Source: Microcoleus vaginatus PCC 9802 (GTDB taxonomy: Bacteria > Cyanobacteriota > Cyanobacteriia > Cyanobacteriales > Microcoleaceae). Taken from it: a stretch of DNA of 64,000 nt. Below the pieces are notes generated by a model. It was given only the letters and a program-made list of their open reading frames with translations. It did no database searches and was not told the DNA's origin. This document shows, in pieces, positions 1 to 64,000 of this stretch. Every line of letters begins with the position of its first letter. Within the stretch, counting starts at the first letter, position 1. The stretch is from contig CP031740.1 of NCBI GenBank assembly GCA_022701275.1, positions 879,001-943,000 on the forward strand, written 5' to 3'. The position numbers were made by a program, and so were the translations under genes.

Positions 1-344
1 GTCACAATTCGCACTGACTGTTTCCACAGAATGTCTGCATCCCCAGCCAAGCGCGCGTGAATTCGCACTCCTTCTACTGCTGGCGAGTTGAGTCTCCAGA
101 GTTGGTGGCAAATAAATTTGACTAAGCCTTCCCGGAGTGTGCTCCCGAGTAATGTAGTATCTGGCGCAAATTCGCGCTGGAATTCTACGAGGATTTGGAC
201 GCAGCCGGCATGAGCCTGTTCGACGCGGGCATAAATCCCTTCGGGGCGCAGCAAGCTGTCAATCCAATAATTTAGGGCTTGAAAGTTGCCCGATCGCGCT
301 AGCTCCAAGATAGACGGCTGCGACCAATTTTCTGCGTACACCAT
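1..344 (-). CDS. Conserved cyanobacterial protein, N-terminal part (runs off the window)
   Basis: An open frame starts at the ATG at 344 and runs to the window edge without a stop, giving about 114 residues of a longer protein. A strong ribosome site (AAGGAGG) lies about 7 bases before the ATG and supports the start. The N-terminus begins MVYAENWSQPSILELARSG and continues with NYWIDSLLRPEGIY and an alternating hydrophobic stretch (CVQILVEF). This looks like a small alpha/beta module that I associate with the N-terminal ends of larger cyanobacterial proteins of unknown role. I cannot assign a function, and the rest of the gene is needed to name it. No signal peptide or membrane segment is visible in the part present. 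Confidence 0.7.
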   Translation of the reverse strand, partial: MVYAENWSQPSILELARSGNFQALNYWIDSLLRPEGIYARVEQAHAGCVQILVEFQREFAPDTTLLGSTLREGLVKFICHQLWRLNSPAVEGVRIHARLAGDADILWKQSVRIV

Positions 345-525
345 CAATTAGCCTCCTTAATACGCACGAGCGATGACTCCAATTTGTTTTGAACGGAACC
401 GCAATTCTTTTAGCTTAACCGCCACAGGTTCCGCTGCCCGTTTTGAAGCTAGTTGTTGGCCGCCACCATTTTCTACATTTAGGGGCTGCCTGCTGTCAGT
501 GATTTTTATCACACTCCGGTCAATC

Positions 526-553
526 GATTTTAGATTTTAGATTTTAGATTTTA
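526..553. repeat. GATTTTA heptamer tandem repeat
   Basis: Four near-perfect head-to-tail copies of GATTTTA. The same heptamer tract recurs at 58542-58573 and 63188-63206, with relatives near 31510, 32745 and 32820. It matches the general description of short tandemly repeated repetitive sequences of filamentous cyanobacteria. Confidence 0.8.
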
Positions 554-583
554 TATTGAGTTCACAGAGGGTACTCGGGGCCA

Positions 584-673
584 GAACAAAAGTCGAAACA
601 AAAGGTTTCTGGGGGAGTTGAGGTAGAAAAGAGCGAGATTTATGAGGCAGAGCCTGTTTTTATTGTCGCTGTT
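584..673. repeat. Direct repeat copy A (about 88 bp)
   Basis: This segment begins GAACAAAAGTC and ends GTCGCTGTT. It is repeated imperfectly at 747-833, with most positions identical (for example GGTTTCTGGGGGA and GAGGCAGAG in both copies). It is noncoding, and the intervening 73 bases contain GAGATTT units. Confidence 0.8.
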
Positions 674-746
674 TGAGTGTCGCTTTAAAGCTTTCGCTTT
701 GAGATTTGAGATTTGAGATTGAGCCAAGAGGCGTTAGTGGACGATC

Positions 747-833
747 GAACAAACGTCCAAACAAGAGGTTTCTGGGGGACTTGAGGCAAAAGAAAGCGAG
801 ATTTTTGAGGCAGAGTCTGTTGTTGTCGCTGTT
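747..833. repeat. Direct repeat copy B (about 87 bp)
   Basis: Second copy of the repeat at 584-673, with scattered substitutions and small length differences. The divergence suggests an old local duplication. Confidence 0.8.
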
Positions 834-1112
834 AATCGCGATCGCCCGAGTCAAGTCCTAATGCTCCGATCTATGCTGGCAAATGCCTCTCACGAGGGAT
901 GCCACTGGCTGCACAACCTGTATTTGGATAAATGGCGTACTAGATAGATTTGGTGGTAAAATCAAATTTGGTAACTCCCATCGGTACCAAAGTTGCGGAA
1001 AACGTGAAACTGGCCAGTCCACACGGCTGTGCCTTCCGATGTAAAACCCAAAGTACGTTACGGTAAACAGACCATATTTTAAGCAAGTTACACTGCGCAG
1101 GAGAACTGACAA

Positions 1113-1424
1113 ATGCTACAGCGCAAAATCTATCAACTCTGTTGTGATGGTCGTGAGGTTTCTATTTTTCTTCGAGATCAGCAACGTTGGATAGAGCGCG
1201 CTCGTATCCTAGATATTGAAGGGGATCTAGTCACGCTGCGCTACGAAACCGACGAAGAAGACGAAATCAGCTCCTGGGAAGAAATGGTGCGTCTCGAAAG
1301 TATTGGAGCTGTGTCCCAGAAGTTGGCTTCGGTATCCCGAACTAACTGCGAACCCCTAGTTTCTGACGATTGTCCCGAAGCCGAACAAATTCGCAATCAC
1401 TACCCCGACTCGAATTTGGAATAG
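1113..1424 (+). CDS. Small conserved cyanobacterial protein (DUF6679-type)
   Basis: This is a 103-residue soluble acidic protein. The N-terminal 70 residues (MLQRKIYQLCCDGREVSIF, then a segment ending SSWEEMVRLES) match my memory of a family near-universal in cyanobacteria and named DUF6679. Its role is unknown. The pattern of short beta strands with an acidic turn (ETDEEDE) suggests a compact small-beta-barrel fold, which is inference. The C-terminal 30 residues look disordered. The start has an AGGAG site 9 bases upstream. The gene stands alone between divergent and convergent neighbours and ends in its own intrinsic terminator at 1459. The family name is recalled, not searched. Confidence 0.85.
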   Translation: MLQRKIYQLCCDGREVSIFLRDQQRWIERARILDIEGDLVTLRYETDEEDEISSWEEMVRLESIGAVSQKLASVSRTNCEPLVSDDCPEAEQIRNHYPDSNLE

Positions 1425-1458
1425 TTTTGAGCTCGCGCTTGAGGCACAAGGAAAACTT

Positions 1459-1491
1459 GGGGGAAAAGAAAACGACTTTTCTCCCTTTTTT
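1459..1491 (+). terminator. Intrinsic terminator after the DUF6679-type gene
   Basis: GGGGGAAAAG pairs with CTTTTCTCCC across a 7-base loop and is followed by a run of six T. It lies 35 bases after the stop codon at 1424. Confidence 0.8.
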
Positions 1492-1506
1492 GTGGAGAAA
1501 TTATGC

Positions 1507-1676
1507 AAAAAACCCGGTTTAGGCCAAACATATTCTGGGTTGTGACCACATAAGCTATTTTGCCTTTAAATTTAAGCTTGATGGCGGAATCTCCTGCCCA
1601 CCCCACAAGAGCGTAAGTACACAGTAGTTTAAAAATTCAATACGCGACAGCTTACGCTGCTGAAACCGGGTTTTTT
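1507..1676. repeat. Inverted repeat with AAAAAACCCGGTTT ends
   Basis: AAAAAACCCGGTTT (1507-1520) and its exact complement AAACCGGGTTTTTT (1663-1676) bound a 170-base noncoding segment. The same CCCGGTTT motif bounds or forms hairpins near 3486, 5222, 26275 and 33920, so it is a dispersed family. Inside is a TCTCCTGCCCACCCCACAAG patch that recurs in the elements near 24.6-25.0 kb. Confidence 0.7.
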
Positions 1677-1745
1677 GTCTGGGTGCGTCCAGGACTGTTC
1701 TTTTGTTTTCTTTGCCTGCGGGCTGGTTTCGAGGTGCGCGACAGC

Positions 1746-3383
1746 TTATTCGCCGTCTGTTTCGCCATCTTCTAGGAAAAATTCGGACTCCGGTATCGCT
1801 TTAAACACCGGACAGAAACCGTCGGGGGTAACTTTAAAGCCAAACAAAGCACTGGACTGGTTCCAACAGCGCTGGCTGCGGTAGTGCTGGCAATTGCCAC
1901 AGCATTCGAGGTTGGCCTGAACGGCGCTGCCTTGAAAAAGGAGTTCCCGCTGGGAGATGCCGCGCAGTACCAGTTCTTCGCCTTGCCAGCGCGCTTCTAC
2001 CAAACCGGTATCGGCAAAATTGGCCCACCGAGGATCGCCTGTAATCGGACTCGGCAAGCTAATTGCTACCTCTGTCCCCAATTCGCTGAGTTCTCCCTCA
2101 TAGTTAGTTTCTGGGATAGCGGGCTGCAAAAACATTTCCCCGATCGGCAATTCGACCAGTGTTCCGGCCGCCGGAGTGTGCAACTGGTAGCGGTTTCGCA
2201 GCTCGTCCAAGTTAGCCAAGTCAGCCAAATATGCAGGGGAACCGTGGAGTAAAATTACGTGCTGGGGACGCAAATTGTGGATGAGTTGGGTCGTCCCCGG
2301 CCCGTCGCAGTGTTCGGCTAGCAGATAAGTTTCGACACTTCTGACTGCTGATTCGGGCCTGTTGCCCAGCCAGTCGCTGACGGGATATCCTGGTTTTTGA
2401 GGCGCGAGCAAAATCCAAGGATTTGTGCCATCGGCAACATACAATGCCAAATCAGCTATTTGGTCAGTAATCACAATACAGGGCGTGGCTCCCAATTCGG
2501 GGCGTTGTTCGGCAGATAGTCGGCGGACACGGGGTTTCACCCTTTCGTCCCAAAACAAAGGTTGGTGCAGAGCAAAATTTTGGACGGCGGTGGGAAATTG
2601 GGGTAACAGCTCCAGATAAGCGTCGCACCCGTCGGCGACAGTGCCGTCCACCCAAATATCCAAGTCGCGGCCAGTAAAGTAGTGGTGACTGCGGAGCAGC
2701 ATCAGCATTTCTTGGCCCAAACCCAGGGCCGGCGCGGGCAGCAGTACCGAGTACCCGTCGGCGATGGCGCGGTGGATGCGATCGGCTAACTGATTTTCCA
2801 GTTGTCGGCGGTGAGGGTGGCGCGCCGTGCCGTAACTGCCTTCCAAAATTAACACATCCGGCTTCATGCCCCTGAGTTCTCCGAGGGGCAAACCTTCCAC
2901 CAAACGAGAATTGGACAGGAAAAAGTCGCCGGTGTAAACCACGGTGTAGGTGCGGTGCGGGGCGGCATAAGTCAGCAGCACAGTCGCCGCTCCGGGCAAA
3001 TGGCCCGACGGGAACAACTGCACGCTCAGTCCTGGGCGCACTTCGAGCGGCGACTGCCAGGGGAGTCCCTGACAGAACCTGGACTCTGGCTGCTGAGCCA
3101 GTTCTGGCCAGTTGAGCGGTAGCAGTCGCGCTGTCACTTCGCTGGCGTAAATTGGCAAGTGGGGGAAAGATTGATGGAGTGCTAGCAAACCTCTGGCATG
3201 GTCAGAGTGGGCGTGGGTACACACCACAAAATCTGCTGGCAGCGATCGATTTAGTGTCGCTGACAGCGGTGCAATATCCTCTACACCGCAGTCGAGTAAA
3301 ATGCGGTGCGGCCCCATTCGCACTAGGAGACAGACACCTTCTTGGGCGTGGCCTGCGCCGTAAGGTAAACAATCGAGATCCAT
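1746..3383 (-). CDS. MBL-fold / beta-CASP-type metallo-hydrolase
   Basis: The 545-residue product carries the metallo-beta-lactamase metal motif HAHSDH at about residues 57-62, a GHLPGA motif and the TGDFF strand, in the order seen in beta-CASP nucleases (RNase J and CPSF-73 relatives). A later ILLHGSP is the C-terminal histidine motif. These enzymes usually cut or trim RNA, but the substrate here is unknown. The last 60 residues add a cysteine cluster (CCGNC, then RC, then CPVF) that could bind zinc or iron-sulfur and is not part of the core fold. The ORF extends 24 codons upstream to 3455. I prefer the ATG at 3383 because it has GGGAG upstream and the conserved sequence begins there. It stands alone, followed by a repeat. 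Confidence 0.8.
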   Translation of the reverse strand: MDLDCLPYGAGHAQEGVCLLVRMGPHRILLDCGVEDIAPLSATLNRSLPADFVVCTHAHSDHARGLLALHQSFPHLPIYASEVTARLLPLNWPELAQQPESRFCQGLPWQSPLEVRPGLSVQLFPSGHLPGAATVLLTYAAPHRTYTVVYTGDFFLSNSRLVEGLPLGELRGMKPDVLILEGSYGTARHPHRRQLENQLADRIHRAIADGYSVLLPAPALGLGQEMLMLLRSHHYFTGRDLDIWVDGTVADGCDAYLELLPQFPTAVQNFALHQPLFWDERVKPRVRRLSAEQRPELGATPCIVITDQIADLALYVADGTNPWILLAPQKPGYPVSDWLGNRPESAVRSVETYLLAEHCDGPGTTQLIHNLRPQHVILLHGSPAYLADLANLDELRNRYQLHTPAAGTLVELPIGEMFLQPAIPETNYEGELSELGTEVAISLPSPITGDPRWANFADTGLVEARWQGEELVLRGISQRELLFQGSAVQANLECCGNCQHYRSQRCWNQSSALFGFKVTPDGFCPVFKAIPESEFFLEDGETDGE

Positions 3384-3485
3384 CACTGCGGTTAGCTCCC
3401 TGCTTTGCACGCAACTTGCAGTATCGCCACATTTAAAGATTGGTTGCGACTGCATTCATTCGATGAAGTTCAGTCTCGGACGCTG

Positions 3486-3550
3486 AAACCGGGTTTGATG
3501 AACGAAAACACTTTGTTGCCGCCCTCGCTCCCGGTAAAAAAACCCGGTTT
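3486..3550. repeat. AAACCGGGTTT inverted repeat
   Basis: AAACCGGGTTT at 3486-3496 pairs with AAACCCGGTTT at 3540-3550. It belongs to the same family as 1507-1676 and 5222-5252 and lies just upstream of the MBL-fold gene. Confidence 0.65.
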
Positions 3551-4190
3551 ATCAAAGTTCTGGTGCGTAAGCCCTGGAGCTAAATGTTTGCTCGAAGGCT
3601 CCGGCTCCCGTCAAAGGGAAGTAATTGCACTTAAGATTTGATGCAGCGCCAAGAAGGCGATTTTCCGAAGGCATTTGCCTGACGGGCATTCGGTCTTCCA
3701 CAAAGTTCATGCTACTGGTTCTGGCATCAAAAGTTACATTTTATTGCACCATGTAAGAGTAGCGAACTCGATCTCATATTCTGAGTTTTAAACTTTTTTC
3801 CACAATTTGCGCCTGCTAAAAGCTAGTCTTTTTTATGAGAAGATTTTAATTCAGATGTGCAAAGATCTTGATAAAACTTTACAATTCTTCATTTTTTGGG
3901 TGTTGAGGGCCGTGTATTGTCCAATCTGAAAAACGGAGAACCAGCATGGGGCTAGCTAACTGCTTTTGTCCGGCCAGACAGAGACTTTATGAGTTTGCTC
4001 GGTTTCTTTGTAAAAGTTTGATACATTCTTCTAAGCAAACCTTCTGGCTATCCCGGAGAGAGTTTAAATGGCTTTTTGACCCCGCCCAAAAACGGATATA
4101 AGTTTCCGCCAGGAATCGCCAGCAGCGCAAAGTTTTAGGCTCGTGTTCAAGCTCCAGATTCATCTGTGAAGTAAATCTCAAATCGTTTGA

Positions 4191-4272
4191 CTGAGCCAGA
4201 CTCGACAGCTCGCCCAACGTCTGAGCGCGGCTCGACTGAGCTGGACTCGATGGCTCGCCCAACGTCTCGCCG
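4191..4272. repeat. Two-copy 37-bp tandem repeat
   Basis: Units 4191-4227 and 4236-4272 share GCTCGCCCAACGTCT and most flanking positions, with an 8-base spacer. Confidence 0.7.
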
Positions 4273-4324
4273 AAGTCTCAAAACTCAAATCTCAAATCGG
4301 CTGACTGGCCGATAATAGGTTTGT

Positions 4325-4732
4325 TTACTCCCCTCCTTGACTAGGGCACAAAACGATGTCTTTTTTTGTTTTACCCCAAACATAGCCAGATAAATCCCCC
4401 GACAATGGAGGATATTTATCCTGTACAAATCCCACTAACTTGCCAGAAATAATGTCAGGTCTATGAGTCTCCAACCCGTCTATAATCTTCGGTTTTTTAT
4501 CATTTGGGTATTCTTTCGGGTGGGGTTTTTGAGTTGTTTGTCAGCTAACCTGTGGCGGCTTAAACAGAGTGTAATAGCTTGGTTTTAAGTCAAACATCAC
4601 ATCGTAGTTCTCGAATAGTATCGTTGGAGTTGTGCTAGATTCCTGTTTTTTGACTGCCCTCAGCAAATGACTCCTGCGCTTTGCACAGATTCTAGATAAC
4701 TGACTGAGCCTCGTCGTTCTGCCAATTTTAAC
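4325..4732 (-). pseudogene. Decayed ORF, unidentified
   Basis: Read on the minus strand from 4732, one frame stays open for about 63 codons (with TPTILFENYDVMFDL and SYYTLFKPPQVS). It meets a single TGA at 4541-4543 and continues in the same frame for 71 more codons (HPKEYPNDKKPKIIDGLE, then VGFVQDKYPPLSGDLSGYVW) to TAA at 4325. The residue usage looks like real protein on both sides of the stop, and there is no start codon with a ribosome site. It appears to be the 3' part of a gene broken by truncation and a nonsense change. I do not recognise the family. Confidence 0.35.
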
Positions 4733-5221
4733 CTAGAGATACGAGTAGTTTATAGAGTTGAGATTATTAACAAATGAAGCCGGAACTGACTTATTTAACC
4801 GGCTGGATATCGGTATTTATAGCCTTTATTAAATATTTTAAGGGAATAATAGTGCTTTAATTCATGTGGTATGGATTGGACTCCATTCACTCATTTATAT
4901 CGGTCAAATAAGTAGGTAAAAATATAGCTAATGTGGGTCGAGTGTTGAACTCATAAAGTGTTTTGTATAAGATGGAGTCTTAGGTTCCACCACCAATACA
5001 AGACATAGAAGGTATTTGTTTTAGCGCAAGTCTACCTACTATTTTAGTTTTTTTAAAATAGTTTTTAAGGGGCTGCCTCTATATTCTAAAAACGGGTTTG
5101 GGATTGTTATAGAATAATTACTACTTGCGAAAGTTTTAATTGCGAGAGTGTTTAATTGTTTGGTATGTTTTAGAGAATAGTACCCGCTCGCAATTCAAGC
5201 TGGAATGAGGGGCGATCGCAC

Positions 5222-5252
5222 AAACCGGGTTTTATCAAAAAACCTGGTTTTT
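5222..5252. repeat. AAACCGGGTTTT hairpin
   Basis: AAACCGGGTTTT, a short ATC loop, then AAAAAACCTGGTTTTT form a compact hairpin with a T tail. It is a member of the CCCGGTTT family and could act as a terminator in either direction. Confidence 0.6.
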
Positions 5253-5558
5253 AGAGATGGCATTAATGGCAAGACTTGGGAGAGTGCCGACGGCCCATAA
5301 CACCTGCAATTGACACCCGCCTCAACGAGCTAAGGTGTTCGACGACAAATATTCTGTTGGAAAAAAACTTGACATCAGCGGGTAATAGAAAGTAAAAATA
5401 AATAAAAGCAATAATAAAAATAAGGCTTTATGTTGGATTCGCGATCGAGGCTAGGCAAGTATGGCATTGAGAAGTTGCTAGCCCTAAAACAATTTTCGCT
5501 AAAATACATCCGGTAATATACGGAGTTTATATGATTTTTTCACAATTTAACATCTCAA

Positions 5559-6749
5559 ATGGCAACAGCTATTCTTGACCTGGAAATGTCCAAACTTCCG
5601 CCAGAAATTAGGGTTGAGGAGCGTTACAGCAAAGCCTTGGTTTTAATTCGACTGCACGGAAAACCGATCGGCCAAGCTCTATTGTCGCTCGTCGGAGGTC
5701 ACGCCGACGGCTCCCAATTGCGGGAAACACTGATGAACGCTGCGGGGGAGAACCTTTGGAAAAATTGGCTCTACGATACCCTCGCATGGGACGAACGCGG
5801 GCCTGTGCAGGCAATGCCGCTCGCCACAGTAGCGGTTTGCACGCGCGATCGCCCGGAAGATTTGCGGCGCTGTCTAGACGCGCTGATGCAGAACCCAGAC
5901 GAGGGTCAGGAATACTTAGTAATTGACAATTGTCCCAGCACGGACGCTACCAAGGAAGTGGTCAAAAATTACCCACAAGTCCGCTATGTGCGCGAAGACG
6001 TACCAGGCTCCAGCGCTGCCCGTAACCGAGCTTTACGCGAAGCTAAACATGAATTCGTAGCCTTTACAGATGACGATGCTGCCCCCGATCCGAACTGGCT
6101 GCGATCGCTCTTGTTGAATTTTAGCGATCCGCGAGTTATGTGCGTCACGGGGCTGGTGATGCCCTTGGAACTGGAAACCGAAGCGCAAGAATGGTTTGAG
6201 TGGTACAGCCCGCACGGGCGGGGATTTGAGCGCCGAGTTTTTGATGGGGCACAGTGCAATCCTCTGATTGTGCATCTTGTGGGAGTTTCGGCGAGTATGG
6301 CTGTGCGGAAAAGTTTGATCGACTACATTGGCCTGTTTGACGAAGCTTTGGGGGCGGGAACACCCACGGTGGGTGGCGAAGACTGTGAACTCTTTGCCCG
6401 CATTTTGCGCGCGGGTTATTGCATTGTCTACGAGCCGAGAGCATTGAGCTGGCACCGCCATCGCCGCACTTGGGAAGAATTGCGAAAAACGCTCCAAGGC
6501 TACGGCATCGGAGTCTATGCTTTCTGGACGCGGCTGTTTGTAATCAACAGAGAATTTAGTGTGCCTCTATTAGCTTGGGGATGGCTGCGGTATAAGCAAA
6601 TTCCCGAATTAATTGCTTCTTTGCGAAAGCAACCGGATGCGGTTCCGAGGGATTTGCTATGGGCTCAATTTCGCGGCTGCTTTAGCGGGCCGATGGCTTA
6701 TTTTGCTTCTCGGAAGTTGTTACAAAAAATTAAGGGGAGCAATGAATAG
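5559..6749 (+). CDS. Glycosyltransferase family 2
   Basis: The 396-residue product has an N-terminal extension of about 85 residues (VEERYSKALVLIRLHGKPIG region) before a GT-A fold. The catalytic part starts with AVCTRDRPEDLRRCL near residue 92, carries the nucleotide/metal-binding TDDDAAPD at 170-177 and the base-containing GGEDCEL motif at 272-278, and then WHRHRRTW. It should transfer a sugar from a nucleotide-sugar to a growing glycan at the cytoplasmic face. No membrane segment is obvious. The same N-terminal extension occurs in the glycosyltransferase at 8404, so these two are paralogs. It is the first gene of the surface-glycan locus ending at 15071. The ATG has no clear ribosome site and may be coupled to a tiny upstream frame at 5531. 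Confidence 0.92.
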   Translation: MATAILDLEMSKLPPEIRVEERYSKALVLIRLHGKPIGQALLSLVGGHADGSQLRETLMNAAGENLWKNWLYDTLAWDERGPVQAMPLATVAVCTRDRPEDLRRCLDALMQNPDEGQEYLVIDNCPSTDATKEVVKNYPQVRYVREDVPGSSAARNRALREAKHEFVAFTDDDAAPDPNWLRSLLLNFSDPRVMCVTGLVMPLELETEAQEWFEWYSPHGRGFERRVFDGAQCNPLIVHLVGVSASMAVRKSLIDYIGLFDEALGAGTPTVGGEDCELFARILRAGYCIVYEPRALSWHRHRRTWEELRKTLQGYGIGVYAFWTRLFVINREFSVPLLAWGWLRYKQIPELIASLRKQPDAVPRDLLWAQFRGCFSGPMAYFASRKLLQKIKGSNE

Positions 6750-6823
6750 GGATTTTTAGATTATTTTTAACGCCAGATGAAGGGAGATGAAATGCAGATG
6801 AAGTTAATTGTTGTAATGTAAAT

Positions 6824-8134
6824 ATGGAAAATCTAACAGTTAGCATAATTATTCCTAGCCACAACCGAAGTTCTTCGCTGCGGCGGGCTTTGGATGCTTT
6901 GCACTTGCAGACTTATCCGCTCGACCTGATCGAGGTTATTGTAGTGGCAGATAGCTGCATTGACGATACTTTGGCAATGCTACAAGACTACAAAGCTCCC
7001 TTTAAACTGCAGGCGATCGAGGTAAATTGCCGAAGTGCTTCCATCGCCCGCAATACTGGAGCGGCTTCGGCTACCGGGAAATTGCTGCTGTTTCTCGACG
7101 ACGATATCGAAGCGCTGCCACCTTTGGTGGAAAGCCATGCGCGGGTTCACCGAGAGCGTCCGGGAGCGGCTGTCATGGGCCCCTATCCGCCTAAGTTGCA
7201 CGGAGGAACTAGGTTTTTTGACGTGGAAGTGCGCTCGTGGTGGGAAGAGAAGTTTTATCAGATGAGCCAACCTGGTCACCGATTTACTTATCAAGATTTG
7301 CTCAGCGGCAACCTTTCTTTGGATGCAGAACTGTTTGGTCGTCTCGATGGGTTTGATTCGGCTTTTGGGAACTGCGGCGGAGAAGATTACGAGTTTGGGG
7401 TGCGTTTGCTGAAAGCTGGTGTACCTTTTGCTGTAGCGGGGGATGCTGTGGGCTATCATTACGAACACGAAACTAATAATCTCGATCGCTCTTTTCGCCG
7501 CTCTCGTCAGGAAGGGCGCTCGGATGTTTTGATAGGCCGCCGACACCCGGAACTTAGACCGATACTGCAGGTAGCAGCCTACGAAACTGCTTACTCGCTG
7601 GTAGATAAAATTGTGGTGGCGGTCACGTTTTTCTGGCCGGCTGCGGTAGATTGGCTAGCCCAGGGACTGAGGGAATCTCTTGATTTACTCGAAAGCTTGC
7701 GGATGCGGGGAACTTGGCGGTGGTTGCGGTCAAAATTGCGCGGTTATTGGTATTTGCGGGGTGTCATTGATGAGTTGAAAAGTCGCTCTGCTATTTCTAG
7801 TTTTATGCAAGGAGGCCCGGCCCGTGCTCATTTGGGCGGATATGAAATTAACATTGATTTGCAGCAAGGTTGGGAAGCTGCAGAAAGTCTGCTGGATGCG
7901 GAACGACCGGCTGGGGTTTACCTGTATTATGACCAACTGACAGTCGGTCATATTATTCCGCAAGCGGGCGCGGAACCGCTGCGGGGCGCTCACTTGCGAT
8001 CTATTCTGGCGCTTCACTTTGCTCAACCGCTGGCTGGGGCGATCGCGGTTAACGGTTTGCCCCGCACTGCTGAAACGCTTGAAGACAAACCTTTAGTTGC
8101 TTTTGAAACTTACGAGTTAGCAATTAAGAGCTAA
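6824..8134 (+). CDS. Glycosyltransferase family 2
   Basis: The 436-residue product has a GT-A domain from residue 5 (VSIIIPSHNR), LDDDIEAL at 91-98 for metal/nucleotide-sugar binding and GGEDYEFG at 185-192 as the acceptor/base motif. The C-terminal 180 residues are not typical of the core fold and include a segment that may lie on the membrane (VAVTFFWPAAVDWLA). It lacks the N-terminal extension of its two flanking relatives, so it probably adds a different sugar. The gene follows the first glycosyltransferase by 74 bases and belongs to the same unit. The substrate cannot be read from sequence. Confidence 0.9.
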   Translation: MENLTVSIIIPSHNRSSSLRRALDALHLQTYPLDLIEVIVVADSCIDDTLAMLQDYKAPFKLQAIEVNCRSASIARNTGAASATGKLLLFLDDDIEALPPLVESHARVHRERPGAAVMGPYPPKLHGGTRFFDVEVRSWWEEKFYQMSQPGHRFTYQDLLSGNLSLDAELFGRLDGFDSAFGNCGGEDYEFGVRLLKAGVPFAVAGDAVGYHYEHETNNLDRSFRRSRQEGRSDVLIGRRHPELRPILQVAAYETAYSLVDKIVVAVTFFWPAAVDWLAQGLRESLDLLESLRMRGTWRWLRSKLRGYWYLRGVIDELKSRSAISSFMQGGPARAHLGGYEINIDLQQGWEAAESLLDAERPAGVYLYYDQLTVGHIIPQAGAEPLRGAHLRSILALHFAQPLAGAIAVNGLPRTAETLEDKPLVAFETYELAIKS

Positions 8135-8403
8135 GTAAATAGGTACAAATAAAGATTACATGATTCGGGCAGGTGAGTGCCTTCATCTTCTCGCTTATAT
8201 CTGGTTATGCTTAGCTAAACTAGCCCCTAGAAGATTTTTTTTTTCGTTCTTTTTTTCGTTCATATCTACTGAATTCGGGGAAGTTAAACCAAAAACTCAA
8301 ACCTCCAACGTTGGGAAATTGGAAAGTTGCAACCCCAAAGTTAAAAGTCCCAAGTCAAAACTTTTCTATCTAGTGCCCGCTGCAAAATTTTCAGGAGCAA
8401 GTT

Positions 8404-9654
8404 ATGGCAATAAAAGTGATGGAGATTGAGTTTACCGAACAGATTAATCCGATTAGGCAACTCGAACAATACGAAGGAGTTCGCATTTTAGTTCGCTACC
8501 GGGGACGCCTTCTGGGCTGGGCTTATGTTAGCAACAATCCCTGGGAACAAACAATTTCCGCTGAGCGAGTGCGACAAACAATTGTGGATCAGTTAGGAAA
8601 AGAGTTGGTGCGATCGACTTTAGGAGAGCAGTTCGGCGCTGTTTCTGAAGCAGTGGCGGATCGCCACCTGCCGTCAATTAGCGTTGTCATCTGCACGCGC
8701 GATCGCACAGATTTGCTCAAAGGCGCTCTGGAAGCTCTGCTCGCACTAGACTATCCCCACCGCGAAATTATCGTTATAGACAACGCTCCTGCAAACAGCA
8801 GCACCGCTGAATTAGTTGCGCGATTGCCGGTACGCTACGTCAAGGAAGAACGGCCAGGATTGGACTGGGCGCGCAATCGCGGGATCGCCGAAGCGCGGCA
8901 TGAGATTATTGCTTTTACTGACGACGACGTGCGGCCCGATCGCGGTTGGCTGCGGGCGATCGCTTCGGCTTTTGCTGACCCGGACATTATGGCAGTTAGC
9001 GGTTTAGTGGCGGCAGCCGAACTGGAAACCTTGTCACAACAGCAATTTGAACTGATATATGGCGGAATGCTGCAACACCTCGACCGCCACAAAACCGACG
9101 GTAGCAAGCTTTCTGTGTGGGAGTTGCTGTGGGCGAGCAAATACGGCGTGGGGGCGAATATGGCTTTCCGGCGGCAAGTTTTCGAGGCTGTGGGCAATTT
9201 TGACGTTGCTCTCGATGTGGGGACTGCGACTCGCGGTGGTGGGGATATTGAGATGTTTCATCGGATTTTGGCTAAGGGATACTCGACTTTTTATGAGCCG
9301 AGAGCTTTTGTGTGGCACTTGCACCGGCGCAGCGCCGATGCTTTGAGCCGGCAGTTGCAGGATAACGGGCGCAGTTTTGGGGCTTATTTACTGACGTGCG
9401 CTCGCAACCGCACTGTGCCGCGCTGGGAAATTTTGAAATTTGCTATGTTTAATTGGTTCGGTTGGTGGCTGGTGCGCCGCTTGGGGGCTCCGGGTTTGCT
9501 GCCGCGCAAGTTGGTAGTCAGCGAGTTGCTAGGAGCTCTCGACAGTCCTTTTGCTTACAGAAAAGCGCAGTTGCAGGCGCAGCAGTTAGGTGAGATTGAG
9601 CCGGAAGAGCAGCTACAGTCTGAACCGCAGGAAGTTGCTGGAGGTGTGCGATGA
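8404..9654 (+). CDS. Glycosyltransferase family 2
   Basis: The 416-residue product has an 88-residue N-terminal extension resembling that of the gene at 5559 (EQYEGVRILVRYRGRLLGWA). A GT-A domain follows, with VVICTRDRTDLLKGAL, FTDDDVRPDRGW at about 171-182 and GGGDIEMF where the first paralog has GGEDCELF, so the acidic pair is shifted to a single Asp. WHLHRRS follows. The ATG has a good AGGAG site 8 bases upstream. The last codons overlap the start of the permease gene by 4 bases (ATGA), which indicates translational coupling and ties this enzyme to the exporter. Confidence 0.92.
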   Translation: MAIKVMEIEFTEQINPIRQLEQYEGVRILVRYRGRLLGWAYVSNNPWEQTISAERVRQTIVDQLGKELVRSTLGEQFGAVSEAVADRHLPSISVVICTRDRTDLLKGALEALLALDYPHREIIVIDNAPANSSTAELVARLPVRYVKEERPGLDWARNRGIAEARHEIIAFTDDDVRPDRGWLRAIASAFADPDIMAVSGLVAAAELETLSQQQFELIYGGMLQHLDRHKTDGSKLSVWELLWASKYGVGANMAFRRQVFEAVGNFDVALDVGTATRGGGDIEMFHRILAKGYSTFYEPRAFVWHLHRRSADALSRQLQDNGRSFGAYLLTCARNRTVPRWEILKFAMFNWFGWWLVRRLGAPGLLPRKLVVSELLGALDSPFAYRKAQLQAQQLGEIEPEEQLQSEPQEVAGGVR

Positions 9655-10442
9655 GAAGTGTTCCAAAACTGATTGACAGGCGCAAAATCGCTCATTTCTT
9701 CGATTTGCTGCAGGTGTTGGTCGATCGCGATATGAAATTACTTTACAAGCGATCGGCTTTGGGAATTGCTTGGACTTTAATCAATCCGCTGTTGCAGTTA
9801 GCTGTATTTTCCTTTGTGTTTCGGTCTGTTGTACCGATTAACGTTCCGAAATTTTCTTCCTTTGCTTTCAGCGGTTTGTTAATCTGGAGTTGGTCTCAAA
9901 CCGCATTATTTCAAGCAACTGGATTAATTACCAACAATAAAGCGCTAATCAGACAGCCTAATTTTCCCACGGCAATTTTGCCGGTAGTTACGACTATGAC
10001 GGGACTAATTCACTTTCTGTTAGCTTTGCCGGTGTTAATTATCTTTCTGGCAATTGATGGCGTTCAGCCGAGTGCAGTGCTGTTTGTGTTGCCGCTGCTG
10101 ATGGCTATTCAGTTTATTTTGACAGTCAGTTTGGCTTATCCCCTCGCCGCTTTGAATGTCACTTTTCGCGATACTCAGCACACTTTGGGCGTAGTTTTGC
10201 AGATGCTGTTTTACCTGACTCCGATTTTCTACGACCTCAACAGCGTCCCCAAAGAATTTCAGCCTCTTTATCAATTAAATCCAATGGTGCCACTGCTTGG
10301 AGCCTACCGCGCCATACTGCTCAAGGGTACGCAGCCGGATTGGGTGGCACTGTTAATTGTTAGCTTGGTTGTGGCTGCTCTTTTGCCGATCGGACTGGGA
10401 ATTTTTAGACGGCAAAGCAATACTTTTGTGGAGGAATTGTAA
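9651..10442 (+). CDS. ABC-2 type polysaccharide export permease (Wzm-like)
   Basis: This 263-residue integral membrane protein has about six hydrophobic segments. The N-terminal cytoplasmic signature RDMKLLYKRSALGIAW, followed by NPLLQLAVFSFVF, is typical of Wzm/TagG-type permeases that export undecaprenol-linked O-antigen or capsular chains. It overlaps the preceding glycosyltransferase by 4 bases and abuts the ATPase gene with no gap, so the transporter subunits are made together. It works as a dimer with the ATPase encoded at 10443. Confidence 0.93.
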   Translation: MRSVPKLIDRRKIAHFFDLLQVLVDRDMKLLYKRSALGIAWTLINPLLQLAVFSFVFRSVVPINVPKFSSFAFSGLLIWSWSQTALFQATGLITNNKALIRQPNFPTAILPVVTTMTGLIHFLLALPVLIIFLAIDGVQPSAVLFVLPLLMAIQFILTVSLAYPLAALNVTFRDTQHTLGVVLQMLFYLTPIFYDLNSVPKEFQPLYQLNPMVPLLGAYRAILLKGTQPDWVALLIVSLVVAALLPIGLGIFRRQSNTFVEEL

Positions 10443-12515
10443 ATGCGTCAAGCTATTGTTGTCAAGGGTTTGGGGAAACGTTTCAACCGCTACTCTGCCG
10501 ATCGACCTTATACGATTATGCAGGCCGCTTTGGCGGGTTTTCGGCAGATGAAACCGCAGGCGCGTTTTTGGGCACTGCGGGATATCAATTTCAGTGTTGC
10601 TCCCGGGGAAATGCTGGGAATTCTCGGCAAGAATGGCGCGGGAAAATCGACGCTGCTGCAACTTGTTGGCGGTATCGGCCACGCTCAAGAAGGAACTATT
10701 GAAGTTAATGGCAGAATTGGCGGTTTGTTGGATTTGGGTGCGGGTTTTCACTCGGATTTAACGGGCAGAGAAAATGTGTTTGTGGGTGCGGTGGTGGCCG
10801 GTTTGACTCGTCGGGAAGCGGCGCGCCGGTTTGATGATATTGTTGAATTTGCAGAATTGCAACAGTTTATTGATAGTCCGATGCGGACTTACAGTACGGG
10901 GATGCAAATGCGGCTGGCTTTTTCGGTGGCGGTGCACACTGATCCAGAAGTCCTGTTAGTTGATGAACATTTGTCAGTTGGTGATGTGGCTTTTCAAACT
11001 AAATGTTTGAACAGAATATCGGAGTTTAAGGCTCAAGGATGTGCGATTGTTTTGATTTCTCACAACGCGACGCAAATTCATAAACTGTGCGATCGGGCTT
11101 TGTGGCTGAAATCAGGTGAAATCGTGGCTTACGGGGAACCAGAAGTGGTAGTCGGTCAGTATTTGTCGGAAATGCGCCCACCAACCGAAAAACGCACTCC
11201 CATGCTTCCCCCTGAAGTGACGAGTACGGGTTCGCAACTGCGAATCAATGACAATCGTTTCGGTTCTTTGGAAGTAGAAATTACAGATGTTAAAGTGTTG
11301 CCGGATGATGAGATAAACAGTGGTGAGCCTATTACTGTGGAAATTCATTATTCTGTACCGAAGCCAATTTCGGCTGCTATTTTTGGCGTGACAATCAGCC
11401 GGGAAGACGGTCAAATTTGTTTTGAGACTAATACTAATCAAATGGGCAGATTGCTGCCGCTGGCGGAAGGTAAAGGCACAATCCGCCTGCACGTAGACAG
11501 GCTGGATTTAGGCAACGGTCAGTATTACGTGAATGCTGGGGTTTACGAGAAGAGTTTGGCTTACGCCTACGATTATCATTGGCACACTTATCCGCTGTAC
11601 GTGCGATCGACTGTAAACCAAAAAACGATTCTTTGTCCGCCCTACCGCTGGGAATTTGATGGCAAAATGCAGGTTGCGGATTTACCAGAACCAGCCTATA
11701 AAGTTCACGCCTTGAATAAGGATAATCCTGCCTATGCCCAGATTTCGACTCAGTTAAAAAATAAGCAGGAACCTGACTTTTTAATTATTGGCGCTCAAAA
11801 GTGCGGCACGGAACCTCTATCCGCCTATCTGGCAAATCACTTGCAAATTATCAAAGATGGTTCCCGCAACATTCACTTTTTTGATTTGAATTTTGAGCGG
11901 GGCGTTGATTGGTACAGCAAGCAGTTGACGCGCAGTGTGGCGGATGAGAAGGTGTTGCTGTGGGAAATGACTCCTTACTATATTTATCATCCGTTGGTGG
12001 CAGAGCGGGTTTACAAGTGTTTTCCGGATGTTAAGCTAATTGTAATGCTGCGAAACCCGGTCAAACGAGCTTGGCTGCACTATCATTTAGAAGTGGCGAG
12101 CGGCTGCGAAAAGCTGGATTTTGAAAAGGCGATCGCTTCCGAACCAGATCGCCTAAAAGGTGAAATTGAAAAGATCAAAGCTGATCAAAGTTATTACAGT
12201 TTCAACCACCAACATTATTCTTATTTGTCACGAGGAATTTATGTTGAACAAATCAGGAATTGGCTCGATTATTTTCCGAGGGAACAGTTGCTAATTCTCA
12301 AAAGCGAAGATTCTGAGGCAAATGCCGACAAAGTTTTTTCTGAAGTGTTAGATTTCTTGGGTATTAGTGCGATCGCAAGTAAAGAATATGAGATGAATAC
12401 GGTCGAGGAGTATAGCAAAATACCAGCAGCAATTGAACAACAATTGACAGAGTATTTTCAACCTTATAATCAGGAACTTTCTAATTTGTTAAAACAGGAT
12501 TTTACTTGGAGTTAG
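10443..12515 (+). CDS. Wzt-like ABC transporter ATPase fused to a sulfotransferase
   Basis: This 690-residue protein has three parts. Residues 1-245 are an ABC ATPase (Walker A GKNGAGKST 62-70, signature YSTGMQMRL 150-158, Walker B LLVDE 171-175, H-loop SH 206-207) of the polysaccharide-export class. Residues about 265-395 look like the Wzt C-terminal beta-sandwich that recognises the modified end of the exported chain. Residues about 445-690 are a sulfotransferase: the 5' phosphosulfate loop is IIGAQKCGTEPLSAYL (usual GTT/S here reads GTE) and the 3' phosphate motif is MLRNPVKRAW at 535-544. The reading frame is continuous, so this is a genuine fusion and not two genes. It implies that sulfation from PAPS is coupled to chain recognition and export. 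It follows the permease directly. Confidence 0.9.
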   Translation: MRQAIVVKGLGKRFNRYSADRPYTIMQAALAGFRQMKPQARFWALRDINFSVAPGEMLGILGKNGAGKSTLLQLVGGIGHAQEGTIEVNGRIGGLLDLGAGFHSDLTGRENVFVGAVVAGLTRREAARRFDDIVEFAELQQFIDSPMRTYSTGMQMRLAFSVAVHTDPEVLLVDEHLSVGDVAFQTKCLNRISEFKAQGCAIVLISHNATQIHKLCDRALWLKSGEIVAYGEPEVVVGQYLSEMRPPTEKRTPMLPPEVTSTGSQLRINDNRFGSLEVEITDVKVLPDDEINSGEPITVEIHYSVPKPISAAIFGVTISREDGQICFETNTNQMGRLLPLAEGKGTIRLHVDRLDLGNGQYYVNAGVYEKSLAYAYDYHWHTYPLYVRSTVNQKTILCPPYRWEFDGKMQVADLPEPAYKVHALNKDNPAYAQISTQLKNKQEPDFLIIGAQKCGTEPLSAYLANHLQIIKDGSRNIHFFDLNFERGVDWYSKQLTRSVADEKVLLWEMTPYYIYHPLVAERVYKCFPDVKLIVMLRNPVKRAWLHYHLEVASGCEKLDFEKAIASEPDRLKGEIEKIKADQSYYSFNHQHYSYLSRGIYVEQIRNWLDYFPREQLLILKSEDSEANADKVFSEVLDFLGISAIASKEYEMNTVEEYSKIPAAIEQQLTEYFQPYNQELSNLLKQDFTWS

Positions 12516-12523
12516 AATGGGCA

Positions 12524-12551
12524 GGTTGGGTTAAGAAAACGAAACCCAACC
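12524..12551. terminator. GGTTGGGTT hairpin between locus genes
   Basis: GGTTGGGTT (12524-12532) pairs with AACCCAACC (12543-12551) and is followed by a run of C, not T. It is a hairpin repeat of the sort common between cyanobacterial genes. It might attenuate transcription into the next gene, but the missing T tract makes termination uncertain. Confidence 0.45.
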
Positions 12552-12593
12552 CCCCCCCTCAAAATATACCGTTAATTATAAGGGCAAAATGTT

Positions 12594-15071
12594 ATGAAAC
12601 GCATATTTCTCGTAGGAGCGCCTCGCAGTGGCACAACAATTCTTCAAAGCTTGTTAGCGGCTCATCCAGAAGTTATTTCTTTTCCGGAATCTAAGTTTTT
12701 TCACTATTTGCTGTACGATCAGTTTGCGGGAAAGTTGCCAGGTAGAATGGAAGCTTTTTTTAAGGATGAGATTAAACGTCCTGAACTTTTGAAAGATTTT
12801 GATGACACCCAAACTGTGGAAGCTAAAGCTAGTTGGTTTGTGAGAGTTTTGGATGGTTTGGCGGCTGAACAAAAAAAAAGCATTTGGTTGGAAAAAACGC
12901 CGGAACACATATATTTTATTGATGACATACAGCGCTTTTTGCCCGATGCGAAATTCATACATATTTTACGAAACGGTATGGATACAATAGCTTCTATGTA
13001 TGAGGCTACTAGGAATTTTAACGAATTGTGGGGCGCTGGTTGGGATTTAAACCACTGTATCGATCGGTGGGAACACGCGATGTTAACTAGCCACAAATAT
13101 ATTAATAAATTAAATCATATATTAGTTAAATATGAGGATCTTTTAGATAACAAAACACAAGTTCTAGGAAAAATTTGTAATTTTATGGGCATTGAATATG
13201 ACGATAGAATGCTCGTTAACTATCAAGAAAAAGCAGCGAACCTCAGTTTAAATTTACCTTGGCACAAAGGAATTGAGAGAGATGTCAAAAGTAGTAACGT
13301 TCACAAATATCATAAAATTTTCACTCGCAAAGAAATCAGATATATTTTAGATAAAATTCAGCGAGTCAACGAGGAAATGGCCTGGAAAGTGACGGTGGAA
13401 GTGACGGAACGAATTTCGGATATTTACGCTTGGCAAATATGCGATCGCCTGTGCTGTACGATCACACTAGAAGGAATTAAACTCGGTATTATTGAATTGC
13501 CTATTTGCGATTGCATGGTTGCGGCTGGGATTTTGGCGGATGCGATCGCAGCCCAGTTTGCTTGGCCCATTCTCGATCGCTTCTTTCAACGAAATCGCTG
13601 CGAAAAAGGCAATAAATTGTGGGAAACTTTGCTGGAACCATTGCACCCTAAACATGACTGGACGCTATTTATGCAAGAATTATGGGGGCGTCCGCATTGG
13701 CATTTGGAGGATTTCTACAAGCCTGAAATAGCTGAGGAAGTCTCAACAATTACCATCGAAAAAAAATTGATTGTCTTAGAAATTAGCGAAAAATTTGCTA
13801 ATATAAAAGTTGAGCTTTCTGAAATAGACGTGCTGGTGAAAGTAGGCGGCGTGGCTGTCGGTGTTGTCACTGTTGCGGTGGAAAATAATTTTGTTTCGGC
13901 TCAAAAATTGCGATCGACAATTACTCGAAATATGGGTTTTGAGTTGTGCATCGCCGCCGTGCGAGAAGCTTTGCTGGGAAAACCACTCAACGGCAAGCAA
14001 TGGCTACGATCGCGCTTAGCCTCTTGTGCTCAACAAAGGTCTAATTTGCCCGACTGCTGGAATGCACCGGGTGCTGGGGGCATTTATCCCCCAAATGCGG
14101 TGATGTTCGGCAGGCGATCGGGTGCGATCGGGACGAGTGTCAGCCGTCGCGCCTCACTCCCGGCGGCGGCGCTGCAGGAAATCGAGTCAGCGGCGGCAAT
14201 CGCTGGGGAACCGACAAGGCAAATTCCCCCAGAAAACGAGTTTCCAAAGCAAGTATTTTACGTTGGGGAACCGACAAGGCAAATTCCCCCAGAAAACGAG
14301 TTTCCAAAGCAAGTATTTTACGCACCGGAAATCATTTGCTCAAAATCTTCTTATCGGGAAGTTTCTCACTCGGTGAAACCTCAAGTTTTTGACAATCATA
14401 GCGTTACACAAAAACTCCCGATTCTCTCCTACCGCCGCATTTCTGCTGACGGTTTAGACGCAGTTACTCCCCAGATTTTTGAACAACAGTTACACAATCT
14501 CAAAAATCTGGGTTATTACAGTGCGAGTTTGGAAAATTGGCGAAGCGCGAAACAGGCTAAAACTCCTTTACCCGGTAAAGCTGTATTGATGACATTTGAC
14601 GGCGGCTATCTCGACTTTTTCCAATATGCTTGGCCTCTGCTAAAACGCTTTGATTTTACAGCAACTGTTTTTTTGGTAGCGGAGTCAATAGGAAAGACAA
14701 ATAGTTGGGAAAAAGCCGAATTTGAAGAAGTGCCGTTAATGGGATGGCCGGAAATTTTGCAACTGCGGGATGCAGGGATTGAATTCGGTTCTATGTCTGC
14801 TACTCATCAACCTTTGACTGCATTGTCGCCCACAGAAATTGTGCGGGAGGCGGCCAAATCCCGTGCTATCTTGGAACGGGGATTAGAGAAACCTGTTAAA
14901 TGTTTTGCCTATCCTTACGGGGATGTCGATCCAATTGTAGCGCATTTAATTGGAGCGACTGGATATACTTTTGGTGTATCATATACATTAAATTTTAGCA
15001 GTTTTGACGATGCTTTATTGTCGCTGCCGCGCATTCAAGTCACCGCCGAAAATGCCTTAAAATTAGCTTAG
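12594..15071 (+). CDS. Sulfotransferase fused to a degenerate polysaccharide deacetylase domain
   Basis: This 825-residue multidomain protein begins with a PAPS-dependent sulfotransferase (residues 1-270; 5' loop GAPRSGTTIL at 8-17, 3' motif ILRNGMDTIASMY at 124-136). Residues about 270-480 are an uncharacterised region with HDWTLFMQELWG and a strand-rich part. A low-complexity linker contains a duplicated 20-residue unit (538-577). Residues about 600-825 have the NodB fold of polysaccharide deacetylases, with FAYPYGD preserved. Motif 1 reads TFDGG (667-671) in place of TFDDG, and motif 2 reads MSATH (734-738) in place of HSxxH. One metal Asp and one metal His are therefore missing, and the domain may bind rather than deacetylate. 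As the last gene of the glycan locus it probably modifies the same polymer. Confidence 0.85.
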   Translation: MKRIFLVGAPRSGTTILQSLLAAHPEVISFPESKFFHYLLYDQFAGKLPGRMEAFFKDEIKRPELLKDFDDTQTVEAKASWFVRVLDGLAAEQKKSIWLEKTPEHIYFIDDIQRFLPDAKFIHILRNGMDTIASMYEATRNFNELWGAGWDLNHCIDRWEHAMLTSHKYINKLNHILVKYEDLLDNKTQVLGKICNFMGIEYDDRMLVNYQEKAANLSLNLPWHKGIERDVKSSNVHKYHKIFTRKEIRYILDKIQRVNEEMAWKVTVEVTERISDIYAWQICDRLCCTITLEGIKLGIIELPICDCMVAAGILADAIAAQFAWPILDRFFQRNRCEKGNKLWETLLEPLHPKHDWTLFMQELWGRPHWHLEDFYKPEIAEEVSTITIEKKLIVLEISEKFANIKVELSEIDVLVKVGGVAVGVVTVAVENNFVSAQKLRSTITRNMGFELCIAAVREALLGKPLNGKQWLRSRLASCAQQRSNLPDCWNAPGAGGIYPPNAVMFGRRSGAIGTSVSRRASLPAAALQEIESAAAIAGEPTRQIPPENEFPKQVFYVGEPTRQIPPENEFPKQVFYAPEIICSKSSYREVSHSVKPQVFDNHSVTQKLPILSYRRISADGLDAVTPQIFEQQLHNLKNLGYYSASLENWRSAKQAKTPLPGKAVLMTFDGGYLDFFQYAWPLLKRFDFTATVFLVAESIGKTNSWEKAEFEEVPLMGWPEILQLRDAGIEFGSMSATHQPLTALSPTEIVREAAKSRAILERGLEKPVKCFAYPYGDVDPIVAHLIGATGYTFGVSYTLNFSSFDDALLSLPRIQVTAENALKLA
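14205..14324 (+). repeat. Exact in-frame 60-bp tandem duplication
   Basis: Units 14205-14264 and 14265-14324 are identical except at the last codon, encoding two copies of a 20-residue block starting GEPTRQIPPENEF. The near-identity points to recent duplication in the linker of the fusion protein. Confidence 0.95.
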
Positions 15072-15134
15072 TAAGGTGCGTCAATCAGCGAAATTTTTCC
15101 CTCAATTAACAGTCTCTCAACGGACGCACCTTAC
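15071..15134. terminator. Bidirectional-looking inverted repeat between convergent genes
   Basis: GTAAGGTGCGTC (15071-15082) and GACGCACCTTAC (15123-15134) are perfect complements around a 40-base loop. They lie exactly between the convergent stops of the genes at 12594 and 15131. The arms belong to a GGTGCG repeat family also seen at 16536. Termination is likely but not certain, given the long loop. Confidence 0.5.
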
Positions 15135-16351
15135 AAGTGAAACTTATTAATCAATTCCTTGATTTTTCGCTGCAAATAACCGCCTAATCCTCGGGAAATT
15201 TTCTCGAATTTATAATGAAATAAAATCTCCATAACATCTTCAGTTTTCATATACTTTAAATAAGAAATCATTTTATCTGTCAGTTTATCATTAACATCAT
15301 CGATATACTTTCTCACCGCCAACCTTTCCGAAATATTCCATTTCTGATCAAACTTGCGGTGCATTTCCCTCTCATAATCTCGAAAATCTGAGATTTTCCC
15401 CTCCAAATACCTTTGAATATATTTCCCCGCGATTTGGGCACCATCCATCCCGTGTCTAATCCCTTCGCCACCCAAAAAATTTACTGTCGAGACACTATCG
15501 CCGATCGCAATTATATTATCCTTGCAATAAATATCCTTCAAACCACGACTGTACTTCAGCATGGAACCGTGTTTGTCAATAATTTTATAATTTTTAGACT
15601 TCAGATATTCATCAATCAATAAATCAATATATTTTTTCAGCGGTGACAAATGCCTCAGCGTTTTCTGCTCTAAAAAAATTCGGGCAGCACCAACTTTTAG
15701 CCTGTTTGGTTCCATTGGAAATATCCAAGAATAACCTTTAGGCATCCATTTATCACCCACAAATAAGATTAAATCGCCGCTGTGTTTATTGTAAATTTCT
15801 GGCTCTACTTCAATTAAATATTCGATTCCGGTTCCCGACAAAAAATCTGGCTTATCCTTCTCTTTTTCGTACATAATCGCCCTAGCAAAGCCAGTAGCAT
15901 CAACCAATACTTTAGTGCTGACTTGGATAAGTTGACCGTCGGATAACTGTTTAAATTCGACTGTTGTTTCGCCCTTGCTTTGTAAATGTCCGGTGTAGCG
16001 ATAACCAAGCCAAACTTCACCGCCAAATCGCTCAACTTCGCTGGCCAAAAATGCTCTAAATTTAGCAAAGTTGAGAACAACTCCCAAGCTTTCGGGAGAC
16101 TCCCAAGTTTGACTGACTTTGCTAGTTTCAATAGTAAGTTTGTGCCAAAAACTGCCGATAACGGATTCTGGTAAATCGAATTGATAGAGGGTTTCTAGAG
16201 GTGTAGCGGCGCTAGAAAAGTCATTTTTATTAAAAGTGTCGTTTTGCTCGGCCAGCAAGACTTTGTGGCCGGATTTGGCTAGGATTCTCGCGCAGTGTCC
16301 GCCTGCGGGGCCGGCTCCTACTATTACTATGTCAAAACTTTTTAAATTCAT
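15131..16351 (-). CDS. FAD-dependent oxidoreductase, geranylgeranyl reductase family
   Basis: The 406-residue product has a Rossmann FAD-binding motif at the N-terminus (VIVGAGPAGGHCARIL, residues 9-24) followed by the acidic end of the second strand (LLAEQ). It has a VDATGFAR motif and the second flavin-contact motif IIAIGDSVSTVNFLGGEGIRH near residues 275-295, typical of the geranylgeranyl reductase/ChlP-like group. Such enzymes reduce isoprenoid chains or related lipids using NADPH. The C-terminal lysine-rich tail is divergent. This is probably not ChlP itself, since the sequence departs from it in many places. The upstream neighbour is dxs, an isoprenoid precursor gene, which fits but does not prove an isoprenoid substrate. 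Confidence 0.85.
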   Translation of the reverse strand: MNLKSFDIVIVGAGPAGGHCARILAKSGHKVLLAEQNDTFNKNDFSSAATPLETLYQFDLPESVIGSFWHKLTIETSKVSQTWESPESLGVVLNFAKFRAFLASEVERFGGEVWLGYRYTGHLQSKGETTVEFKQLSDGQLIQVSTKVLVDATGFARAIMYEKEKDKPDFLSGTGIEYLIEVEPEIYNKHSGDLILFVGDKWMPKGYSWIFPMEPNRLKVGAARIFLEQKTLRHLSPLKKYIDLLIDEYLKSKNYKIIDKHGSMLKYSRGLKDIYCKDNIIAIGDSVSTVNFLGGEGIRHGMDGAQIAGKYIQRYLEGKISDFRDYEREMHRKFDQKWNISERLAVRKYIDDVNDKLTDKMISYLKYMKTEDVMEILFHYKFEKISRGLGGYLQRKIKELINKFHL

Positions 16352-16531
16352 TTTGCTTTTAACTCGCTGGCAATGTCAAAACACCCGCAGACATATCAAC
16401 TACTAAGCGCCGATTTTTGAGCTACTGGCCGCTGATTAAAATTTAAGGTAGGATTTGGTTTCACGTTAGTCATGGTTTTTTCTCCCTTATCCTCAAGTCC
16501 TCCTTCAATCATGCTGCTCGGAGATCGAAGG

Positions 16532-16556
16532 GTAAGGTGCGCGAGGCGCACCCTAC
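16532..16556 (-). terminator. GGTGCGC hairpin after dxs
   Basis: GGTGCGC (16536-16542) and GCGCACC (16546-16552) form a tight hairpin just past the dxs stop. It is a repeat-family hairpin that may stop or stabilise the dxs transcript. Confidence 0.5.
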
Positions 16557-16568
16557 AATTCTAGCTAT

Positions 16569-18476
16569 TTACACGCTAACGGGTGACTGTTTGCGGCTGA
16601 ATGTTGCTAAGATGCGATCGGCCATTTGCGGTGGAGTTAACCCTAAACTTGCAAATGATTGCTCTGGCGTTGCATGATCTACTAATGTATCCGGTACGCC
16701 CAGCCGCATCAGCGGCACGAGGACATTATTGTCCAGCAACGATTCGGCTACTGCTGAACCGAAGCCGCCCATCAAAGAGCCTTCTTCTAAAGTGACAACT
16801 CGCCCGATTCGCTGTGCTAAAGGCAAGATTAATTCGGTGTCCAAAGGCTTGACAAAACGCGCATTGATGACAGTTGCTTCAATACCGTGTTCGCTCAGAA
16901 TCTCGGCGGTTTGCATTGCCGGATAAACCATTGAACCGTAACCCAAGATCAGCAAATCGTCGCCGTTGCGGAGAATTTCGCCTTTGCCGATCGGCAACTC
17001 TTCCCAACCTTCTTCCATCAGAGGCACCCCGTAACCGTTGCCGCGCGGGTAACGCATGGTGATCGGGCCGCTGGTGTGGTTGATTCCTGTGACTATCATC
17101 CGCTGCAATTCTGCTTCATCTTTTGGCGCCATAATTGTCATATTTGGCAGGCACCGCAAGAAGGAAATGTCGTACATTCCTTGGTGAGTTGGGCCGTCAG
17201 CACCGACAATTCCAGCCCGATCCAAACAGAAGAAAACTGGCAAGTTTTGGATGCAAACATCGTGAATTATTTGGTCATATCCTCGCTGCACAAATGTCGA
17301 GTAAATTGCCACAACCGGGCGCATTCCTTCGCAGGCTAAACCAGCGGATAACGTCACGGCGTGCTGTTCGGCAATCCCGACATCAATGTACTGTTTCGGC
17401 AGTTTTTCATGAAGTTTATCCAGACCTGTTCCGGTTGCCATTGCAGCGGTAATGCCGACAATTTTGGGATTATCTTCTGCTAGCTTGACTAGGGCGTGGG
17501 CAAATACTTTCGAGTAAGCTGGAGGCTTGGGTTTAGTGGAGGGAAGGCCTTTGCCCGTGGCTAAGTTAAAGGGATTTTGGGCGTGATATCCTACTTGGTC
17601 TTTTTCGGCGATCGCATATCCTTTGCCCTTCACCGTCACCACGTGAACCAACACCGGCCCTTGAATGGTATGAGCTTGTTTGAAAGTGGCAATTAACTCT
17701 TCCAAATTGTGCCCATCTACCGGGCCCATGTAAGTAAAGCCTAATTCTTCAATTACTGCTCCAACTTTCGAGACTGCCAAGCGTTTCATCCCTTCTTTGA
17801 GGCGTTCCATTTCAGGAGTAAAAGTTTCGCCGACAAAGGGAATGTGTTTGAATTGTTCCTCTAAGTTATCTTTGAGAAACTGCACCGGTGGCGACAATCG
17901 CATCTTGTTCAAATAGCGGGTAATTGCGCCGACGTTTGGCGAGATTGACATCTCGTTGTCGTTGAGCACAACTAATAAATTGGTTTTCGGCATATGGCCC
18001 GCGTGGTTGATCGCTTCGAGTGCCATGCCGCCCGTCAATGCGCCGTCGCCGATGACTGCTACAGTTTTAAAGTTTTCCCCTTTGAGGTCGCGCGCCATTG
18101 CCATTCCTAGTGCTGCGGAAATGCTTGTGGAAGCGTGACCTGCGCCGAAGTGGTCAAATTTGCTCTCGCAGCGCTTGAGATAGCCTGCAACGCCGTCTTT
18201 TTGGCGTAGGGTGTGGAATTGGTTGTAGCGGCCGGTGATTAATTTGTGAGGATAAGCTTGGTGGCCCACATCCCAGGTAACTTTGTCGCGATCGAGGTCG
18301 AGTGTTTGGTAGAGTGCTAAGGTCAGTTCGACTACACCCAATCCTGGGCCGAGGTGGCCGCCGCTAGCGGCTACAGTTTCTAAATGCTTTTCTCGAATTT
18401 GTCGGGCAATTTGTTCGAGTTGATGAATCGAGAGGCCGTGTAATTGGTTTGGGTGAGTCAGTTCGCTGAGATGCAT
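16569..18476 (-). CDS. dxs: 1-deoxy-D-xylulose-5-phosphate synthase
   Basis: This 635-residue thiamine-diphosphate enzyme condenses pyruvate and glyceraldehyde 3-phosphate in the first step of the MEP isoprenoid pathway. The N-terminal domain shows the substrate histidine region ([16 protein letters not shown]), the TPP/Mg motif GDGALTGG leading to LNDNEMSIS, and [11 protein letters not shown]. The middle transketolase domain carries [11 protein letters not shown] and [16 protein letters not shown]. The length equals the family norm. The ATG at 18476 fits the conserved MHLSELTHP start. ispD, another MEP gene, lies at 44852, so the two are not co-transcribed. Confidence 0.98.
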
Positions 18477-18917
18477 ATTTTAAAATCTTGCTCCTGTGAA
18501 TCAGGACGAATCCTTAACAGATATAGGTTGTGCCTGCGACGTTGGGTACGCGCAAACGTTAGAATAGTTTAACGGTTATTTGAGAAAAACTGTTAGCCGT
18601 AAGATTTTTGTTATTTTTGGCATTGTAATTATAGTTAATAAATTGCGCCCAGTCAATATAAAAGAAGCTTATGTTCTTAGTTGCTAATCGCTAATTGTTA
18701 GCTGCATGGAGATTCTTAAGCATTTAAAGCTAAATAAGCCCACCTAAAAAAATAGAATACTCACATACCCGACTCCTTTAAGAAGTCGGGTATCTAACAG
18801 AAGAACGTTTTACGTTTAATTAGAGCGACCTACTTACTTTTTGTCAGAAAAGGACGAGTTCCCTTTTCTATTTATCGGTTTTTCAGTTAAAACAAAAAAG
18901 GATCTCGCCCCCATCGA
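18477..18917. other. Intergenic region upstream of dxs
   Basis: This 441-base AT-rich stretch contains the dxs promoter side and a hairpin at 18767-18791. A 24-base motif at 18812-18835 is almost repeated at 30266-30290. No convincing ORF was seen: the plus-strand frame at 18841 is a shadow of the next gene. Confidence 0.5.
18767..18791. terminator. ACCCGACT hairpin
   Basis: ACCCGACT (18767-18774) pairs with AGTCGGGT (18784-18791) around a 9-base loop, downstream of the small minus-strand gene at 18918. No T tract directly follows, so it may be a repeat hairpin that only helps termination. Confidence 0.45.
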
Positions 18918-19169
18918 TTACAACATTTGCTCTAATTCAGCCGATCGAACTTCTGGCAATTTCTCAGCCCCAGTCGTATCAAATACGATCGCCTGTTTAG
19001 CCACCAGCAACAACCGCCGTAAAATTTGCATATATCCCTCAGCATCGCCTCGGCGGTGGAACCGAGCCACAACCAATCGCTGCATATTTGGCAATTGCCG
19101 CACGATACACCAGGGATGAGTGTTTAATTTGGGCTTTGATGTTGGTATCCTAGGGTAATACTTCCCCAC
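18918..19169 (-). CDS. Small conserved hypothetical protein
   Basis: An 83-codon frame on the minus strand, with a GTG start at 19169 inside a perfect palindrome. The protein is basic, with PWCIVRQLPNMQRLVVARF and HRRGDAEGYMQILRRL, and has the composition of a real cyanobacterial protein. I believe relatives exist in other filamentous cyanobacteria, but I cannot name a function. The start is uncertain: there is no ribosome site, and no ATG occurs before the internal Met at residue 28. It is divergent from the HTH gene at 19287. Confidence 0.55.
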   Translation of the reverse strand: MGKYYPRIPTSKPKLNTHPWCIVRQLPNMQRLVVARFHRRGDAEGYMQILRRLLLVAKQAIVFDTTGAEKLPEVRSAELEQML

Positions 19170-19286
19170 GTTCGTGGGGTGTGGTAGAAAAAGCGATCGC
19201 CCTTAAGTTTTCGAGGCTAGGAGGGCGATCGTTTTCAGTGTACAGAGCTATTGTATGTTGCATACGCATCAATGTCAATCTAAAGC

Positions 19287-19499
19287 ATGGGATACGTTAG
19301 ACTGCGGATTCGAGAACTAGCTGAGCAAAAGGGTTGGACTCTAAAGCAAGTTGCCGATCAATCAGGAGTGAATTACAACACTGTTAGAAGCTACGTTCAG
19401 CGCGATGCTTTGAACACGGCCGATATTTCTGCTGTCTACAAAATCGCCCGCGCCTTCGATGTGACGATGGAAGATTTGGTTGAGATTTTGGAAGATTAA
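19287..19499 (+). CDS. Small XRE/Cro-type HTH regulator
   Basis: This 70-residue protein is almost entirely a lambda-repressor-like helix-turn-helix. RIRELAEQKGWTLKQVADQS provides helices 1-2, GVNYNTVRSYVQRD the recognition helix, and IYKIARAF-like sequence (VYKIARAFDVTMEDLVEIL) the last helices. It should bind DNA as a dimer, but the target is unknown. Such stand-alone XRE proteins are common in cyanobacteria. It is alone on its strand, followed by a minus-strand gene. The ATG lacks a strong ribosome site. Confidence 0.9.
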   Translation: MGYVRLRIRELAEQKGWTLKQVADQSGVNYNTVRSYVQRDALNTADISAVYKIARAFDVTMEDLVEILED

Positions 19500-19621
19500 G
19501 GGGCAGACTGAAGATGCGATTCCTTCCCGGTAAAAGATAATCTACTTCTTCCTTCTGCTTCCTCCTTCTTCCTTCGCGTCCTTGGTGTCTTCGCGGTTCA
19601 ATAATATAGACAGTATTGGTG

Positions 19622-21709
19622 CTAGACTCGCGTTTGACTCTGCAAAATTTCTGCCAACAACCGCTCTTGAGTTTTCGCCGGTTCTTTGCAAGTCAAACAC
19701 TCGCAAACTAACCCGATAACACCTTCAGGCAAATCAGCCTCAATCTGACAGACCGCAGTCGGATAATACTGCGAAATCAACCCAGAAATTTGATCGGGAG
19801 TCGTGCGAATCAGGGTAGAATGCTGATACCAGTCGATCGCCGAAAGTAGACTCGGACAAGCTTGCGGAGCGTCTTGTACAATACTGCTGAAAGCTTGCAA
19901 ACCTTGTTGGGCGCGATCGAGATATTCTAAATTCGGGCCCAACAGCGCGAGGCGAACCAAAGAGGCGATCGCAATTCCATTCGCCGCCGGAGTTGCATTG
20001 TCTATATAGCTGCGTTCCCGCACCAACAAATCTCCGCTAGCATCCTTAGCAGTATTGTAATATCCTCCCAATTCCACGCTCCACAAAAACTCATCAAATT
20101 CTTCTTGCACCTGCACAGCTTTATTCAACCAAAACTGAGAATTCGGCAACTGTTTTGCCTCTTCCCCGTTTCCTAGAGTCAAACTCGCTTGGTGCAAATC
20201 CAACAAAGCTTTCACAAACAAAGCATAATCTTCCGACTGCGCGGTCACAGCAGAGTGTCCGTCATAATTTAACCGCTGAAACCGCCCATCCGTCCACTGA
20301 TTATCTAAAATAAAATTAGCAGCTTTCACCGCTAATTCCAGATATTCCCAATTCCCAAAAACCGCTGCCGCGCGGGCTAAACCAGAAATCACTAAGCTAT
20401 TCCAAGCAGCAATCATTTTCGTGTCAGTAACGGCGGGAATTCTACCCGGCCAACTTTCGTTTTTAGCTTCTTGATTGTTGCGGGCTGGCGGAAAGGTTTT
20501 TACACTATCGGGATTGCCACCGTAGCGAACTTGAAAGAGTTTAGCTAAAGCCGTTTTTACCGTGTCGCTCAGTTTTCCTGGATGGCGGCGCTGTAATACA
20601 TTCTTGCCTTCAAAATTGCCGCTGCGACTAACAGTAAAGTGTGCTTTAATTTCCGCCAATTCCTCAGGAGTTAATAGTTGTTCCAGTTCGGCATAAGTCC
20701 AGACATAAAATGCTCCTTCTTCCGGTTCAACTTCCTCTGAAGTGTTAAAACTATCAGCATCCTGTGCAGCATAAAAATAGCCTGTTGGCGCGGTCATTTC
20801 TCGCTTCAACCATTCTACTGTCCCCGCGATCGCAGTTTCAAAAGCGGGTTCTTGTATTCCCGCGCCCCACAAGTTTGCTAAATACTCAACAATTTGACCG
20901 TTGTCGTAGAGCATTTTTTCAAAGTGTGGCACAGTCCAAGTCGGATCAACCGTATAGCGGTGAAATCCGCCTCCTACCTGGTCATAAATGCCGCCCAATG
21001 CTAAGTCTAATCCGCGCTGAGTGCAGACTTGTTTGCTGTCGTATTTTGATTCAAAATTAAATCGCGTTCCCCGCAGGGCTAGCTCAGCATAAGGTATCAT
21101 CGGAAAACTGGGCCCGGGGTTGTGGCCGGCAACAATTCCGGTGTTGAGTTCTAAGCCTTTTTGAAAGATTTCGCGATTTAATTCGGCGGTTACTCCTGAC
21201 AGCGCTGCCGTCTGTTGGAGGTTGCCTAAAATCTCTGCTTTGAAGGCTTCTACTTTGCCTTTTTCTGTGTCGTAAAAGCGGCGAATTGCTTGCAAAACTT
21301 CTAAAAATCCCGGCCGTCCGTAGCGCGGTTCTACGGGGAAATAAGTGCCTCCGTAGAAGGGTACTCGCTCGTCGGGAGTGAGAAAAACGTTGAGCGGCCA
21401 ACCGCCTTGACCGGTCATCATTTGCAAGGTTTGCATATAAATGCTGTCGATATCCGGTCGTTCTTCGCGATCGACTTTTACGGGTATAAAGTGCGAATTC
21501 ATGTATTCGGCGATCGCGCGATCGGAAAATGCTTCCCCTTCCATCACCGTACACCAGTGGCAGCTAGAGTAGCCAATTGACAGGAAAATCGGTTTATTTT
21601 CGCTCCGGGCCGCTTCCAAAGCTTCGTCGCACCAAGGCCACCAGTCGATCGGATTTTCGGCGTGTTTCCGCAGGTAAAGGCTTTGGGATTGAGCAAGACG
21701 GTTGACCAT
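19622..21709 (-). CDS. Thioredoxin-domain protein (YyaL/SPATA20, DUF255 family)
   Basis: The 695-residue product has an N-terminal thioredoxin-like domain with LYLRKHAENPIDWWPW and the redox-type SSCHWCTVM motif near residue 50. A long six-hairpin glycosidase-like helical region follows (GGGFHRYTVDPTWTVPHFEK, ISGLARAAAVFG). Family members are found from bacteria to mammals, and their chemistry is poorly known. The ORF reads two codons further to a TTG at 21715. I use the ATG at 21709 because the conserved MVNRLAQSQSLYL begins there. The first 236 bases of this gene are duplicated in decayed form at 23815-24050. Confidence 0.93.
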   Translation of the reverse strand: MVNRLAQSQSLYLRKHAENPIDWWPWCDEALEAARSENKPIFLSIGYSSCHWCTVMEGEAFSDRAIAEYMNSHFIPVKVDREERPDIDSIYMQTLQMMTGQGGWPLNVFLTPDERVPFYGGTYFPVEPRYGRPGFLEVLQAIRRFYDTEKGKVEAFKAEILGNLQQTAALSGVTAELNREIFQKGLELNTGIVAGHNPGPSFPMIPYAELALRGTRFNFESKYDSKQVCTQRGLDLALGGIYDQVGGGFHRYTVDPTWTVPHFEKMLYDNGQIVEYLANLWGAGIQEPAFETAIAGTVEWLKREMTAPTGYFYAAQDADSFNTSEEVEPEEGAFYVWTYAELEQLLTPEELAEIKAHFTVSRSGNFEGKNVLQRRHPGKLSDTVKTALAKLFQVRYGGNPDSVKTFPPARNNQEAKNESWPGRIPAVTDTKMIAAWNSLVISGLARAAAVFGNWEYLELAVKAANFILDNQWTDGRFQRLNYDGHSAVTAQSEDYALFVKALLDLHQASLTLGNGEEAKQLPNSQFWLNKAVQVQEEFDEFLWSVELGGYYNTAKDASGDLLVRERSYIDNATPAANGIAIASLVRLALLGPNLEYLDRAQQGLQAFSSIVQDAPQACPSLLSAIDWYQHSTLIRTTPDQISGLISQYYPTAVCQIEADLPEGVIGLVCECLTCKEPAKTQERLLAEILQSQTRV

Positions 21710-21836
21710 AATCAAATATACTTTAACTCGTACTCAGTAAGCTTGTTATTTCTCTCGTAGTGTAGCGTGAGATGTTTTAGTTGAGTTGTTGCCGATAATC
21801 ATGTTTTAATATTATGGCTGAGTATCTCGATCTAAC

Positions 21837-23411
21837 ATGAGTTTATCATCTCGGAGAACCTTCAATCAACGGCTCGGACAATTTTTGCTGAGCGCGGCAG
21901 TTCCTCCTACTGTTTCCCAACTGTACCAAACTGAATATTCGGACCAAGCTTTATTAGAAACGAATCTTAACAATTTTCTGGCGAAAGCAGACCCAGAAAT
22001 AGAATTATTAGTCCCGACCTTTTTAGGTAACGACAAGCGCCGCTTCTACGGTCGAGGTGTTCCGAAAAGCTTGAAGTTAATCGACAAATTTCAACTCGGC
22101 AGTGGCAGGACTTTTTTGGGAAGGCGGTCTGTAGTTTGGAGCGGTGCCGGCTGGACTGGACAGCCGACAATTACCAGAGACGGGGGAAAAACTTATTTAA
22201 TTATAGGTGCTTATGACCACAATTTGCGAAAAATAGATATTGCTACCAATAAAGAAGTTTGGCGCTATAAATTTGATGATATGATCAAAGGATCATCAAC
22301 GATTTATATCGATGAAAAAGCGAGTGCTGAAAACAGAATTGTGGTTTTGCAAGGCAGCCGCAGTGGCGGGGCTGGCAAAAAAGTAGTGCCGAGTTTTAGG
22401 GCAATATCTTTTAGAACTGGCAAGGAACTTTGGAAATTGGACATCAGGAGAACGCCCAGCTACAGCCGCGATAATGACAGCAGCGCTTTGGATCTCGGCG
22501 GTGGCGTTTTGTTCAATGCGGGGGAAAATGGGATCGGCTATTTTCTCGATAGTTCCACAAGCCAAGCCAAAATTAAACAAGGAATCAAGCAGCCAAATAT
22601 CTTGTCGGAAGTACAGCTTTATGCAGCAGGAGATATCAGCAAGCACAGGGGAAACCTGGTCGCGGAATCATCGCCGTCCCGGCTCAAAGATAGAATATTT
22701 ATAGCTGCTGGTTCCGGTCATATTTACGGTATTAGCATTGAAACTAAAAAGATAGTTTGGGATTTCTATACGGGCTCAGATTTGGATGGAAGTGCTGTAA
22801 TTTCTAAATCAGGAAAACTGTTTTGTGCCCTTGAAAAACAATACATTCAGGGCAACGGCGGAGTGCTGAAGCTGAATCCCAACAAGGAACCGAATGCCAG
22901 CGTCGAATGGTTTTTGCCTACCGGAAATCGCCGACTTTCTAGCTGGGAAGGCGGGATAATTGGCTCGGTGGCGTTGAATGATGAGTACAATTCAGGGGAG
23001 TTTCCGGCGCTGTTTGCCACAAATGCGATCGACGGCAATTTGTACATCGGTTCCCAAGATATGATTACAGGTAAAAAAATTGCTGTCCCTTGGCGAAATC
23101 AGTCTTACGATACTCCTGTAATAGTGTTTAAAAAAGCGATTGGTTCTTCAATTTCGACTCCGATTTTTACCGATGGTAATAAACTGATCAGTGCCGGATA
23201 CAACGGTGTCTATTTGTTCAATTTGAATTGGGAACGAGCGAAGTCTGGGGATGAGAATGCTTTGAGAAATGCTAAAGGCGAGTTTTACCGTTTGAAAGTA
23301 ATAGAATCGGGGAGATTTAAGCCGGGTTTGTCCTTTGAGGCGACGCCTGTAGTTTGGGACGGAATTGTGAGGATTTGCGCGAGGGATGGCTGGATGTATA
23401 CTTTGGGGTGA
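21837..23411 (+). CDS. PQQ-like beta-propeller protein, probably exported
   Basis: This 524-residue protein is made of repeated propeller blades: GGKTYLIIGAYDHNLRKID leading to EVWRYKF, RIVVLQGSRSG leading to GKELWKL, and SGKLFCALEKQYI. The N-terminus (MSLSSRRTFNQRLGQFLLSA) has paired arginines followed by a short hydrophobic stretch, resembling a Tat or Sec export signal, so a periplasmic or surface location is likely. No catalytic residues typical of quinoprotein dehydrogenases were identified, so it may be structural or binding. It is divergent from the thioredoxin-domain gene across 127 bases. A decayed paralogous copy begins at 24179 as part of a segmental duplication. Confidence 0.8.
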   Translation: MSLSSRRTFNQRLGQFLLSAAVPPTVSQLYQTEYSDQALLETNLNNFLAKADPEIELLVPTFLGNDKRRFYGRGVPKSLKLIDKFQLGSGRTFLGRRSVVWSGAGWTGQPTITRDGGKTYLIIGAYDHNLRKIDIATNKEVWRYKFDDMIKGSSTIYIDEKASAENRIVVLQGSRSGGAGKKVVPSFRAISFRTGKELWKLDIRRTPSYSRDNDSSALDLGGGVLFNAGENGIGYFLDSSTSQAKIKQGIKQPNILSEVQLYAAGDISKHRGNLVAESSPSRLKDRIFIAAGSGHIYGISIETKKIVWDFYTGSDLDGSAVISKSGKLFCALEKQYIQGNGGVLKLNPNKEPNASVEWFLPTGNRRLSSWEGGIIGSVALNDEYNSGEFPALFATNAIDGNLYIGSQDMITGKKIAVPWRNQSYDTPVIVFKKAIGSSISTPIFTDGNKLISAGYNGVYLFNLNWERAKSGDENALRNAKGEFYRLKVIESGRFKPGLSFEATPVVWDGIVRICARDGWMYTLG

Positions 23412-23465
23412 ACTACCTACAGTCTTGGCGACTGTCGGAAGTGCGATCGCATCCTCATTTTCTAG

Positions 23466-23810
23466 ATGTTGAAATCCGCCAATGCCACTACCTGCCGTTT
23501 AACTGCGCTTATATCTTTCATATAAAGGATGTCACGAATTATCGGAAACCTGTTATAACAATCCTCGCATCATTTGTGAATTTCTTACTTTCTCAGAGCG
23601 AGTTCGGGGAGGGTTGGGGTGAGGTAAAAATTTACGACTTATTTACGATTGCTATAGCAGCAGTGCACGAGCTTGATTGGTCGCTGTTGATTTTACTAAT
23701 CTGGGGATTGGGATTGTCGCTGAATGCTTGGAATGTTTATCAAAGTGAAGGGGAAGAGTACGAACAAGCGTGTGGGCGGGGGCGGTTGAAGAAATCGGTG
23801 GGACAGTGAA
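23466..23810 (+). pseudogene. Decayed copy of the 2TM-domain gene
   Basis: Bases 23474-23557 match the leader of the intact gene at 28352 (28265-28350) almost base for base, but the start ATG is ATA here. Bases about 23650-23805 match its 3' part, encoding WGLGLSLNAWNVYQSEGEEY. Most of the N-terminal coding part is replaced by unrelated sequence. It lies directly after the intact PQQ-like gene. Confidence 0.8.
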
Positions 23811-23814
23811 AAGC

Positions 23815-24050
23815 GCTTTTTATGGGTATAAAGTGCGAATTCATGTATTGGACGATCGCGCGATGATCGCAAAATGCTTCACCTTCCATCACCCTACACC
23901 AGTGGCAGCTAGAGTAATTGACAGAAAAATCGGTTTATTTTCCCTCCAGGCCCTTGATCAGGCTTCGTCGCACCAGGCCCACCAGCCGATCGGAGTTTCA
24001 GGGTGTTTTCGCAGAAAAAGGCTTTGGGATTGAGCAAGACGGTTGACCAT
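23815..24050 (-). pseudogene. Truncated, decayed copy of the thioredoxin-domain gene 5' end
   Basis: This segment aligns with 21473-21709, including the ATG position (24048-24050), the SSCHWC-coding region and the flanking GAGCAAGACGGTTGACCATAA. It has scattered substitutions and small indels that break the frame. Homology ends near 23815, where the copy joins the decayed 2TM gene and marks the duplication junction. Confidence 0.85.
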
Positions 24051-24178
24051 AATCAAATCCACTTGAACTTTTGCTGGGTAAGCCTGTCAGTTCTCTAGCA
24101 GTTTAGCGCGAGATGTTTTAGCTGAGTTGCTGCTGATCATCCTGTTTTCATACGATCGCTGATAATTTAGATGTCAAA

Positions 24179-24885
24179 TGAGTCGATCGTCTCGGAGAAT
24201 CTTCAATCAACGGCTGGGAAAATTTTTGCTGACTGCGACGGTTCCTCCTGCTGTCCTCAAACAGTGCCAAACTGCATCTGGGAATTGACGGAGTGAGAAA
24301 GCCGCTGAAACCTTGACATTTAGAGAGTTTAGGCTCTTGAACCTCCCTCAAGAGAGTAGTAATTATCACAAGTTTATTGACCATTTTGATGGTAGCGAAC
24401 CCGAACAATCGTGATTAGACCCTGCAGAAAGTCTAAAAATTAGCGATCGCACGCACACATTTTTTTGAAGACAAGCAGCTCAAACCCTTACTGCGTCAAG
24501 TCTTTCAACTTGCTTGTCACCGTCAAATATAGGAATTGACTTTTTTCCAAAAAATAATATTAACAAATTTTTAGCGCAAGCAGACCCAGAAATAGAATTG
24601 TTAGTCCCGACATTTTGGCGTTGCCTAATTGCCGAATGATTTTGGTTTTTTTGTGGGATGGGCTCTCCTAGCCCGAAGGCGTGTATTTTCACCGCAGGCG
24701 GGACACCCCACAAGAATCATCCTCAAATTGTGCAACGCCGACATTTTTAGGTAACTACCAGCGCCGCTTCTACCGCAGAGGCGTTCCGAAAACAATGTCC
24801 CAGAAAGTCGAGTCGTCCTTTTAGTCGGTCAAAGTTCCGGTGTCACAGATAATAACGACCACCGAAACCATCGGTCTCTAAACTG
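24179..24885 (+). pseudogene. Decayed copy of the PQQ-like propeller gene
   Basis: It begins with an ATG whose product (MSRSSRRIFNQRLGKFLL) mirrors the intact gene at 21837, then stops after about 36 codons at a TGA. Later blocks at 24557-24616 and 24740-24800 match the intact gene from codon 43 on, including CAGACCCAGAAATAGAATT. They are split by a 123-base MITE-like insertion. A last block near 24800-24840 encodes ESRVVLLVGQSSG, matching ENRIVVLQGSRSG of the intact copy after a deletion. Confidence 0.85.
24617..24739. mobile_element. MITE-like element with 8-bp target duplication
   Basis: This 123-base insertion inside the decayed propeller gene has perfect 8-base ends, GGCGTTGC and GCAACGCC, extending imperfectly to about 29 bases. 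It is flanked by the direct repeat GACATTTT (24609-24616 and 24740-24747). Removing the element and one flank restores the paralogous sequence. It has no coding capacity, so it must have moved with a transposase supplied elsewhere. Confidence 0.85.
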
Positions 24886-24887
24886 AG

Positions 24888-25011
24888 ATGTTGCACCATG
24901 ACCGATAAGCCTGTTTTGGGCGGGCTCTCCTGCCCACCCCCTACTGCCCACAAGAAAACTCATTCTTTGTGGAACGGGCCCCAGAGCCGGTTCTTGGTAA
25001 TGGTGCAACAT
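24888..25011. mobile_element. MITE-like element with ATGTTGCACCAT ends
   Basis: ATGTTGCACCAT (24888-24899) and ATGGTGCAACAT (25000-25011) are perfect inverted arms around 100 bases. Similarity of the flanks may extend the arms outward to about 22 bases. The core shares GGGCTCTCCTGCCCACC and CCCACAAGAA with the element at 24617. No clear target duplication was found. Confidence 0.6.
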
Positions 25012-25536
25012 ATAAGTCTAAATGGCGCTGGTTGCTGAATCGGAAAGCGAGAATCGACGCACCCAATATGAGCCCAGATTTTGTCCTGAGTTATAGCCCA
25101 CATTCGGCAGCTTCAACTGTCACCATCGGTTTTTACCTATTTTTAGCCAGCAATCAAGCTCTCACTTAAACTTTGATACCGTACATTAACGGATAACAAA
25201 ATTTTTAAAAGCATAATTTAGAGCTTTAAAATAGTTTTATCAGTAATTATGCTGTGTCGCACCCCAGTTTAGGAATCTGAGTTATAGCTTTTTGAAAGAT
25301 AGAAAAGTCAGGACTAAAATCCGGATGGCAGCACCCCTATTTTGTTATGTAAGCCATAGCAAATAGCTAGCTAGAAGTCATGAATTTAGGCACTTTGGCT
25401 AAATTCAATAAGCGTATTCTGAATCTTCATCGAATCTTTATCAAAACCACTTGCATTAACCTGTGCTTGGGTTTAGATTGAATATGTGAAGGAAAAAAAC
25501 CTGCTTCCAGCAAACTTAAAAATAACGGTGTCAACC

Positions 25537-26208
25537 ATGAAATTCCAATTAAACTTAGTCAAATCTATTTTAGCTGTTGCCGGTGTCGCCGCTGTTAGTG
25601 CAGTATCCGCAGCACCTGCCTCTGCCTTCAGCTTTGGTAATATCGTTGGTGGCGATACGCCTGGAGATGCTTATCAAAACAGCTTTACATTTGACGTAAT
25701 TGACCAGGGTGCATCAGTTCTTTTTAACATCTCCAACTCGGGAAATAATGCCGCCTCTGAGATGTTTATCAGTCAAGTTCTCTTTGATGATAATGGCTAT
25801 CTGTCTAATGCCGTGGCTAACGTTGGTAATATTGGTACGGTAGCCTTTAGTGGTGGTGCTAGCGACGCTCAGCTACCTCAAGGTGGTAATGGTTTCACCA
25901 CAGACTATTCCTTCTGGAGTGACAATGCTGGTGGTAATAAATGGGGTATCCAAGGTGGCGAAACTTTGGGATTGAGCTTTACTGGAAATTATGCTAACGT
26001 AGTTTCCGCTTTGAATACCGGTGCCTTAAAATTAGGTTTGCACGTTCAAGCCTTACCCAAGGGTGCAAGCGATTCTTACATCAGCACCATCAGTGCTGCC
26101 AACACTGAAGCTACTCCTGAACCTTTAACAATGCTTGCTGCTGGAGCCGCTGTTGGGTTTGGTACTATGTTCAAAAAGCAACGCGCTCGGGCTCAAAAAG
26201 CTGAATAG
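25537..26208 (+). CDS. PEP-CTERM sorting-domain surface protein
   Basis: This 223-residue secreted protein has a signal peptide (MKFQLNLVKSILAVAGVAA, cleavage near ASA-FSF), a Gly/Asn-rich beta-sandwich-like body, and a C-terminal sorting signal. That signal is TPEPLTMLA, a hydrophobic stretch AAGAAVGFG, then the basic tail KKQRARAQK. In this family an exosortase cuts at the PEP motif during export. A likely exosortase is encoded at 27346. The frame extends 17 codons upstream to a GTG at 25486. The ATG at 25537 is preferred because the signal peptide begins there. It lies within the duplicated segment, after the MITE-like elements, and ends in a clear terminator. Confidence 0.9.
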   Translation: MKFQLNLVKSILAVAGVAAVSAVSAAPASAFSFGNIVGGDTPGDAYQNSFTFDVIDQGASVLFNISNSGNNAASEMFISQVLFDDNGYLSNAVANVGNIGTVAFSGGASDAQLPQGGNGFTTDYSFWSDNAGGNKWGIQGGETLGLSFTGNYANVVSALNTGALKLGLHVQALPKGASDSYISTISAANTEATPEPLTMLAAGAAVGFGTMFKKQRARAQKAE

Positions 26209-26274
26209 GCTATCATTTGAACTGGTTTTCGATCCTGGCTTGATGCCACACTGATTATTTGATGATAGAAATAA

Positions 26275-26303
26275 AAACCTGGTTTCACCAAGAAACCAGG
26301 TTT
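26275..26303 (+). terminator. Terminator after the PEP-CTERM gene
   Basis: AAACCTGGTTTC and GAAACCAGGTTT form a 12-base perfect stem with a 5-base loop, followed by TCTTATT. The sequence also belongs to the CCNGGTTT hairpin family found elsewhere in the window. Confidence 0.75.
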
Positions 26304-26567
26304 CTTATTATCTAATAGCGCGCCCCCGTGAAAACCCCGGATTTGAAAGCCGATCTCAAACACATTTGCAGCGCTACGGCTGTTATTAAGATCTCTAATT
26401 GAGTCCAGGGAATCAAGTGTATCAACTAGGCATTGAAACATCTTAGAGGGCTAGCAATCTCCGCAACGGACTAATCCGAATTGATGCGGCCCAGTTAAAG
26501 GGCCAATCATCGCTCGATGGATGGCGTAATTACAGCACCGCAGAGTAGTTGTACTGAATGTCAAGTC

Positions 26568-26685
26568 GGAAGCATCTCATATTTGTAAAAACACTTTTTC
26601 TGGCTCCTTCCTTCTTCCTCTTTCCTCTTAGCTCCTGGCTCCCTACTCCAATTTCTAGCTTGGCTACTTTCATTGAGATGCTCCC
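26568..26685. mobile_element. MITE-like element with AGCATCTCA ends and 8-bp target duplication
   Basis: This 118-base noncoding element starts GGAAGCATCTCA and ends TGAGATGCTCCC, with 9 perfect inverted bases plus near-matching ends. It is flanked by GTCAAGTC (26560-26567) and GTCAAATC (26686-26693), an 8-base direct repeat with one mismatch. Confidence 0.7.
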
Positions 26686-27345
26686 GTCAAATCGCCCCTA
26701 CACAGGGCATTTAAGAACTACCGTAAGGCTGCTTCTTAATAATTTCTCTAAAGACACTGAGATTCTTTAAAAGGAGATAATCACCATTCATTGCTCGAAC
26801 TCTAACTCGCTCAGCCGTATTTACTCGAACCTCAGTGTCACACCGTGCGCGGTGCCAATTGCGTCTACTCTCAAGAAATCCAAGCCTCATTAAGGCTACT
26901 TATTTTTAATTATTGTTGATTCACTCCATTTTTAGTCTTTGCTTACAGCGGCTGAGTAAGCAAGTGCTAGGCACCCAACCAATCATTTCGAGTAGTAGTC
27001 TTTTTACTAGGTGTCCTAATGCTGAGCTATGCGTTGCATCTGAGTTTCACCACCCATCAAATTCCAGAGTGTTTACTAACCTCCTCTCAAAGATTTACGA
27101 CCATTAAAATCCTCCGAGTCCTTTGCGTAGCAGGGTTTCAAGCTAATGAGTTGTCCACATCCCCTACTATTTTTATGATATGATCTAACAATAGTCTGGA
27201 CTGTTTTTAGTTCGTAGTCTGAAACCCTGGATTTTTCGTTGGTACTGTGATTGCCGCATCGACTGGAAACCCTTATTCTACGGTTGACAATCAAAAACTG
27301 TCCGAAGTATGGCTCTCATCAATCAACTCATAACTAATATCTAAA

Positions 27346-28182
27346 ATGTTCAAGAGAAAACTTTTTTGGCTCATCATTATCGCCACAGCTTTAGTAACTC
27401 TGAATATGACACTCCTTTGGAAACTGGACGATATTGCTCATTTTTGGATGAGTATAGTTTTTTGGTTCGCTGTGGGTTCCCTGCTTTGGGACAACCAGGA
27501 TATTCTCAAACAGAGTGAGATAAAAAGTGACCTATTATCGAGAGTAGCAGGGACGCTATTAATAGCTTTTATTTTATTTAAAAGTGCTGTGGTTTCGAGT
27601 AAATTCGATCCTTTTTTAAGACTTGCACCTTTTTTGTCTGGTTTAGGTTTGAGCCTACTTGCGGTAGGTTTTCAGAACTTAAAACTCTATTGGCGTGAAT
27701 TGGTAATACTATTTTTTCATGGCACCCCCAGTGTCATTACGTTACCTTTAGTGGATTTTATTACCTCGCTTACTGCTAAATTTGCTTATTATTCTTTGTG
27801 GTATGTCGGTTTTGATGTAACACGTGACGGTAATTATGTTGCTTTGCCGACAGGAAGGGTGTTGGTAAATGGGGGTTGTTCGGGTATAGAGGCAATGAAT
27901 TACTTATTAGGTTTAGCTGTAGTTTGTTTGGTAATGTTTCCTACTAAACAAAATAAGGCTTTGGTAATAGGTGTCGCTGTCATTTGTGGTTTTATTATTA
28001 ATGTTTTTCGAGTGGCGGGAATGGCATTGTTAGTTGCATCTAATCGCCTAGATTTGTTTAAATATTGGCATGAGGGTGAAGGTTCTTTAGTCGTGGGAAT
28101 GATTGCGGTGATTTTGTTTGGGATATTTTATCAATTTATGTTGAAACGAGATAGCAAACTTAGTCACAGTTCGGGAAATTAA
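27346..28182 (+). CDS. Cyanoexosortase (exosortase/archaeosortase family)
   Basis: This 278-residue polytopic membrane protein has about eight hydrophobic segments. The catalytic signature of the family is present: Cys178 in VNGGCSGIEAMN, Arg222 in NVFRVAGM and His242 in YWHEGEGS. The conserved cysteine is thought to act as a sortase-like nucleophile. The pattern fits the cyanobacterial type A group. It should process proteins with a PEP-CTERM tail, such as the product at 25537, during export. The two genes are same-strand but 1.1 kb apart with a terminator between, so they are not a tight operon. The ATG has no strong ribosome site. Confidence 0.9.
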   Translation: MFKRKLFWLIIIATALVTLNMTLLWKLDDIAHFWMSIVFWFAVGSLLWDNQDILKQSEIKSDLLSRVAGTLLIAFILFKSAVVSSKFDPFLRLAPFLSGLGLSLLAVGFQNLKLYWRELVILFFHGTPSVITLPLVDFITSLTAKFAYYSLWYVGFDVTRDGNYVALPTGRVLVNGGCSGIEAMNYLLGLAVVCLVMFPTKQNKALVIGVAVICGFIINVFRVAGMALLVASNRLDLFKYWHEGEGSLVVGMIAVILFGIFYQFMLKRDSKLSHSSGN

Positions 28183-28197
28183 TTAATGGAAATTTGA

Positions 28198-28262
28198 GGA
28201 AATATATCGGTTCTTCGATTTCCCCTCCCATAGTCAGGAGTCTCGCTCACTCAAATGTCCGG
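28198..28262 (+). pseudogene. Short 3' remnant of the PQQ-like propeller gene
   Basis: A 26-base block matches 23147-23172 of the intact propeller gene at about 21 of 26 positions, encoding IGSSISPP where the intact gene has IGSSISTP. It lies just before the leader shared with the decayed 2TM copy at 23466, in the same gene order as the intact locus. The short length keeps confidence low. Confidence 0.45.
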
Positions 28263-28351
28263 GTGTTGAAATCCGCCAATGTCACTACCTGTCGTTTAAC
28301 TGCGTCTATATCTATCATAGAAAGGATGTCAGGAATTATAGGAAACCTGTT

Positions 28352-28849
28352 ATGGCCACAAATGAAAGTCAAATAAATCACATTTACGGTTCAGAGGATG
28401 CTCAGGGTATTTTACAGCTTGCGATCGCGCGGCGACAGGATGAAGGGGAATTATCCAGAGTCCAGCTTTTCGAGATTGCAGCGGAATTGGGCATTTCCGA
28501 ACAGGATATTGTAGCGGCGGAACAGCAATGGTTAGCAACTAGAGGAGAATTTCAAGAAAAGCTGGTTTTTAACTCTTACCGTCGCCGCACACTCCATAAA
28601 AATGTGACCAAGTACGGCATTATCAATACTTTTTTAGTTTTGTTTAATCTAGCAGCATCGCACGAGCTTTCTTGGTCGCTTTTCATTTTACTAACTTGGG
28701 GATTGGGATTGTCGCTGAATGCTTGGAATGTTTATCAAACTGAAGGGGAAGATTACGAAAAAGCGTTTCAGCGGTGGCGGTTGAAGAAACAAGTCGGAGA
28801 GTCTATTGGTAGTGCGACGAATAAGTTTATGAAGTGGTTGCAGTCGTGA
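28352..28849 (+). CDS. 2TM-domain protein
   Basis: This 165-residue protein has an N-terminal helical part (EDAQGILQLAIARR, then LFEIAAELGISEQDIVAAEQQW) resembling the regulatory helical domain found before 2TM regions. Two hydrophobic helices follow near residues 90-125 (IINTFLVLFNLAA and WSLFILLTWGLGLSLNAW), with the WNVYQTEGEDYEKAF tail typical of the 2TM family. A cytoplasmic-membrane location is likely, and the function is unknown. A decayed copy lies at 23466-23810. The leader (about 85 bases) is conserved between copies. It ends in a terminator at 28859. Confidence 0.85.
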   Translation: MATNESQINHIYGSEDAQGILQLAIARRQDEGELSRVQLFEIAAELGISEQDIVAAEQQWLATRGEFQEKLVFNSYRRRTLHKNVTKYGIINTFLVLFNLAASHELSWSLFILLTWGLGLSLNAWNVYQTEGEDYEKAFQRWRLKKQVGESIGSATNKFMKWLQS

Positions 28850-28858
28850 TTTTCTATT

Positions 28859-28884
28859 AAGAAAAAAGCGAGCGCTTTTTCTTC
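28859..28884 (+). terminator. Terminator after the 2TM-domain gene
   Basis: AAGAAAAAAGCG and CGCTTTTTCTT form an A/T-rich stem just past the stop codon. A remnant of it (AAAAGCGCTTTTT) remains at the duplication junction near 23813. Confidence 0.65.
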
Positions 28885-29038
28885 TAATCAACTACCGCTA
28901 ATACAAATAACTAGCAAACTCTAACAATTAGGGCGGAGAGAAATCGGACAAATGATTAATAACTGCTGTATTTTTCTCCGATATTTAAATTAACTCCTAT
29001 ATTCTTAGCCACCATTCTCTCGCCATTTTTCTATCTCA

Positions 29039-30121
29039 TTAGTTGGTACTTTTGGCAATTATTTCCAAAATCCTGACAACAAAATTGTGAGGGAGTAGCT
29101 GATCAAAAGCAGCGCGAGATTTCCGGCAGACCTCAGCAAAATCGTCATCCGAAAGTTGATCGTGAAAAGCTTGGACATAATCTCCAATCCGATGCACTTC
29201 CGAAAAAGGAACGATAACGCAAAAATCTTCCCATTTCATCCCTCTCAACTCCGGTAACGATTTATTGGTATCAATGAAAACCGGAATTCTCCCTGCTGAC
29301 ATCACCTCCCCGAGATGGTAACAGCCATTATCGTCTCCCCTCATCGCCAAGATATAAGCATTCTTCTCGATATTTTCGATATACTCGGCTCTTTGGCGGT
29401 TTCTTTCTGCCAATGGAAGACTAAAAAAATCTCCCTTTCTCTCAATCAAAGATGTTTGTAGATTTTCCGCTTTTCGCACTTCATTAATTATTTTTTTTCT
29501 GACTAATCGTGCAATCAACCTTCGCAATCCCAAATTCAAATTACGATTAAGAAAAAGGTTGCATGCCATCCAGTTAACCATAGAATCAGAAAATTTAATA
29601 TAACGTAATATCAGCGAATTTAGTCGGGATGGATATTCAACATTTCCCACAAAACCGACAGTAGGAATTGATGGTTTTGGTATATTTACCTTCTCTCCCA
29701 GGTCATAAATCCATGGGGGAGCGGGTATTGATTTTTCTTTTTTATCACGGTAAGTTGCCGATGCAAACAATATTTCTCCTTGATAAGGCTGGCACTCCAA
29801 ACAGTTTAAAAAGGTGACGAGGGTCCGTTTTGAGCCTAATACTTGGCGCCGAAATTTATGTAATTGACGTTCCTTCTTAAGGCCATAATAACTTGAAATA
29901 TAATTTGGAGTTACCACAATCTTGCCTGCGTCTGCCAAGTTGGTAAATCGGTGAATTTTGACTAGATCCGGCAATTTATCCCTGAGCAAATTCCAAAACT
30001 GTAACTCTGGATGAGTGTCCGGCGGGCTGAGGTGCATTAGCAGTGGGGCTGGGCGTACACCAGGAAGTAGTAAATATTCATTGATCCATATTTCCAGAGG
30101 TTTGTTAACTTGGCTACTCAT
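29039..30121 (-). CDS. Exostosin-family glycosyltransferase-like protein
   Basis: The 360-residue product has the C-terminal exostosin (GT47-like) signature: RQRAEYIENIEKNAYILAMRG followed by GEVMSAGRIPVFIDT and LPELRGM. In this motif the Glu-x-Met-x-x-Gly-Arg-x-Pro-Val core contacts the nucleotide sugar. The N-terminal half is divergent but contains IPTVGFVGNV, a typical strand before the second Rossmann domain. A cytoplasmic glycosyltransferase acting on a surface glycan is the likely role. It is a single-gene unit, convergent with the 2TM gene, and not close to the sulfated-glycan locus. Confidence 0.8.
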   Translation of the reverse strand: MSSQVNKPLEIWINEYLLLPGVRPAPLLMHLSPPDTHPELQFWNLLRDKLPDLVKIHRFTNLADAGKIVVTPNYISSYYGLKKERQLHKFRRQVLGSKRTLVTFLNCLECQPYQGEILFASATYRDKKEKSIPAPPWIYDLGEKVNIPKPSIPTVGFVGNVEYPSRLNSLILRYIKFSDSMVNWMACNLFLNRNLNLGLRRLIARLVRKKIINEVRKAENLQTSLIERKGDFFSLPLAERNRQRAEYIENIEKNAYILAMRGDDNGCYHLGEVMSAGRIPVFIDTNKSLPELRGMKWEDFCVIVPFSEVHRIGDYVQAFHDQLSDDDFAEVCRKSRAAFDQLLPHNFVVRILEIIAKSTN

Positions 30122-30242
30122 TTTATTTTTTGTGAATAAAGTTTTTGTTTACTTTCAACTAAAATCTTGACAGGCGGGGGACTCTCCCTGTCGCAAATAA
30201 TTTTAACCTAGGCAATCAAAATTTTAAGGGCAGGAGGTAGCG

Positions 30243-30263
30243 AGACGCTAATTTAGAGCGTCT
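30243..30263 (-). terminator. AGACGCT hairpin after the CHAD gene
   Basis: AGACGCT (30243-30249) and AGCGTCT (30257-30263) flank a 7-base loop, about 80 bases beyond the CHAD stop. The adjacent 25 bases match 18812-18835, so this is also a dispersed repeat. Confidence 0.45.
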
Positions 30264-30342
30264 TAACGTTTTAATTAGAACGAGCTACTTCTCTGTTGCT
30301 TGCAGTTGCGCCCAAGTTTAACTGCAAACCCACTAAAATTAA

Positions 30343-31344
30343 TTACTGCGAGGAATCTTCCCTGGCAGCATCTTCAACCACAGGATGAATTAAAGCAGAT
30401 CGAAAACCTTGCCGAATTTCCGAACTCAAATACCTGCGCTGCAAAATCTGCCATTTTTGCCAAGCTGCATAGCGATTTTCTGCCAACAAACCAGCCAACT
30501 TCGGCAACTCTTTTTTCCGATCGCGAGCGACAAAATCTGTCAGAAACTCGCCTAAAACTTCACTGTCTTGAATATCGCCCAAACATTCCTGAATAGCTTT
30601 CACATCTTCGACATAAACTTCGTAAGTCTCGCTGTAAAAATCCCCAAACAGATTCATCAAATAGCGAACTCGCTTAGCTTGCTTCCGCAAATCGTGCAGA
30701 ATAGTTCCCTCGGCTGCTAACTTCTCTTCGACAGCCTCAGCATTCAAATCATCAGCAACTTTAACTTGGCCATCCTCATATTCTGTGCCCAACAGCCAAG
30801 CCGGATGCAGGAAAAACTCACTGACTTGAGGTAACAGTAAATCTGGCAAAACCTCAGTAATTGGCAAATGTTCGATCGCCTGAAACTTCGGTTTTTCCAG
30901 CCAATCCTCGATCGACTGCTTCAGCGATTCGTAGCTTTTGTGCTCTAAAATCGCCCTCACCCCTTTCAAAGCTCGGTGGCGCTGTTTGAGCAAATTCAAC
31001 AAAGCCTTATCCAAAACTTCCTGTTCGTCAGCCGGCAAATTCGGGTAATAGCGGTTTTGGAGACTTTCGAGCATCACATCCAAATCCCTGAGCGTTCCCA
31101 GAACCCGCCCCACCTTACCAATTTTGCCTTCAGAAGCCTCTTTTGGCAAGTCTAAAACCGGAGCAAAACCAGTCACAGCTGATCGCAAACGTCTCAATCC
31201 CACGCGCATTTGATGAAGTTCTTCCGCGTCTTTGTCTTTGATAACTTCAGCCTCGTGCGCTACACTTTTGCGGAAATATTTCTCAATCGCCCCAGATGCA
31301 GCGTCTCCGAGAGTCTTAACTTTTGCTGATGTTTTTACGTTCAT
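30343..31344 (-). CDS. CHAD-domain protein
   Basis: The 333-residue, mostly helical protein carries the CHAD signature with conserved histidines and basic residues: LHQMRVGLRRLRSAV near residue 40, LRDLDVMLESL, and LHDLRKQAKRVRYLMNLF. CHAD domains bind polyphosphate through these basic residues, and many are found at polyphosphate granules. No CYTH/triphosphatase partner is fused or adjacent, so a binding rather than catalytic role is likely. The frame extends 41 codons to an ATG at 31467. I prefer the ATG at 31344 because conserved CHAD sequence starts shortly after it and the extra residues are uncharacteristic. Confidence 0.9.
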   Translation of the reverse strand: MNVKTSAKVKTLGDAASGAIEKYFRKSVAHEAEVIKDKDAEELHQMRVGLRRLRSAVTGFAPVLDLPKEASEGKIGKVGRVLGTLRDLDVMLESLQNRYYPNLPADEQEVLDKALLNLLKQRHRALKGVRAILEHKSYESLKQSIEDWLEKPKFQAIEHLPITEVLPDLLLPQVSEFFLHPAWLLGTEYEDGQVKVADDLNAEAVEEKLAAEGTILHDLRKQAKRVRYLMNLFGDFYSETYEVYVEDVKAIQECLGDIQDSEVLGEFLTDFVARDRKKELPKLAGLLAENRYAAWQKWQILQRRYLSSEIRQGFRSALIHPVVEDAAREDSSQ

Positions 31345-31732
31345 GGCAGGTGTAGATTCCCGATCCCCGATCGACTTTAATTTGGATTTCAAGGCTTTGC
31401 TAGTAAAGGGTTTATATCCTAGCACACCACCCCTATTTATGACCCGCTTCCATACATAAATCTTCATATAAGGTGCTTAACAATTTATACGAAGTCAGCA
31501 TTTAGCAATCTAAAATCTTCAATCTAAAATCTTCAATCTTCAATCTAAAATAAAATTACCCTCCCTCGCCCTTGAGCTAATAAAAATCGGATTTCTGGCG
31601 CGCTTTCCCAAATAGGTTAAGATCGCTGCAAACCGATATTTATTCGCCAAAGGGTGAGAGAGGGTGCGATCGGGAGGACAAGTTTTAAATTAAATCAAAC
31701 CCGCCCAGGTTGCCCGACTTCAAAGAGGCAGT
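31345..31732. other. Intergenic region between CHAD gene and petJ
   Basis: About 390 bases with an AATCTAAAATCTTC tandem tract at 31507-31550 and no supported gene. A minus-strand N-terminal extension of the CHAD frame occupies 31345-31467. Confidence 0.5.
31507..31550. repeat. AATCTAAAATCTTC tandem repeat
   Basis: Three to four imperfect copies of a 7/14-base unit related to the GATTTTA heptamer family on the opposite strand. Confidence 0.7.
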
Positions 31733-32071
31733 TTAGCCTTTCCAGTCTTTCTCAGATTGCGAGAGCACGTAGGTTGCTACATCCTCAATTTGTTGGGGCT
31801 TCAACTTGGCGCCGAAAGCAGGCATAGCATTTTTGCCCTTAGCTACCTGAGTGGTAATAGCTTCGAGAGAATTCATACCGTACTTCTCAAGAGCTTCCTT
31901 TTTCAAGGTTTTCATGGCCATAACCACGTTGCCGCCACCGATGTGACAAGCAGCACAGTTCGAGCTAAAGATTTTAGCTCCGTTAGCGGCATCTCCTGCC
32001 AAAGCAGGGCGGCCAAAGCCGACGGTAAAAATTGCGAACGCTAATAGGGCGATCGATAAGAGTCTTTTCAA
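31733..32071 (-). CDS. petJ: Cytochrome c6
   Basis: The 112-residue precursor has a signal peptide ending at ALA (residues 23-25). The mature lumenal protein has heme-binding CAACH at 39-43 and the axial methionine in NAMPAFG. It carries electrons from cytochrome b6f to photosystem I in the thylakoid lumen, and can replace plastocyanin or feed respiratory oxidase. Length and motif spacing are standard. It is the last gene of a same-strand cytochrome cluster with psbV2 and psbV upstream, but the 125-base gap suggests its own promoter. Copper regulation is usual for the gene, though no site was identified here. Confidence 0.97.
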
Positions 32072-32196
32072 CGCAGTTCTCCTCTAATGGACACGCAAAG
32101 GGTGATTCTTTAGATATTTTACCTGTTAAAACAGGCGCGATCGCGCATTCGTATCGCCTTCTTCCGAGTAATTTACCACTTTTTGGCAGTGGCAGT

Positions 32197-32697
32197 TCAA
32201 CTCTCAAAATTCTCCACGCCCCAGCCCGGAGCTTTCTGAGCAGCCCGGATCACAAAAGCCGCTAAATTTTCAATCTCAGCCTGTGGCATCCAGCTTTCCG
32301 GCACTTGGCGGCACCAAAAAGTCTCCTCAGTACCGTCATAAGTCATCGGTTCTCTCAGATACGCCACCAGACTATTGATGTTGTTGCGGGGAGGCGTTGC
32401 CCCTTTGAGGTCAGCCAAAGACAGAGATATCATCGGATCGGGCAAATTAGCTCCTCCGACGTGACAATTAAGGCAACTTTGCTCGAACAATACCTTGCCT
32501 GCAGACAAATCCTGAGCCGAAAACAAGCGAGTATGTCCCTCAGAGTCCAACTCCAGAGCCACAGGTTCGCTGGCTTGTAAATACCTATTCACGTAAGAAT
32601 CGGCAGCAGCCAAAACAGGTTGAGGAGCCAACAGCACGAGCGGCAAAATAATTAACATCCCCAACAGAAAGCAGACAAAAGCACCACGACGCAGCAT
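32197..32697 (-). CDS. psbV2: Cytochrome c550-like protein PsbV2
   Basis: The 166-residue precursor has a signal peptide (cleavage near VLA-AAD) and heme motif CLNCH at 75-79, followed by the PsbV-like PPRNNINSLVAYL and MTYDGTEE. At the position where PsbV has its second heme ligand His, this protein has Cys (Cys129 in TFWCRQ). From memory, PsbV2 of thermophilic cyanobacteria has this His/Cys ligation. It is a lumenal c-type cytochrome related to the photosystem II subunit, with a less defined role. It lies between psbV and petJ, the order known in other cyanobacteria. Confidence 0.93.
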   Translation of the reverse strand: MLRRGAFVCFLLGMLIILPLVLLAPQPVLAAADSYVNRYLQASEPVALELDSEGHTRLFSAQDLSAGKVLFEQSCLNCHVGGANLPDPMISLSLADLKGATPPRNNINSLVAYLREPMTYDGTEETFWCRQVPESWMPQAEIENLAAFVIRAAQKAPGWGVENFES

Positions 32698-32844
32698 GAG
32701 GGACTACAACCTTTTGCGATAATCAATGAGCAGGAGGTAAATTTTAGATTTCAGATTTTAGAGCGAAAAACGACCAGCCAGCAATTTTTGCGGAACCTTA
32801 GCCCTCTCCCAATCCAAAATCCAAAATCTAAAATCTAAAATCGA

Positions 32845-33333
32845 TTAGCGAGCGCCTTTGCCACCAGCCCACTGCTTGGAGACAATTTTCGGCTGCAACA
32901 GAATATGACCGGCAATGGCGTACAAATCGTCATCCGAGAGATTTCTCATCTCAGCGAAAATATCCGCGCTCTTCATACTCGGATGCACTTCGGAAATTTC
33001 CTCAAACCCGTCATAAGTGGTGGGATTTTTCATAAAGTCCACCAGCGACTCAATATTATTCCGGGGCGGGTTGGCCAAAGCCAGAGTTTCCGGGCTCAAA
33101 TTCACGTTCGGGTCAGTTTTTGTCATGCCTGCAGCGTGACATTGAGCGCAAGCCGAATTGAACAGGCGTTTGCCTTGCTGAACTTGTTTGAGGCTCAGCA
33201 CTACCGGAGCACCCTTGTCATTCAAAGTCACAGTGCGAAGTTCAGGACTCAGTTCGACAGCCATCGCACTGCTGACAAATAACTGAAAGCTCAAGAATAC
33301 AGCGGTCAGAGCAATGAAATATCTTTTAAGCAT
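32845..33333 (-). CDS. psbV: Photosystem II cytochrome c550
   Basis: The 162-residue precursor has a Sec signal (residues 1-25, cleavage after SAMA) and a mature domain with heme motif CAQCH at 62-66 and the second axial ligand His117 in SEVHPSM. PPRNNIESLVDFMKNP is the typical PsbV core, and the C-terminus (HILLQPKIVSKQWAGGK) matches the family. It is an extrinsic lumenal subunit that stabilises the oxygen-evolving manganese cluster. It is the first gene of the cytochrome cluster. Short GATTTTA-type repeats separate it from psbV2. Confidence 0.98.
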   Translation of the reverse strand: MLKRYFIALTAVFLSFQLFVSSAMAVELSPELRTVTLNDKGAPVVLSLKQVQQGKRLFNSACAQCHAAGMTKTDPNVNLSPETLALANPPRNNIESLVDFMKNPTTYDGFEEISEVHPSMKSADIFAEMRNLSDDDLYAIAGHILLQPKIVSKQWAGGKGAR

Positions 33334-33478
33334 GGTTCTCCTTAAAAAAATCCGGCAAATTATTGAACGCTAAGAGATCGTACCTGGCAAACAGATGTGT
33401 GTTCAAAATTCCCTGATTCTGCAAAAACTAGCGAAAGTTTGTGCAGTTATACCTTTAAAGGTAGAGGAATTTGGCGAG

Positions 33479-33670
33479 CTAATCTGCAAGAAGTTTTGAG
33501 TCGCGCCTTTTTTCGAGAGTGGACATAATTGCCTTAACATCCTCCAAAGCCAAACGGGTTTGAGGGTGCTTGTAGGCAATTTCCAACTCATCGCACAAGC
33601 GGATCACGTCTTCAACAGGGACGTTGAAGTCCTCTGCTATTTCTGCAATGGACAGGTCTGCAAAACCCAT
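33479..33670 (-). CDS. Small conserved cyanobacterial protein, IF-2 N-domain-like helices
   Basis: The 63-residue product is mostly helical: SIAEIAEDFNVPVEDVIRLC is a small helix-turn-helix-like unit reminiscent of the IF-2 N-terminal subdomain, followed by TRLALEDVKAIMSTL. Similar small proteins occur beside psbV in other cyanobacteria as far as I recall, sometimes labelled as initiation factor-like. It might bind nucleic acid, but no function can be claimed. It lies 145 bases upstream of psbV on the same strand. Confidence 0.75.
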   Translation of the reverse strand: MGFADLSIAEIAEDFNVPVEDVIRLCDELEIAYKHPQTRLALEDVKAIMSTLEKRRDSKLLAD

Positions 33671-34054
33671 AATTTTTAGGTCGCTGACAGGTCAAAATTG
33701 AGTTGACGGCTATTAACTGAAAGCCGGACAATTTTAGAAAGCGCTGTTAGCTTGTTCTGTTAGTTTGTTCTGAGATTTTGTTTGATCTATCGCAAGCTAA
33801 CTAACCGCTAACTGCTACTAGGCATTTTTGCCCAGCCAAACTCCAGGGCCAATCAACTTCCGATCAATATCATCCCACTGCTGCGTCGTTATTACCAATA
33901 GGACTTGCGCGGGCGGGGCTCAAAACCCGGTGTCTGCGTGAACGTCTCGTTACCAAACTCAATATTGTTGGTAGAAGCCGGGTTTTTCGCAATTCCTCAG
34001 CAATTTCCCTCTGTGCCCCGCACTCACCAACAGACCATCATCCGGCGCAGCAGC
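33671..34054. other. Intergenic region between accD and the small gene at 33479
   Basis: This 384-base stretch has GTTAGC-type short repeats (33745-33810), an ACCCGG/CCGGGT pair at 33923-33977 of the CCCGGTTT family, and a minus-strand fragment ending at 33819. The fragment reads as a plausible 27-residue protein end (QQWDDIDRKLIGPGVWLG) but has no start. Confidence 0.45.
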
Positions 34055-35005
34055 TTAGGGAGAAAGTTTGAAAGCGTGAGTCTGCGTGGGCAAAGCCTGG
34101 TTATCGCTGGCTTCTAGGGCGGGGAATTCCGAGCCGGCCAAGAAAGGCTGGGGCTGGTGGAGGCTGATGAGCTGACCAAGAGTTTTCTTTAATTGAGTCC
34201 GGGGTACAATCAAGTCTACAAAACCGTGCGCGAAGGAGTATTCGGAAGTTTGATAATTTTCCGGGAGCTTTTCGCGCAGAGTTTGCTCGATTACCCGGCC
34301 GCCCGTAAAGGCCACAGTAGCTTTTGGCTCTGCAATTATAATGTCTCCCAGCATGGCAAAACTGGCGGTGACGCCGCCGGTGGTCGGGTGGGTCAAAATC
34401 GGGATGTAAAGCAGTCTCGCTTCCCGGTGGCGTTCCAGAGCCCCGGAAATTTTAGCCATTTGCATCAAGCTGAGCATTCCTTCTTGCATTCTTGCACCAC
34501 CGGAAGCGCAAACAATGATCACGGACAAGCGTTCCCGCGTGGCGTGTTCGATGAGGCGAGTTAGCTTTTCTCCGACAACTGAGCCCATGCTGCCGCCGAT
34601 GAACTGAAATTCCATGACTCCGAGGGCGACTGGCAAATTTTCTAGTTTGCCGATGCCTGTTTCTACGGCGTCTAGGTGGCCTGTTTTTTCTTGAAATTCT
34701 CGGAGTCGATCGCTATATTTTTTTCGATCGCGAAATTTCAGGGGATCGGTGGCGTGCAGTCCTTCGTTAATGGGTACCCAGGTATTGGGATCGATCAACT
34801 GCTCGATGCGATCGTCACTGTAAACTCTGATATGATGCCCGCATTCCAAGCAAACCATTTGATTTGCTCGCAGGTCTTTGGTATAACTGAGGGCACCGCA
34901 AGCTTCGCATTTATTCCAAAGTCCGTCCGCAATTTCTCGTTCCGGCCGTTCTTGGGAGTTCGGTACTGATTTTCGTCGATTTGCAAACCAATCAAATAGA
35001 GACAT
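34055..35005 (-). CDS. accD: Acetyl-CoA carboxylase carboxyltransferase subunit beta
   Basis: The 316-residue product has the AccD zinc ribbon (WNKCEACG at about 32-39 and CLECGHH at about 54-60) and the carboxyltransferase core, with [28 protein letters not shown] and [13 protein letters not shown]. With AccA it transfers the carboxyl group from biotin to acetyl-CoA to make malonyl-CoA for fatty acid synthesis. The C-terminal tail of about 30 residues is longer than the core and probably disordered. It is a single gene, separated from neighbours by repeats. Confidence 0.97.
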
Positions 35006-35011
35006 TAAAAG

Positions 35012-35123
35012 TTGGTAATTGGTAATTGGTAATTGGTAATTGGTAATTAGTAATTGTTAGTTGTTAGTTGCTAGTTGTCAATTGTTAGTTGTTCAGTGAC
35101 TAATGACTAATGACTAATGACTA
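35012..35123. repeat. Degenerate heptamer tandem repeats
   Basis: Five copies of TTGGTAA are followed by TGTTAGT-like units and then four TGACTAA units, all in a seven-base period, between the DUF2007-like gene and accD. Confidence 0.85.
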
Positions 35124-35342
35124 ATCACCAGATTCGGGCTCATCTTCAACTGGACTGATGAGGAGCGATGCTGTTCGCTGGTGTTCTGGAAGAACTTGCA
35201 GGGCTGTAGCACTTCCAGCCCCCAAATAAGATGCTATGCCCAAGTCTACAATCCGGGCCGGGATTTCATGAGCAGCTAGGAGCTGCTGCATTAATTCCGC
35301 TTCCCAACGAAAGCTAGTAGTTGTAAGTGTAATCCAAGACAC
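35121..35342 (-). CDS. Small conserved protein, DUF2007-like
   Basis: The 73-residue product has an RWEAELMQQLLAAHEIPARIV helix followed by strands (ALQVLPEHQ, ASLLISPVED). This matches the small signal-transducing-protein fold of DUF2007, in which a ferredoxin-like unit binds a partner. The function is unknown. It lies between the prepilin peptidase and accD on the same strand, with only 61 bases from the peptidase stop. Confidence 0.75.
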   Translation of the reverse strand: MSWITLTTTSFRWEAELMQQLLAAHEIPARIVDLGIASYLGAGSATALQVLPEHQRTASLLISPVEDEPESGD

Positions 35343-35403
35343 GGAACAATTTTACCAATTTTTGAGACAATATTATGTTCGATCGCGCCTGACTACCTGC
35401 CGA

Positions 35404-36234
35404 TCAGAAACTAAAATTCGGGAAAAACAACTGCAAGTAAGTAGATAAGATCGCTTCCCCCCACAGAGCAGTAATTGCTGCACCGAGAGCCAGAAACGGG
35501 CCGAAAGGCATCGGTTGACGCCGATCGAGCAAGCCGATCGCGATCGCCCCGCCACCGGCAAAAGCCCCGGCTAAACAGGCGATGAATCCCGCTAGCAGCA
35601 AGTATTTCCAGCCCAGCCAAGCTCCCATCAAGGCGGCCAATTTGGTATCTCCGGCCCCCATAGCATTCTGCCCCAGTCCGATCGTCCCGGCGAGTCCAAT
35701 CGCGTCAAACAGCCACAACCCGACAACTGCTCCCGCGATCCCATCGAGTACCAGATAGTGTACCGAGTCGATCAAACTAAAAGTCGGCCACCAACCTTTT
35801 GCCACCTGGAAAACCAATCCGAGCACCAAACCCGATCGAGTTAAAGAATTAGGCAAAGTCATTGTATCGCAATCAATCAAAGACAAAGCCAACAGCCAGC
35901 TAAACAAAGCCCAAAAACCAAGAGTTTGCACTGTTACGCCAAACCGCCAGAAGATTAACAAAAACAGCAAACCCGTAGCTGCTTCCACCAGCGGATAGCG
36001 GGCCGAAATCCGACTGCGGCAGTGATTGCAGCGTCCCCGCAGCCACAGCCAACCGAAAACGGGTATATTTTCGTAAGTTCTGAGCTGATTTAAACATTTG
36101 GGACAGCGAGAAGGAGGGTGGATCACCGACAAACCCGCAGGCAACCGATAGACTACCACATTTAGAAAACTGCCAATAGCAGATCCGACAATAAAGACGA
36201 TCGCCGTGACAAGGCAATTAAAGATAATTTCCAT
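35404..36234 (-). CDS. pilD: Prepilin peptidase / methyltransferase (A24)
   Basis: This 276-residue polytopic membrane enzyme has the N-terminal cysteine-rich cytoplasmic domain (CPKC, then CNHC) and AIGSFLNVVVYRLP. The two catalytic aspartates are in SLIDCDTMTLP and GAGDTKLAA. It cleaves leader peptides of type IV pilins and pseudopilins and N-methylates the new end. Length and motif spacing match PilD. A pilin gene is not nearby, as is usual for cyanobacteria. Confidence 0.96.
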   Translation of the reverse strand: MEIIFNCLVTAIVFIVGSAIGSFLNVVVYRLPAGLSVIHPPSRCPKCLNQLRTYENIPVFGWLWLRGRCNHCRSRISARYPLVEAATGLLFLLIFWRFGVTVQTLGFWALFSWLLALSLIDCDTMTLPNSLTRSGLVLGLVFQVAKGWWPTFSLIDSVHYLVLDGIAGAVVGLWLFDAIGLAGTIGLGQNAMGAGDTKLAALMGAWLGWKYLLLAGFIACLAGAFAGGGAIAIGLLDRRQPMPFGPFLALGAAITALWGEAILSTYLQLFFPNFSF

Positions 36235-36452
36235 TAATTTGTCTGTTGTCTGTTGAAAGTTGACTGTTGTCTGTTGACTGGGGTTATTTATTAATTGTTA
36301 GATTGTGTTCGGTCAATTACCCATAAGGTTTGTAGTAGGGAATTTAGTAAAGAGTCAAATTCTGAGGACTTTATTCCTCACTACAAACCTATTTTTTGAC
36401 AATCCTTCGAGCCAACATAAATATTAGTTGTCAATTTCCCACTCGCAATTCG

Positions 36453-36498
36453 CAATGCCCAATGCCCAATGCCCAATGCCCAATGCCCAATGCCCAAT
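36453..36498. repeat. CAATGCC heptamer tandem repeat
   Basis: Six head-to-tail CAATGCC units between the pilD and 36505 genes. Another seven-base-period array of the type described at 35012. Confidence 0.9.
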
Positions 36499-36504
36499 TA
36501 CCAA

Positions 36505-36765
36505 TTAATACATTTGAGATTCAATTTCATCAAAAGTAACAAAACGTTCACCGGGCAACAAAACGGGCTGCGAAGCAAAAATTACCTGGCCTCGATCGCT
36601 TCCTTGACTGACAACTACACCCGCCGGACGCTGCATCTGCTCGGAATGCACTTTTAGATACATACCATAGGCCGAGCGAGCAGCTCGGATCAAATCGGGA
36701 GCTAGCAAACTGTGACTTTCGGAAGTTTCTATCGTGGGTTCTGGGTTTGGTTGGTATGGGTTCAC
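36505..36765 (-). CDS. Conserved hypothetical cyanobacterial protein
   Basis: This 86-residue soluble protein has a disordered N-terminus, a helix (LLAPDLIRAARSAYGMYLKVH) and a strand-rich end (GQVIFASQPVLLPGERFVTF, then DEIESQMY). I believe it has relatives in many cyanobacteria but recall no function. It is divergent from the cyclase gene at 36854, sharing an 88-base promoter region. Confidence 0.7.
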   Translation of the reverse strand: MNPYQPNPEPTIETSESHSLLAPDLIRAARSAYGMYLKVHSEQMQRPAGVVVSQGSDRGQVIFASQPVLLPGERFVTFDEIESQMY

Positions 36766-36853
36766 TGGAAACTTATCATAATGGTATTAAGTCGAGCTAT
36801 TGGTGTTGCCTCTAGAGCGATCAAACTTACCTTATTTTTTAAGAATAGACTAG

Positions 36854-38431
36854 GTGGAAATTATTAATAGATTAACCTACAATCCTCCCTTAGCTGCGCT
36901 CGAACTGCGGCTGCGATCGCTCCTTTCCGCCCAACTCTACGCTGCTGCGTGGGTAGATCCGTCCCCCGCAACGCTAATGGGGGTTTTTGATCACCTGCGA
37001 ACTCTGCGCTACATCCTCCACGACTACGTGCCCCGGCCGGTGTCCGAATCTCCGCCCAACCCGGGCGAGGTGCGCTACCAGTGGCAAACAGGCACCTTGC
37101 TGTTCACGGATTTGGCAGGGTTTACGTCGCTGTTGGAAGCGAATGCAGCCGAGGGGCGCAAGGGAGCTGAAACGCTGCTGGGGGTGATTAACGACTATTT
37201 TGCCTCGATGATTGAAATTGTCAGCAAATCGGGCGGGGATTTGCTGGAGTTTACCGGAGATGCGATGCTGGTGCAGTTTCTGGCAGGGGTTCATCAAGAG
37301 GATACAGCTAGGGCTGTGCGGGCGGGTTTGCGGATGCAGCGGGCGATGGCTGAATTTGCGAGTATTGAAACGGCGCGGGGTGTTTTGTCTTTGAGGATGC
37401 GGGTGGGCATCCACTGCGGCCGCTATATTAGTGCTGACATCGGTACGCCGCTGCGGATGGCCCACGTACTGCTGGGGCATTCAGTCCAGCAAGCCAAGCA
37501 AGCTGAGGGTTCTGGAACTGTGGGGCGGGTGTGTGTGACTGAAGCTGCTAGAGAGTGTTTGGGAGAGCAATTTCGTTTTGAACCCGGGAAACAGGGTTAT
37601 TTTTTGGTGGCGGACGATTTCACGGACGATCAACTCGGAGAGTATGATATCACTTTGACTGGCCGACGGATGCCGAGTTCGGTATTGCTCGATCGCAGCG
37701 TTTCGGGCTTGGTAAGCGAAATCGGGGAATCTGTGAAGCGGCTTGAACCCCTTGCTAGTTATATTCCCAAAGCTATCCTGAGACTGCTGGTTGAAAATGC
37801 TGATCAACGCAAAATCCCGCCGGATTTTCCTGAACCGACGGTGATGTTTGTCAACTTGATTGGTTTACCGGAGTCTGTGGAGAAAGCTTCGCCCCAGGAA
37901 GAAGTTAATCTGGTAGTGGGTTATTCTCGGGTGTTTGCGTCGATCGATGCTGTAGTGTCAGCTAAAGGGGGCGTGTTGCAAAAAGTAACGGCGCACTTAG
38001 ACGGTTCGGATATGCTGATTTATTTTGGCGTGCCCGACGCTCACACGGATGACGCCAGCCGCGCGGCTAGTGCGGCGATTGCGATCCGAGATATCATTGC
38101 AGGTTTGCCTCTGGTAATTATCGCGGGTGAAGAAGTAAAAGTAAGCTGTCAAATTGGGCTGTCCCGGGGGCCGGTGTTTGCTGCTGAGGTTGGGGAACCG
38201 CGAGGGCGCAGGGAGTTTAATATCCTCGGCGATACGGTGAATACGGCGGCTCGGTTGATGAGCAAGGCGGGGGAAAACCAAATTTTGATTGGTGAAAGGG
38301 TGTGTGAGTCGATCGAGCTAAACTTCATTTGCGAGGCTTTGGGATCTGTTGCTCTGAAGGGGAAATCTGCTCAAACTCCGATTTTTGCTTTGCACAGTGC
38401 AAAAGGGGAGAAGGGAAAAGGGGGCGTTTAA
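36854..38431 (+). CDS. Two-domain class III nucleotide cyclase
   Basis: The 525-residue protein has two cyclase homology domains. Domain 1 (about 78-235) keeps both metal-binding aspartates, Asp86 in FTDLAGFT and Asp136 in FTGDAMLV. It lacks the transition-state Asn/Arg, with GHSVQQAKQ at 208-216. Domain 2 (about 328-500) has Asn334 (FVNLIGL) in place of the first Asp but carries GDTVNTAARL at 459-468, with Asn463 and Arg467. The two domains therefore complement each other, as in mammalian C1/C2 adenylyl cyclases, and could form one composite active site. No membrane or sensor domain is seen. The start is a GTG at 36854, and a later ATG at 36977 would cut off only a helix. Confidence 0.88.
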   Translation: MEIINRLTYNPPLAALELRLRSLLSAQLYAAAWVDPSPATLMGVFDHLRTLRYILHDYVPRPVSESPPNPGEVRYQWQTGTLLFTDLAGFTSLLEANAAEGRKGAETLLGVINDYFASMIEIVSKSGGDLLEFTGDAMLVQFLAGVHQEDTARAVRAGLRMQRAMAEFASIETARGVLSLRMRVGIHCGRYISADIGTPLRMAHVLLGHSVQQAKQAEGSGTVGRVCVTEAARECLGEQFRFEPGKQGYFLVADDFTDDQLGEYDITLTGRRMPSSVLLDRSVSGLVSEIGESVKRLEPLASYIPKAILRLLVENADQRKIPPDFPEPTVMFVNLIGLPESVEKASPQEEVNLVVGYSRVFASIDAVVSAKGGVLQKVTAHLDGSDMLIYFGVPDAHTDDASRAASAAIAIRDIIAGLPLVIIAGEEVKVSCQIGLSRGPVFAAEVGEPRGRREFNILGDTVNTAARLMSKAGENQILIGERVCESIELNFICEALGSVALKGKSAQTPIFALHSAKGEKGKGGV

Positions 38432-38665
38432 ATAACTTTGCTGGGCAATAGTTGTACAGGTTTTATGGTTCACAAAGGCAAGTACAGCACAACCGCTTTC
38501 CAGTGTGACTACTAAATGTTAGTTTTATTATTTTTTACGATACATCACAATAAAAACCGCCACTTCGTCAGATCAGTTCCGGTTGCATCGGAATGATTTA
38601 ACCGCAGAGAACGCAGAGGGAGATCACAGAGAGATGAATAATTCCCATGAAGGGCGGAATTAATA

Positions 38666-39175
38666 TCACTCGCATAGACTAAACTCCGATCGATACTTCA
38701 CCGTTCCGCTGCAATCCTGCAAGGCTCCACTTTCTAACTCCAACACCATAAAAGCCTCATCGGGCACATCATATTCACATTTTAAGCTCTTTCTACTAGC
38801 AGGAATGAACCCAAAACGCGAATAGAAATCTGGATGACCAAGCACAACCACTGCCTGAAATCCCGATCGCGCGCACTCTTTTAAACCTTCCCGAATCAGC
38901 AGCGTTCCTATACCTTGCCGCTGATAGTTGGGTAGAACGGCGACTGGGGCCAACCCCTGAATCGACAAATTCCTAGAACATTTTCCTTCAACCGCAACCA
39001 AACTGAAGAAAATGTGTCCGACAACGCGATCGGATTGTACCGCAACGAAGGAAAATGTAGATGCAATTCCCCGCAATTTCTCGACTAAGTTAGCCTCATT
39101 TTCTCGCCCGAATGCCGCAATATTAATGTTGCGAACAGCTTCTACATCTTCTGGATTTTCGGTACGGATATCCAT
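38666..39175 (-). CDS. GNAT-family N-acetyltransferase
   Basis: The 169-residue product has the acetyl-CoA loop in LPNYQRQGIGTLLIREGL (about 88-105), following the strand APVAVLP. DRVVGHIFFSLVAVEG precedes it and HPDFYSRFGF follows. This architecture matches the YhbS-like group of small-molecule or protein acetyltransferases. The substrate is unknown. It is alone between a cyclase and a TPR gene. Confidence 0.92.
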   Translation of the reverse strand: MDIRTENPEDVEAVRNINIAAFGRENEANLVEKLRGIASTFSFVAVQSDRVVGHIFFSLVAVEGKCSRNLSIQGLAPVAVLPNYQRQGIGTLLIREGLKECARSGFQAVVVLGHPDFYSRFGFIPASRKSLKCEYDVPDEAFMVLELESGALQDCSGTVKYRSEFSLCE

Positions 39176-39408
39176 AGCTTACATTAATGGTTGTGCGGCC
39201 GCTATGGCAGACGAATTACTACAGAAAGTGTTTCTATCTTTCGACCCCGATATTAATCAAATTCTAGCGCCCCTGAAGCCTTTTTCCTCTTTTTGAGTTA
39301 TATATTTTTGGCAACCAATTATACAACGACTTGCAGATGAATGCCCAATCGTCGCCCAAGTCGATCGCTTCCAATCTTCACGCCCGATGCGGAACCGCTT
39401 AACTGTCA

Positions 39409-40497
39409 TTATTGCGGTACAAGCTGACCGGAAGACAATCGCTTAATGCCCTCCATTGCTGTAGTTTCTCCGGCTTTGTCACCGCCCTCACGAGCAATTT
39501 TTAAAGCTCCCTCGTAGGATTCGAGAGCTTTAGCAGATTGACCGAGACTTTCATGAATTGCGCCCATGTTGTTGAGCAAGCGTCCGATACTTGTCTTGTC
39601 GCCGATTGCTTCTAACATCGGTATTGCTTGCTGAAAATAGATCAGCGCTTGAGTATCTTTGCCGAGTTTGCGAGAGGTAAGTGCCATGTTGTTGAGGAGG
39701 CGACCGACGCCAGCCCTGTCTCCGATTTCCCGACGAATTGCTAAAGCTTGGTGGTAAAATTCCATCGCTCTATTAAAGTCGCCGATGTTGTAGTAGACGC
39801 CGCCCATGTTATTGAGGGTACGGCCCAAATCGCGGCGATCACCCTCAACAGTGCGAATCGTGCGCGCTTGCTGGTAAAATTCGATCGCCTTGGCGTAATT
39901 GACCTGTTCTGCGTACACGGCCGCAATGTTGTGAAAAGACTCTGCTATTTCAATTTTGTCGTTGGCTGTTTTGGCAAGTTCCAAAGCTTCTTGGTGCAGT
40001 TTCATCGCTTCGGAAAAATTGTCCGCAACCCTGTTGACGAAACCGATGAGATTGAGAGTGCGCGCGATACGAGACCCTTCGCCGATTTCTCGGTGAATGG
40101 CTAAAGCTTGCCGCAAAACTTCCAAAGCTTTGGGCTGCGAACCCATTTCGCCATAGACTTCCCCCATATTGTTGAGGGTTTCTCCGATTCCGGCTTGGTC
40201 GCCGAGTTGCTTGCGAATTGCCAAAACTTGCTCAAATGTCTCGATTGCTTCTCGAAACAAACCCTCGCGGTGCTGTTTTACTCCTGTTTCAAAGAGTTCG
40301 TCTGCTTGCGTTTTGGGGTCTGTTGCCTGAGTGAGTGAAGCGAAGCTATCCCGTAGGGAATCGCTCGCTTGGGTGCGCCTCGCATTGATCATTGGGGCAT
40401 AAGCTAGAGCGTCTGAAATTGCCAGCAAGCTGAGTGCGGGCGATAAGACAATACTTATAGCTGCGAGATAGCTGAAGTGATAAGAGCGGCTGTGCAC
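39409..40497 (-). CDS. Exported TPR-repeat protein
   Basis: The 362-residue protein has an N-terminal signal (YLAAISIVLSPALSLLAISDALA) and about six to seven 40-residue tetratricopeptide units of the Kinesin-light-chain-like type, each with a LNNMG-start and ALAIRREIGD-type end. It is likely periplasmic and mediates protein contacts. No enzyme domain is present. The repeats are of similar length and moderately conserved. Long plus-strand frames opposite it are shadows. Confidence 0.88.
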   Translation of the reverse strand: MHSRSYHFSYLAAISIVLSPALSLLAISDALAYAPMINARRTQASDSLRDSFASLTQATDPKTQADELFETGVKQHREGLFREAIETFEQVLAIRKQLGDQAGIGETLNNMGEVYGEMGSQPKALEVLRQALAIHREIGEGSRIARTLNLIGFVNRVADNFSEAMKLHQEALELAKTANDKIEIAESFHNIAAVYAEQVNYAKAIEFYQQARTIRTVEGDRRDLGRTLNNMGGVYYNIGDFNRAMEFYHQALAIRREIGDRAGVGRLLNNMALTSRKLGKDTQALIYFQQAIPMLEAIGDKTSIGRLLNNMGAIHESLGQSAKALESYEGALKIAREGGDKAGETTAMEGIKRLSSGQLVPQ

Positions 40498-40578
40498 CGA
40501 TCGAGTCCTCCAATAGCTAAGTGATAACTATTAAGATAGAGCTTTTTGGGGTGTTCCTGCCGAGTTTTTTCTCAATCC

Positions 40579-40842
40579 CTAGGTTCTGGCTGGGTTTTTG
40601 TCTTCCCAGACGGCCATAATCAGTGGCATATTATTGAGAGGGGAGATGAGAGCAAAGTTTTTGCTGGGTGGAAGCGATGCTTTTTCAGGGCTTTCCAAGA
40701 TGATGTCCTGTTGGTCAAGCGTGATCCAAGCAATTCCTGACACAACTTTAATTTCTCGATGAGTTTGAGGCAATCTATATACCTCGTTTTCCATCAGAAT
40801 AATGCGATCTGGCGCTGCACATTCGGAAGATATTTGAAGCAT
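40579..40842 (-). CDS. Small DUF2917-like protein
   Basis: The 87-residue product starts at the ATG at 40842, which has AGGAG 6 bases upstream. A longer frame to 40989 is only translated repeat (NYPLPISNYPLAI). The protein is all-beta with VSGIAWITLDQQDIILES and MPLIMAVWE, resembling the DUF2917 cupin-like pattern in which a Trp-rich strand follows a Glu-Val-Tyr segment. The function is unknown. Confidence 0.7.
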   Translation of the reverse strand: MLQISSECAAPDRIILMENEVYRLPQTHREIKVVSGIAWITLDQQDIILESPEKASLPPSKNFALISPLNNMPLIMAVWEDKNPART

Positions 40843-40856
40843 AGCATCTCCTACTG

Positions 40857-40918
40857 GGTAATTGGTAATTGCTAAGGGGTAATTGCTAATTGGTAATGGG
40901 TAATTGCTAATTGCTAAT
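40857..40918. repeat. GGTAATTGCTAATT heptamer repeats
   Basis: Nine degenerate seven-base units (GTAATTG, CTAATTG and variants) between the two small minus-strand genes. Confidence 0.8.
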
Positions 40919-40961
40919 CGAGAACTGTATTTCACCTCATTTCCACGCAACCCACACACTA

Positions 40962-41255
40962 CTATTGGCAATAACGCCGATCGCTCCAAGCGCGCATTTC
41001 ATCATCCGTCGCCACGCAGGTAGAACGACCAGTCGCCCGATCGCAACTGTGCCACCAAGTGTTACCATAGCGATCGCACGCCTGCCAAATTCTCAGTTCG
41101 TCCTCACCAGAAATGAGGTAGAGCAAAAACTGCCTAATTTGATTTATAGCTGAAAAGAGAGATTGCCCTTTCGGTTTTTCGGATGGTTTAGCTCTCTGGC
41201 TACTCGAAAAAAACCTCCTTATTTGGGGATATATCCGATTTTTGTAAGTAGACAT
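40962..41255 (-). CDS. Small conserved hypothetical protein
   Basis: The 97-residue product has a C-terminal motif (IWQACDRYGNTWWHSCDRAT, then EMRAWSDRRY) that resembles a short Trp/Tyr-rich unit common in small cyanobacterial proteins. The N-terminus is basic. I chose the ATG at 41255 over a TTG-like extension. The function is unknown. The frame shows natural codon use, and HIP1 bases appear in register. Confidence 0.6.
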   Translation of the reverse strand: MSTYKNRIYPQIRRFFSSSQRAKPSEKPKGQSLFSAINQIRQFLLYLISGEDELRIWQACDRYGNTWWHSCDRATGRSTCVATDDEMRAWSDRRYCQ

Positions 41256-41515
41256 AGCCAACACCTTAAAGTGAGTTATCCTACAAAAATTGCACCAATA
41301 AATTTACAAAAACTAGCTTTTGATTGCAATAATTTTATCGCAATTACAGCACAATATTGTTGTCGTGCAAGTCCTGTAAAAGTCTATCTTTACCTGATAA
41401 ATTAACCTTAACTCTGCGGCAAGTGACAATCAAAGCATTGCTTGCATAGGTTATATGAATAAAATCGATATATCGAAGCCCTTGTGACAATTTGGGTACT
41501 ACTGGCACAAACGCT

Positions 41516-42448
41516 ATGAACGAAATCAATACGCGGCGGATGAAACTCTCTCAGATTCAAGCTTTGATAGCTGTAGCAGACTGTGAAAACTTTAGCGAGG
41601 CGGCTTTGCAATTGGAACTGTCCCAATCCGCCGTCAGCCACGCCATCGCCTCTTTAGAAACAGAATTGGGAGTGCAATTGTTCCACCGGGGGCGACACGG
41701 TGCTCAACTGACGCCAGTGGGGGAAAGGGTAGTGAGTTACGGGCGTCAAATAGCCTGCGCCTTAGAAATGATGGTCAAAGAAGCGGATTTAGAAAAAGGT
41801 TTGCAGGGAGGCCAGGTACGGATAGTTACTTTTCGGAGTGTCGCAACTCATATCCTACCGGGTATTATTGCTAAATTTCGCAGTTGCTTTCCCAAAATTA
41901 CAGTTAGCATTACCGAAGTTTATTATACCCAAGCTGTGGAAGAGGCTTTGCGATCGGGCAAAGCAGACATCGGCTTTGTGTCTCTTCCCATCTCCGATGA
42001 ATTTGAAACTAGAGAAATTTTGCGGGATAAATATGTTGTGTTGCTGCCGCCAACTGCCAAATTGTCAAGCGCTAAGATTACCTGGAAAGAATTAGCGGCT
42101 TATCCGTTGATTTTGCAGCCGGCCGAAAATTCTTGTTCTGTACCGTTGCGAAAATATTTGACAACTTCGGGGTTTCCCTTAAATATCGCTTACGAACTCA
42201 GCGAAGATTCAACTATTGTCAGTATGGTGATGCAAGGTTTGGGTACAGCAATTCTTCCCCGTTTGGCTGCGGAACCGATACCTACTTCGGTGAAAGTTTG
42301 CAGTTTGCCTGCCGATTTTGAAAGGGTAATTGGGGTGGCTGTTTTGAGGGATGGGTTGTTGATTCCGGCCGTGTTTGCCTTCTTGGATTTAGTTAAAAGT
42401 GCCGCAGAGGTTGATAGTGAGGGCGATTTTCCGATTAATCCTTCTTAA
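41516..42448 (+). CDS. LysR-family transcriptional regulator
   Basis: The 310-residue regulator has an N-terminal winged HTH (MKLSQIQALIAVADCENFSE, then AALQLELSQSAVSHAIASLE and LFHRGRHGAQLTPVGE) and an effector domain with VRIVTFRSVATHILPGI and SKADIGFVSLP-type sequence (SGKADIGF). These regulators bind as tetramers to T-N11-A sites and respond to small metabolites. The neighbour genes do not reveal the target. The frame begins with TTG at 41492. The ATG at 41516 is preferred, and another ATG lies 8 codons later. Confidence 0.95.
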   Translation: MNEINTRRMKLSQIQALIAVADCENFSEAALQLELSQSAVSHAIASLETELGVQLFHRGRHGAQLTPVGERVVSYGRQIACALEMMVKEADLEKGLQGGQVRIVTFRSVATHILPGIIAKFRSCFPKITVSITEVYYTQAVEEALRSGKADIGFVSLPISDEFETREILRDKYVVLLPPTAKLSSAKITWKELAAYPLILQPAENSCSVPLRKYLTTSGFPLNIAYELSEDSTIVSMVMQGLGTAILPRLAAEPIPTSVKVCSLPADFERVIGVAVLRDGLLIPAVFAFLDLVKSAAEVDSEGDFPINPS

Positions 42449-42489
42449 GTGGTTAATTGGTTATTGGTTATTGTTATTTGTTCTTTAAC

Positions 42490-42978
42490 TGGTTCCCAGG
42501 CAGAGCCCACTGGTGACAACTTCCTAATTTGTCACCAATGTCAAGTGGGATAGGCAGACCGATTTAACTGCTGTCTGATCCTGGATTTATGCTCATATTT
42601 GACACTCCTCAAATCCTGGTTCTCCCTGGCAGTAAGATAGGCAATATGATCGGACGCCTTGCCACAAGAATAGGCATGGTTAAAGTGATAGAATCCGCGA
42701 AACAACATTTTTAAAGAAATCTGCTCAGTAGAGAGTTCTAATTCATCAGCAACCGCATCAGCTACATCCCGTAATATCACTTCAGTTGAGGCGAGCTGGT
42801 AAATTCCGATCGGGAATATGATCTGGATTGATTGTACGTCGTTTTCCCATGTTGCTTCTCTTTCACACCTTCCAGACCAGATTACCTTACACCATCGAGC
42901 TGGAGGCAAGCCTGAAGTTCTCCGCTTCGGGGAACTTCAGCTTAAGTTGTCACCAATGGGCAGAGCCTGGGAACGAGT
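42490..42978. repeat. TTCCCAGGC palindrome interrupted by an insertion
   Basis: The left half reads GTTCCCAGGC, GCCCA, GGTGACAA. The right half, starting near 42946, reads TTGTCACC, TGGGC, GCCTGGGAAC. Joined across the insertion, the halves form a near-perfect 66-base palindrome of the TGGTTCCCAGG family also seen at 44282 and 46725. Confidence 0.7.
42541..42909 (-). pseudogene. Transposase 3' remnant (probable DDE/IS4-like)
   Basis: A 122-codon minus frame ends at a stop at 42541. From about residue 28 the protein has SIQIIFPIGIYQLAS, LSTEQISLKMLFRGFYHFN and YLTARENQDLRSVK. I associate these with the C-terminal part of IS4-type DDE transposases of cyanobacteria, from memory only. The catalytic core is missing. 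The flanking 12-base direct repeats (TTGTCACCAATG) at 42529-42540 and 42947-42958 look like a target duplication around a 406-base insert. Confidence 0.45.
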
Positions 42979-43241
42979 AAAAATTGCTGACTTGAGCTTG
43001 ATGACTTGCTTTTGGACTCAGCTATTTGGGTAGCTGAGCAATTTCATTTGTCCAAAGTCCAATCTAATACCGATTTTTTATGATATAATATAAGCTAGGC
43101 TTCCCTAAAATCTCCTGCTTAAAGGGAGCTAGTCTGGGATCTTCTCTCAACAAGGTGAGGGAGCATCTACTCTTTGGCAAATAGTCTCTTGCGGTGCATA
43201 TCTGAATTTTGCTGTTTTCAACTACAAGGTGTCTTGTAAAA

Positions 43242-44042
43242 ATGCATCATCATATTAAGGCAACGGATCTTAGAACCGTGGTAAAGGAAACGGTTTTGCC
43301 AAGGTATTCAATTTGCACCTTATTAACTGATAAAGATCTATATCAGCAAATGTTAGAGTCCTTTGCCAAAGGGGGTTTTGATCCCGATATTACTGAGTAT
43401 TTGTATATCGATAATAGCATCACAAATGCAGCCGATGCCTATTCTGGAATTAACGAGTTTCTGAGCATGGCAAAAGGTCGGTATATCATCATTTGCCATC
43501 AGGATATTGTATTGGTCAATCACAACCTTGCCCACTTGGAAAAGTGTATTGCTGAATTGAATAAACTTGATCCGAAGTGGGCACTGTTAGGAAATGCAGG
43601 GGGAAAATCCCTCGGATGTCTCTCACTCAGGCTTAAAGACCCCCATGGCGATAATAACACTGGGGGGTTTCCCGTAAAGGTTCAATCACTGGATGAGAAC
43701 TTTATCCTAGTACGCAAAGATGCTAATTTGGGGGCATCTAGGGATCTGGATGGATTTCATTTATATGGGTTTGATTTATGTTTTATGGCTGCAATGCGTG
43801 GATATTCTGCATATGTGGTGGATTTCCATATTCATCACTTGTCACCAGGAAAAATAAGTCAAGATTTTATCAACTCTAGAAGTCGCATTATTGGGAAATA
43901 TCAACAGTTGTTTTCGGGAAGGTTTTTCCGAACAACCTGCACATCGTTCTATCTTTCGGGTAATGCCATGCTCAATAGTATTTTCAATCATCCACGTATC
44001 CTCAAATGGTTTGAGGATGTCTACGAGAGGTTTGGATGGTGA
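43242..44042 (+). CDS. Glycosyltransferase-like protein (GT-A type)
   Basis: The 266-residue protein has YSICTLLTDKDLYQQMLESF, EYLYIDNSITNAADA, GRYIIICHQDIVLVN (the HQD matching a DxD metal site) and a later GFHLYGFDLCFMAAMRG with HIHHLSPGK. This order fits small GT-A glycosyltransferases. The start is the ATG at 43242, with a frame from 43209 beginning at TTG. There are no HIP1 octamers in the gene and its codon use is more AT-rich than its neighbours, which suggests transfer. It stands between repeats and is not near other glycan genes. Family 2 is likely but not certain. Confidence 0.65.
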   Translation: MHHHIKATDLRTVVKETVLPRYSICTLLTDKDLYQQMLESFAKGGFDPDITEYLYIDNSITNAADAYSGINEFLSMAKGRYIIICHQDIVLVNHNLAHLEKCIAELNKLDPKWALLGNAGGKSLGCLSLRLKDPHGDNNTGGFPVKVQSLDENFILVRKDANLGASRDLDGFHLYGFDLCFMAAMRGYSAYVVDFHIHHLSPGKISQDFINSRSRIIGKYQQLFSGRFFRTTCTSFYLSGNAMLNSIFNHPRILKWFEDVYERFGW

Positions 44043-44436
44043 CAAGTTTCTCCTGTTCACTACACCGCTGAAGCATTTGGAGTTTGGACAAAACCTAAAA
44101 TCACGCTATAGGTAGTGGCTAAATCCTCATCTTTGATGGAAAAAGGTCTACCTATAACATTTGTCCACACTCGAATAAGCATGGTTCAGCTCGGTTTCTA
44201 GTAGGATTCAGACTTGATCAGCAACACCTTGCCAGAGGGTCTGAGGATATAAGGAGATTTCTAACAAAGAAATTTTAACTGGTTCCCAGGAATAGCCTGA
44301 GAACCCATGTCTAGAGCCTCTGCCTCGCGAGAGGAAAATTGGAGGCAGAGCCTTCGGATCTGCGTTACCAGGATCTTCCTGGGAACAAGTAAGTAAATCG
44401 CTCAAAAAGTCACTTTTAAAGCATTAAGTGCGTCGC
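44043..44436. other. Intergenic region with hairpin repeats
   Basis: Contains a TATAGGTAG/CTACCTATA pair around 44108-44157 and the GTTCCCAGGAA element at 44282-44386. No gene is supported. Confidence 0.5.
44282..44386. repeat. GTTCCCAGGAA inverted-repeat element
   Basis: GTTCCCAGGAA (44282-44292) and TTCCTGGGAAC (44376-44386) flank an inner hairpin GCCTCTGCCTC/GAGGCAGAG. It belongs to a dispersed family whose spacer carries GAACCCATGTCTAGAG, close to GAACCCATATCTAGAG at 46746. Confidence 0.8.
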
Positions 44437-44766
44437 TTATTTACTACTAATGCGCTTAGCCACAAGACTAGAACTATCGCCTTGGTGGAATTTGACTCGA
44501 CCATCTACCGAATTTTTATCCCTTAATTTGAGCCAACCGCTACCAGATGCAGGATCGTTCTCATCATTACCGTCCCCTGTAAACTCAAATCGCTGATCCT
44601 TTCCCTCTTTTACGACTTCGCCGTCAATTTGACCTGATACTAAACCGAATTGAAATTCTCCTGAACCCGTAGGCTCAATCTCGATATACGCTTCAACCTC
44701 CATGTCCAAGTAATCACTATCCCACAGTTCCATCTCTGTCATCCGCCATTTACCCATATATTGCAT
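44437..44766 (-). CDS. Conserved hypothetical protein
   Basis: This 109-residue soluble acidic protein has GKWRMTEMELWDSDYLDMEV, GSGEFQFGLVSGQID, then GNDENDPASGSGWLKL and FHQGDSSSLVAKR. I recall bacterial relatives sharing the NDENDPASG block but know no function. An all-beta fold is likely. It lies downstream of ispD on the same strand but 85 bases away. Confidence 0.75.
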   Translation of the reverse strand: MQYMGKWRMTEMELWDSDYLDMEVEAYIEIEPTGSGEFQFGLVSGQIDGEVVKEGKDQRFEFTGDGNDENDPASGSGWLKLRDKNSVDGRVKFHQGDSSSLVAKRISSK

Positions 44767-44851
44767 TCCTTTCCTGCTCCACTTGTATTACAGACTTTAT
44801 CCTAATGACGACAACATAGCTGAGTCGCATTCCCCTTTACACAATTCAAAA

Positions 44852-45538
44852 TTATTCCCCGTATCTTTGCCGCAAAATAAATTCCGCTAGCGCTAAATCT
44901 ACGGGCGTTGTGACTTTCAAATTCGTCTCTTCTCCCTCCACAATTTGCACTGGTAAACCGCATTTTTCAAACAAAGCCGCATCGTCTGTAACTTCCCAAC
45001 CTTTTTGTCGCCCTTCTTCGTGACACTGCTTTAACAATTTCACTTCAAATCCTTGGGGAGTCTGGGCCGCCCACAAATTGCTTCTGTCTGGGGTGTCTCG
45101 CACGATCCGACGCTCATCTACGACCTTAATCGTATCCTTGACCGGAACGGCGACAATCAAGCCCGGACAGCTCAAGAGAGCCTCGGCAGATCGATCGAAC
45201 AATTCAGCAGTTGCCAAACACCTCGCGCCGTCGTGAATCAACACTCGATCGGCATTCGGCGGCAAAGCCTGCAAACCGTTGTAAACTGACTCTTGCCTGG
45301 TGGCGCCACCTTGAATCAGTTCCACGGGTTTAACCAAAGATAAATCGCTCAGAATTGCTTTAAAATCAGGAAAATCGTCTGGCTGGCCCATGATGCCAAT
45401 CCAGCTAATGTGCTGCGAAGCTTCAGCCGCAGCCAAAGTCCAACTCAGCAAAGGTTTTCCCAGCAAAGTCAGCAGCAGTTTGTTCCGCTGACTCCCCATC
45501 CGTCGCCCCGAACCCGCCGCAGGAATTAATAAGTGCAT
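44852..45538 (-). CDS. ispD: 2-C-methyl-D-erythritol 4-phosphate cytidylyltransferase
   Basis: The 228-residue enzyme has the nucleotide-binding loop PAAGSGRRMGSQRNK (7-21), the VLIHDGARCLA motif, VPVKDTIKVV and QTPQGFEVKLL with the late VTDDAALFE. It makes CDP-methylerythritol from MEP and CTP in isoprenoid synthesis. Length is normal. The gene is divergent from the family-9 glycosyltransferase at 45705 across 166 bases. Confidence 0.97.
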   Translation of the reverse strand: MHLLIPAAGSGRRMGSQRNKLLLTLLGKPLLSWTLAAAEASQHISWIGIMGQPDDFPDFKAILSDLSLVKPVELIQGGATRQESVYNGLQALPPNADRVLIHDGARCLATAELFDRSAEALLSCPGLIVAVPVKDTIKVVDERRIVRDTPDRSNLWAAQTPQGFEVKLLKQCHEEGRQKGWEVTDDAALFEKCGLPVQIVEGEETNLKVTTPVDLALAEFILRQRYGE

Positions 45539-45704
45539 TAACTAACCCTTCTTCACCCAACTAGGTATATATTAAGAGCGTCCTGTACTTTTGGGTCAGT
45601 TGTTTAGCTGTCAGCCAGTAGCTTTTAAACTCTAAAAATACTATAAGCTGATATCTGAAAACCGATCGCTGAGAGCTACCTCGATAGATAATAGCCGATC
45701 GTTT

Positions 45705-46670
45705 ATGATGCGAATACTAGCACTTGTCCCAGGCGGGATTGGCGACCAAATTTTATTTTTCCCCACCCTCGATGACCTCAAGCAGTCTTATCCAGAGGCG
45801 CAAATTGATGTCATCGTGGAACCGAGGGCAAAGGGCGCTTACCGAGTCTGCAAATCCGTCAAAGAAGTCTTGACGTACAATTTCAAAGACCGCAACGCTA
45901 TGGCAGATTTGGGCAATTTACTGGGCGTAATTCGCGATCGCGAATACGAAGCAGTTATTTCCCTCGGCCAGCGGTGGACTGTGGGGCTGCTGCTGTGGCT
46001 GACCGGCATTCCGCAGAGAGTTGGCTATTCGGGAACCAACGGCGCTCGATTTCTCACCGCTGCGATACCCCTGAAAACTGAACAGTACGCGGCTTCAATG
46101 TACCACGATTTGCTGCAAGGATTCAACATTACAAATCCTTGTCCGCCACTGGCAATTAATGTACCTAAACAGGACATTCAGTGGGCGGAAGCCGAACAGC
46201 AGCGGTTGGGCGTAAAAGAAAGCGGTTACATTCTAATTCACGGCGGTTCGAGTCAATTAGCTGTGTCTAAAGGTATTGACAAAATTTACCCTACAGACAA
46301 CTGGAAGCAAATAATTGAAGATTGTCAGCAGCGGCAGCCGAATTTGCCCGTTGTTGTTGTGAAAGGCCCAGAAGATGCAGAATTCGTAACAAAGTTAGTC
46401 GAGTTATGTCCAAATGTAAAAGTTATCTCGCCGGATGATGTCGGTAAGTTGGCTGCCACTATTGCTGCTGCTAATTTGATGATATGTACTGACAGTGCGC
46501 CGATGCACTTAGCTGTGGCGGTTCAAACTTATACAATAGCTTTGTTTGGCCCGACTGAACCGGCGAAATTGTTGCCAAAGAGCGATCGATTTTTGGGCAT
46601 TAAATCTCCTACTGGCAAAATGGCAGACATCTCTCCTCAAGAGGTTTTAAAGAAGGTTTGGGGCGGCTAA
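45705..46670 (+). CDS. Glycosyltransferase family 9 (heptosyltransferase-like)
   Basis: The 321-residue GT-B enzyme has MRILALVPGGIGDQILFFP with the acceptor loop, YILIHGGSSQ near 180, VVKGPEDAEF and the donor-site ICTDSAPMHLAVAV followed by IALFGPTEPAK. It resembles ADP-heptose:LPS heptosyltransferases. A GmhB-like phosphatase at 52366 would make the heptose precursor, supporting a heptose donor, but the NLR-like genes lie between. The second ATG (45708) could also be the start. Confidence 0.92.
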   Translation: MMRILALVPGGIGDQILFFPTLDDLKQSYPEAQIDVIVEPRAKGAYRVCKSVKEVLTYNFKDRNAMADLGNLLGVIRDREYEAVISLGQRWTVGLLLWLTGIPQRVGYSGTNGARFLTAAIPLKTEQYAASMYHDLLQGFNITNPCPPLAINVPKQDIQWAEAEQQRLGVKESGYILIHGGSSQLAVSKGIDKIYPTDNWKQIIEDCQQRQPNLPVVVVKGPEDAEFVTKLVELCPNVKVISPDDVGKLAATIAAANLMICTDSAPMHLAVAVQTYTIALFGPTEPAKLLPKSDRFLGIKSPTGKMADISPQEVLKKVWGG

Positions 46671-46690
46671 GAGCTAGGATATCTAAGTCA

Positions 46691-46749
46691 GGACACGGCA
46701 CTGCCGTGTCCCTACAATTTAGCTGGTTCCCAGGCTCTGCCTGGGAACC
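46691..46749. terminator. Two hairpins after the glycosyltransferase
   Basis: GGACACGGCA/TGCCGTGTCC (46691-46711) and GGTTCCCAGGC/GCCTGGGAACC (46725-46749) are perfect short stems just past the stop. The first shares GCCGTGTCCCTA with 52300 and 59179, the second is of the TTCCCAGG family. They probably end transcription from both sides. Confidence 0.6.
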
Positions 46750-46772
46750 CATATCTAGAGGCTCTGCCTCGC

Positions 46773-47135
46773 TTATCGGGGCTTCACAGGAGGCATAGCC
46801 TGGGGACGAGGAATCATTTTCCGTAATTCCTCTTTCGCTCTTCGTTTTTCAACAAGCTCCATCATCTGCTGTAATTCCTTCTTCTTTTGGTTGGCAAACC
46901 GAGTGGCCGCAACAGTTGTTACTCCTCCGGCGGCAGTAGTGACAGCACCTTCCTGAACTTTATTAGCATAAACAAGTCCCACACCTACGAAAGCAAGAAT
47001 TGCCGATGTACCGATGACGGTAAGGGCGACATTGTAGCTTTGGCGAACTTGTCGCAGCAATTCTTCCAGTATTTCTTCTGCAATGTCGCTATAATCTTCA
47101 TCAGGTTGCGAGTTTCCGAATAAGTTAAAATTCAT
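46773..47135 (-). CDS. Small membrane protein, TRADD-N-associated membrane domain-like
   Basis: The 120-residue protein has an amphipathic N-terminal helix (DIAEEILEELLRQVRQSYN) followed by two hydrophobic segments (ALTVIGTSAILAFVGVGLVY; EGAVTTAAGGVTTVAAT) and a basic coiled-coil tail (FANQKKKELQQMMELVEKR). The pattern of RQSYN before two helices with a Gly-rich second one matches my memory of the cyanobacterial TRADD-N-associated two-TM domain described in computational studies of conflict systems. It is divergent from the HTH-NACHT gene across a 489-base repeat-rich interval. I infer a membrane-effector role for the NLR-like locus. The name is recalled, not searched. Confidence 0.6.
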   Translation of the reverse strand: MNFNLFGNSQPDEDYSDIAEEILEELLRQVRQSYNVALTVIGTSAILAFVGVGLVYANKVQEGAVTTAAGGVTTVAATRFANQKKKELQQMMELVEKRRAKEELRKMIPRPQAMPPVKPR

Positions 47136-47205
47136 AACTGTTTCCTTTCCTAAATACTGATAAGTTTTTGTTTCTACAATTACTCTACCGAAGCAAACAG
47201 CGAGA

Positions 47206-47296
47206 GTCTAGGGCAGATAGGGCGAGTTTTAATTTGCGATATGCCCTAATTTTTGGGGCAGATAGGGCAGGAGATTAAAACCTATCTGCCCTAGAC
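47206..47296. repeat. GTCTAGGGCAGATAGG inverted repeat
   Basis: Perfect 16-base arms at 47206-47221 and 47281-47296. GGGCAGATAGGGC occurs again inside at 47256-47268, so the motif is present three times in 91 bases. It may be a MITE-like hairpin or an operator cluster in the divergent promoter. Confidence 0.7.
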
Positions 47297-47406
47297 AGAC
47301 AGAAGTAATTAAATATAGAATGTGAGTGCGATCGGAGTTACGGATGAATAATCATGAAATCTCGCTCCCGCTAGCCCCAATGCTGTTTCATTCCCCTGAA
47401 ACCCGC

Positions 47407-47517
47407 CAGGGAATGAATTCCCTGGCTAATAGCAAAAGTCGGTTAAAACCGACTAAAATACTAATTTTTAGTCCTCTTAAGAGGACTTTCGCTATGAGAC
47501 AGGGAATTCATTCCCTG
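47407..47517. repeat. Compound palindrome with CAGGGAATGAATTCCCTG ends
   Basis: The 18-base arm at 47407-47424 is the exact complement of 47500-47517, and each arm is itself near-palindromic. Inside are AAGTC...GACTT and GTCCTCTTAAGAGGAC hairpins, so the whole 111 bases can fold into a cruciform-like structure. Confidence 0.85.
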
Positions 47518-47594
47518 TCGGACTGTCGGACTGTCGGACTGTCGGACTGTGAGACTGTCGGACTGTCGGATTATCGAATTATCGAATTAACTGA
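47515..47594. repeat. CTGTCGGA octamer tandem array
   Basis: Seven CTGTCGGA-type units (the fifth is CTGTGAGA) are followed by two TTATCGAA units and TTAACTGA in the same 8-base period. The array ends just before the HTH-NACHT start. Confidence 0.9.
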
Positions 47595-47624
47595 AAAACT
47601 AACAACCATACCTAAAAACCTACT

Positions 47625-48998
47625 ATGCGCGAATGCGATAAAGTTCAATCGAGTGCAACTGGAAAAAGTAAGCTCAGAGAATCATACCAAGAAGCTGGAT
47701 TGACGATAAAAAAACTAGCTGATAAAACTAATATTTCCGAGGACACAATTAAGCGCTTACTCGGTACAAAACCATGTCCTAATGGTGTAGAAAGATGGCA
47801 AGTTACCAACATAGCTAAAGCATTAGGAATAGAAGCCACAGATATTGTTGACCCAAAAGATTGGAATGCCGACAATTCGCTGCCGCCAGAGTTTGAATCA
47901 CTTATAGCAGAAAAAATTAAAACCTTTTGCGGCCGCCAATTTGTTTTTAAGGCTTTTCAGGACTTTATCAAGGAAAATCTTTGCGGTTATTTTACAATTA
48001 TCGGGGATGCGGGAATGGGCAAAAGTTCCATTGTTGCCAAATACGTCTCCGAACATAAATATCCCTGCTATTTCAATATTCTCGTCGAAGGCCGCAACAG
48101 ACCAGAATTGTTTTTGAAGAGCATTCGCCAGCAATTAATTCACCGCTATGAATTGCAAAATTCAGCAGATGCGGATTTACCGACGTTACTGGCAAAGGTG
48201 GCGGGAAAACTCCCTGCTGGCGAACGTTTGGTAATTGCAGTTGATGCACTGGATGAAGTCGAACAAGAACCGGGAGAAAATCTTTTACATTTACCGACAA
48301 CTCTGCCAGATAACGTTTATTTCCTGCTGACTAGGCGACCTTATCACCTCGGTAAAAAGCGACTGTCTGTATCTCCGGGAGTTGCGGTCAAAGAATTAGA
48401 TTTGAGAGATGACCAGTATGTCAATTTTAATCAAGATGATATCAAAGAGTATATTCTATTTGTTCTAAATGCCGAGTCTGACTATAAGGATGGACTGAGA
48501 AAGTGGATTCAAGAGCGGGGCATTTTCGATGCAAGTTTTGTAGAACAATTGGCAAATAAAAGCGAAAATAATTTTATGTATTTGCGCTATGTTTTGCCAG
48601 CAATTGCTAAGGGCGATTACAATGACTTAAGTTTAAAGCAATTGCCAGACGGCCTGCAAGAGTATTATCAAAACCACTGGGTGCGGATGGGGCTGGAAGA
48701 TAAGCCTGGGCAATTGATGGAGATTGTCTTGTATATTTTGTTAGAGATTGGCACGCCGATTGACTGCGAGATGATTGCTGGAATTGCTAAGGAAGATAAA
48801 TGCGACGTAGAAGCGGTTTTAGATGAGTGGGTGGAGTATTTGAAACAGCCGAATGTAGATGGAGAAATCTGCTACAGCATCTATCATGCTAGTTTCCTTG
48901 ACTTTCTGAAAGCTAAACGGAAGATGGATTCAAAACGGAAGCTATTTCAAGACGTGAATCAGCGGATTTTTGAATACTTTGAAAGGGAGATGGCGTGA
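47625..48998 (+). CDS. HTH-NACHT NTPase (STAND/NLR-like)
   Basis: The 457-residue protein begins with an XRE-like HTH (about 14-75; LADKTNISEDTIKRLLG) and a short linker. It continues with a NACHT-type ATPase: P-loop GDAGMGKSS at 127-135, Walker B LVIAVDALDE at 202-211 and sensor-like FLLTRRP at 233-239. The following helical region ends with GEICYSIYHASFLDFL, a motif repeated in the third gene. STAND NTPases act as switches that oligomerise on sensing a signal. The WD40 sensor that usually follows in one chain is here a separate gene starting one base past the stop. No strong ribosome site precedes the ATG. Confidence 0.9.
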   Translation: MRECDKVQSSATGKSKLRESYQEAGLTIKKLADKTNISEDTIKRLLGTKPCPNGVERWQVTNIAKALGIEATDIVDPKDWNADNSLPPEFESLIAEKIKTFCGRQFVFKAFQDFIKENLCGYFTIIGDAGMGKSSIVAKYVSEHKYPCYFNILVEGRNRPELFLKSIRQQLIHRYELQNSADADLPTLLAKVAGKLPAGERLVIAVDALDEVEQEPGENLLHLPTTLPDNVYFLLTRRPYHLGKKRLSVSPGVAVKELDLRDDQYVNFNQDDIKEYILFVLNAESDYKDGLRKWIQERGIFDASFVEQLANKSENNFMYLRYVLPAIAKGDYNDLSLKQLPDGLQEYYQNHWVRMGLEDKPGQLMEIVLYILLEIGTPIDCEMIAGIAKEDKCDVEAVLDEWVEYLKQPNVDGEICYSIYHASFLDFLKAKRKMDSKRKLFQDVNQRIFEYFEREMA

Positions 48999-48999
48999 C

Positions 49000-51159
49000 A
49001 TGGAGGAATCTGCCGACAAATTAGTCTCGAAAACTCCTGCATTTCAAACTGCTTATCTGGGCTACTCACTGCAAAATTTGGTAAAGCTAGGAAAGTTAGA
49101 AAAGTATTATCAAAGGCTGACTGATTTTAACTTTCTGATGGCAAAGATTCAGCATCCTGAGTTTGGGGTGCAGGCACTTATTGATGATTTCGATTTGGTT
49201 GACGATTCAGAAGCATTAACTCACCCAGAGTACGATCCACAAAAAGCGAAAGCCCTGAACTTGATTCAAGCTTTACTGTGGATGTCAGCCGATATTTTGG
49301 AGCGAGATAAAACCCAACTGGCGGAGCAATTGTGGGGGCGCTTGGTACACTCGACAACACCACAAATTCAGGCAATGTTGGAGGTAGCAAAGCAGTGCAA
49401 AGCAACACCTTGGTTTCGTCCTTTGACACCCTGTTTCACTCCCCCTGGCAGGGGACTGATTCGCACACTTAAAGGTCACACCAACTCGGTAAATGCAGTA
49501 GCCGTCACTGCTGATGGCAAGCGGGCGATTTCTTGTTCAGATGACAACACCCTCAAAGTTTGGGATTTAACAACTGGAGAGGAACAGTTTACTCTTACTG
49601 GTCACAGCAACTCGGTAAATGCAGTAGCCGTCACTGCTGATGGCAAAATCGTAATTTCCGGTTCAGATGACAACACCCTCAAAGTTTGGGATTTAACAAC
49701 TGGAGAGGAACAGTTTACTCTTACTGGTCACAGCAACTCGGTAAATGCAGTAGCCGTCACTGCTGATGGCAAAATCGTAATTTCCGGTTCAGATGACGAA
49801 ACCCTCAAAGTTTGGGATTTAACAACTCGAAAGGAAAAGTTTACTCTTACTGGTCACAGGCGATCGGTAAATGTAGTAGCCGTCACTGCTGATGGAAAGC
49901 AGGCGATTTCTCGTTCATCTGACGAAATAGTTTTGGTCAAACTCAAAAATGACATCTACCTCAATGGTGACTTTGAAGTGGTAACTTCTGATGTGGTAAC
50001 TTATGATCAGGATTATAACCCCCCTAAATTCTGGGATTTAACAACTGGAAAAGAACTGTTTTCTCTCAAAGGTCACGGCGGTTTGGTAAGAAATAGAGTA
50101 GCTGTCACTGCTGATGGCAAGCGGGCGATTTTTGTTGCGGATGATAATACCCTTAAAATCTGGGATTTCACAACTGAACAAGAACTGTTTTCTCTCGAAG
50201 GTCACAGCCGTTATGTAAAAGCAGTAGTCGTCACTGCTGATGGCAAGCGAGCAATTTCTGCTTCGGATGACAACACCCTTAAAGTCTGGGATTTAACCAC
50301 TAGAGAAGAAGTGTTTCTTCACAAAGATCACAGCAAATCGGTAAACGCAGTAGCCGTCACTGCTGATGGCAAGCGAGCAATTTCTGCTGCGGATGATAAT
50401 ACCCTTAAAATCTGGGATTTAACAACTGGAAAAGAACTGTTTTCTCTCGAAGGTCACAGCCGTTGTGTAAAAGCAGTAGCCATCACTTCTGAGGGCAACC
50501 GGGCCATTTCTGCTTCGGATGACAACACCATCAAAGTTTGGAATTTAACAACTCAAAAGGAACTATTTACTATTCAATATCTTCACTTTTACAGAAATTG
50601 GGTAGAGGGATTATGCCATAGATTTAAATTTTATGTATCCTCCTTCATAGTTTCAGAGTCCTTGGCCTTATGGTCGGGATATAATACAGTATTCGGCACT
50701 GCTAATGGTAAGCAGGCGATTTTTTACTCACGAGACAAGACCATCAAAGTCTTGGATTTAACAACTCGAAAGGAACAGTTTACTTTCACAGGTCACAGCA
50801 GCTTGCCATCAGCAGTAGTCGCCACTGCGGATGGCAAGCGGGTGATTTTTAGTTCATTGGACAACACAATCAAAGTCTGGGATTTAACAATTGGAGAGGA
50901 ACAGTTTACTTTCAAAGAGCACAGCGACTCGGTACGTAGAGTAGCCGTCACTGCTGATGGCAAGAGGGTAATTTATGGTTCAGATGACAATACTCTCAAA
51001 GTCTGGGATTTGTCGAGTGGAAATGTCATTGCTAGTTTCACGGGTGAAAGCCCGATAGCCTGTTGCGATGTGGCAGCCGATGGAGTGACAATTGTGGCCG
51101 GCGACAAATCCGGGCGCGTATATTTCCTGCAGCTAGAAGGGATGGAGGAACTAACATGA
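49000..51159 (+). CDS. WD40-repeat protein of the NACHT locus
   Basis: The 719-residue protein has an N-terminal helical part (about 145 residues, with AYLGYSLQNLVKLGKLEKYY) and about twelve WD40 blades. The blades follow GHSNSVNAVAVTADGK, then SDDNTLKVWDLTTG. Blades 2 and 3 are nearly identical at the DNA level over 126 bases. Blades 4, 9 and 12 are irregular or carry inserts. The helical part resembles the winged-helix/helical linker that in fused homologs sits between NACHT and WD40, so this is the sensor half of a split NLR. The frame opens at TTG 48970, before the upstream stop. ATG 49000 has GGGAG 10 bases upstream and fits reinitiation. The gene overlaps the next by ATGA. Confidence 0.92.
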   Translation: MEESADKLVSKTPAFQTAYLGYSLQNLVKLGKLEKYYQRLTDFNFLMAKIQHPEFGVQALIDDFDLVDDSEALTHPEYDPQKAKALNLIQALLWMSADILERDKTQLAEQLWGRLVHSTTPQIQAMLEVAKQCKATPWFRPLTPCFTPPGRGLIRTLKGHTNSVNAVAVTADGKRAISCSDDNTLKVWDLTTGEEQFTLTGHSNSVNAVAVTADGKIVISGSDDNTLKVWDLTTGEEQFTLTGHSNSVNAVAVTADGKIVISGSDDETLKVWDLTTRKEKFTLTGHRRSVNVVAVTADGKQAISRSSDEIVLVKLKNDIYLNGDFEVVTSDVVTYDQDYNPPKFWDLTTGKELFSLKGHGGLVRNRVAVTADGKRAIFVADDNTLKIWDFTTEQELFSLEGHSRYVKAVVVTADGKRAISASDDNTLKVWDLTTREEVFLHKDHSKSVNAVAVTADGKRAISAADDNTLKIWDLTTGKELFSLEGHSRCVKAVAITSEGNRAISASDDNTIKVWNLTTQKELFTIQYLHFYRNWVEGLCHRFKFYVSSFIVSESLALWSGYNTVFGTANGKQAIFYSRDKTIKVLDLTTRKEQFTFTGHSSLPSAVVATADGKRVIFSSLDNTIKVWDLTIGEEQFTFKEHSDSVRRVAVTADGKRVIYGSDDNTLKVWDLSSGNVIASFTGESPIACCDVAADGVTIVAGDKSGRVYFLQLEGMEELT

Positions 51160-52280
51160 ATTCATCACCTCTCTCAACTCCCATCTCTACCGATTCTTAC
51201 CCAAAAGAATTTCAGCAACTCCTGCGAGAAAAAACCGAGAATTTTGCAGGGCGCAAGTTTGTTTTTTCTGCCATGTCCAACTTTCTGGACTCCCACAGCC
51301 GCGGTTATTTCACAATAGTCGGCACACCCGGCTGCGGCAAAAGTTCCATCCTCGCCCAATATGTCAGGGCCCATCCTCGCAGTATCTATTACAACGCTGC
51401 AGTTGAGGGCAAAAATCGAGCTGAAGATTTTCTCGCTTCTGTCTGCACTCAACTGATTGACAAATACCTTGCCGCCAATGGGGAAACATCCGAAATCCTC
51501 AAGCTAAAATCTCAACTTCAAAATCTCGAATCCGATGATGGGAGTTGGTTTCTGTCTTTGTTGCTTCAGCAAATTAGCGATAAATTAAACGATCGCCAAA
51601 AGTTGATAATAGTCATTGATTCTGTAGACGCGATCGCCCGCACGAGTCAGCCTCCCAGCTCAAATCTGTTTTATCTGCCGAGATATTTGGGCGATCGTAC
51701 TTATTTTATCCTCGCCCGCCGCCCGTTTTTGAGAGAGAAATCCGGTTTGTTAATTGAAACGCCCTCTCAAACCCTCGATTTAAGAGATTATCCCGCCCAA
51801 AATCGGGAGGATGCCCTGAACTACATTCAGCAATACCTATCAACCGCACCAGATTTAACTGCACCCGAATTCGCCCAACAACTCGCAACTCTCAGCGAAA
51901 ACAATTTTATGTATCTGAGTCAGATGTTACCTGCCATTAACGAGAATTCACACCCCGATGCTAATCTGGGGGAGTCCTCACTTGTCTCTGAACTTCCTCC
52001 CGGTTTAGCAGCGTATTATCAAAACCACTGGCTGCGGATGAGAGGTGATGCTTTATTAGCGATCGAGTTGTCTGTGCTGAATGTTTTGGTACAATCAACA
52101 GCAAGTTTATCTGTAAGTGCGATATCCAATATAATTGATGAGGATGAATACGATGTTGAAAAAGTGTTAGACAATTGGATCGAGTTCTTAAATAAACAAG
52201 AAATTGGAGGAGAAATTTGCTATAGTTTGTATCATAATAGTTTCCGCGAATGGCTGGGAAAACAATCTATTTTAGAATAA
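51156..52280 (+). CDS. Second NACHT-type NTPase
   Basis: The 374-residue protein has P-loop GTPGCGKSS at 56-64, Walker B LIIVIDSVDAI at 150-160, FILARRP sensor-like sequence and the same terminal GEICYSLYHNSF as the first NACHT protein. It lacks both the HTH and a WD40 region. It shares GRxFVFxA and the YFTI/GKSS spacing with the first, so the two are diverged paralogs. The start ATG overlaps the WD40 stop (ATGA) and has GGAGG 8 bases upstream, hence strong coupling. A frame upstream to 51063 exists in the WD40 gene and is a shadow. It may form mixed oligomers with the first ATPase, which is inference. Confidence 0.88.
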   Translation: MNSSPLSTPISTDSYPKEFQQLLREKTENFAGRKFVFSAMSNFLDSHSRGYFTIVGTPGCGKSSILAQYVRAHPRSIYYNAAVEGKNRAEDFLASVCTQLIDKYLAANGETSEILKLKSQLQNLESDDGSWFLSLLLQQISDKLNDRQKLIIVIDSVDAIARTSQPPSSNLFYLPRYLGDRTYFILARRPFLREKSGLLIETPSQTLDLRDYPAQNREDALNYIQQYLSTAPDLTAPEFAQQLATLSENNFMYLSQMLPAINENSHPDANLGESSLVSELPPGLAAYYQNHWLRMRGDALLAIELSVLNVLVQSTASLSVSAISNIIDEDEYDVEKVLDNWIEFLNKQEIGGEICYSLYHNSFREWLGKQSILE

Positions 52281-52286
52281 GGATGA

Positions 52287-52307
52287 GGACACGCAAGTGC
52301 CGTGTCC
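52287..52307 (+). terminator. GGACACG hairpin after the NACHT operon
   Basis: GGACACG (52287-52293) and CGTGTCC (52301-52307) form a short stem right after the stop at 52280, followed by CTACCCC. It belongs to the GCCGTGTCCCTA family. Confidence 0.5.
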
Positions 52308-52365
52308 CTACCCCCAAATAATCGTATGCCACCGAGTTTTATATTATATAAAAAACAATACAACA

Positions 52366-52947
52366 ATGAAACGAGCAGTATTTCTTGACAGAGATGGCGT
52401 TCTCAATATCGAAGCGGGCTACATCCACAAAGTAGAAGATTTGCATTTAATCCCCGGCGTAGCCCAAGCTGTACGCCGTTTAAATGACAAACAAATATTT
52501 TGCTGTTTGGTTTCCAATCAATCCGGCCCGGCGAGGGGTTATTATCCGGTTAGCCACGTAGAAGCTTTGCACAAACGCCTGTGTCAGTTATTAGAAAAGG
52601 AAGCAGGAGCCAAGTTAGATGCTCTTTATTACTGTCCTTATTTAAGCGCAGCCGAAGGCGGAACCAACCCAGAATTCACGCGATATACAACGTGGCGAAA
52701 ACCAAATACAGGGATGTTGGTAGCGGCGGCTTGGGAACAGGATTTAGATTTGCGAAATAGTTTTATGGTCGGGGATAAAGCGACTGATGTTGATATGGCT
52801 CACAATGCAGGCTGTACTGGTATTTTGGTGCAGACTGGTTACGGAGAAAGTGTGTTGAGTGGGGAGTATCAGCACCATACTAAACCGGATTTTATTGCAG
52901 CAAATTTAGCCGCAGCGGTGGAGTGGATTTTGCAACACTTTGATTAG
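52366..52947 (+). CDS. gmhB: HAD-IIIA phosphatase, GmhB-like (heptose bisphosphate phosphatase)
   Basis: The 193-residue enzyme has the HAD nucleophile motif FLDRDGVLN (6-14), LVSNQSGPARGYY with motif II, a YYCPY segment in place of the usual Cys zinc loop, WRKPNTGMLVAAA with motif III and VGDKATDVDMAHNAG with motif IV. It should remove the 7-phosphate of heptose 1,7-bisphosphate. The zinc-loop cysteines typical of GmhB are reduced to one, so substrate specificity is uncertain. The ATG at 52366 has no strong ribosome site. The longer frame from 52297 is unlikely. Confidence 0.85.
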   Translation: MKRAVFLDRDGVLNIEAGYIHKVEDLHLIPGVAQAVRRLNDKQIFCCLVSNQSGPARGYYPVSHVEALHKRLCQLLEKEAGAKLDALYYCPYLSAAEGGTNPEFTRYTTWRKPNTGMLVAAAWEQDLDLRNSFMVGDKATDVDMAHNAGCTGILVQTGYGESVLSGEYQHHTKPDFIAANLAAAVEWILQHFD

Positions 52948-52962
52948 TGTTTGTAGTGGTAT

Positions 52963-54192
52963 TTAAGTTGTTTGCCGTTGAGTCTTACAGGAAAGTGCTA
53001 CGTAAGGAAGCGCGACTGTGAAGGTTGTACCGATGCCCATTTTGCTTTCGCAGGCGATCGCCCCTCCTTGCAATTCCACAGCTTTTTTAACAATTGTTAA
53101 TCCCAAACCGTTACCTTTAATCTTTACCGTATTTTTGCAGCGGTAAAACATTTCAAATATTTTCCCTACTTCAGTTTCTGGGATACCCATACCTTCGTCT
53201 CGGATACGCAGAATTAGTAAAGGGGAGTTAATATTTGTAAATTGGGAATTGGGAAACAAACACTGAGGACACAAGCCGAAAATAGCTTCTTTGTCTCCTT
53301 CGCTTGCTCGACGGCATTCCAATTCCAAGGTGACTTGCCCGCCGTTGGGAGAATATTTGATGGCGTTGACGATTAAGTTAGAAATGATGCCGTGCAGCAA
53401 TTGTTGATCTAACATCGCGCTGGTAACATCTGACGGGATTAATGTTAGTTTGTGCTTGGCTTCATTTCCTAACTGCAATTGAGCGAGCAAGTCTTGACAA
53501 AATTCGACTAAATTTATCGGTAATGGATTGCATTTGAGTTGGCCTGATTCTGCTCGACCCATGAACAGCATATCGTCGATTAGCTGGTTCATCTTCTGGG
53601 TAGCTGAGTGCACCAGCCGCAGGGTTCTAACTTGGGATTCGTCACTGCTGCGAGTTCGATCGAGATCCAGAAGTTCCGCAGAAATTAAAATCGCGTTGAG
53701 CGGGTTCCGCAATTCGTGAGCGGCCATTGAAATATACTGGTTTTGGCGGTGCGATTTTTCTTCCACCGACTCTCTGGCTGCTTCCGCGGCTTTGAGAGAT
53801 TCTCGCATCTTGGTTTCGATTTCGTGTCTGTGCATGGCAATCTCGATCGCCACCCGCAAATCATTTTGTTGAAAGGGTTTGATAATATAACCGAATGGAT
53901 CTGTAAGTTTCGCTCTTTGCAGCGTTTTATCATCGGCATAAGCTGTTAGAAATACAGTCGGCACATTCCTATGGGTTCTGATTTTTTCTGCCGCTGTTAC
54001 GCCGTCCATGTCACCTTTAAGCACGATGTCCATCAATACTAAATCTGGCGGCTTTTCTATAGCTTTTTGAATTGCTTCTTCTCCTGAAGAAACTGTAGCT
54101 GTTACTACATATCCCAGTTTTTTTAATCGACCTGCTATGTCTTGGGCTACAATAACTTCGTCTTCTACAACTAAAATTTGTATAGGGTTCAT
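52963..54192 (-). CDS. Response regulator-histidine kinase hybrid
   Basis: The 409-residue protein has an N-terminal receiver domain (ILVVEDEVIVAQDI, phospho-acceptor in VLMDIVLKGD, TAYADD and FGYIIKPF), a short coiled coil, a HisKA domain with phospho-histidine in MAAHELRNPLNAIL, and an HATPase domain with N-box SNLIVNAIKYSPNG and KGNGLGLTIVKKAV. It is soluble. It lies 6 bases downstream of the multi-PAS kinase, so the two are one operon and probably one phosphorelay. Confidence 0.95.
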   Translation of the reverse strand: MNPIQILVVEDEVIVAQDIAGRLKKLGYVVTATVSSGEEAIQKAIEKPPDLVLMDIVLKGDMDGVTAAEKIRTHRNVPTVFLTAYADDKTLQRAKLTDPFGYIIKPFQQNDLRVAIEIAMHRHEIETKMRESLKAAEAARESVEEKSHRQNQYISMAAHELRNPLNAILISAELLDLDRTRSSDESQVRTLRLVHSATQKMNQLIDDMLFMGRAESGQLKCNPLPINLVEFCQDLLAQLQLGNEAKHKLTLIPSDVTSAMLDQQLLHGIISNLIVNAIKYSPNGGQVTLELECRRASEGDKEAIFGLCPQCLFPNSQFTNINSPLLILRIRDEGMGIPETEVGKIFEMFYRCKNTVKIKGNGLGLTIVKKAVELQGGAIACESKMGIGTTFTVALPYVALSCKTQRQTT

Positions 54193-54198
54193 TTTTCG

Positions 54199-57126
54199 TT
54201 AAATACGCTGCCGATAATTTAACTCTTGGAAAATCAGATTGTAGCAGGTTCCACGCTGACTGTCAATGGCAATACTCGCCTCTAATTGGTAAGCCAACAT
54301 TCTCACTAATCGCAATCCTAATGTTTCAGTATTTTCCACGTCAAAATCCGCCGGAAATCCGCGACCGTTATCTTGAATAGTTAAATGAAATTGGTGGAAA
54401 TTTATTTCATGGAAATTAATTGCTATTTCACCCTCTAAACTTGAGACAAAGGCATATTTTAAAGAGTTAGAAACCAGTTCGTTAATAATTAAGCCACACG
54501 GAATTGCTGTTTCTATGTTTAAATAAATGGGGTCAACTTTGAGGTTAAATTGGATGGAAGTGTTGCCACAACCAAAAGATTGATACAGATTAGCCACCAA
54601 ATTTTCGACGTAGGGGGACAGGGCGATCTGATCGAGATTTTCGGATTGATAAAGTTGCTCGTGAATCAGAGCCATTGAATGGATGCGGGTCTGGCTTTCT
54701 TCAAATAAAGCTAGCGTCGGTTCGTCTTCAATGTATTGAGCTTGAAGTTGCAGCAGGCTAGAAATTATCTGCATATTATTTTTGACTCGGTGGTGAATTT
54801 CTTTGAGCAATACTTCTTTTTCGCGGAGTGCTGCTTGGATGCGGGCCTCGGTAAATTTGCGATCGCTGATATTTTCGCAAATACCCGCGATGCGGTAAAT
54901 TTGGCCCGATTCGTCGTAAATGGGAAAAGCTCGATCGCACACCCAGCGAATTGTGCCGTCTGGCAGAAAAATCCGATATTCGGTATTGGTAAACTCGCCC
55001 TGCAACACTCGCCCCATTCCCTCTTCCAACAGGAGTTTATCTTCTGGATGCACCCACTCCATCATTTTTAAGGGATCAGCATAGAGTTCTTCGCGACTGC
55101 GCCCCCAGATTTGTTCGTAAGCGGGACTCAGATACAATAAATCGGTGAGATCCGCAGACATTAGCCAGACGGAATCTTGGATATTTTCTGCTAGTTGGCG
55201 GAAGCGTTCTTCACTTTCGCGGATGTTTTTTTCTGCCTGTTTGCGTGCGGTAATATCTACTGCAAGGCCCACGATCCGGTAAACTTTACCAGATTGATTT
55301 TTAATCGGAAAAGCCCGATCACGAATCCAGCAGGTTTTGCCGTCTGGCCTGACAATTCGATATTCTATCTCACCTTCATACTCAATTTTTCTAGTTAAAT
55401 TAGCAATAACCCGCTCGCGATCTTCTGGATGGAGGGAATCTGCAAAAAAGCGCCCGTTAGCATACAAATCAGCGCAGCTTCTGCCCCAAATTTTTTCGTA
55501 ACCCGGACTGATATAAATAATTTCCTGGGGTTGAACGTTTACCATCCAAAACACGCTTTCAATGTTTTCTGCTAGCTGTCGGAACCTTTCTTCGCTTTCT
55601 TTCAGCGCTGCTTCGGTTTTTTTGCGATCGCTAATATCTTCTGTCACTACTACATTATAAATTGCCCCACTCAGCGGTTCTTTGATTAGCGATACTGTAA
55701 TATTTACCCAAACTACATGGCCGTCTTTGTGCAGCAAGCGTTTTTCCATTTTAAAACTGTCAATTTCCCCGGCAAATAATTTCTTGTTTTGTTTTAAATC
55801 TGCATCTATATCTTCTGGGTAAGTAACGTCCATCCAAGTTCGCAACAGCAGTTCGCTCGCAGTATATCCCACTATCTCGCAGAATTTTTGATTGACTCGC
55901 AAATAGCGGCCTGTTTCGTCAGGGTGGGTAATGCCGACTGCCGCTTGTTCAACGGTTGCCCGAAAGCGTTCTTCGCTATCTCTGAGGGTTGCTTCTGCTT
56001 TTTTGCGATCGCTAATATCGCGCTGCACGCCAAAATACCCGAGGATTCTGCCGTGGGAATCGTAAATGCAAATATAGTCGCCTTCCACCCAAACTGGAAC
56101 CCCGTCAAACTTGCGATTCTCATTTTCGATGTGAATTCTGCCAGCCTCAAAAAATTGCCTGATTATCTCTCTGCTACCAGTCAAGTCGTGCGACAAGAAA
56201 GAGTAAAGCGTCCGACCAATAAACTCTTCCCTAGTACCTGCATATTGAGCTATCAAAGCATCATTTGCTTTCGTTACCCGCCCGTTAGCAAATATGTAAT
56301 CCAAGACTTTTTCTTTGTCAACTGTATCGTCCCAGTGCACTGGTTCGTCCAGCATCATAAAGAAAAAACCATCTAAAGATTGAGAGAAAAACAATTCTAG
56401 CTGTTCCTGGCTTTCCCGCAGAGCTTTTTCGGCGCGCCAGCGAGAGAGAATTTCTTTCTGCAATTGATCGTTTGCTGTTTTCAAGTCTTCAGTGCGCTTT
56501 TGATATTTAATTTCTAGCTGATTTTTGATTTCTTCCAGCGCTATTTCTGCCTGTTTTTTTTCGGTAATATCTTGAGTAACGAGCATTCCTGCAAAAATTT
56601 CTTCCCGGTCATTTTCGACGGGAGCAACTGTTATTGAATAAACGCGATTTCCGTATTTATATTCAAAAGTATTCTCTTTTCCCGCCAAAGCGGCACGATA
56701 TTTAGTCTCAAAAAGTTGCCAATCTTCAGGTGGGGATACTTCCCACAAGGTTTTGCCTTCCAACAGTTCTTTAGACAAACCAACTGCTGCCAAACCTTGA
56801 CCGTCAACCAGAGTATAGCGCAAATCGCGATCGAACAACAACACCGAGCCATTTGGATAATGTTTGATGAGAATTCGGTACATTTCCTGGCTTTTTTCCA
56901 GAGATGCGATTAACCGAAGGCGATCGTCCTCGGTGCTATCCAATTCAGTTACGGAACCCGAAAAACCAGCATTCTCGACTGCTTTGAGTTGTGCTTCTAA
57001 TTTCTGGCACAATTCTCTCTGCTGCTGCAAATCCTCTTCAAGTTGCCGAATTTTTGTTTTTTGCTCTGCTACTAATGCTTCGCAGGTTTCGAGAGGTCGA
57101 TCGATCCCTGTAAGATCAATACACAT
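54199..57126 (-). CDS. Multi-PAS histidine kinase (HisKA_2 type)
   Basis: This 975-residue soluble kinase begins with a coiled coil and then about five PAS/PAC units, each ending in an ITEKKQAE- or ISDRKKAE-type linker. The last two are close repeats (FRQLAENIESVFWM; FRQLAENIQDSVWLM). The kinase core is of the HisKA_2 type: EIHHRVKNNMQIISSLLQLQ with the phospho-histidine, then INELVSNSLKYAF and DNGRGFP. PAS units sense light, redox or small ligands, but no chromophore residue was identified. The ORF starts at TTG 57189. I use ATG 57126. The gene heads a two-gene operon. Confidence 0.93.
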   Translation of the reverse strand: MCIDLTGIDRPLETCEALVAEQKTKIRQLEEDLQQQRELCQKLEAQLKAVENAGFSGSVTELDSTEDDRLRLIASLEKSQEMYRILIKHYPNGSVLLFDRDLRYTLVDGQGLAAVGLSKELLEGKTLWEVSPPEDWQLFETKYRAALAGKENTFEYKYGNRVYSITVAPVENDREEIFAGMLVTQDITEKKQAEIALEEIKNQLEIKYQKRTEDLKTANDQLQKEILSRWRAEKALRESQEQLELFFSQSLDGFFFMMLDEPVHWDDTVDKEKVLDYIFANGRVTKANDALIAQYAGTREEFIGRTLYSFLSHDLTGSREIIRQFFEAGRIHIENENRKFDGVPVWVEGDYICIYDSHGRILGYFGVQRDISDRKKAEATLRDSEERFRATVEQAAVGITHPDETGRYLRVNQKFCEIVGYTASELLLRTWMDVTYPEDIDADLKQNKKLFAGEIDSFKMEKRLLHKDGHVVWVNITVSLIKEPLSGAIYNVVVTEDISDRKKTEAALKESEERFRQLAENIESVFWMVNVQPQEIIYISPGYEKIWGRSCADLYANGRFFADSLHPEDRERVIANLTRKIEYEGEIEYRIVRPDGKTCWIRDRAFPIKNQSGKVYRIVGLAVDITARKQAEKNIRESEERFRQLAENIQDSVWLMSADLTDLLYLSPAYEQIWGRSREELYADPLKMMEWVHPEDKLLLEEGMGRVLQGEFTNTEYRIFLPDGTIRWVCDRAFPIYDESGQIYRIAGICENISDRKFTEARIQAALREKEVLLKEIHHRVKNNMQIISSLLQLQAQYIEDEPTLALFEESQTRIHSMALIHEQLYQSENLDQIALSPYVENLVANLYQSFGCGNTSIQFNLKVDPIYLNIETAIPCGLIINELVSNSLKYAFVSSLEGEIAINFHEINFHQFHLTIQDNGRGFPADFDVENTETLGLRLVRMLAYQLEASIAIDSQRGTCYNLIFQELNYRQRI

Positions 57127-57249
57127 AATTGCTCTAGGTTTTGCAGTTGCGGACTTGAGCTGTTTCAACTCAATACTAACAAAGCTCAAGCCTACACTGC
57201 CAACTTAATTAGTCCATCTTTCTAGACTTGGGCCGAAAGCCTCCTTCCT

Positions 57250-58539
57250 TCATTTAGGAACTCCCGCCGTCAAGACTTCATGGCTGTCAAATGTCACCAA
57301 AACATCATCTTCAATTCTCACGCCAATACCGCGCCATTTTTCAGGAACCTCCGGCTGTCCTTCAACCGGTTTAATATAAGGAGAAATATAAATCCCCGGT
57401 TCCACCGTCAGCACTTGTCCGGCCTGCAAAACTTGCGGATTTTCGCCGTACTGATAAACGCCGACATCGTGCACATCCAGTCCCAGCCAATGACCAGTGC
57501 GGTGCATATAAAATGGCTTGTATTTCTCTTCTTTAATTATCTCTTCAATGTCCCCCACCAAAAGTTTTAAATCCATTAAACCTTCCACCAAAACGCACAC
57601 TGCCGTTTCGTGAATTTTGCTGTAAGGATTTCCTGGATATATTTGACTAATTGCCTGCAATTGTGCTTGCAACACTAAGTCATAAATTATCTGTTGTTCG
57701 GCTGTAAATTTGCCGCTAACAGGAAAGGTGCGAGTAATATCGGCGTTGTAGTACCCGCAAGCACAACCGGCATCTATTAGCAATAAATCGTTTTCCTGCA
57801 TTTGCCGGTTGTTTTCGATGTAGTGGAGGACGCAGGAATTGTAACCGGATGCAACAATTGAAGGGTAAGCCGGAGTGCAGCCATTTAAGCCAAAAGTATG
57901 TTCTATTTCAGCTTGAATTTCATATTCGTACCTGCCCGGTTTGGCGAATTCTTGGGCGCGGTTGTGCGCTGCAACTGAAATATTAGCCGCTTTTCGCATT
58001 AATGCTAATTCAGTTTCGCTTTTCACCAGCCGCATCGGGTGTAAAATGATGTTGGAATCTTCGATTGCTGTGGGGCCTGTACCGCGTTTCGGGTAGGTTG
58101 CCATCAAGCGCTGCCAGTGATTGAGGACTGTTTGGTCGAAACTACGATCGCGCCCGAAGTGATAGTATATGCGATCGGCTTTTTCTAAATATTTCGGCAG
58201 TTTTTCCGCAAGTTCCGCAATGGGGAAAGCTTCATCGGCACCGTAAAGTTCTTTAGCCCCTTCTACTCCGGCGCGATAACCATGCCAAGTTTCTTTTTCT
58301 AAGTCTTTTGGCTGCACAAACAAAACAAATTTGTGTTCTTCGTGGTGTGGCGCGAGCACTGCTACCGCCGCAGCTTCGTTGAAACCGGTCAAGTAGAAAA
58401 AATCGCTATCTTGTCTGTATGCGTATTCTACATCGTTGTGCATGACGGCAGCGGGGGCGCTGCGAAATATCGCCGTCCCGCTGCCAATTTTTGCCATTAA
58501 CTGTTCGCGTCTTTGCCGATATTCGGTGGGGTTTGTCAT
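57250..58539 (-). CDS. pepP: Xaa-Pro aminopeptidase (aminopeptidase P)
   Basis: The 429-residue M24 peptidase has an N-terminal control domain (YAYRQDSDFFYLTGFNEAAA) and a pita-bread catalytic domain with metal ligands in LIDAGCACGYYNADITRTFP, MHRTGHWLGLDVHDVG, VLTVEPGIY and GIGVRIEDDVLV. It removes N-terminal residues before proline. Length is normal for the family. It is separated from the kinase operon by 123 bases. Confidence 0.96.
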   Translation of the reverse strand: MTNPTEYRQRREQLMAKIGSGTAIFRSAPAAVMHNDVEYAYRQDSDFFYLTGFNEAAAVAVLAPHHEEHKFVLFVQPKDLEKETWHGYRAGVEGAKELYGADEAFPIAELAEKLPKYLEKADRIYYHFGRDRSFDQTVLNHWQRLMATYPKRGTGPTAIEDSNIILHPMRLVKSETELALMRKAANISVAAHNRAQEFAKPGRYEYEIQAEIEHTFGLNGCTPAYPSIVASGYNSCVLHYIENNRQMQENDLLLIDAGCACGYYNADITRTFPVSGKFTAEQQIIYDLVLQAQLQAISQIYPGNPYSKIHETAVCVLVEGLMDLKLLVGDIEEIIKEEKYKPFYMHRTGHWLGLDVHDVGVYQYGENPQVLQAGQVLTVEPGIYISPYIKPVEGQPEVPEKWRGIGVRIEDDVLVTFDSHEVLTAGVPK

Positions 58540-58541
58540 CC

Positions 58542-58573
58542 GATTTTAGATTTTAGATTTTAGATTTTAGATT
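58542..58573. repeat. GATTTTA heptamer tandem repeat
   Basis: Four copies of the heptamer seen at 526-553, immediately upstream of pepP. Confidence 0.9.
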
Positions 58574-58677
58574 GAATTTAATATTAACATTCGGCGGTTT
58601 CAAGCGCTGCTTGTCAGACTTGCACCCGCAAGCCCAGGGTTGAAGATATAGGTGATCTGTTTTTTTTCTTGGTCTAC

Positions 58678-59088
58678 TTATTTATTCTCTTGTTCTGCGA
58701 TCGCCAATTTACAAGTATAGTCAACCAGCCGAGACAAAGATGAGTTGTGATCGACTAAAGTCCATCTCGGATCGAAATTCGACCAATTTTCGCCATCTTC
58801 GCTAACTCTGACAGTTCTAAACTGTCGCTGCTGGCAGTTAACTTCCATTTGCGCCAACAATTTCTCGTTACTAAACTGTTGAGTTCCTAGAATAATTCTG
58901 ACGGGATAAGAGGGAGCACCGGGAATATCGGATTTACTTAATTCAACGCTGCTGGGGTCGATGCAAATATCTACAAAACATCTTAATTTTTCAGCGCGGG
59001 CGCTCAAAGTATTGATGGAAACAAAAATCAAAGTTGCTATAAAAAAAAATGACGAATTCTTAGTATCTAGGGCCAATGTAGTATTCAT
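58678..59088 (-). CDS. Small secreted hypothetical protein
   Basis: The 136-residue product has an N-terminal signal (SSFFFIATLIFVSINTLSARA) and a mature beta-rich domain with four cysteines (LRCFVDICID, VNCQQRQF, DYTCKLA), which could form two disulfides. It is probably periplasmic, and no family is recognised. It lies downstream of ftsH on the same strand, beyond a terminator. Confidence 0.75.
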   Translation of the reverse strand: MNTTLALDTKNSSFFFIATLIFVSINTLSARAEKLRCFVDICIDPSSVELSKSDIPGAPSYPVRIILGTQQFSNEKLLAQMEVNCQQRQFRTVRVSEDGENWSNFDPRWTLVDHNSSLSRLVDYTCKLAIAEQENK

Positions 59089-59141
59089 CTGCGTTAATTG
59101 GCGTTTAGGGGCGGTTTAATATTATTGACAGTTTAATAATA

Positions 59142-59183
59142 AAAAAGTAGGGACGTGGAAATAGTGTTGCGTCCCTACTTTTT
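59142..59183 (-). terminator. Terminator after ftsH
   Basis: AAAAAGTAGGGACG and CGTCCCTACTTTTT form a 14-base perfect stem with A/T flanks, so it can work in either direction. It lies just past the ftsH stop and before the small secreted gene. Confidence 0.8.
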
Positions 59184-59224
59184 AAAGACACAGCAAGGCC
59201 GTGTCCCTAATTTTTAAACAAGTC

Positions 59225-61111
59225 TTAAAGCTGAGGAACGTATTGTTCTTTTTCAGGAACAAAAGTGTATTCAGAGACGATGAGGCGCAACTCTTCGCCG
59301 TCGATGGTTTCTTTTTCGATCAACAAATCGACTAAGCGATCAATCACGGTGCGATTTTCGCGAATAATTCGGCGGGCGTCGTCGTAGCAATGATCGACAA
59401 TCGATCGAACTTGTCCGTCAATCCGAGAGGCTATTTCTTCGGAATATTCCGATCGCGCTGTGTAGTCGCGGCCGAGGAAAATTTCGCTTTGTTGAGCTTC
59501 CAGGGCGATCGGGCCCAAGGTAGACATCCCATAGCGAGTCACCATTTGCCGCGCCATGCCGCTGACTTGCTGCAAGTCGTTGCCGGCACCGGTGGTTACT
59601 TCGGCATCGCCGAAAACTACTTCTTCGGCTGCGCGGCCACCTAAAGCACCGCTAATCCGGGCTAAAATTTGCGATCGAGAAATCAAACCTTGGTCTTCGC
59701 TGGGCATGAACCAAGTCAAGCCGCGGGCCTGTCCGCGAGGAACTAAGGTAACTTTTTGAACTGGATCGTGGGCTTGAATGATTGTACCGACGATCGCGTG
59801 GCCGATTTCGTGGTAAGCAATCAAGCGCTTGCTCTTGCTGTCCACCAAAGGAGTGCCTTCCATACCTGCTACCACGCGATCGACTGCATCGTCAACTTCG
59901 AGCATCGTAATCGCTTCTTTGCGGCGGCGGGCGGTTAAAATAGCCGCTTCGTTGAGCAAGTTAGCCAAATCAGCGCCGGTAAAACCAGGAGTGCGGCGGG
60001 CGATGGCGTCCAAAGAAATCTCCGCAGACAGCTTCTTGTTGCGCGCGTGAACTTCCAAAATTTCCAAGCGGCCTTTGATATCCGGCGTATCTACGCTAAC
60101 TTGGCGGTCAAAACGTCCTGGACGCAGCAGCGCTGAATCGAGCACGTCGGGGCGGTTGGTGGCAGCAATGATGATAATGCCAGTATTGCCCTCAAAACCG
60201 TCCATTTCGGTCAGCAACTGGTTCAGGGTTTGTTCCCGTTCGTCGTTACCGCCGCCGATACCGGCGCCGCGCTGGCGACCGACTGCATCGATTTCATCGA
60301 TGAAGATGATGCAAGGAGCATTTTCTTTAGCTTTCTTGAACAAGTCCCGAACGCGGGAAGCGCCGACACCGACGAACATTTCGACAAATTCCGAACCGGA
60401 GATGCTGAAGAAAGGCACGCCGGCTTCGCCTGCGATCGCTTTTGCCAGCAAGGTTTTACCGGTTCCGGGAGGGCCAACTAGCAGCACGCCTTTGGGAATC
60501 TTCGCCCCGACTGCGGTGAAGCGTTCGGGTTTTTTGAGGAATGTCACTACTTCTTGTAGTTCTTCTTTGGCTTCCTCAACGCCTGCTACGTCGTCGAACA
60601 GTACGCCTGTTTTAGCTTCCATTTGAAAGCGAGCTTTGGATTTGCCAAAATTCATGGCTTGGCCCGGGCCGCCGGGAACGTTGCCACCGCGGCGGAAGAG
60701 GAAAAACAGGCCTCCTACTAACAAGAGGGGAAATACTAGATTGCCTAAAAGTCCCCAGACAGCACCGTCATTGCGTAGTGGGTGAGTGTCGAAGCTGATT
60801 TTGGAGTCTCTGAGCCTAGAAACCAGTTCCGGGGCATTTGAGGGCAAGTCAACCCGCCACCGCTGCTCGTGATTGTCCAGTTCGGGATCGACTGCTAGGA
60901 CAATAGCCGTCCGACCTCCGTCGTAAAGGTCAACGCTGGTCACTCGACCGGCGTTTAAGTAATCTAAGAATCGACCGTAGCTCAGGCGGGTGCTGGCGGT
61001 GTTCTTGCTCATTTCTGCGGGGGATGGGGCAAAGGCCCCCTGCCACAAGAAAAAGCCGATGACTAAGGCGGGTAAAGTCCAAAGTAGTATAGTTCGCCAA
61101 GAAATTTTCAT
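59225..61111 (-). CDS. ftsH: ATP-dependent zinc metalloprotease FtsH
   Basis: The 628-residue membrane protease has two N-terminal membrane segments ([16 protein letters not shown] and [22 protein letters not shown]) around a periplasmic/lumenal domain. The AAA domain shows Walker A GPPGTGKT, Walker [12 protein letters not shown], and [20 protein letters not shown]. The zinc site reads HEIGH, with Ile in place of the usual Ala, and a downstream Asp in the GAGNDLQQ region. Cyanobacterial FtsH complexes degrade damaged D1 and other membrane proteins. It is divergent from the actin-like gene at 61434. Confidence 0.98.
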
Positions 61112-61433
61112 AAATGCGGATGCCTTGAATTGGGGACAGATCGGGTAAGATCGCGATGTCGGAGAAGTGCGACAAATGTTTACACTCAGAATCTTAACTA
61201 AATTTAACTTAACAATGCACTCTCAGGCAACAGAGCTTCGATCACGATCGCTCCAGAAAAAGTTAGGTTAGTTAGGGTAAGGGCGATCGTCCCGAATATA
61301 ATGTTTGGTGCTGATTTCGATACCGATCTAGGTAGAGTTAGAAGAATCGCCGCAAAACCCACTGTCTTTAAGCGTGGCAGTGTCAAGGGATAAGGCATGA
61401 TAATGGTGAGGCTCAGTGAGGTAACACATTTCA
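61112..61433. other. Divergent promoter region of ftsH and the actin-like gene
   Basis: A 322-base interval without a supported gene. It contains GGTTAGGTTAGTTAGGGTAA direct repeats near 61264-61283 and HIP1-like CGATCG sites. A minus-strand frame at 61204-61440 is hydrophobic but has no ribosome site and overlaps the divergent start. Confidence 0.5.
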
Positions 61434-62519
61434 ATGACAACTAGACAGCTTGTTCCTAATTCGGCTATGCTGACCCAGCAGACTAAAGTCGCTTCTAACA
61501 ACAAATCGATTATTAGTGCTGATTTGGGTCGGACGGCAACTAAAGCTTGCGTGAGTCGCAACCCGAGTAGCGTTGTTTTCATCCCTGCCAACGTGGCTAC
61601 TATGCCCGTGGAAAAGGTGCGGGGTGGCAGCTTTGAGTCGAAAGCAACAGACCCTCTGTTGGATATGTGGCTGGAGTACCAGGGCAAGGGGTACGCGATC
61701 GGTCAACTGGCGGCAGATTTTGGCGCTAATCTCGGTGGCGCCGACCAGTCGAAAGTAGTAGATGCTTTGGTTAAGGTCTTTTCCTGTGCTGGATATTTCC
61801 AGATGAAGGGCGAAGTAGCAGTTGTGCTGGGTTTGCCGTTTTATTCGCAGGATCAGTTTGAGAAGGAAAAGGAAGAGATTATCAGCCAACTGCGCTCTCC
61901 CCACGTTGTGGTGTACCGGGGCGAGCGTGTGGATATTAACATCAGTCACGTTTGGGTGATGCCGGAAGGGTTCGGCAGCCTAATTTGGTGTGAGGCTCAA
62001 GATAACAAGGAGTTTACGCCGGAGTTGCCCGAACTGTCGGTGGCTGTTGTTGATATCGGACACCAAACTACCGATTTGTTAATGGTCGATCGTTTCCGGT
62101 TCGCCCGGGCGGCTTCTAAGAGCGATTCCTTCGCAATGAACAAGTTCTACGAACAAGTTGCCTCAAAGATTCCGGGAGCAGACCCTCAATCGCTGTCTTT
62201 ACTGGAAGCGGTGAATAAACCCGAGGGCCAGCGTTTTTACCGTCCCAGAGGAGCGACTAAGCCGACTAATTTAGATCCGATTATTAAGGATTTGCGGGAG
62301 GCTTTCGCTAACGAACTGTCCGAACGTTTGGTGCAGTGGCTGCCGGAACGTGTGACGGATGTGGTTCTGACTGGCGGGGGCGGCGAGTTTTTCTGGGAGG
62401 TTTTGCAACCTTTGCTTAAAGACGCCAATCTTAAGGCTCACTTGGCTCAGCCTTCCCGGAAAGCTAATGCTTTGGGACAGTTTATTTATGCTGAGGCTCA
62501 GCTAGCCACGATAAAGTAA
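61434..62519 (+). CDS. ParM/StbA-like actin-family protein
   Basis: The 361-residue protein has the actin-fold phosphate loops: ISADLGRTATKACVS near residues 27-41 (phosphate 1), VAVVDIGHQTTDLLM near 203-217 (phosphate 2) and VVLTGGGGEFFWEVL near 304-318 (adenosine motif). The pattern matches bacterial ParM/Alp plasmid-segregation actins, not MreB or FtsA. It forms filaments in relatives that push DNA apart. It is followed, 20 bases after the stop, by a small coiled-coil protein that could be the DNA-binding adaptor. The setting beside ftsH suggests a chromosomal location. ATG 61434 has GAGG upstream, and ATG 61467 is an alternative. Confidence 0.88.
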   Translation: MTTRQLVPNSAMLTQQTKVASNNKSIISADLGRTATKACVSRNPSSVVFIPANVATMPVEKVRGGSFESKATDPLLDMWLEYQGKGYAIGQLAADFGANLGGADQSKVVDALVKVFSCAGYFQMKGEVAVVLGLPFYSQDQFEKEKEEIISQLRSPHVVVYRGERVDINISHVWVMPEGFGSLIWCEAQDNKEFTPELPELSVAVVDIGHQTTDLLMVDRFRFARAASKSDSFAMNKFYEQVASKIPGADPQSLSLLEAVNKPEGQRFYRPRGATKPTNLDPIIKDLREAFANELSERLVQWLPERVTDVVLTGGGGEFFWEVLQPLLKDANLKAHLAQPSRKANALGQFIYAEAQLATIK

Positions 62520-62539
62520 CGCATTAAGGCTTGAACCCT

Positions 62540-63058
62540 ATGGCACTGTGGGCAAAAAATAAGGCGAATTTCTCGGTGGCGTTTACGGAAGATGCTGCGG
62601 ATCAAACTTTGCTGGCCGCTATTGAAAAAGAGTTGGCTTTCACGAAGTATCAGACTTTCAGCAATCTCTGCAAGCAGGCTTTGTGGCAGTTTTTGTCTGT
62701 ATCTGAGTCTGCTAGCTCTACACAGAGCTTTCAGCGGTTGGAACAGCGTATTGCTGAACTTGCGGTCAAATTTGCTGAGTTTGAGCACAATGTTTCGGCA
62801 GAGGAATTAAGCCGTTTGGAGGGACTGGAACATCACCTGAGTCAACTCAGCGCGCAGTTGGATCAGTTGCAGGGGAGTGTTAACAGTAAGTTTGCTCAAG
62901 TTTCTTTTGCCCAAGTTTCAAAAGTAGTAGAGCCTGGCCCGATTGAGTCTGAATCTGTGGCGGATGATAATGTGGTATCTGATGCTGAAGTTGCTCCTCC
63001 TCGGAATTCCGATCCTTTGCTGGAGCGTTTAAGTTCTTTGTTACCCCAAGATTTCTAA
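62540..63058 (+). CDS. ParR-like partner protein of the actin gene
   Basis: The 172-residue protein has an N-terminal strand-helix-helix like region (NFSVAFTEDAADQTLL, YQTFSNLCKQALWQFLSVS) that could be a ribbon-helix-helix DNA-binding unit. A coiled coil (QRLEQRIAELAVKFAEFEH, then LSRLEGLEHHLSQLSAQLD) and a disordered acidic tail ending LLERLSSLLPQDF follow. Small RHH-plus-coil proteins after ParM are typical ParR adaptors, and a short C-terminal helix often contacts the filament. The start is ATG 62540, since the frame from 62531 begins at TTG. The assignment rests on context and pattern. Confidence 0.7.
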   Translation: MALWAKNKANFSVAFTEDAADQTLLAAIEKELAFTKYQTFSNLCKQALWQFLSVSESASSTQSFQRLEQRIAELAVKFAEFEHNVSAEELSRLEGLEHHLSQLSAQLDQLQGSVNSKFAQVSFAQVSKVVEPGPIESESVADDNVVSDAEVAPPRNSDPLLERLSSLLPQDF

Positions 63059-63138
63059 AATGAGGTAGACCCAGGCTTAAAAGCCTTGAGATGTAATGTT
63101 AGTGGCCCGCTGTTGGCAGCCGGTACTGAATACAGAAA

Positions 63139-63179
63139 CAAAGCGATCGCTCTTTTGAAAAAAAAGGGCGATCGCTTTG
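63139..63179 (+). terminator. HIP1-containing terminator after the actin operon
   Basis: CAAAGCGATCGC (63139-63150) and GCGATCGCTTTG (63168-63179) form a 12-base stem around a 17-base A-rich loop, followed by TTATTG. The HIP1 octamer makes up each arm. Confidence 0.7.
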
Positions 63180-63232
63180 TTATTGCCGATTTTAGATTTT
63201 AGATTTACTCATTTTTGTCTATACCATTCCCA

Positions 63233-64000
63233 TTATTCGATTAATCCTAATTTTTGTAATCGCGAACGAATGGCACTAGGCTGTCGCTGAAATCTCTGAG
63301 CTAATTCGTCAATTTGTTGACCGCTAGCATATTCCTTCTTCAAATTTTCGTCTTCATCCTGACTCCACTTGACATAAGCTCTGGGATATTTCTGGCGAAT
63401 TTTCTCATTCTGGGTTTTAGGTCGATAACCATTCTTTTGATCGGCATTCAAACCAGAACCAAACTGTGGGTTAATTTCCCCACCGCGACTAGCTAGCGCC
63501 TCTTCCACGCGGTTGGGAATGACAGCAATTTCTTCTGAGAGCTCAGCCAAAGCATTCTCTACTTTTTGCTGAAGTTCTGTTAGCTGCCGCTGCTGCAAAC
63601 TGCCCCACTGCGGCAGTTCGTTGATAAACTGCTGCAAGTCCAGAATTATTGTTGTCAAAGTTTCGACTTGTTGCAACTCCGGTCGCTGTTTGAATTGGCG
63701 GCTGGTGAGTTCGATCTCGCTTTGAATCATTTTAATAGTTTTTTCTAAAATTATTAGTCGCTGGCGCAGGTTCTCAATTGCTGAAATTAGAGAGTGTACA
63801 TTTTCTCCAGGCCCAACATTGAGATTTTCGCGAGATGTTTGAGCAAGAGCTTCGTCTAAAGCATTTACAGCAAGTTGCAATTGCTCGATTGCGCGATCGG
63901 TAGTAGCTGCTTGTTGATTGACGCGATCGAACGTGGCCGCCGTACTTGCTTTAACTTGCCCGTGCAGCTTCTGCCGGTTCACAAAATTCAACACCAACGA
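63233..64000 (-). CDS. Coiled-coil protein with C-terminal HTH/Myb-like tail (partial)
   Basis: The frame is open to the window edge, so the N-terminus is missing. The visible 255 residues are a long coiled coil (RVNQQAATTDRAIEQLQLAV, then LRQRLIILEKTIKMIQSEIE) and a C-terminal unit YVKWSQDEDENLKKEY followed by IDELAQRFQRQPSAIRSRLQ. That tail resembles the SANT/Myb-like helix-turn-helix that often ends bacterial proteins of the helicase or nuclease kind. The TTG at 63997 is probably not the start. The function cannot be given from this part. Confidence 0.65.
   Translation of the reverse strand, partial: SLVLNFVNRQKLHGQVKASTAATFDRVNQQAATTDRAIEQLQLAVNALDEALAQTSRENLNVGPGENVHSLISAIENLRQRLIILEKTIKMIQSEIELTSRQFKQRPELQQVETLTTIILDLQQFINELPQWGSLQQRQLTELQQKVENALAELSEEIAVIPNRVEEALASRGGEINPQFGSGLNADQKNGYRPKTQNEKIRQKYPRAYVKWSQDEDENLKKEYASGQQIDELAQRFQRQPSAIRSRLQKLGLIE

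What the first reader, a model, noticed from the sequence alone, without database searches (positions are those of the whole stretch)
61434..63058. ParM-like actin and ParR-like adaptor in a chromosomal setting
Actin-type segregation systems are usually plasmid-borne. Here the pair lies next to ftsH and pepP, with a terminator of its own. In a filamentous, probably polyploid, cyanobacterium it might position chromosomes or other cargo. The HIP1-rich terminator suggests long residence.
Basis: partly seen in the sequence, partly recalled or inferred. Interest (0 to 1): 0.6.

Follow-up and report, generated by a model that had tools for sequence, protein, structure and literature searches.

The report
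Cell-shape actin pair, FcmB and FcmC
A filamentous cyanobacterium (Microcoleus) carries, on its chromosome, an actin and its partner that descend from a plasmid-segregation machine but, in a studied relative, hold the cell in a rod shape; the system was described in 2025, so the find itself is ordinary, although some relatives show twists worth a second look.

Summary
In detail: 61434-62519 encodes a ParM-like actin and 62540-63058 a small partner, on a 6.7-Mb single-contig chromosome. It is not an unexplained segregation system. The proteins exceed the NCBIfam cut-offs for FcmB (656 vs 300 bits) and FcmC (171 vs 90); the actin is close to solved CorM, PDB 9rmi. FcmBC is published: in Nostoc punctiforme it forms membrane-bound circumferential filaments needed for rod shape, with no obvious nucleoid defect (PMC12645912).

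My checks fit loss of DNA segregation: no centromere-like iterons here. FcmC follows FcmB in 137 of 142 loci; a divergent ftsH is kept in 54 of 80 named loci. A ribbon-helix-helix fold could not be shown.

Side findings: (1) FcmBC occurs in Gloeomargaritaceae, although the paper reports absence from unicellular strains. (2) Five Nostocales FcmB paralogues, three on plasmids, lack FcmC and are fused to a membrane-type N-terminal module that elsewhere joins dynamin-like GTPases. (3) FcmC tails and strands vary as if in steps from DNA to membrane binding.

The parts
61434..62519 (+). fcmB / corM: ParM-derived actin, 361 aa
   Evidence: NCBIfam NF052678 656 bits, cut-off 300; Pfam ALP_N, MreB-like_C; PDB 9rmi 'CorM' phmmer E 2.6e-153; DLGRT, D-GHQT and TGGG columns invariant in 14 aligned orthologues
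62540..63058 (+). fcmC (partner in the place of ParR), 172 aa from ATG; the ORF can be extended to TTG 62531
   Evidence: NCBIfam NF052682 171 bits, cut-off 90; start supported by relatives
62540..62572 (+). FcmC N-terminal tail MALWAKNKANF, aromatic and basic; proposed membrane contact
   Evidence: tryptophan in the tail in 85 of 107 distinct FcmC N-termini; function inferred
62573..62701 (+). FcmC strand-helix-helix-like segment; proposed former DNA-binding part
   Evidence: V13, F15 and the F40-S-x-L-C-K region conserved, helices 19-34 and 40 onward; RHH fold not shown
62717..62899 (+). FcmC coiled coil
   Evidence: continuous helix 40-120, block-mean pLDDT 87-96 for residues 71-120
63008..63055 (+). 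FcmC C-terminal peptide SDPLLERLSSLLPQDF; proposed actin-binding end
   Evidence: motif kept in 135 of 137 FcmC proteins; role inferred from ParR
61112..61433 (.). ftsH-fcmB intergenic region; no iteron array; conserved TATAAT at 61297-61302 is a candidate -10 of an fcmBC promoter
   Evidence: no repeated word above shuffles; the hexamer is identical in at least 90% of 24 aligned Microcoleus-type rows; the consensus scan, which also wants a -35, did not list it
63137..63181 (.). hairpin with two HIP1 sites between convergent genes
   Evidence: 20-nt arms, 95% complementary; -34.0 kcal/mol for 63126-63200
59225..61111 (-). ftsH, divergent neighbour
   Evidence: TIGR01241 795 bits, cut-off 600; present in the same place in 54 of 80 named fcmB loci

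Best explanation
The pair is fcmB-fcmC of a Microcoleus (the actin is also called CorM; the name CorR for the partner is recalled). An ancestral plasmid- or phage-type ParMR cassette became chromosomal, lost its centromere, and was turned to shaping the cell. Proposed working: FcmB polymerises with ATP (its site is conserved); FcmC gathers on FcmB filaments through its conserved C-terminal peptide and coiled coil and holds them at the cytoplasmic membrane, probably in part through its short aromatic-basic N-terminal tail; the resulting circumferential filaments favour wall growth along the cell, or constrict it, and so keep it rod-shaped beside MreB. Shown by others in Nostoc punctiforme: circumferential membrane filaments, FcmC needed for their membrane place, FcmB-FcmC contact in a two-hybrid test, loss of rod shape on deletion. 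Inferred here for Microcoleus: all of that, by orthology. The roles of the FcmC tail and C-terminal peptide are my inference.
For: Family models at 2.2 times (FcmB) and 1.9 times (FcmC) their cut-offs. 63% identity over a 356-column alignment to a Nostocales FcmB and a match to CorM 9rmi over residues 21-359. Single FcmB match in its genome, with MreB also present (480 bits); the paper says filamentous cyanobacteria typically have both. fcmB-fcmC linkage in 137 of 142 loci (some genomes are counted twice). No iterons upstream in the window, and none above the highest of 15 shuffles in 13 of 13 other chromosomal fcmB loci, while 4 of 9 ParM-type loci of cyanobacteria show them. Core strand of FcmC without K/R/H in 97 of 107 distinct sequences, whereas five ParR-position proteins begin with a basic strand FRLRxR. 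FcmB and 11 ParM-type rows lie on two sides of a branch (support 82/81). Experiments in Nostoc: PMC12645912, abstract, introduction, results and discussion read.
Against: No experiment in Microcoleus. The iteron test missed 5 of 9 ParM-type loci, so absence is weak evidence, and its shuffles moved blocks of two bases rather than keeping all dinucleotides. The tail tryptophan is missing in 22 of 107 distinct FcmC N-termini, so it cannot be the only membrane contact. RHH ancestry of FcmC is not shown. The ParM/FcmB branch has moderate support and long branches, and the bootstrap had not settled.
Confidence: 0.9

Rival explanations
1. It is still a DNA-segregation system and places chromosome copies in a polyploid filament: FcmC would bind chromosomal sites and FcmB would push them.
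For: ParM ancestry. Chromosome-encoded ParMs that form filaments exist in Desulfitobacterium (PMC12270681; outline with abstract and start of introduction, and passages). A minority of FcmC proteins have a basic strand (10 of 107), and one of these loci, L112, has a six-unit repeat array between ftsH and fcmB.
Against: No iterons at the window locus; the window's FcmC strand is SVAF, without basic residues; no obvious change in nucleoid distribution in fcmB and fcmC mutants of N. punctiforme (PMC12645912).
Confidence: 0.05
2. It is a recently integrated plasmid or phage remnant with no role in the host.
For: Weaker homologues lie on plasmids and phages (101 plasmid and 5 phage records; PHROG 691 'partition protein', E 9e-39).
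Against: FcmB is found in 27 of 29 genomes of the genus and 30 of 32 of the other genera of the family (counted from the list; of the four misses three are 73-92% complete and one is 99%); ftsH neighbour kept in 54 of 80 named loci; both frames intact.
Confidence: 0.01
3. It places another membrane-bound cargo, such as motility or septal machinery, and the shape change is secondary.
For: Deletion of fcmC alters colony spreading and filament straightness (PMC12645912).
Against: [quoted passage not shown]
Confidence: 0.04

Closest known systems
FcmB-FcmC of Nostoc punctiforme (Npun_R4472, Npun_R4471; PMC12645912)
   Same: Same two families by curated models, same gene order, chromosomal, MreB also present
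   Different: Locus next to a divergent ftsH, as in other Microcoleaceae and several Leptolyngbya-like lineages; not seen in the 14 loci with Nostocales genus names that had enough flank and an FcmB of their own group (L099, a MAG named Richelia, has ftsH but its FcmB is 92% identical to the window's, so the name is doubtful). Shorter FcmB N-terminus. FcmC about 31-41% identical to Nostocales-type ones
CorM, PDB 9rmi
   Same: FcmB matches over residues 21-359, E 2.6e-153
   Different: The paper on CorM was not found in the held library; what I recall of it is not used as evidence
Plasmid-type ParMR of cyanobacteria (L060-L069)
   Same: Actin family and, in nine of them, a ParR-like ORF after the actin
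   Different: 20-25% identity; iterons in 4 of 9 tested; partner protein with no profile match to FcmC
Chromosome-encoded ParMs of Desulfitobacterium and Clostridium (PMC12270681)
   Same: ParM kept on a chromosome and, in Desulfitobacterium, conserved in a genus (abstract)
   Different: Described from other phyla; the text holds no mention of FcmB, CorM or Nostoc; its proteins were not compared here

Membership tests
FcmB (NF052678) | score above the curated equivalog cut-off over most of the model | tested here: met
   656 bits vs 300; residues 14-357, profile 30-373 of 373
FcmB (NF052678) | actin nucleotide-binding motifs | tested here: met
   DLGRT, D-GHQT and TGGG columns invariant in 14 aligned orthologues including the window; the assignment of these motifs to the nucleotide site is recalled
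FcmB (NF052678) | membrane-bound circumferential filaments, rod-shape phenotype | not testable with these tools
   shown in N. punctiforme only (PMC12645912)
FcmC (NF052682) | score above curated cut-off and location directly after fcmB | tested here: met
   171 bits vs 90; 20 bases between stop and ATG
ParMRC DNA segregation | centromere-like iterons near parM | tested here: not met
   (60 shuffles); positive control finds iterons in only 4 of 9 ParM-type loci
ParMRC DNA segregation | adaptor with a ribbon-helix-helix DNA-binding fold | tested here: inconclusive
   no profile, Pfam or fold match; helices predicted, strand not
ParMRC DNA segregation | carried by a plasmid or phage | tested here: not met
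   single 6.7-Mb contig

The most novel reading that the evidence does not exclude
The FcmBC family keeps living steps of the change from DNA segregation to membrane cytoskeleton, and later ways round it. Some lineages (Oculatellaceae, Leptolyngbya-like forms, Gloeomargaritaceae) have FcmC without the tail tryptophan, and some of these have a basic, DNA-reading-like strand; nearly all Nostocales and Microcoleaceae examined have the tail and a neutral strand. Gloeomargaritaceae, unicellular and by common account sister to plastids (both recalled), have the pair too, so the system is not tied to filaments. In some Nostocales a paralogue dropped FcmC altogether: FcmB is fused to a membrane-type coiled-coil module shared with dynamin-like GTPases, and such fusions sit on plasmids again.
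Probability: 0.45. Interest if true: 0.65.

Novelty: already known. Interest (0 to 1): 0.35.

Why it matters
A segregation actin turned into a shape-determining cytoskeleton is a clear case of molecular re-use, and this locus is one more orthologue of it. What could matter beyond that are the relatives: the pair in Gloeomargaritaceae bears on when and why it was acquired, and the FcmC-free fusions are natural tests of whether FcmC is chiefly a membrane tether.

Tried and rejected
Centromere search at 61112-61433: only weak two-copy repeats, none above shuffles. RNA families in 61000-63300: none at gathering score. Fold of FcmC: the PDB fold search gave 15 matches with E up to 10 and none at 0.001; a profile search of PDB sequences gave 84 matches up to E 10, of which the 60 shown look by name and range (mostly residues 58-120) like coiled coils. 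Search for the CorM/CorR paper: three literature searches listed nothing usable. Dropped: that the HIP1 hairpin shows long residence, since HIP1 is abundant in the whole window.

Considered: that basic-strand FcmC proteins still serve a centromere. Of 19 loci asked, 17 could be tested (two were not in that script's database). Upstream, 3 of 17 exceeded the highest of ten shuffles: L123 through HIP1 copies, L111 weakly (three scattered copies), L112 with a six-unit array. In the 1000 bases after fcmB, which contain fcmC itself, 7 of 17 exceeded them (L111, L112, L118, L119, L122, L123, L132; four of these words contain the HIP1 core), while 0 of 6 ParM-type controls did; I take these as HIP1 or coding repeats but did not prove it. 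Of the ten loci with a basic strand only L112 has an upstream array.

A first count of FcmC tails (81 of 100 with tryptophan, 8 basic strands) left seven loci unread (L044, L106, L111, L112, L118, L119, L123) and read L128 from a wrong start; it is replaced by the recount (all 137 read, 107 distinct: 85 with and 22 without tryptophan in the tail; basic strand in 2 of 85 and 8 of 22; in the two exceptions, L122 and L128, the tryptophan is the 10th and 9th residue, not part of the usual M-x-x-W start). The C-terminal motif count (135 of 137) is.

Full report
What is there. The window is bases 879,001-943,000 of a single-contig genome of 6,698,371 bases. The first ORF, 61434-62519 (+), encodes 361 aa; the second runs to 63058 (+) and can start at TTG 62531 or ATG 62540. 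Close relatives carry the equivalent of ATG 62540. The organism is a Microcoleus: the best named relative is M. vaginatus HSN003, FcmB 99% identical, in the best 80 kept of 294 relatives.

What it is. The actin scores 656 bits against NCBIfam FcmB (cut-off 300), the second protein 171 bits against FcmC (cut-off 90). In the PDB the actin matches CorM, 9rmi, E 2.6e-153, and next a chain named Ta0583, E 0.0037. FcmB is a described family: of PMC12645912 I read the abstract, introduction, results and discussion, not the methods or the supplements. In Nostoc punctiforme, FcmB makes membrane-bound filaments round the cell, FcmC is needed for their place at the membrane, the two interact in a two-hybrid test, deletions give wide round cells, and DAPI staining shows no obvious change of the nucleoids. 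The authors derive FcmB from plasmid partitioning actins and report it from filamentous and not from unicellular cyanobacteria. CorM appears to be another name for the same protein; its paper was not found, and the name CorR is recalled.

Tests of the segregation reading. The region upstream of fcmB has no repeated words above 60 shuffles. In 13 of 13 other chromosomal fcmB loci nothing exceeds the highest of 15 shuffles, while 4 of 9 ParM-type loci of cyanobacterial genomes show iterons, so the test can see them but misses some. ParM-type loci are followed by ParR-like ORFs, five of which start with a basic strand FRLRxR (L060-L064). FcmC has a strand without K, R or H in 97 of 107 distinct sequences. 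Profile comparison of 44 FcmC with nine ParR-position proteins gave a probability of 0.3%. AlphaFold gave helices 19-34, 40-120 and 159-165, mean pLDDT 68.9, pTM 0.29. So common origin of FcmC with ParR rests on gene position and appearance, not on a demonstrated match.

Conservation. Of 386 genomes drawn from the phylum, 61 have FcmB over the cut-off (71 at E <= 0.001) and 57 have FcmC over its cut-off. Of 388 drawn from the order, 164 are over the FcmB cut-off; counted from that list, 27 of 29 genomes of the window's genus and 30 of 32 of the other genera of its family have a match. Of the loci held, 142 had FcmB at 50% identity or more and 137 of them had FcmC downstream; several genomes occur twice in this set. 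Of 80 named loci, 54 have ftsH divergent from fcmB (292-2037 bases to the start of the FcmB match), 24 do not, and 2 have too little flank. Fourteen of the 24 bear Nostocales genus names; the others include Symploca, Kastovskya, two Leptolyngbya and the Gloeomargaritaceae contig. In the 24, other ORFs recur near the pair (for example in 13-16 of 24), so there too it sits in a shared chromosomal setting (I did not run family searches on these neighbours). MreB is present in the window's genome.

Phylogeny. In a tree of 62 rows (63 given, one left out as too short), ParM-type proteins and FcmB are separated by a branch of support 82/81; the outgroup branches are long and the bootstrap had not settled. 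Within FcmB, Microcoleaceae and Nostocales form groups broadly as expected of vertical descent, with several open forks.

Side finding 1, Gloeomargaritaceae. Eight genomes of family f23 (G239, G085, G687, G695, G704, G712, G721, G729) have FcmB over the cut-off (the genomes without a match were not all listed, so I give no denominator). Contig C29 of G704 is base for base the contig of the named Gloeomargaritaceae cyanobacterium C42_A2020_066 (L132); the family name thus rests on that record's title and on the shared family label. G239 is a single contig, so there its fcmBC is not a binning error. FcmC follows FcmB in the five I looked at: L047, L048, L132, L181, L182. In the tree the three rows given group together at 93/67. 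The paper reports absence in unicellular strains and does not mention Gloeomargarita in its main text. That Gloeomargarita is unicellular and sister to plastids is recalled. A literature search with Gloeomargarita, actin-like and ParM listed 8 of 119 papers, none of which contained the first term.

Side finding 2, FcmB without FcmC. On the three plasmids the annotated start codon is internal, so the added part is missed there; the frame is open upstream. A fourth plasmid record, NZ_CP047243, was seen in the listing only. A sixth, shorter case is in L174, not examined further. The added part has a glycine-rich hydrophobic start, with weak YtxH-like matches below cut-off, and a coiled coil. It occurs in 24 of 388 genomes of the order, elsewhere joined to Dynamin_N GTPases (L168, L171) or FGE-sulfatase domains (L175, L177); in L052 a shorter copy lies just upstream of the FcmB fusion. 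That the hydrophobic start is a membrane anchor is inferred. The fusions fall inside the Nostocales FcmB, so they are later derivatives, not the plasmid ancestor; whether they arose once is unresolved. Their phosphate-2 motif varies (DIGYQT, DIGHQS, DIGHQN, DIGHQT, DIGYES), so activity is uncertain. FcmC of the window found no match among plasmids.

Side finding 3, FcmC tails. 85 of 107 distinct N-termini carry a tryptophan in the tail and 22 do not; a basic residue in the strand core occurs in 2 of the 85 and 8 of the 22. These are related sequences, so the association may be one event. One basic-strand locus, L112, has a six-unit repeat array upstream; the other nine do not.

Verdict. The best value lies in the relatives.

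Noticed in passing
L051:7332-8861(-), L052:6581-8161(+), L073:4500-6026(+), L074:4149-6050(+), L075:4530-6059(+): FcmB paralogues fused to a membrane-type N-terminal module, without fcmC; three lie on plasmids, where the annotated start codon is internal and hides the module.
   Followed up: partly
L168:4815-7532(+), L171:4284-7103(-), L175:3012-4415(-), L177:4665-5924(+): The same N-terminal module joined to dynamin-like GTPases and to FGE-sulfatase domains; in L171 two copies lie side by side.
   Followed up: partly
L047, L048, L132, L181, L182: fcmBC in Gloeomargaritaceae, a group not mentioned in the main text of the FcmB paper.
   Followed up: partly
L112, about 345-420 bases upstream of the fcmB match at 1612: Six-unit repeat array, starts 11-17 bases apart, between ftsH and fcmB in Elainella sp. 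Prado103; not seen in its relative L120.
   Followed up: no
L015 (G068:C1:5664618-5665083): fcmC is split between two frames in one genome: a sequence error or a decayed gene.
   Followed up: no
window 63233-64000 (-): Convergent neighbour, by look a coiled coil with a Myb-like or helix-turn-helix C-terminus (Pfam Myb E 0.15; PHROG 323 E 8.9e-7); found beside fcmC only in the Microcoleus-type loci.
   Followed up: partly
window 54199-57189 (-): 996-aa multi-PAS sensor kinase (PAS, HisKA_2 and HATPase_c over Pfam cut-offs); its alignment to relatives is broken up by internal repeats.
   Followed up: partly
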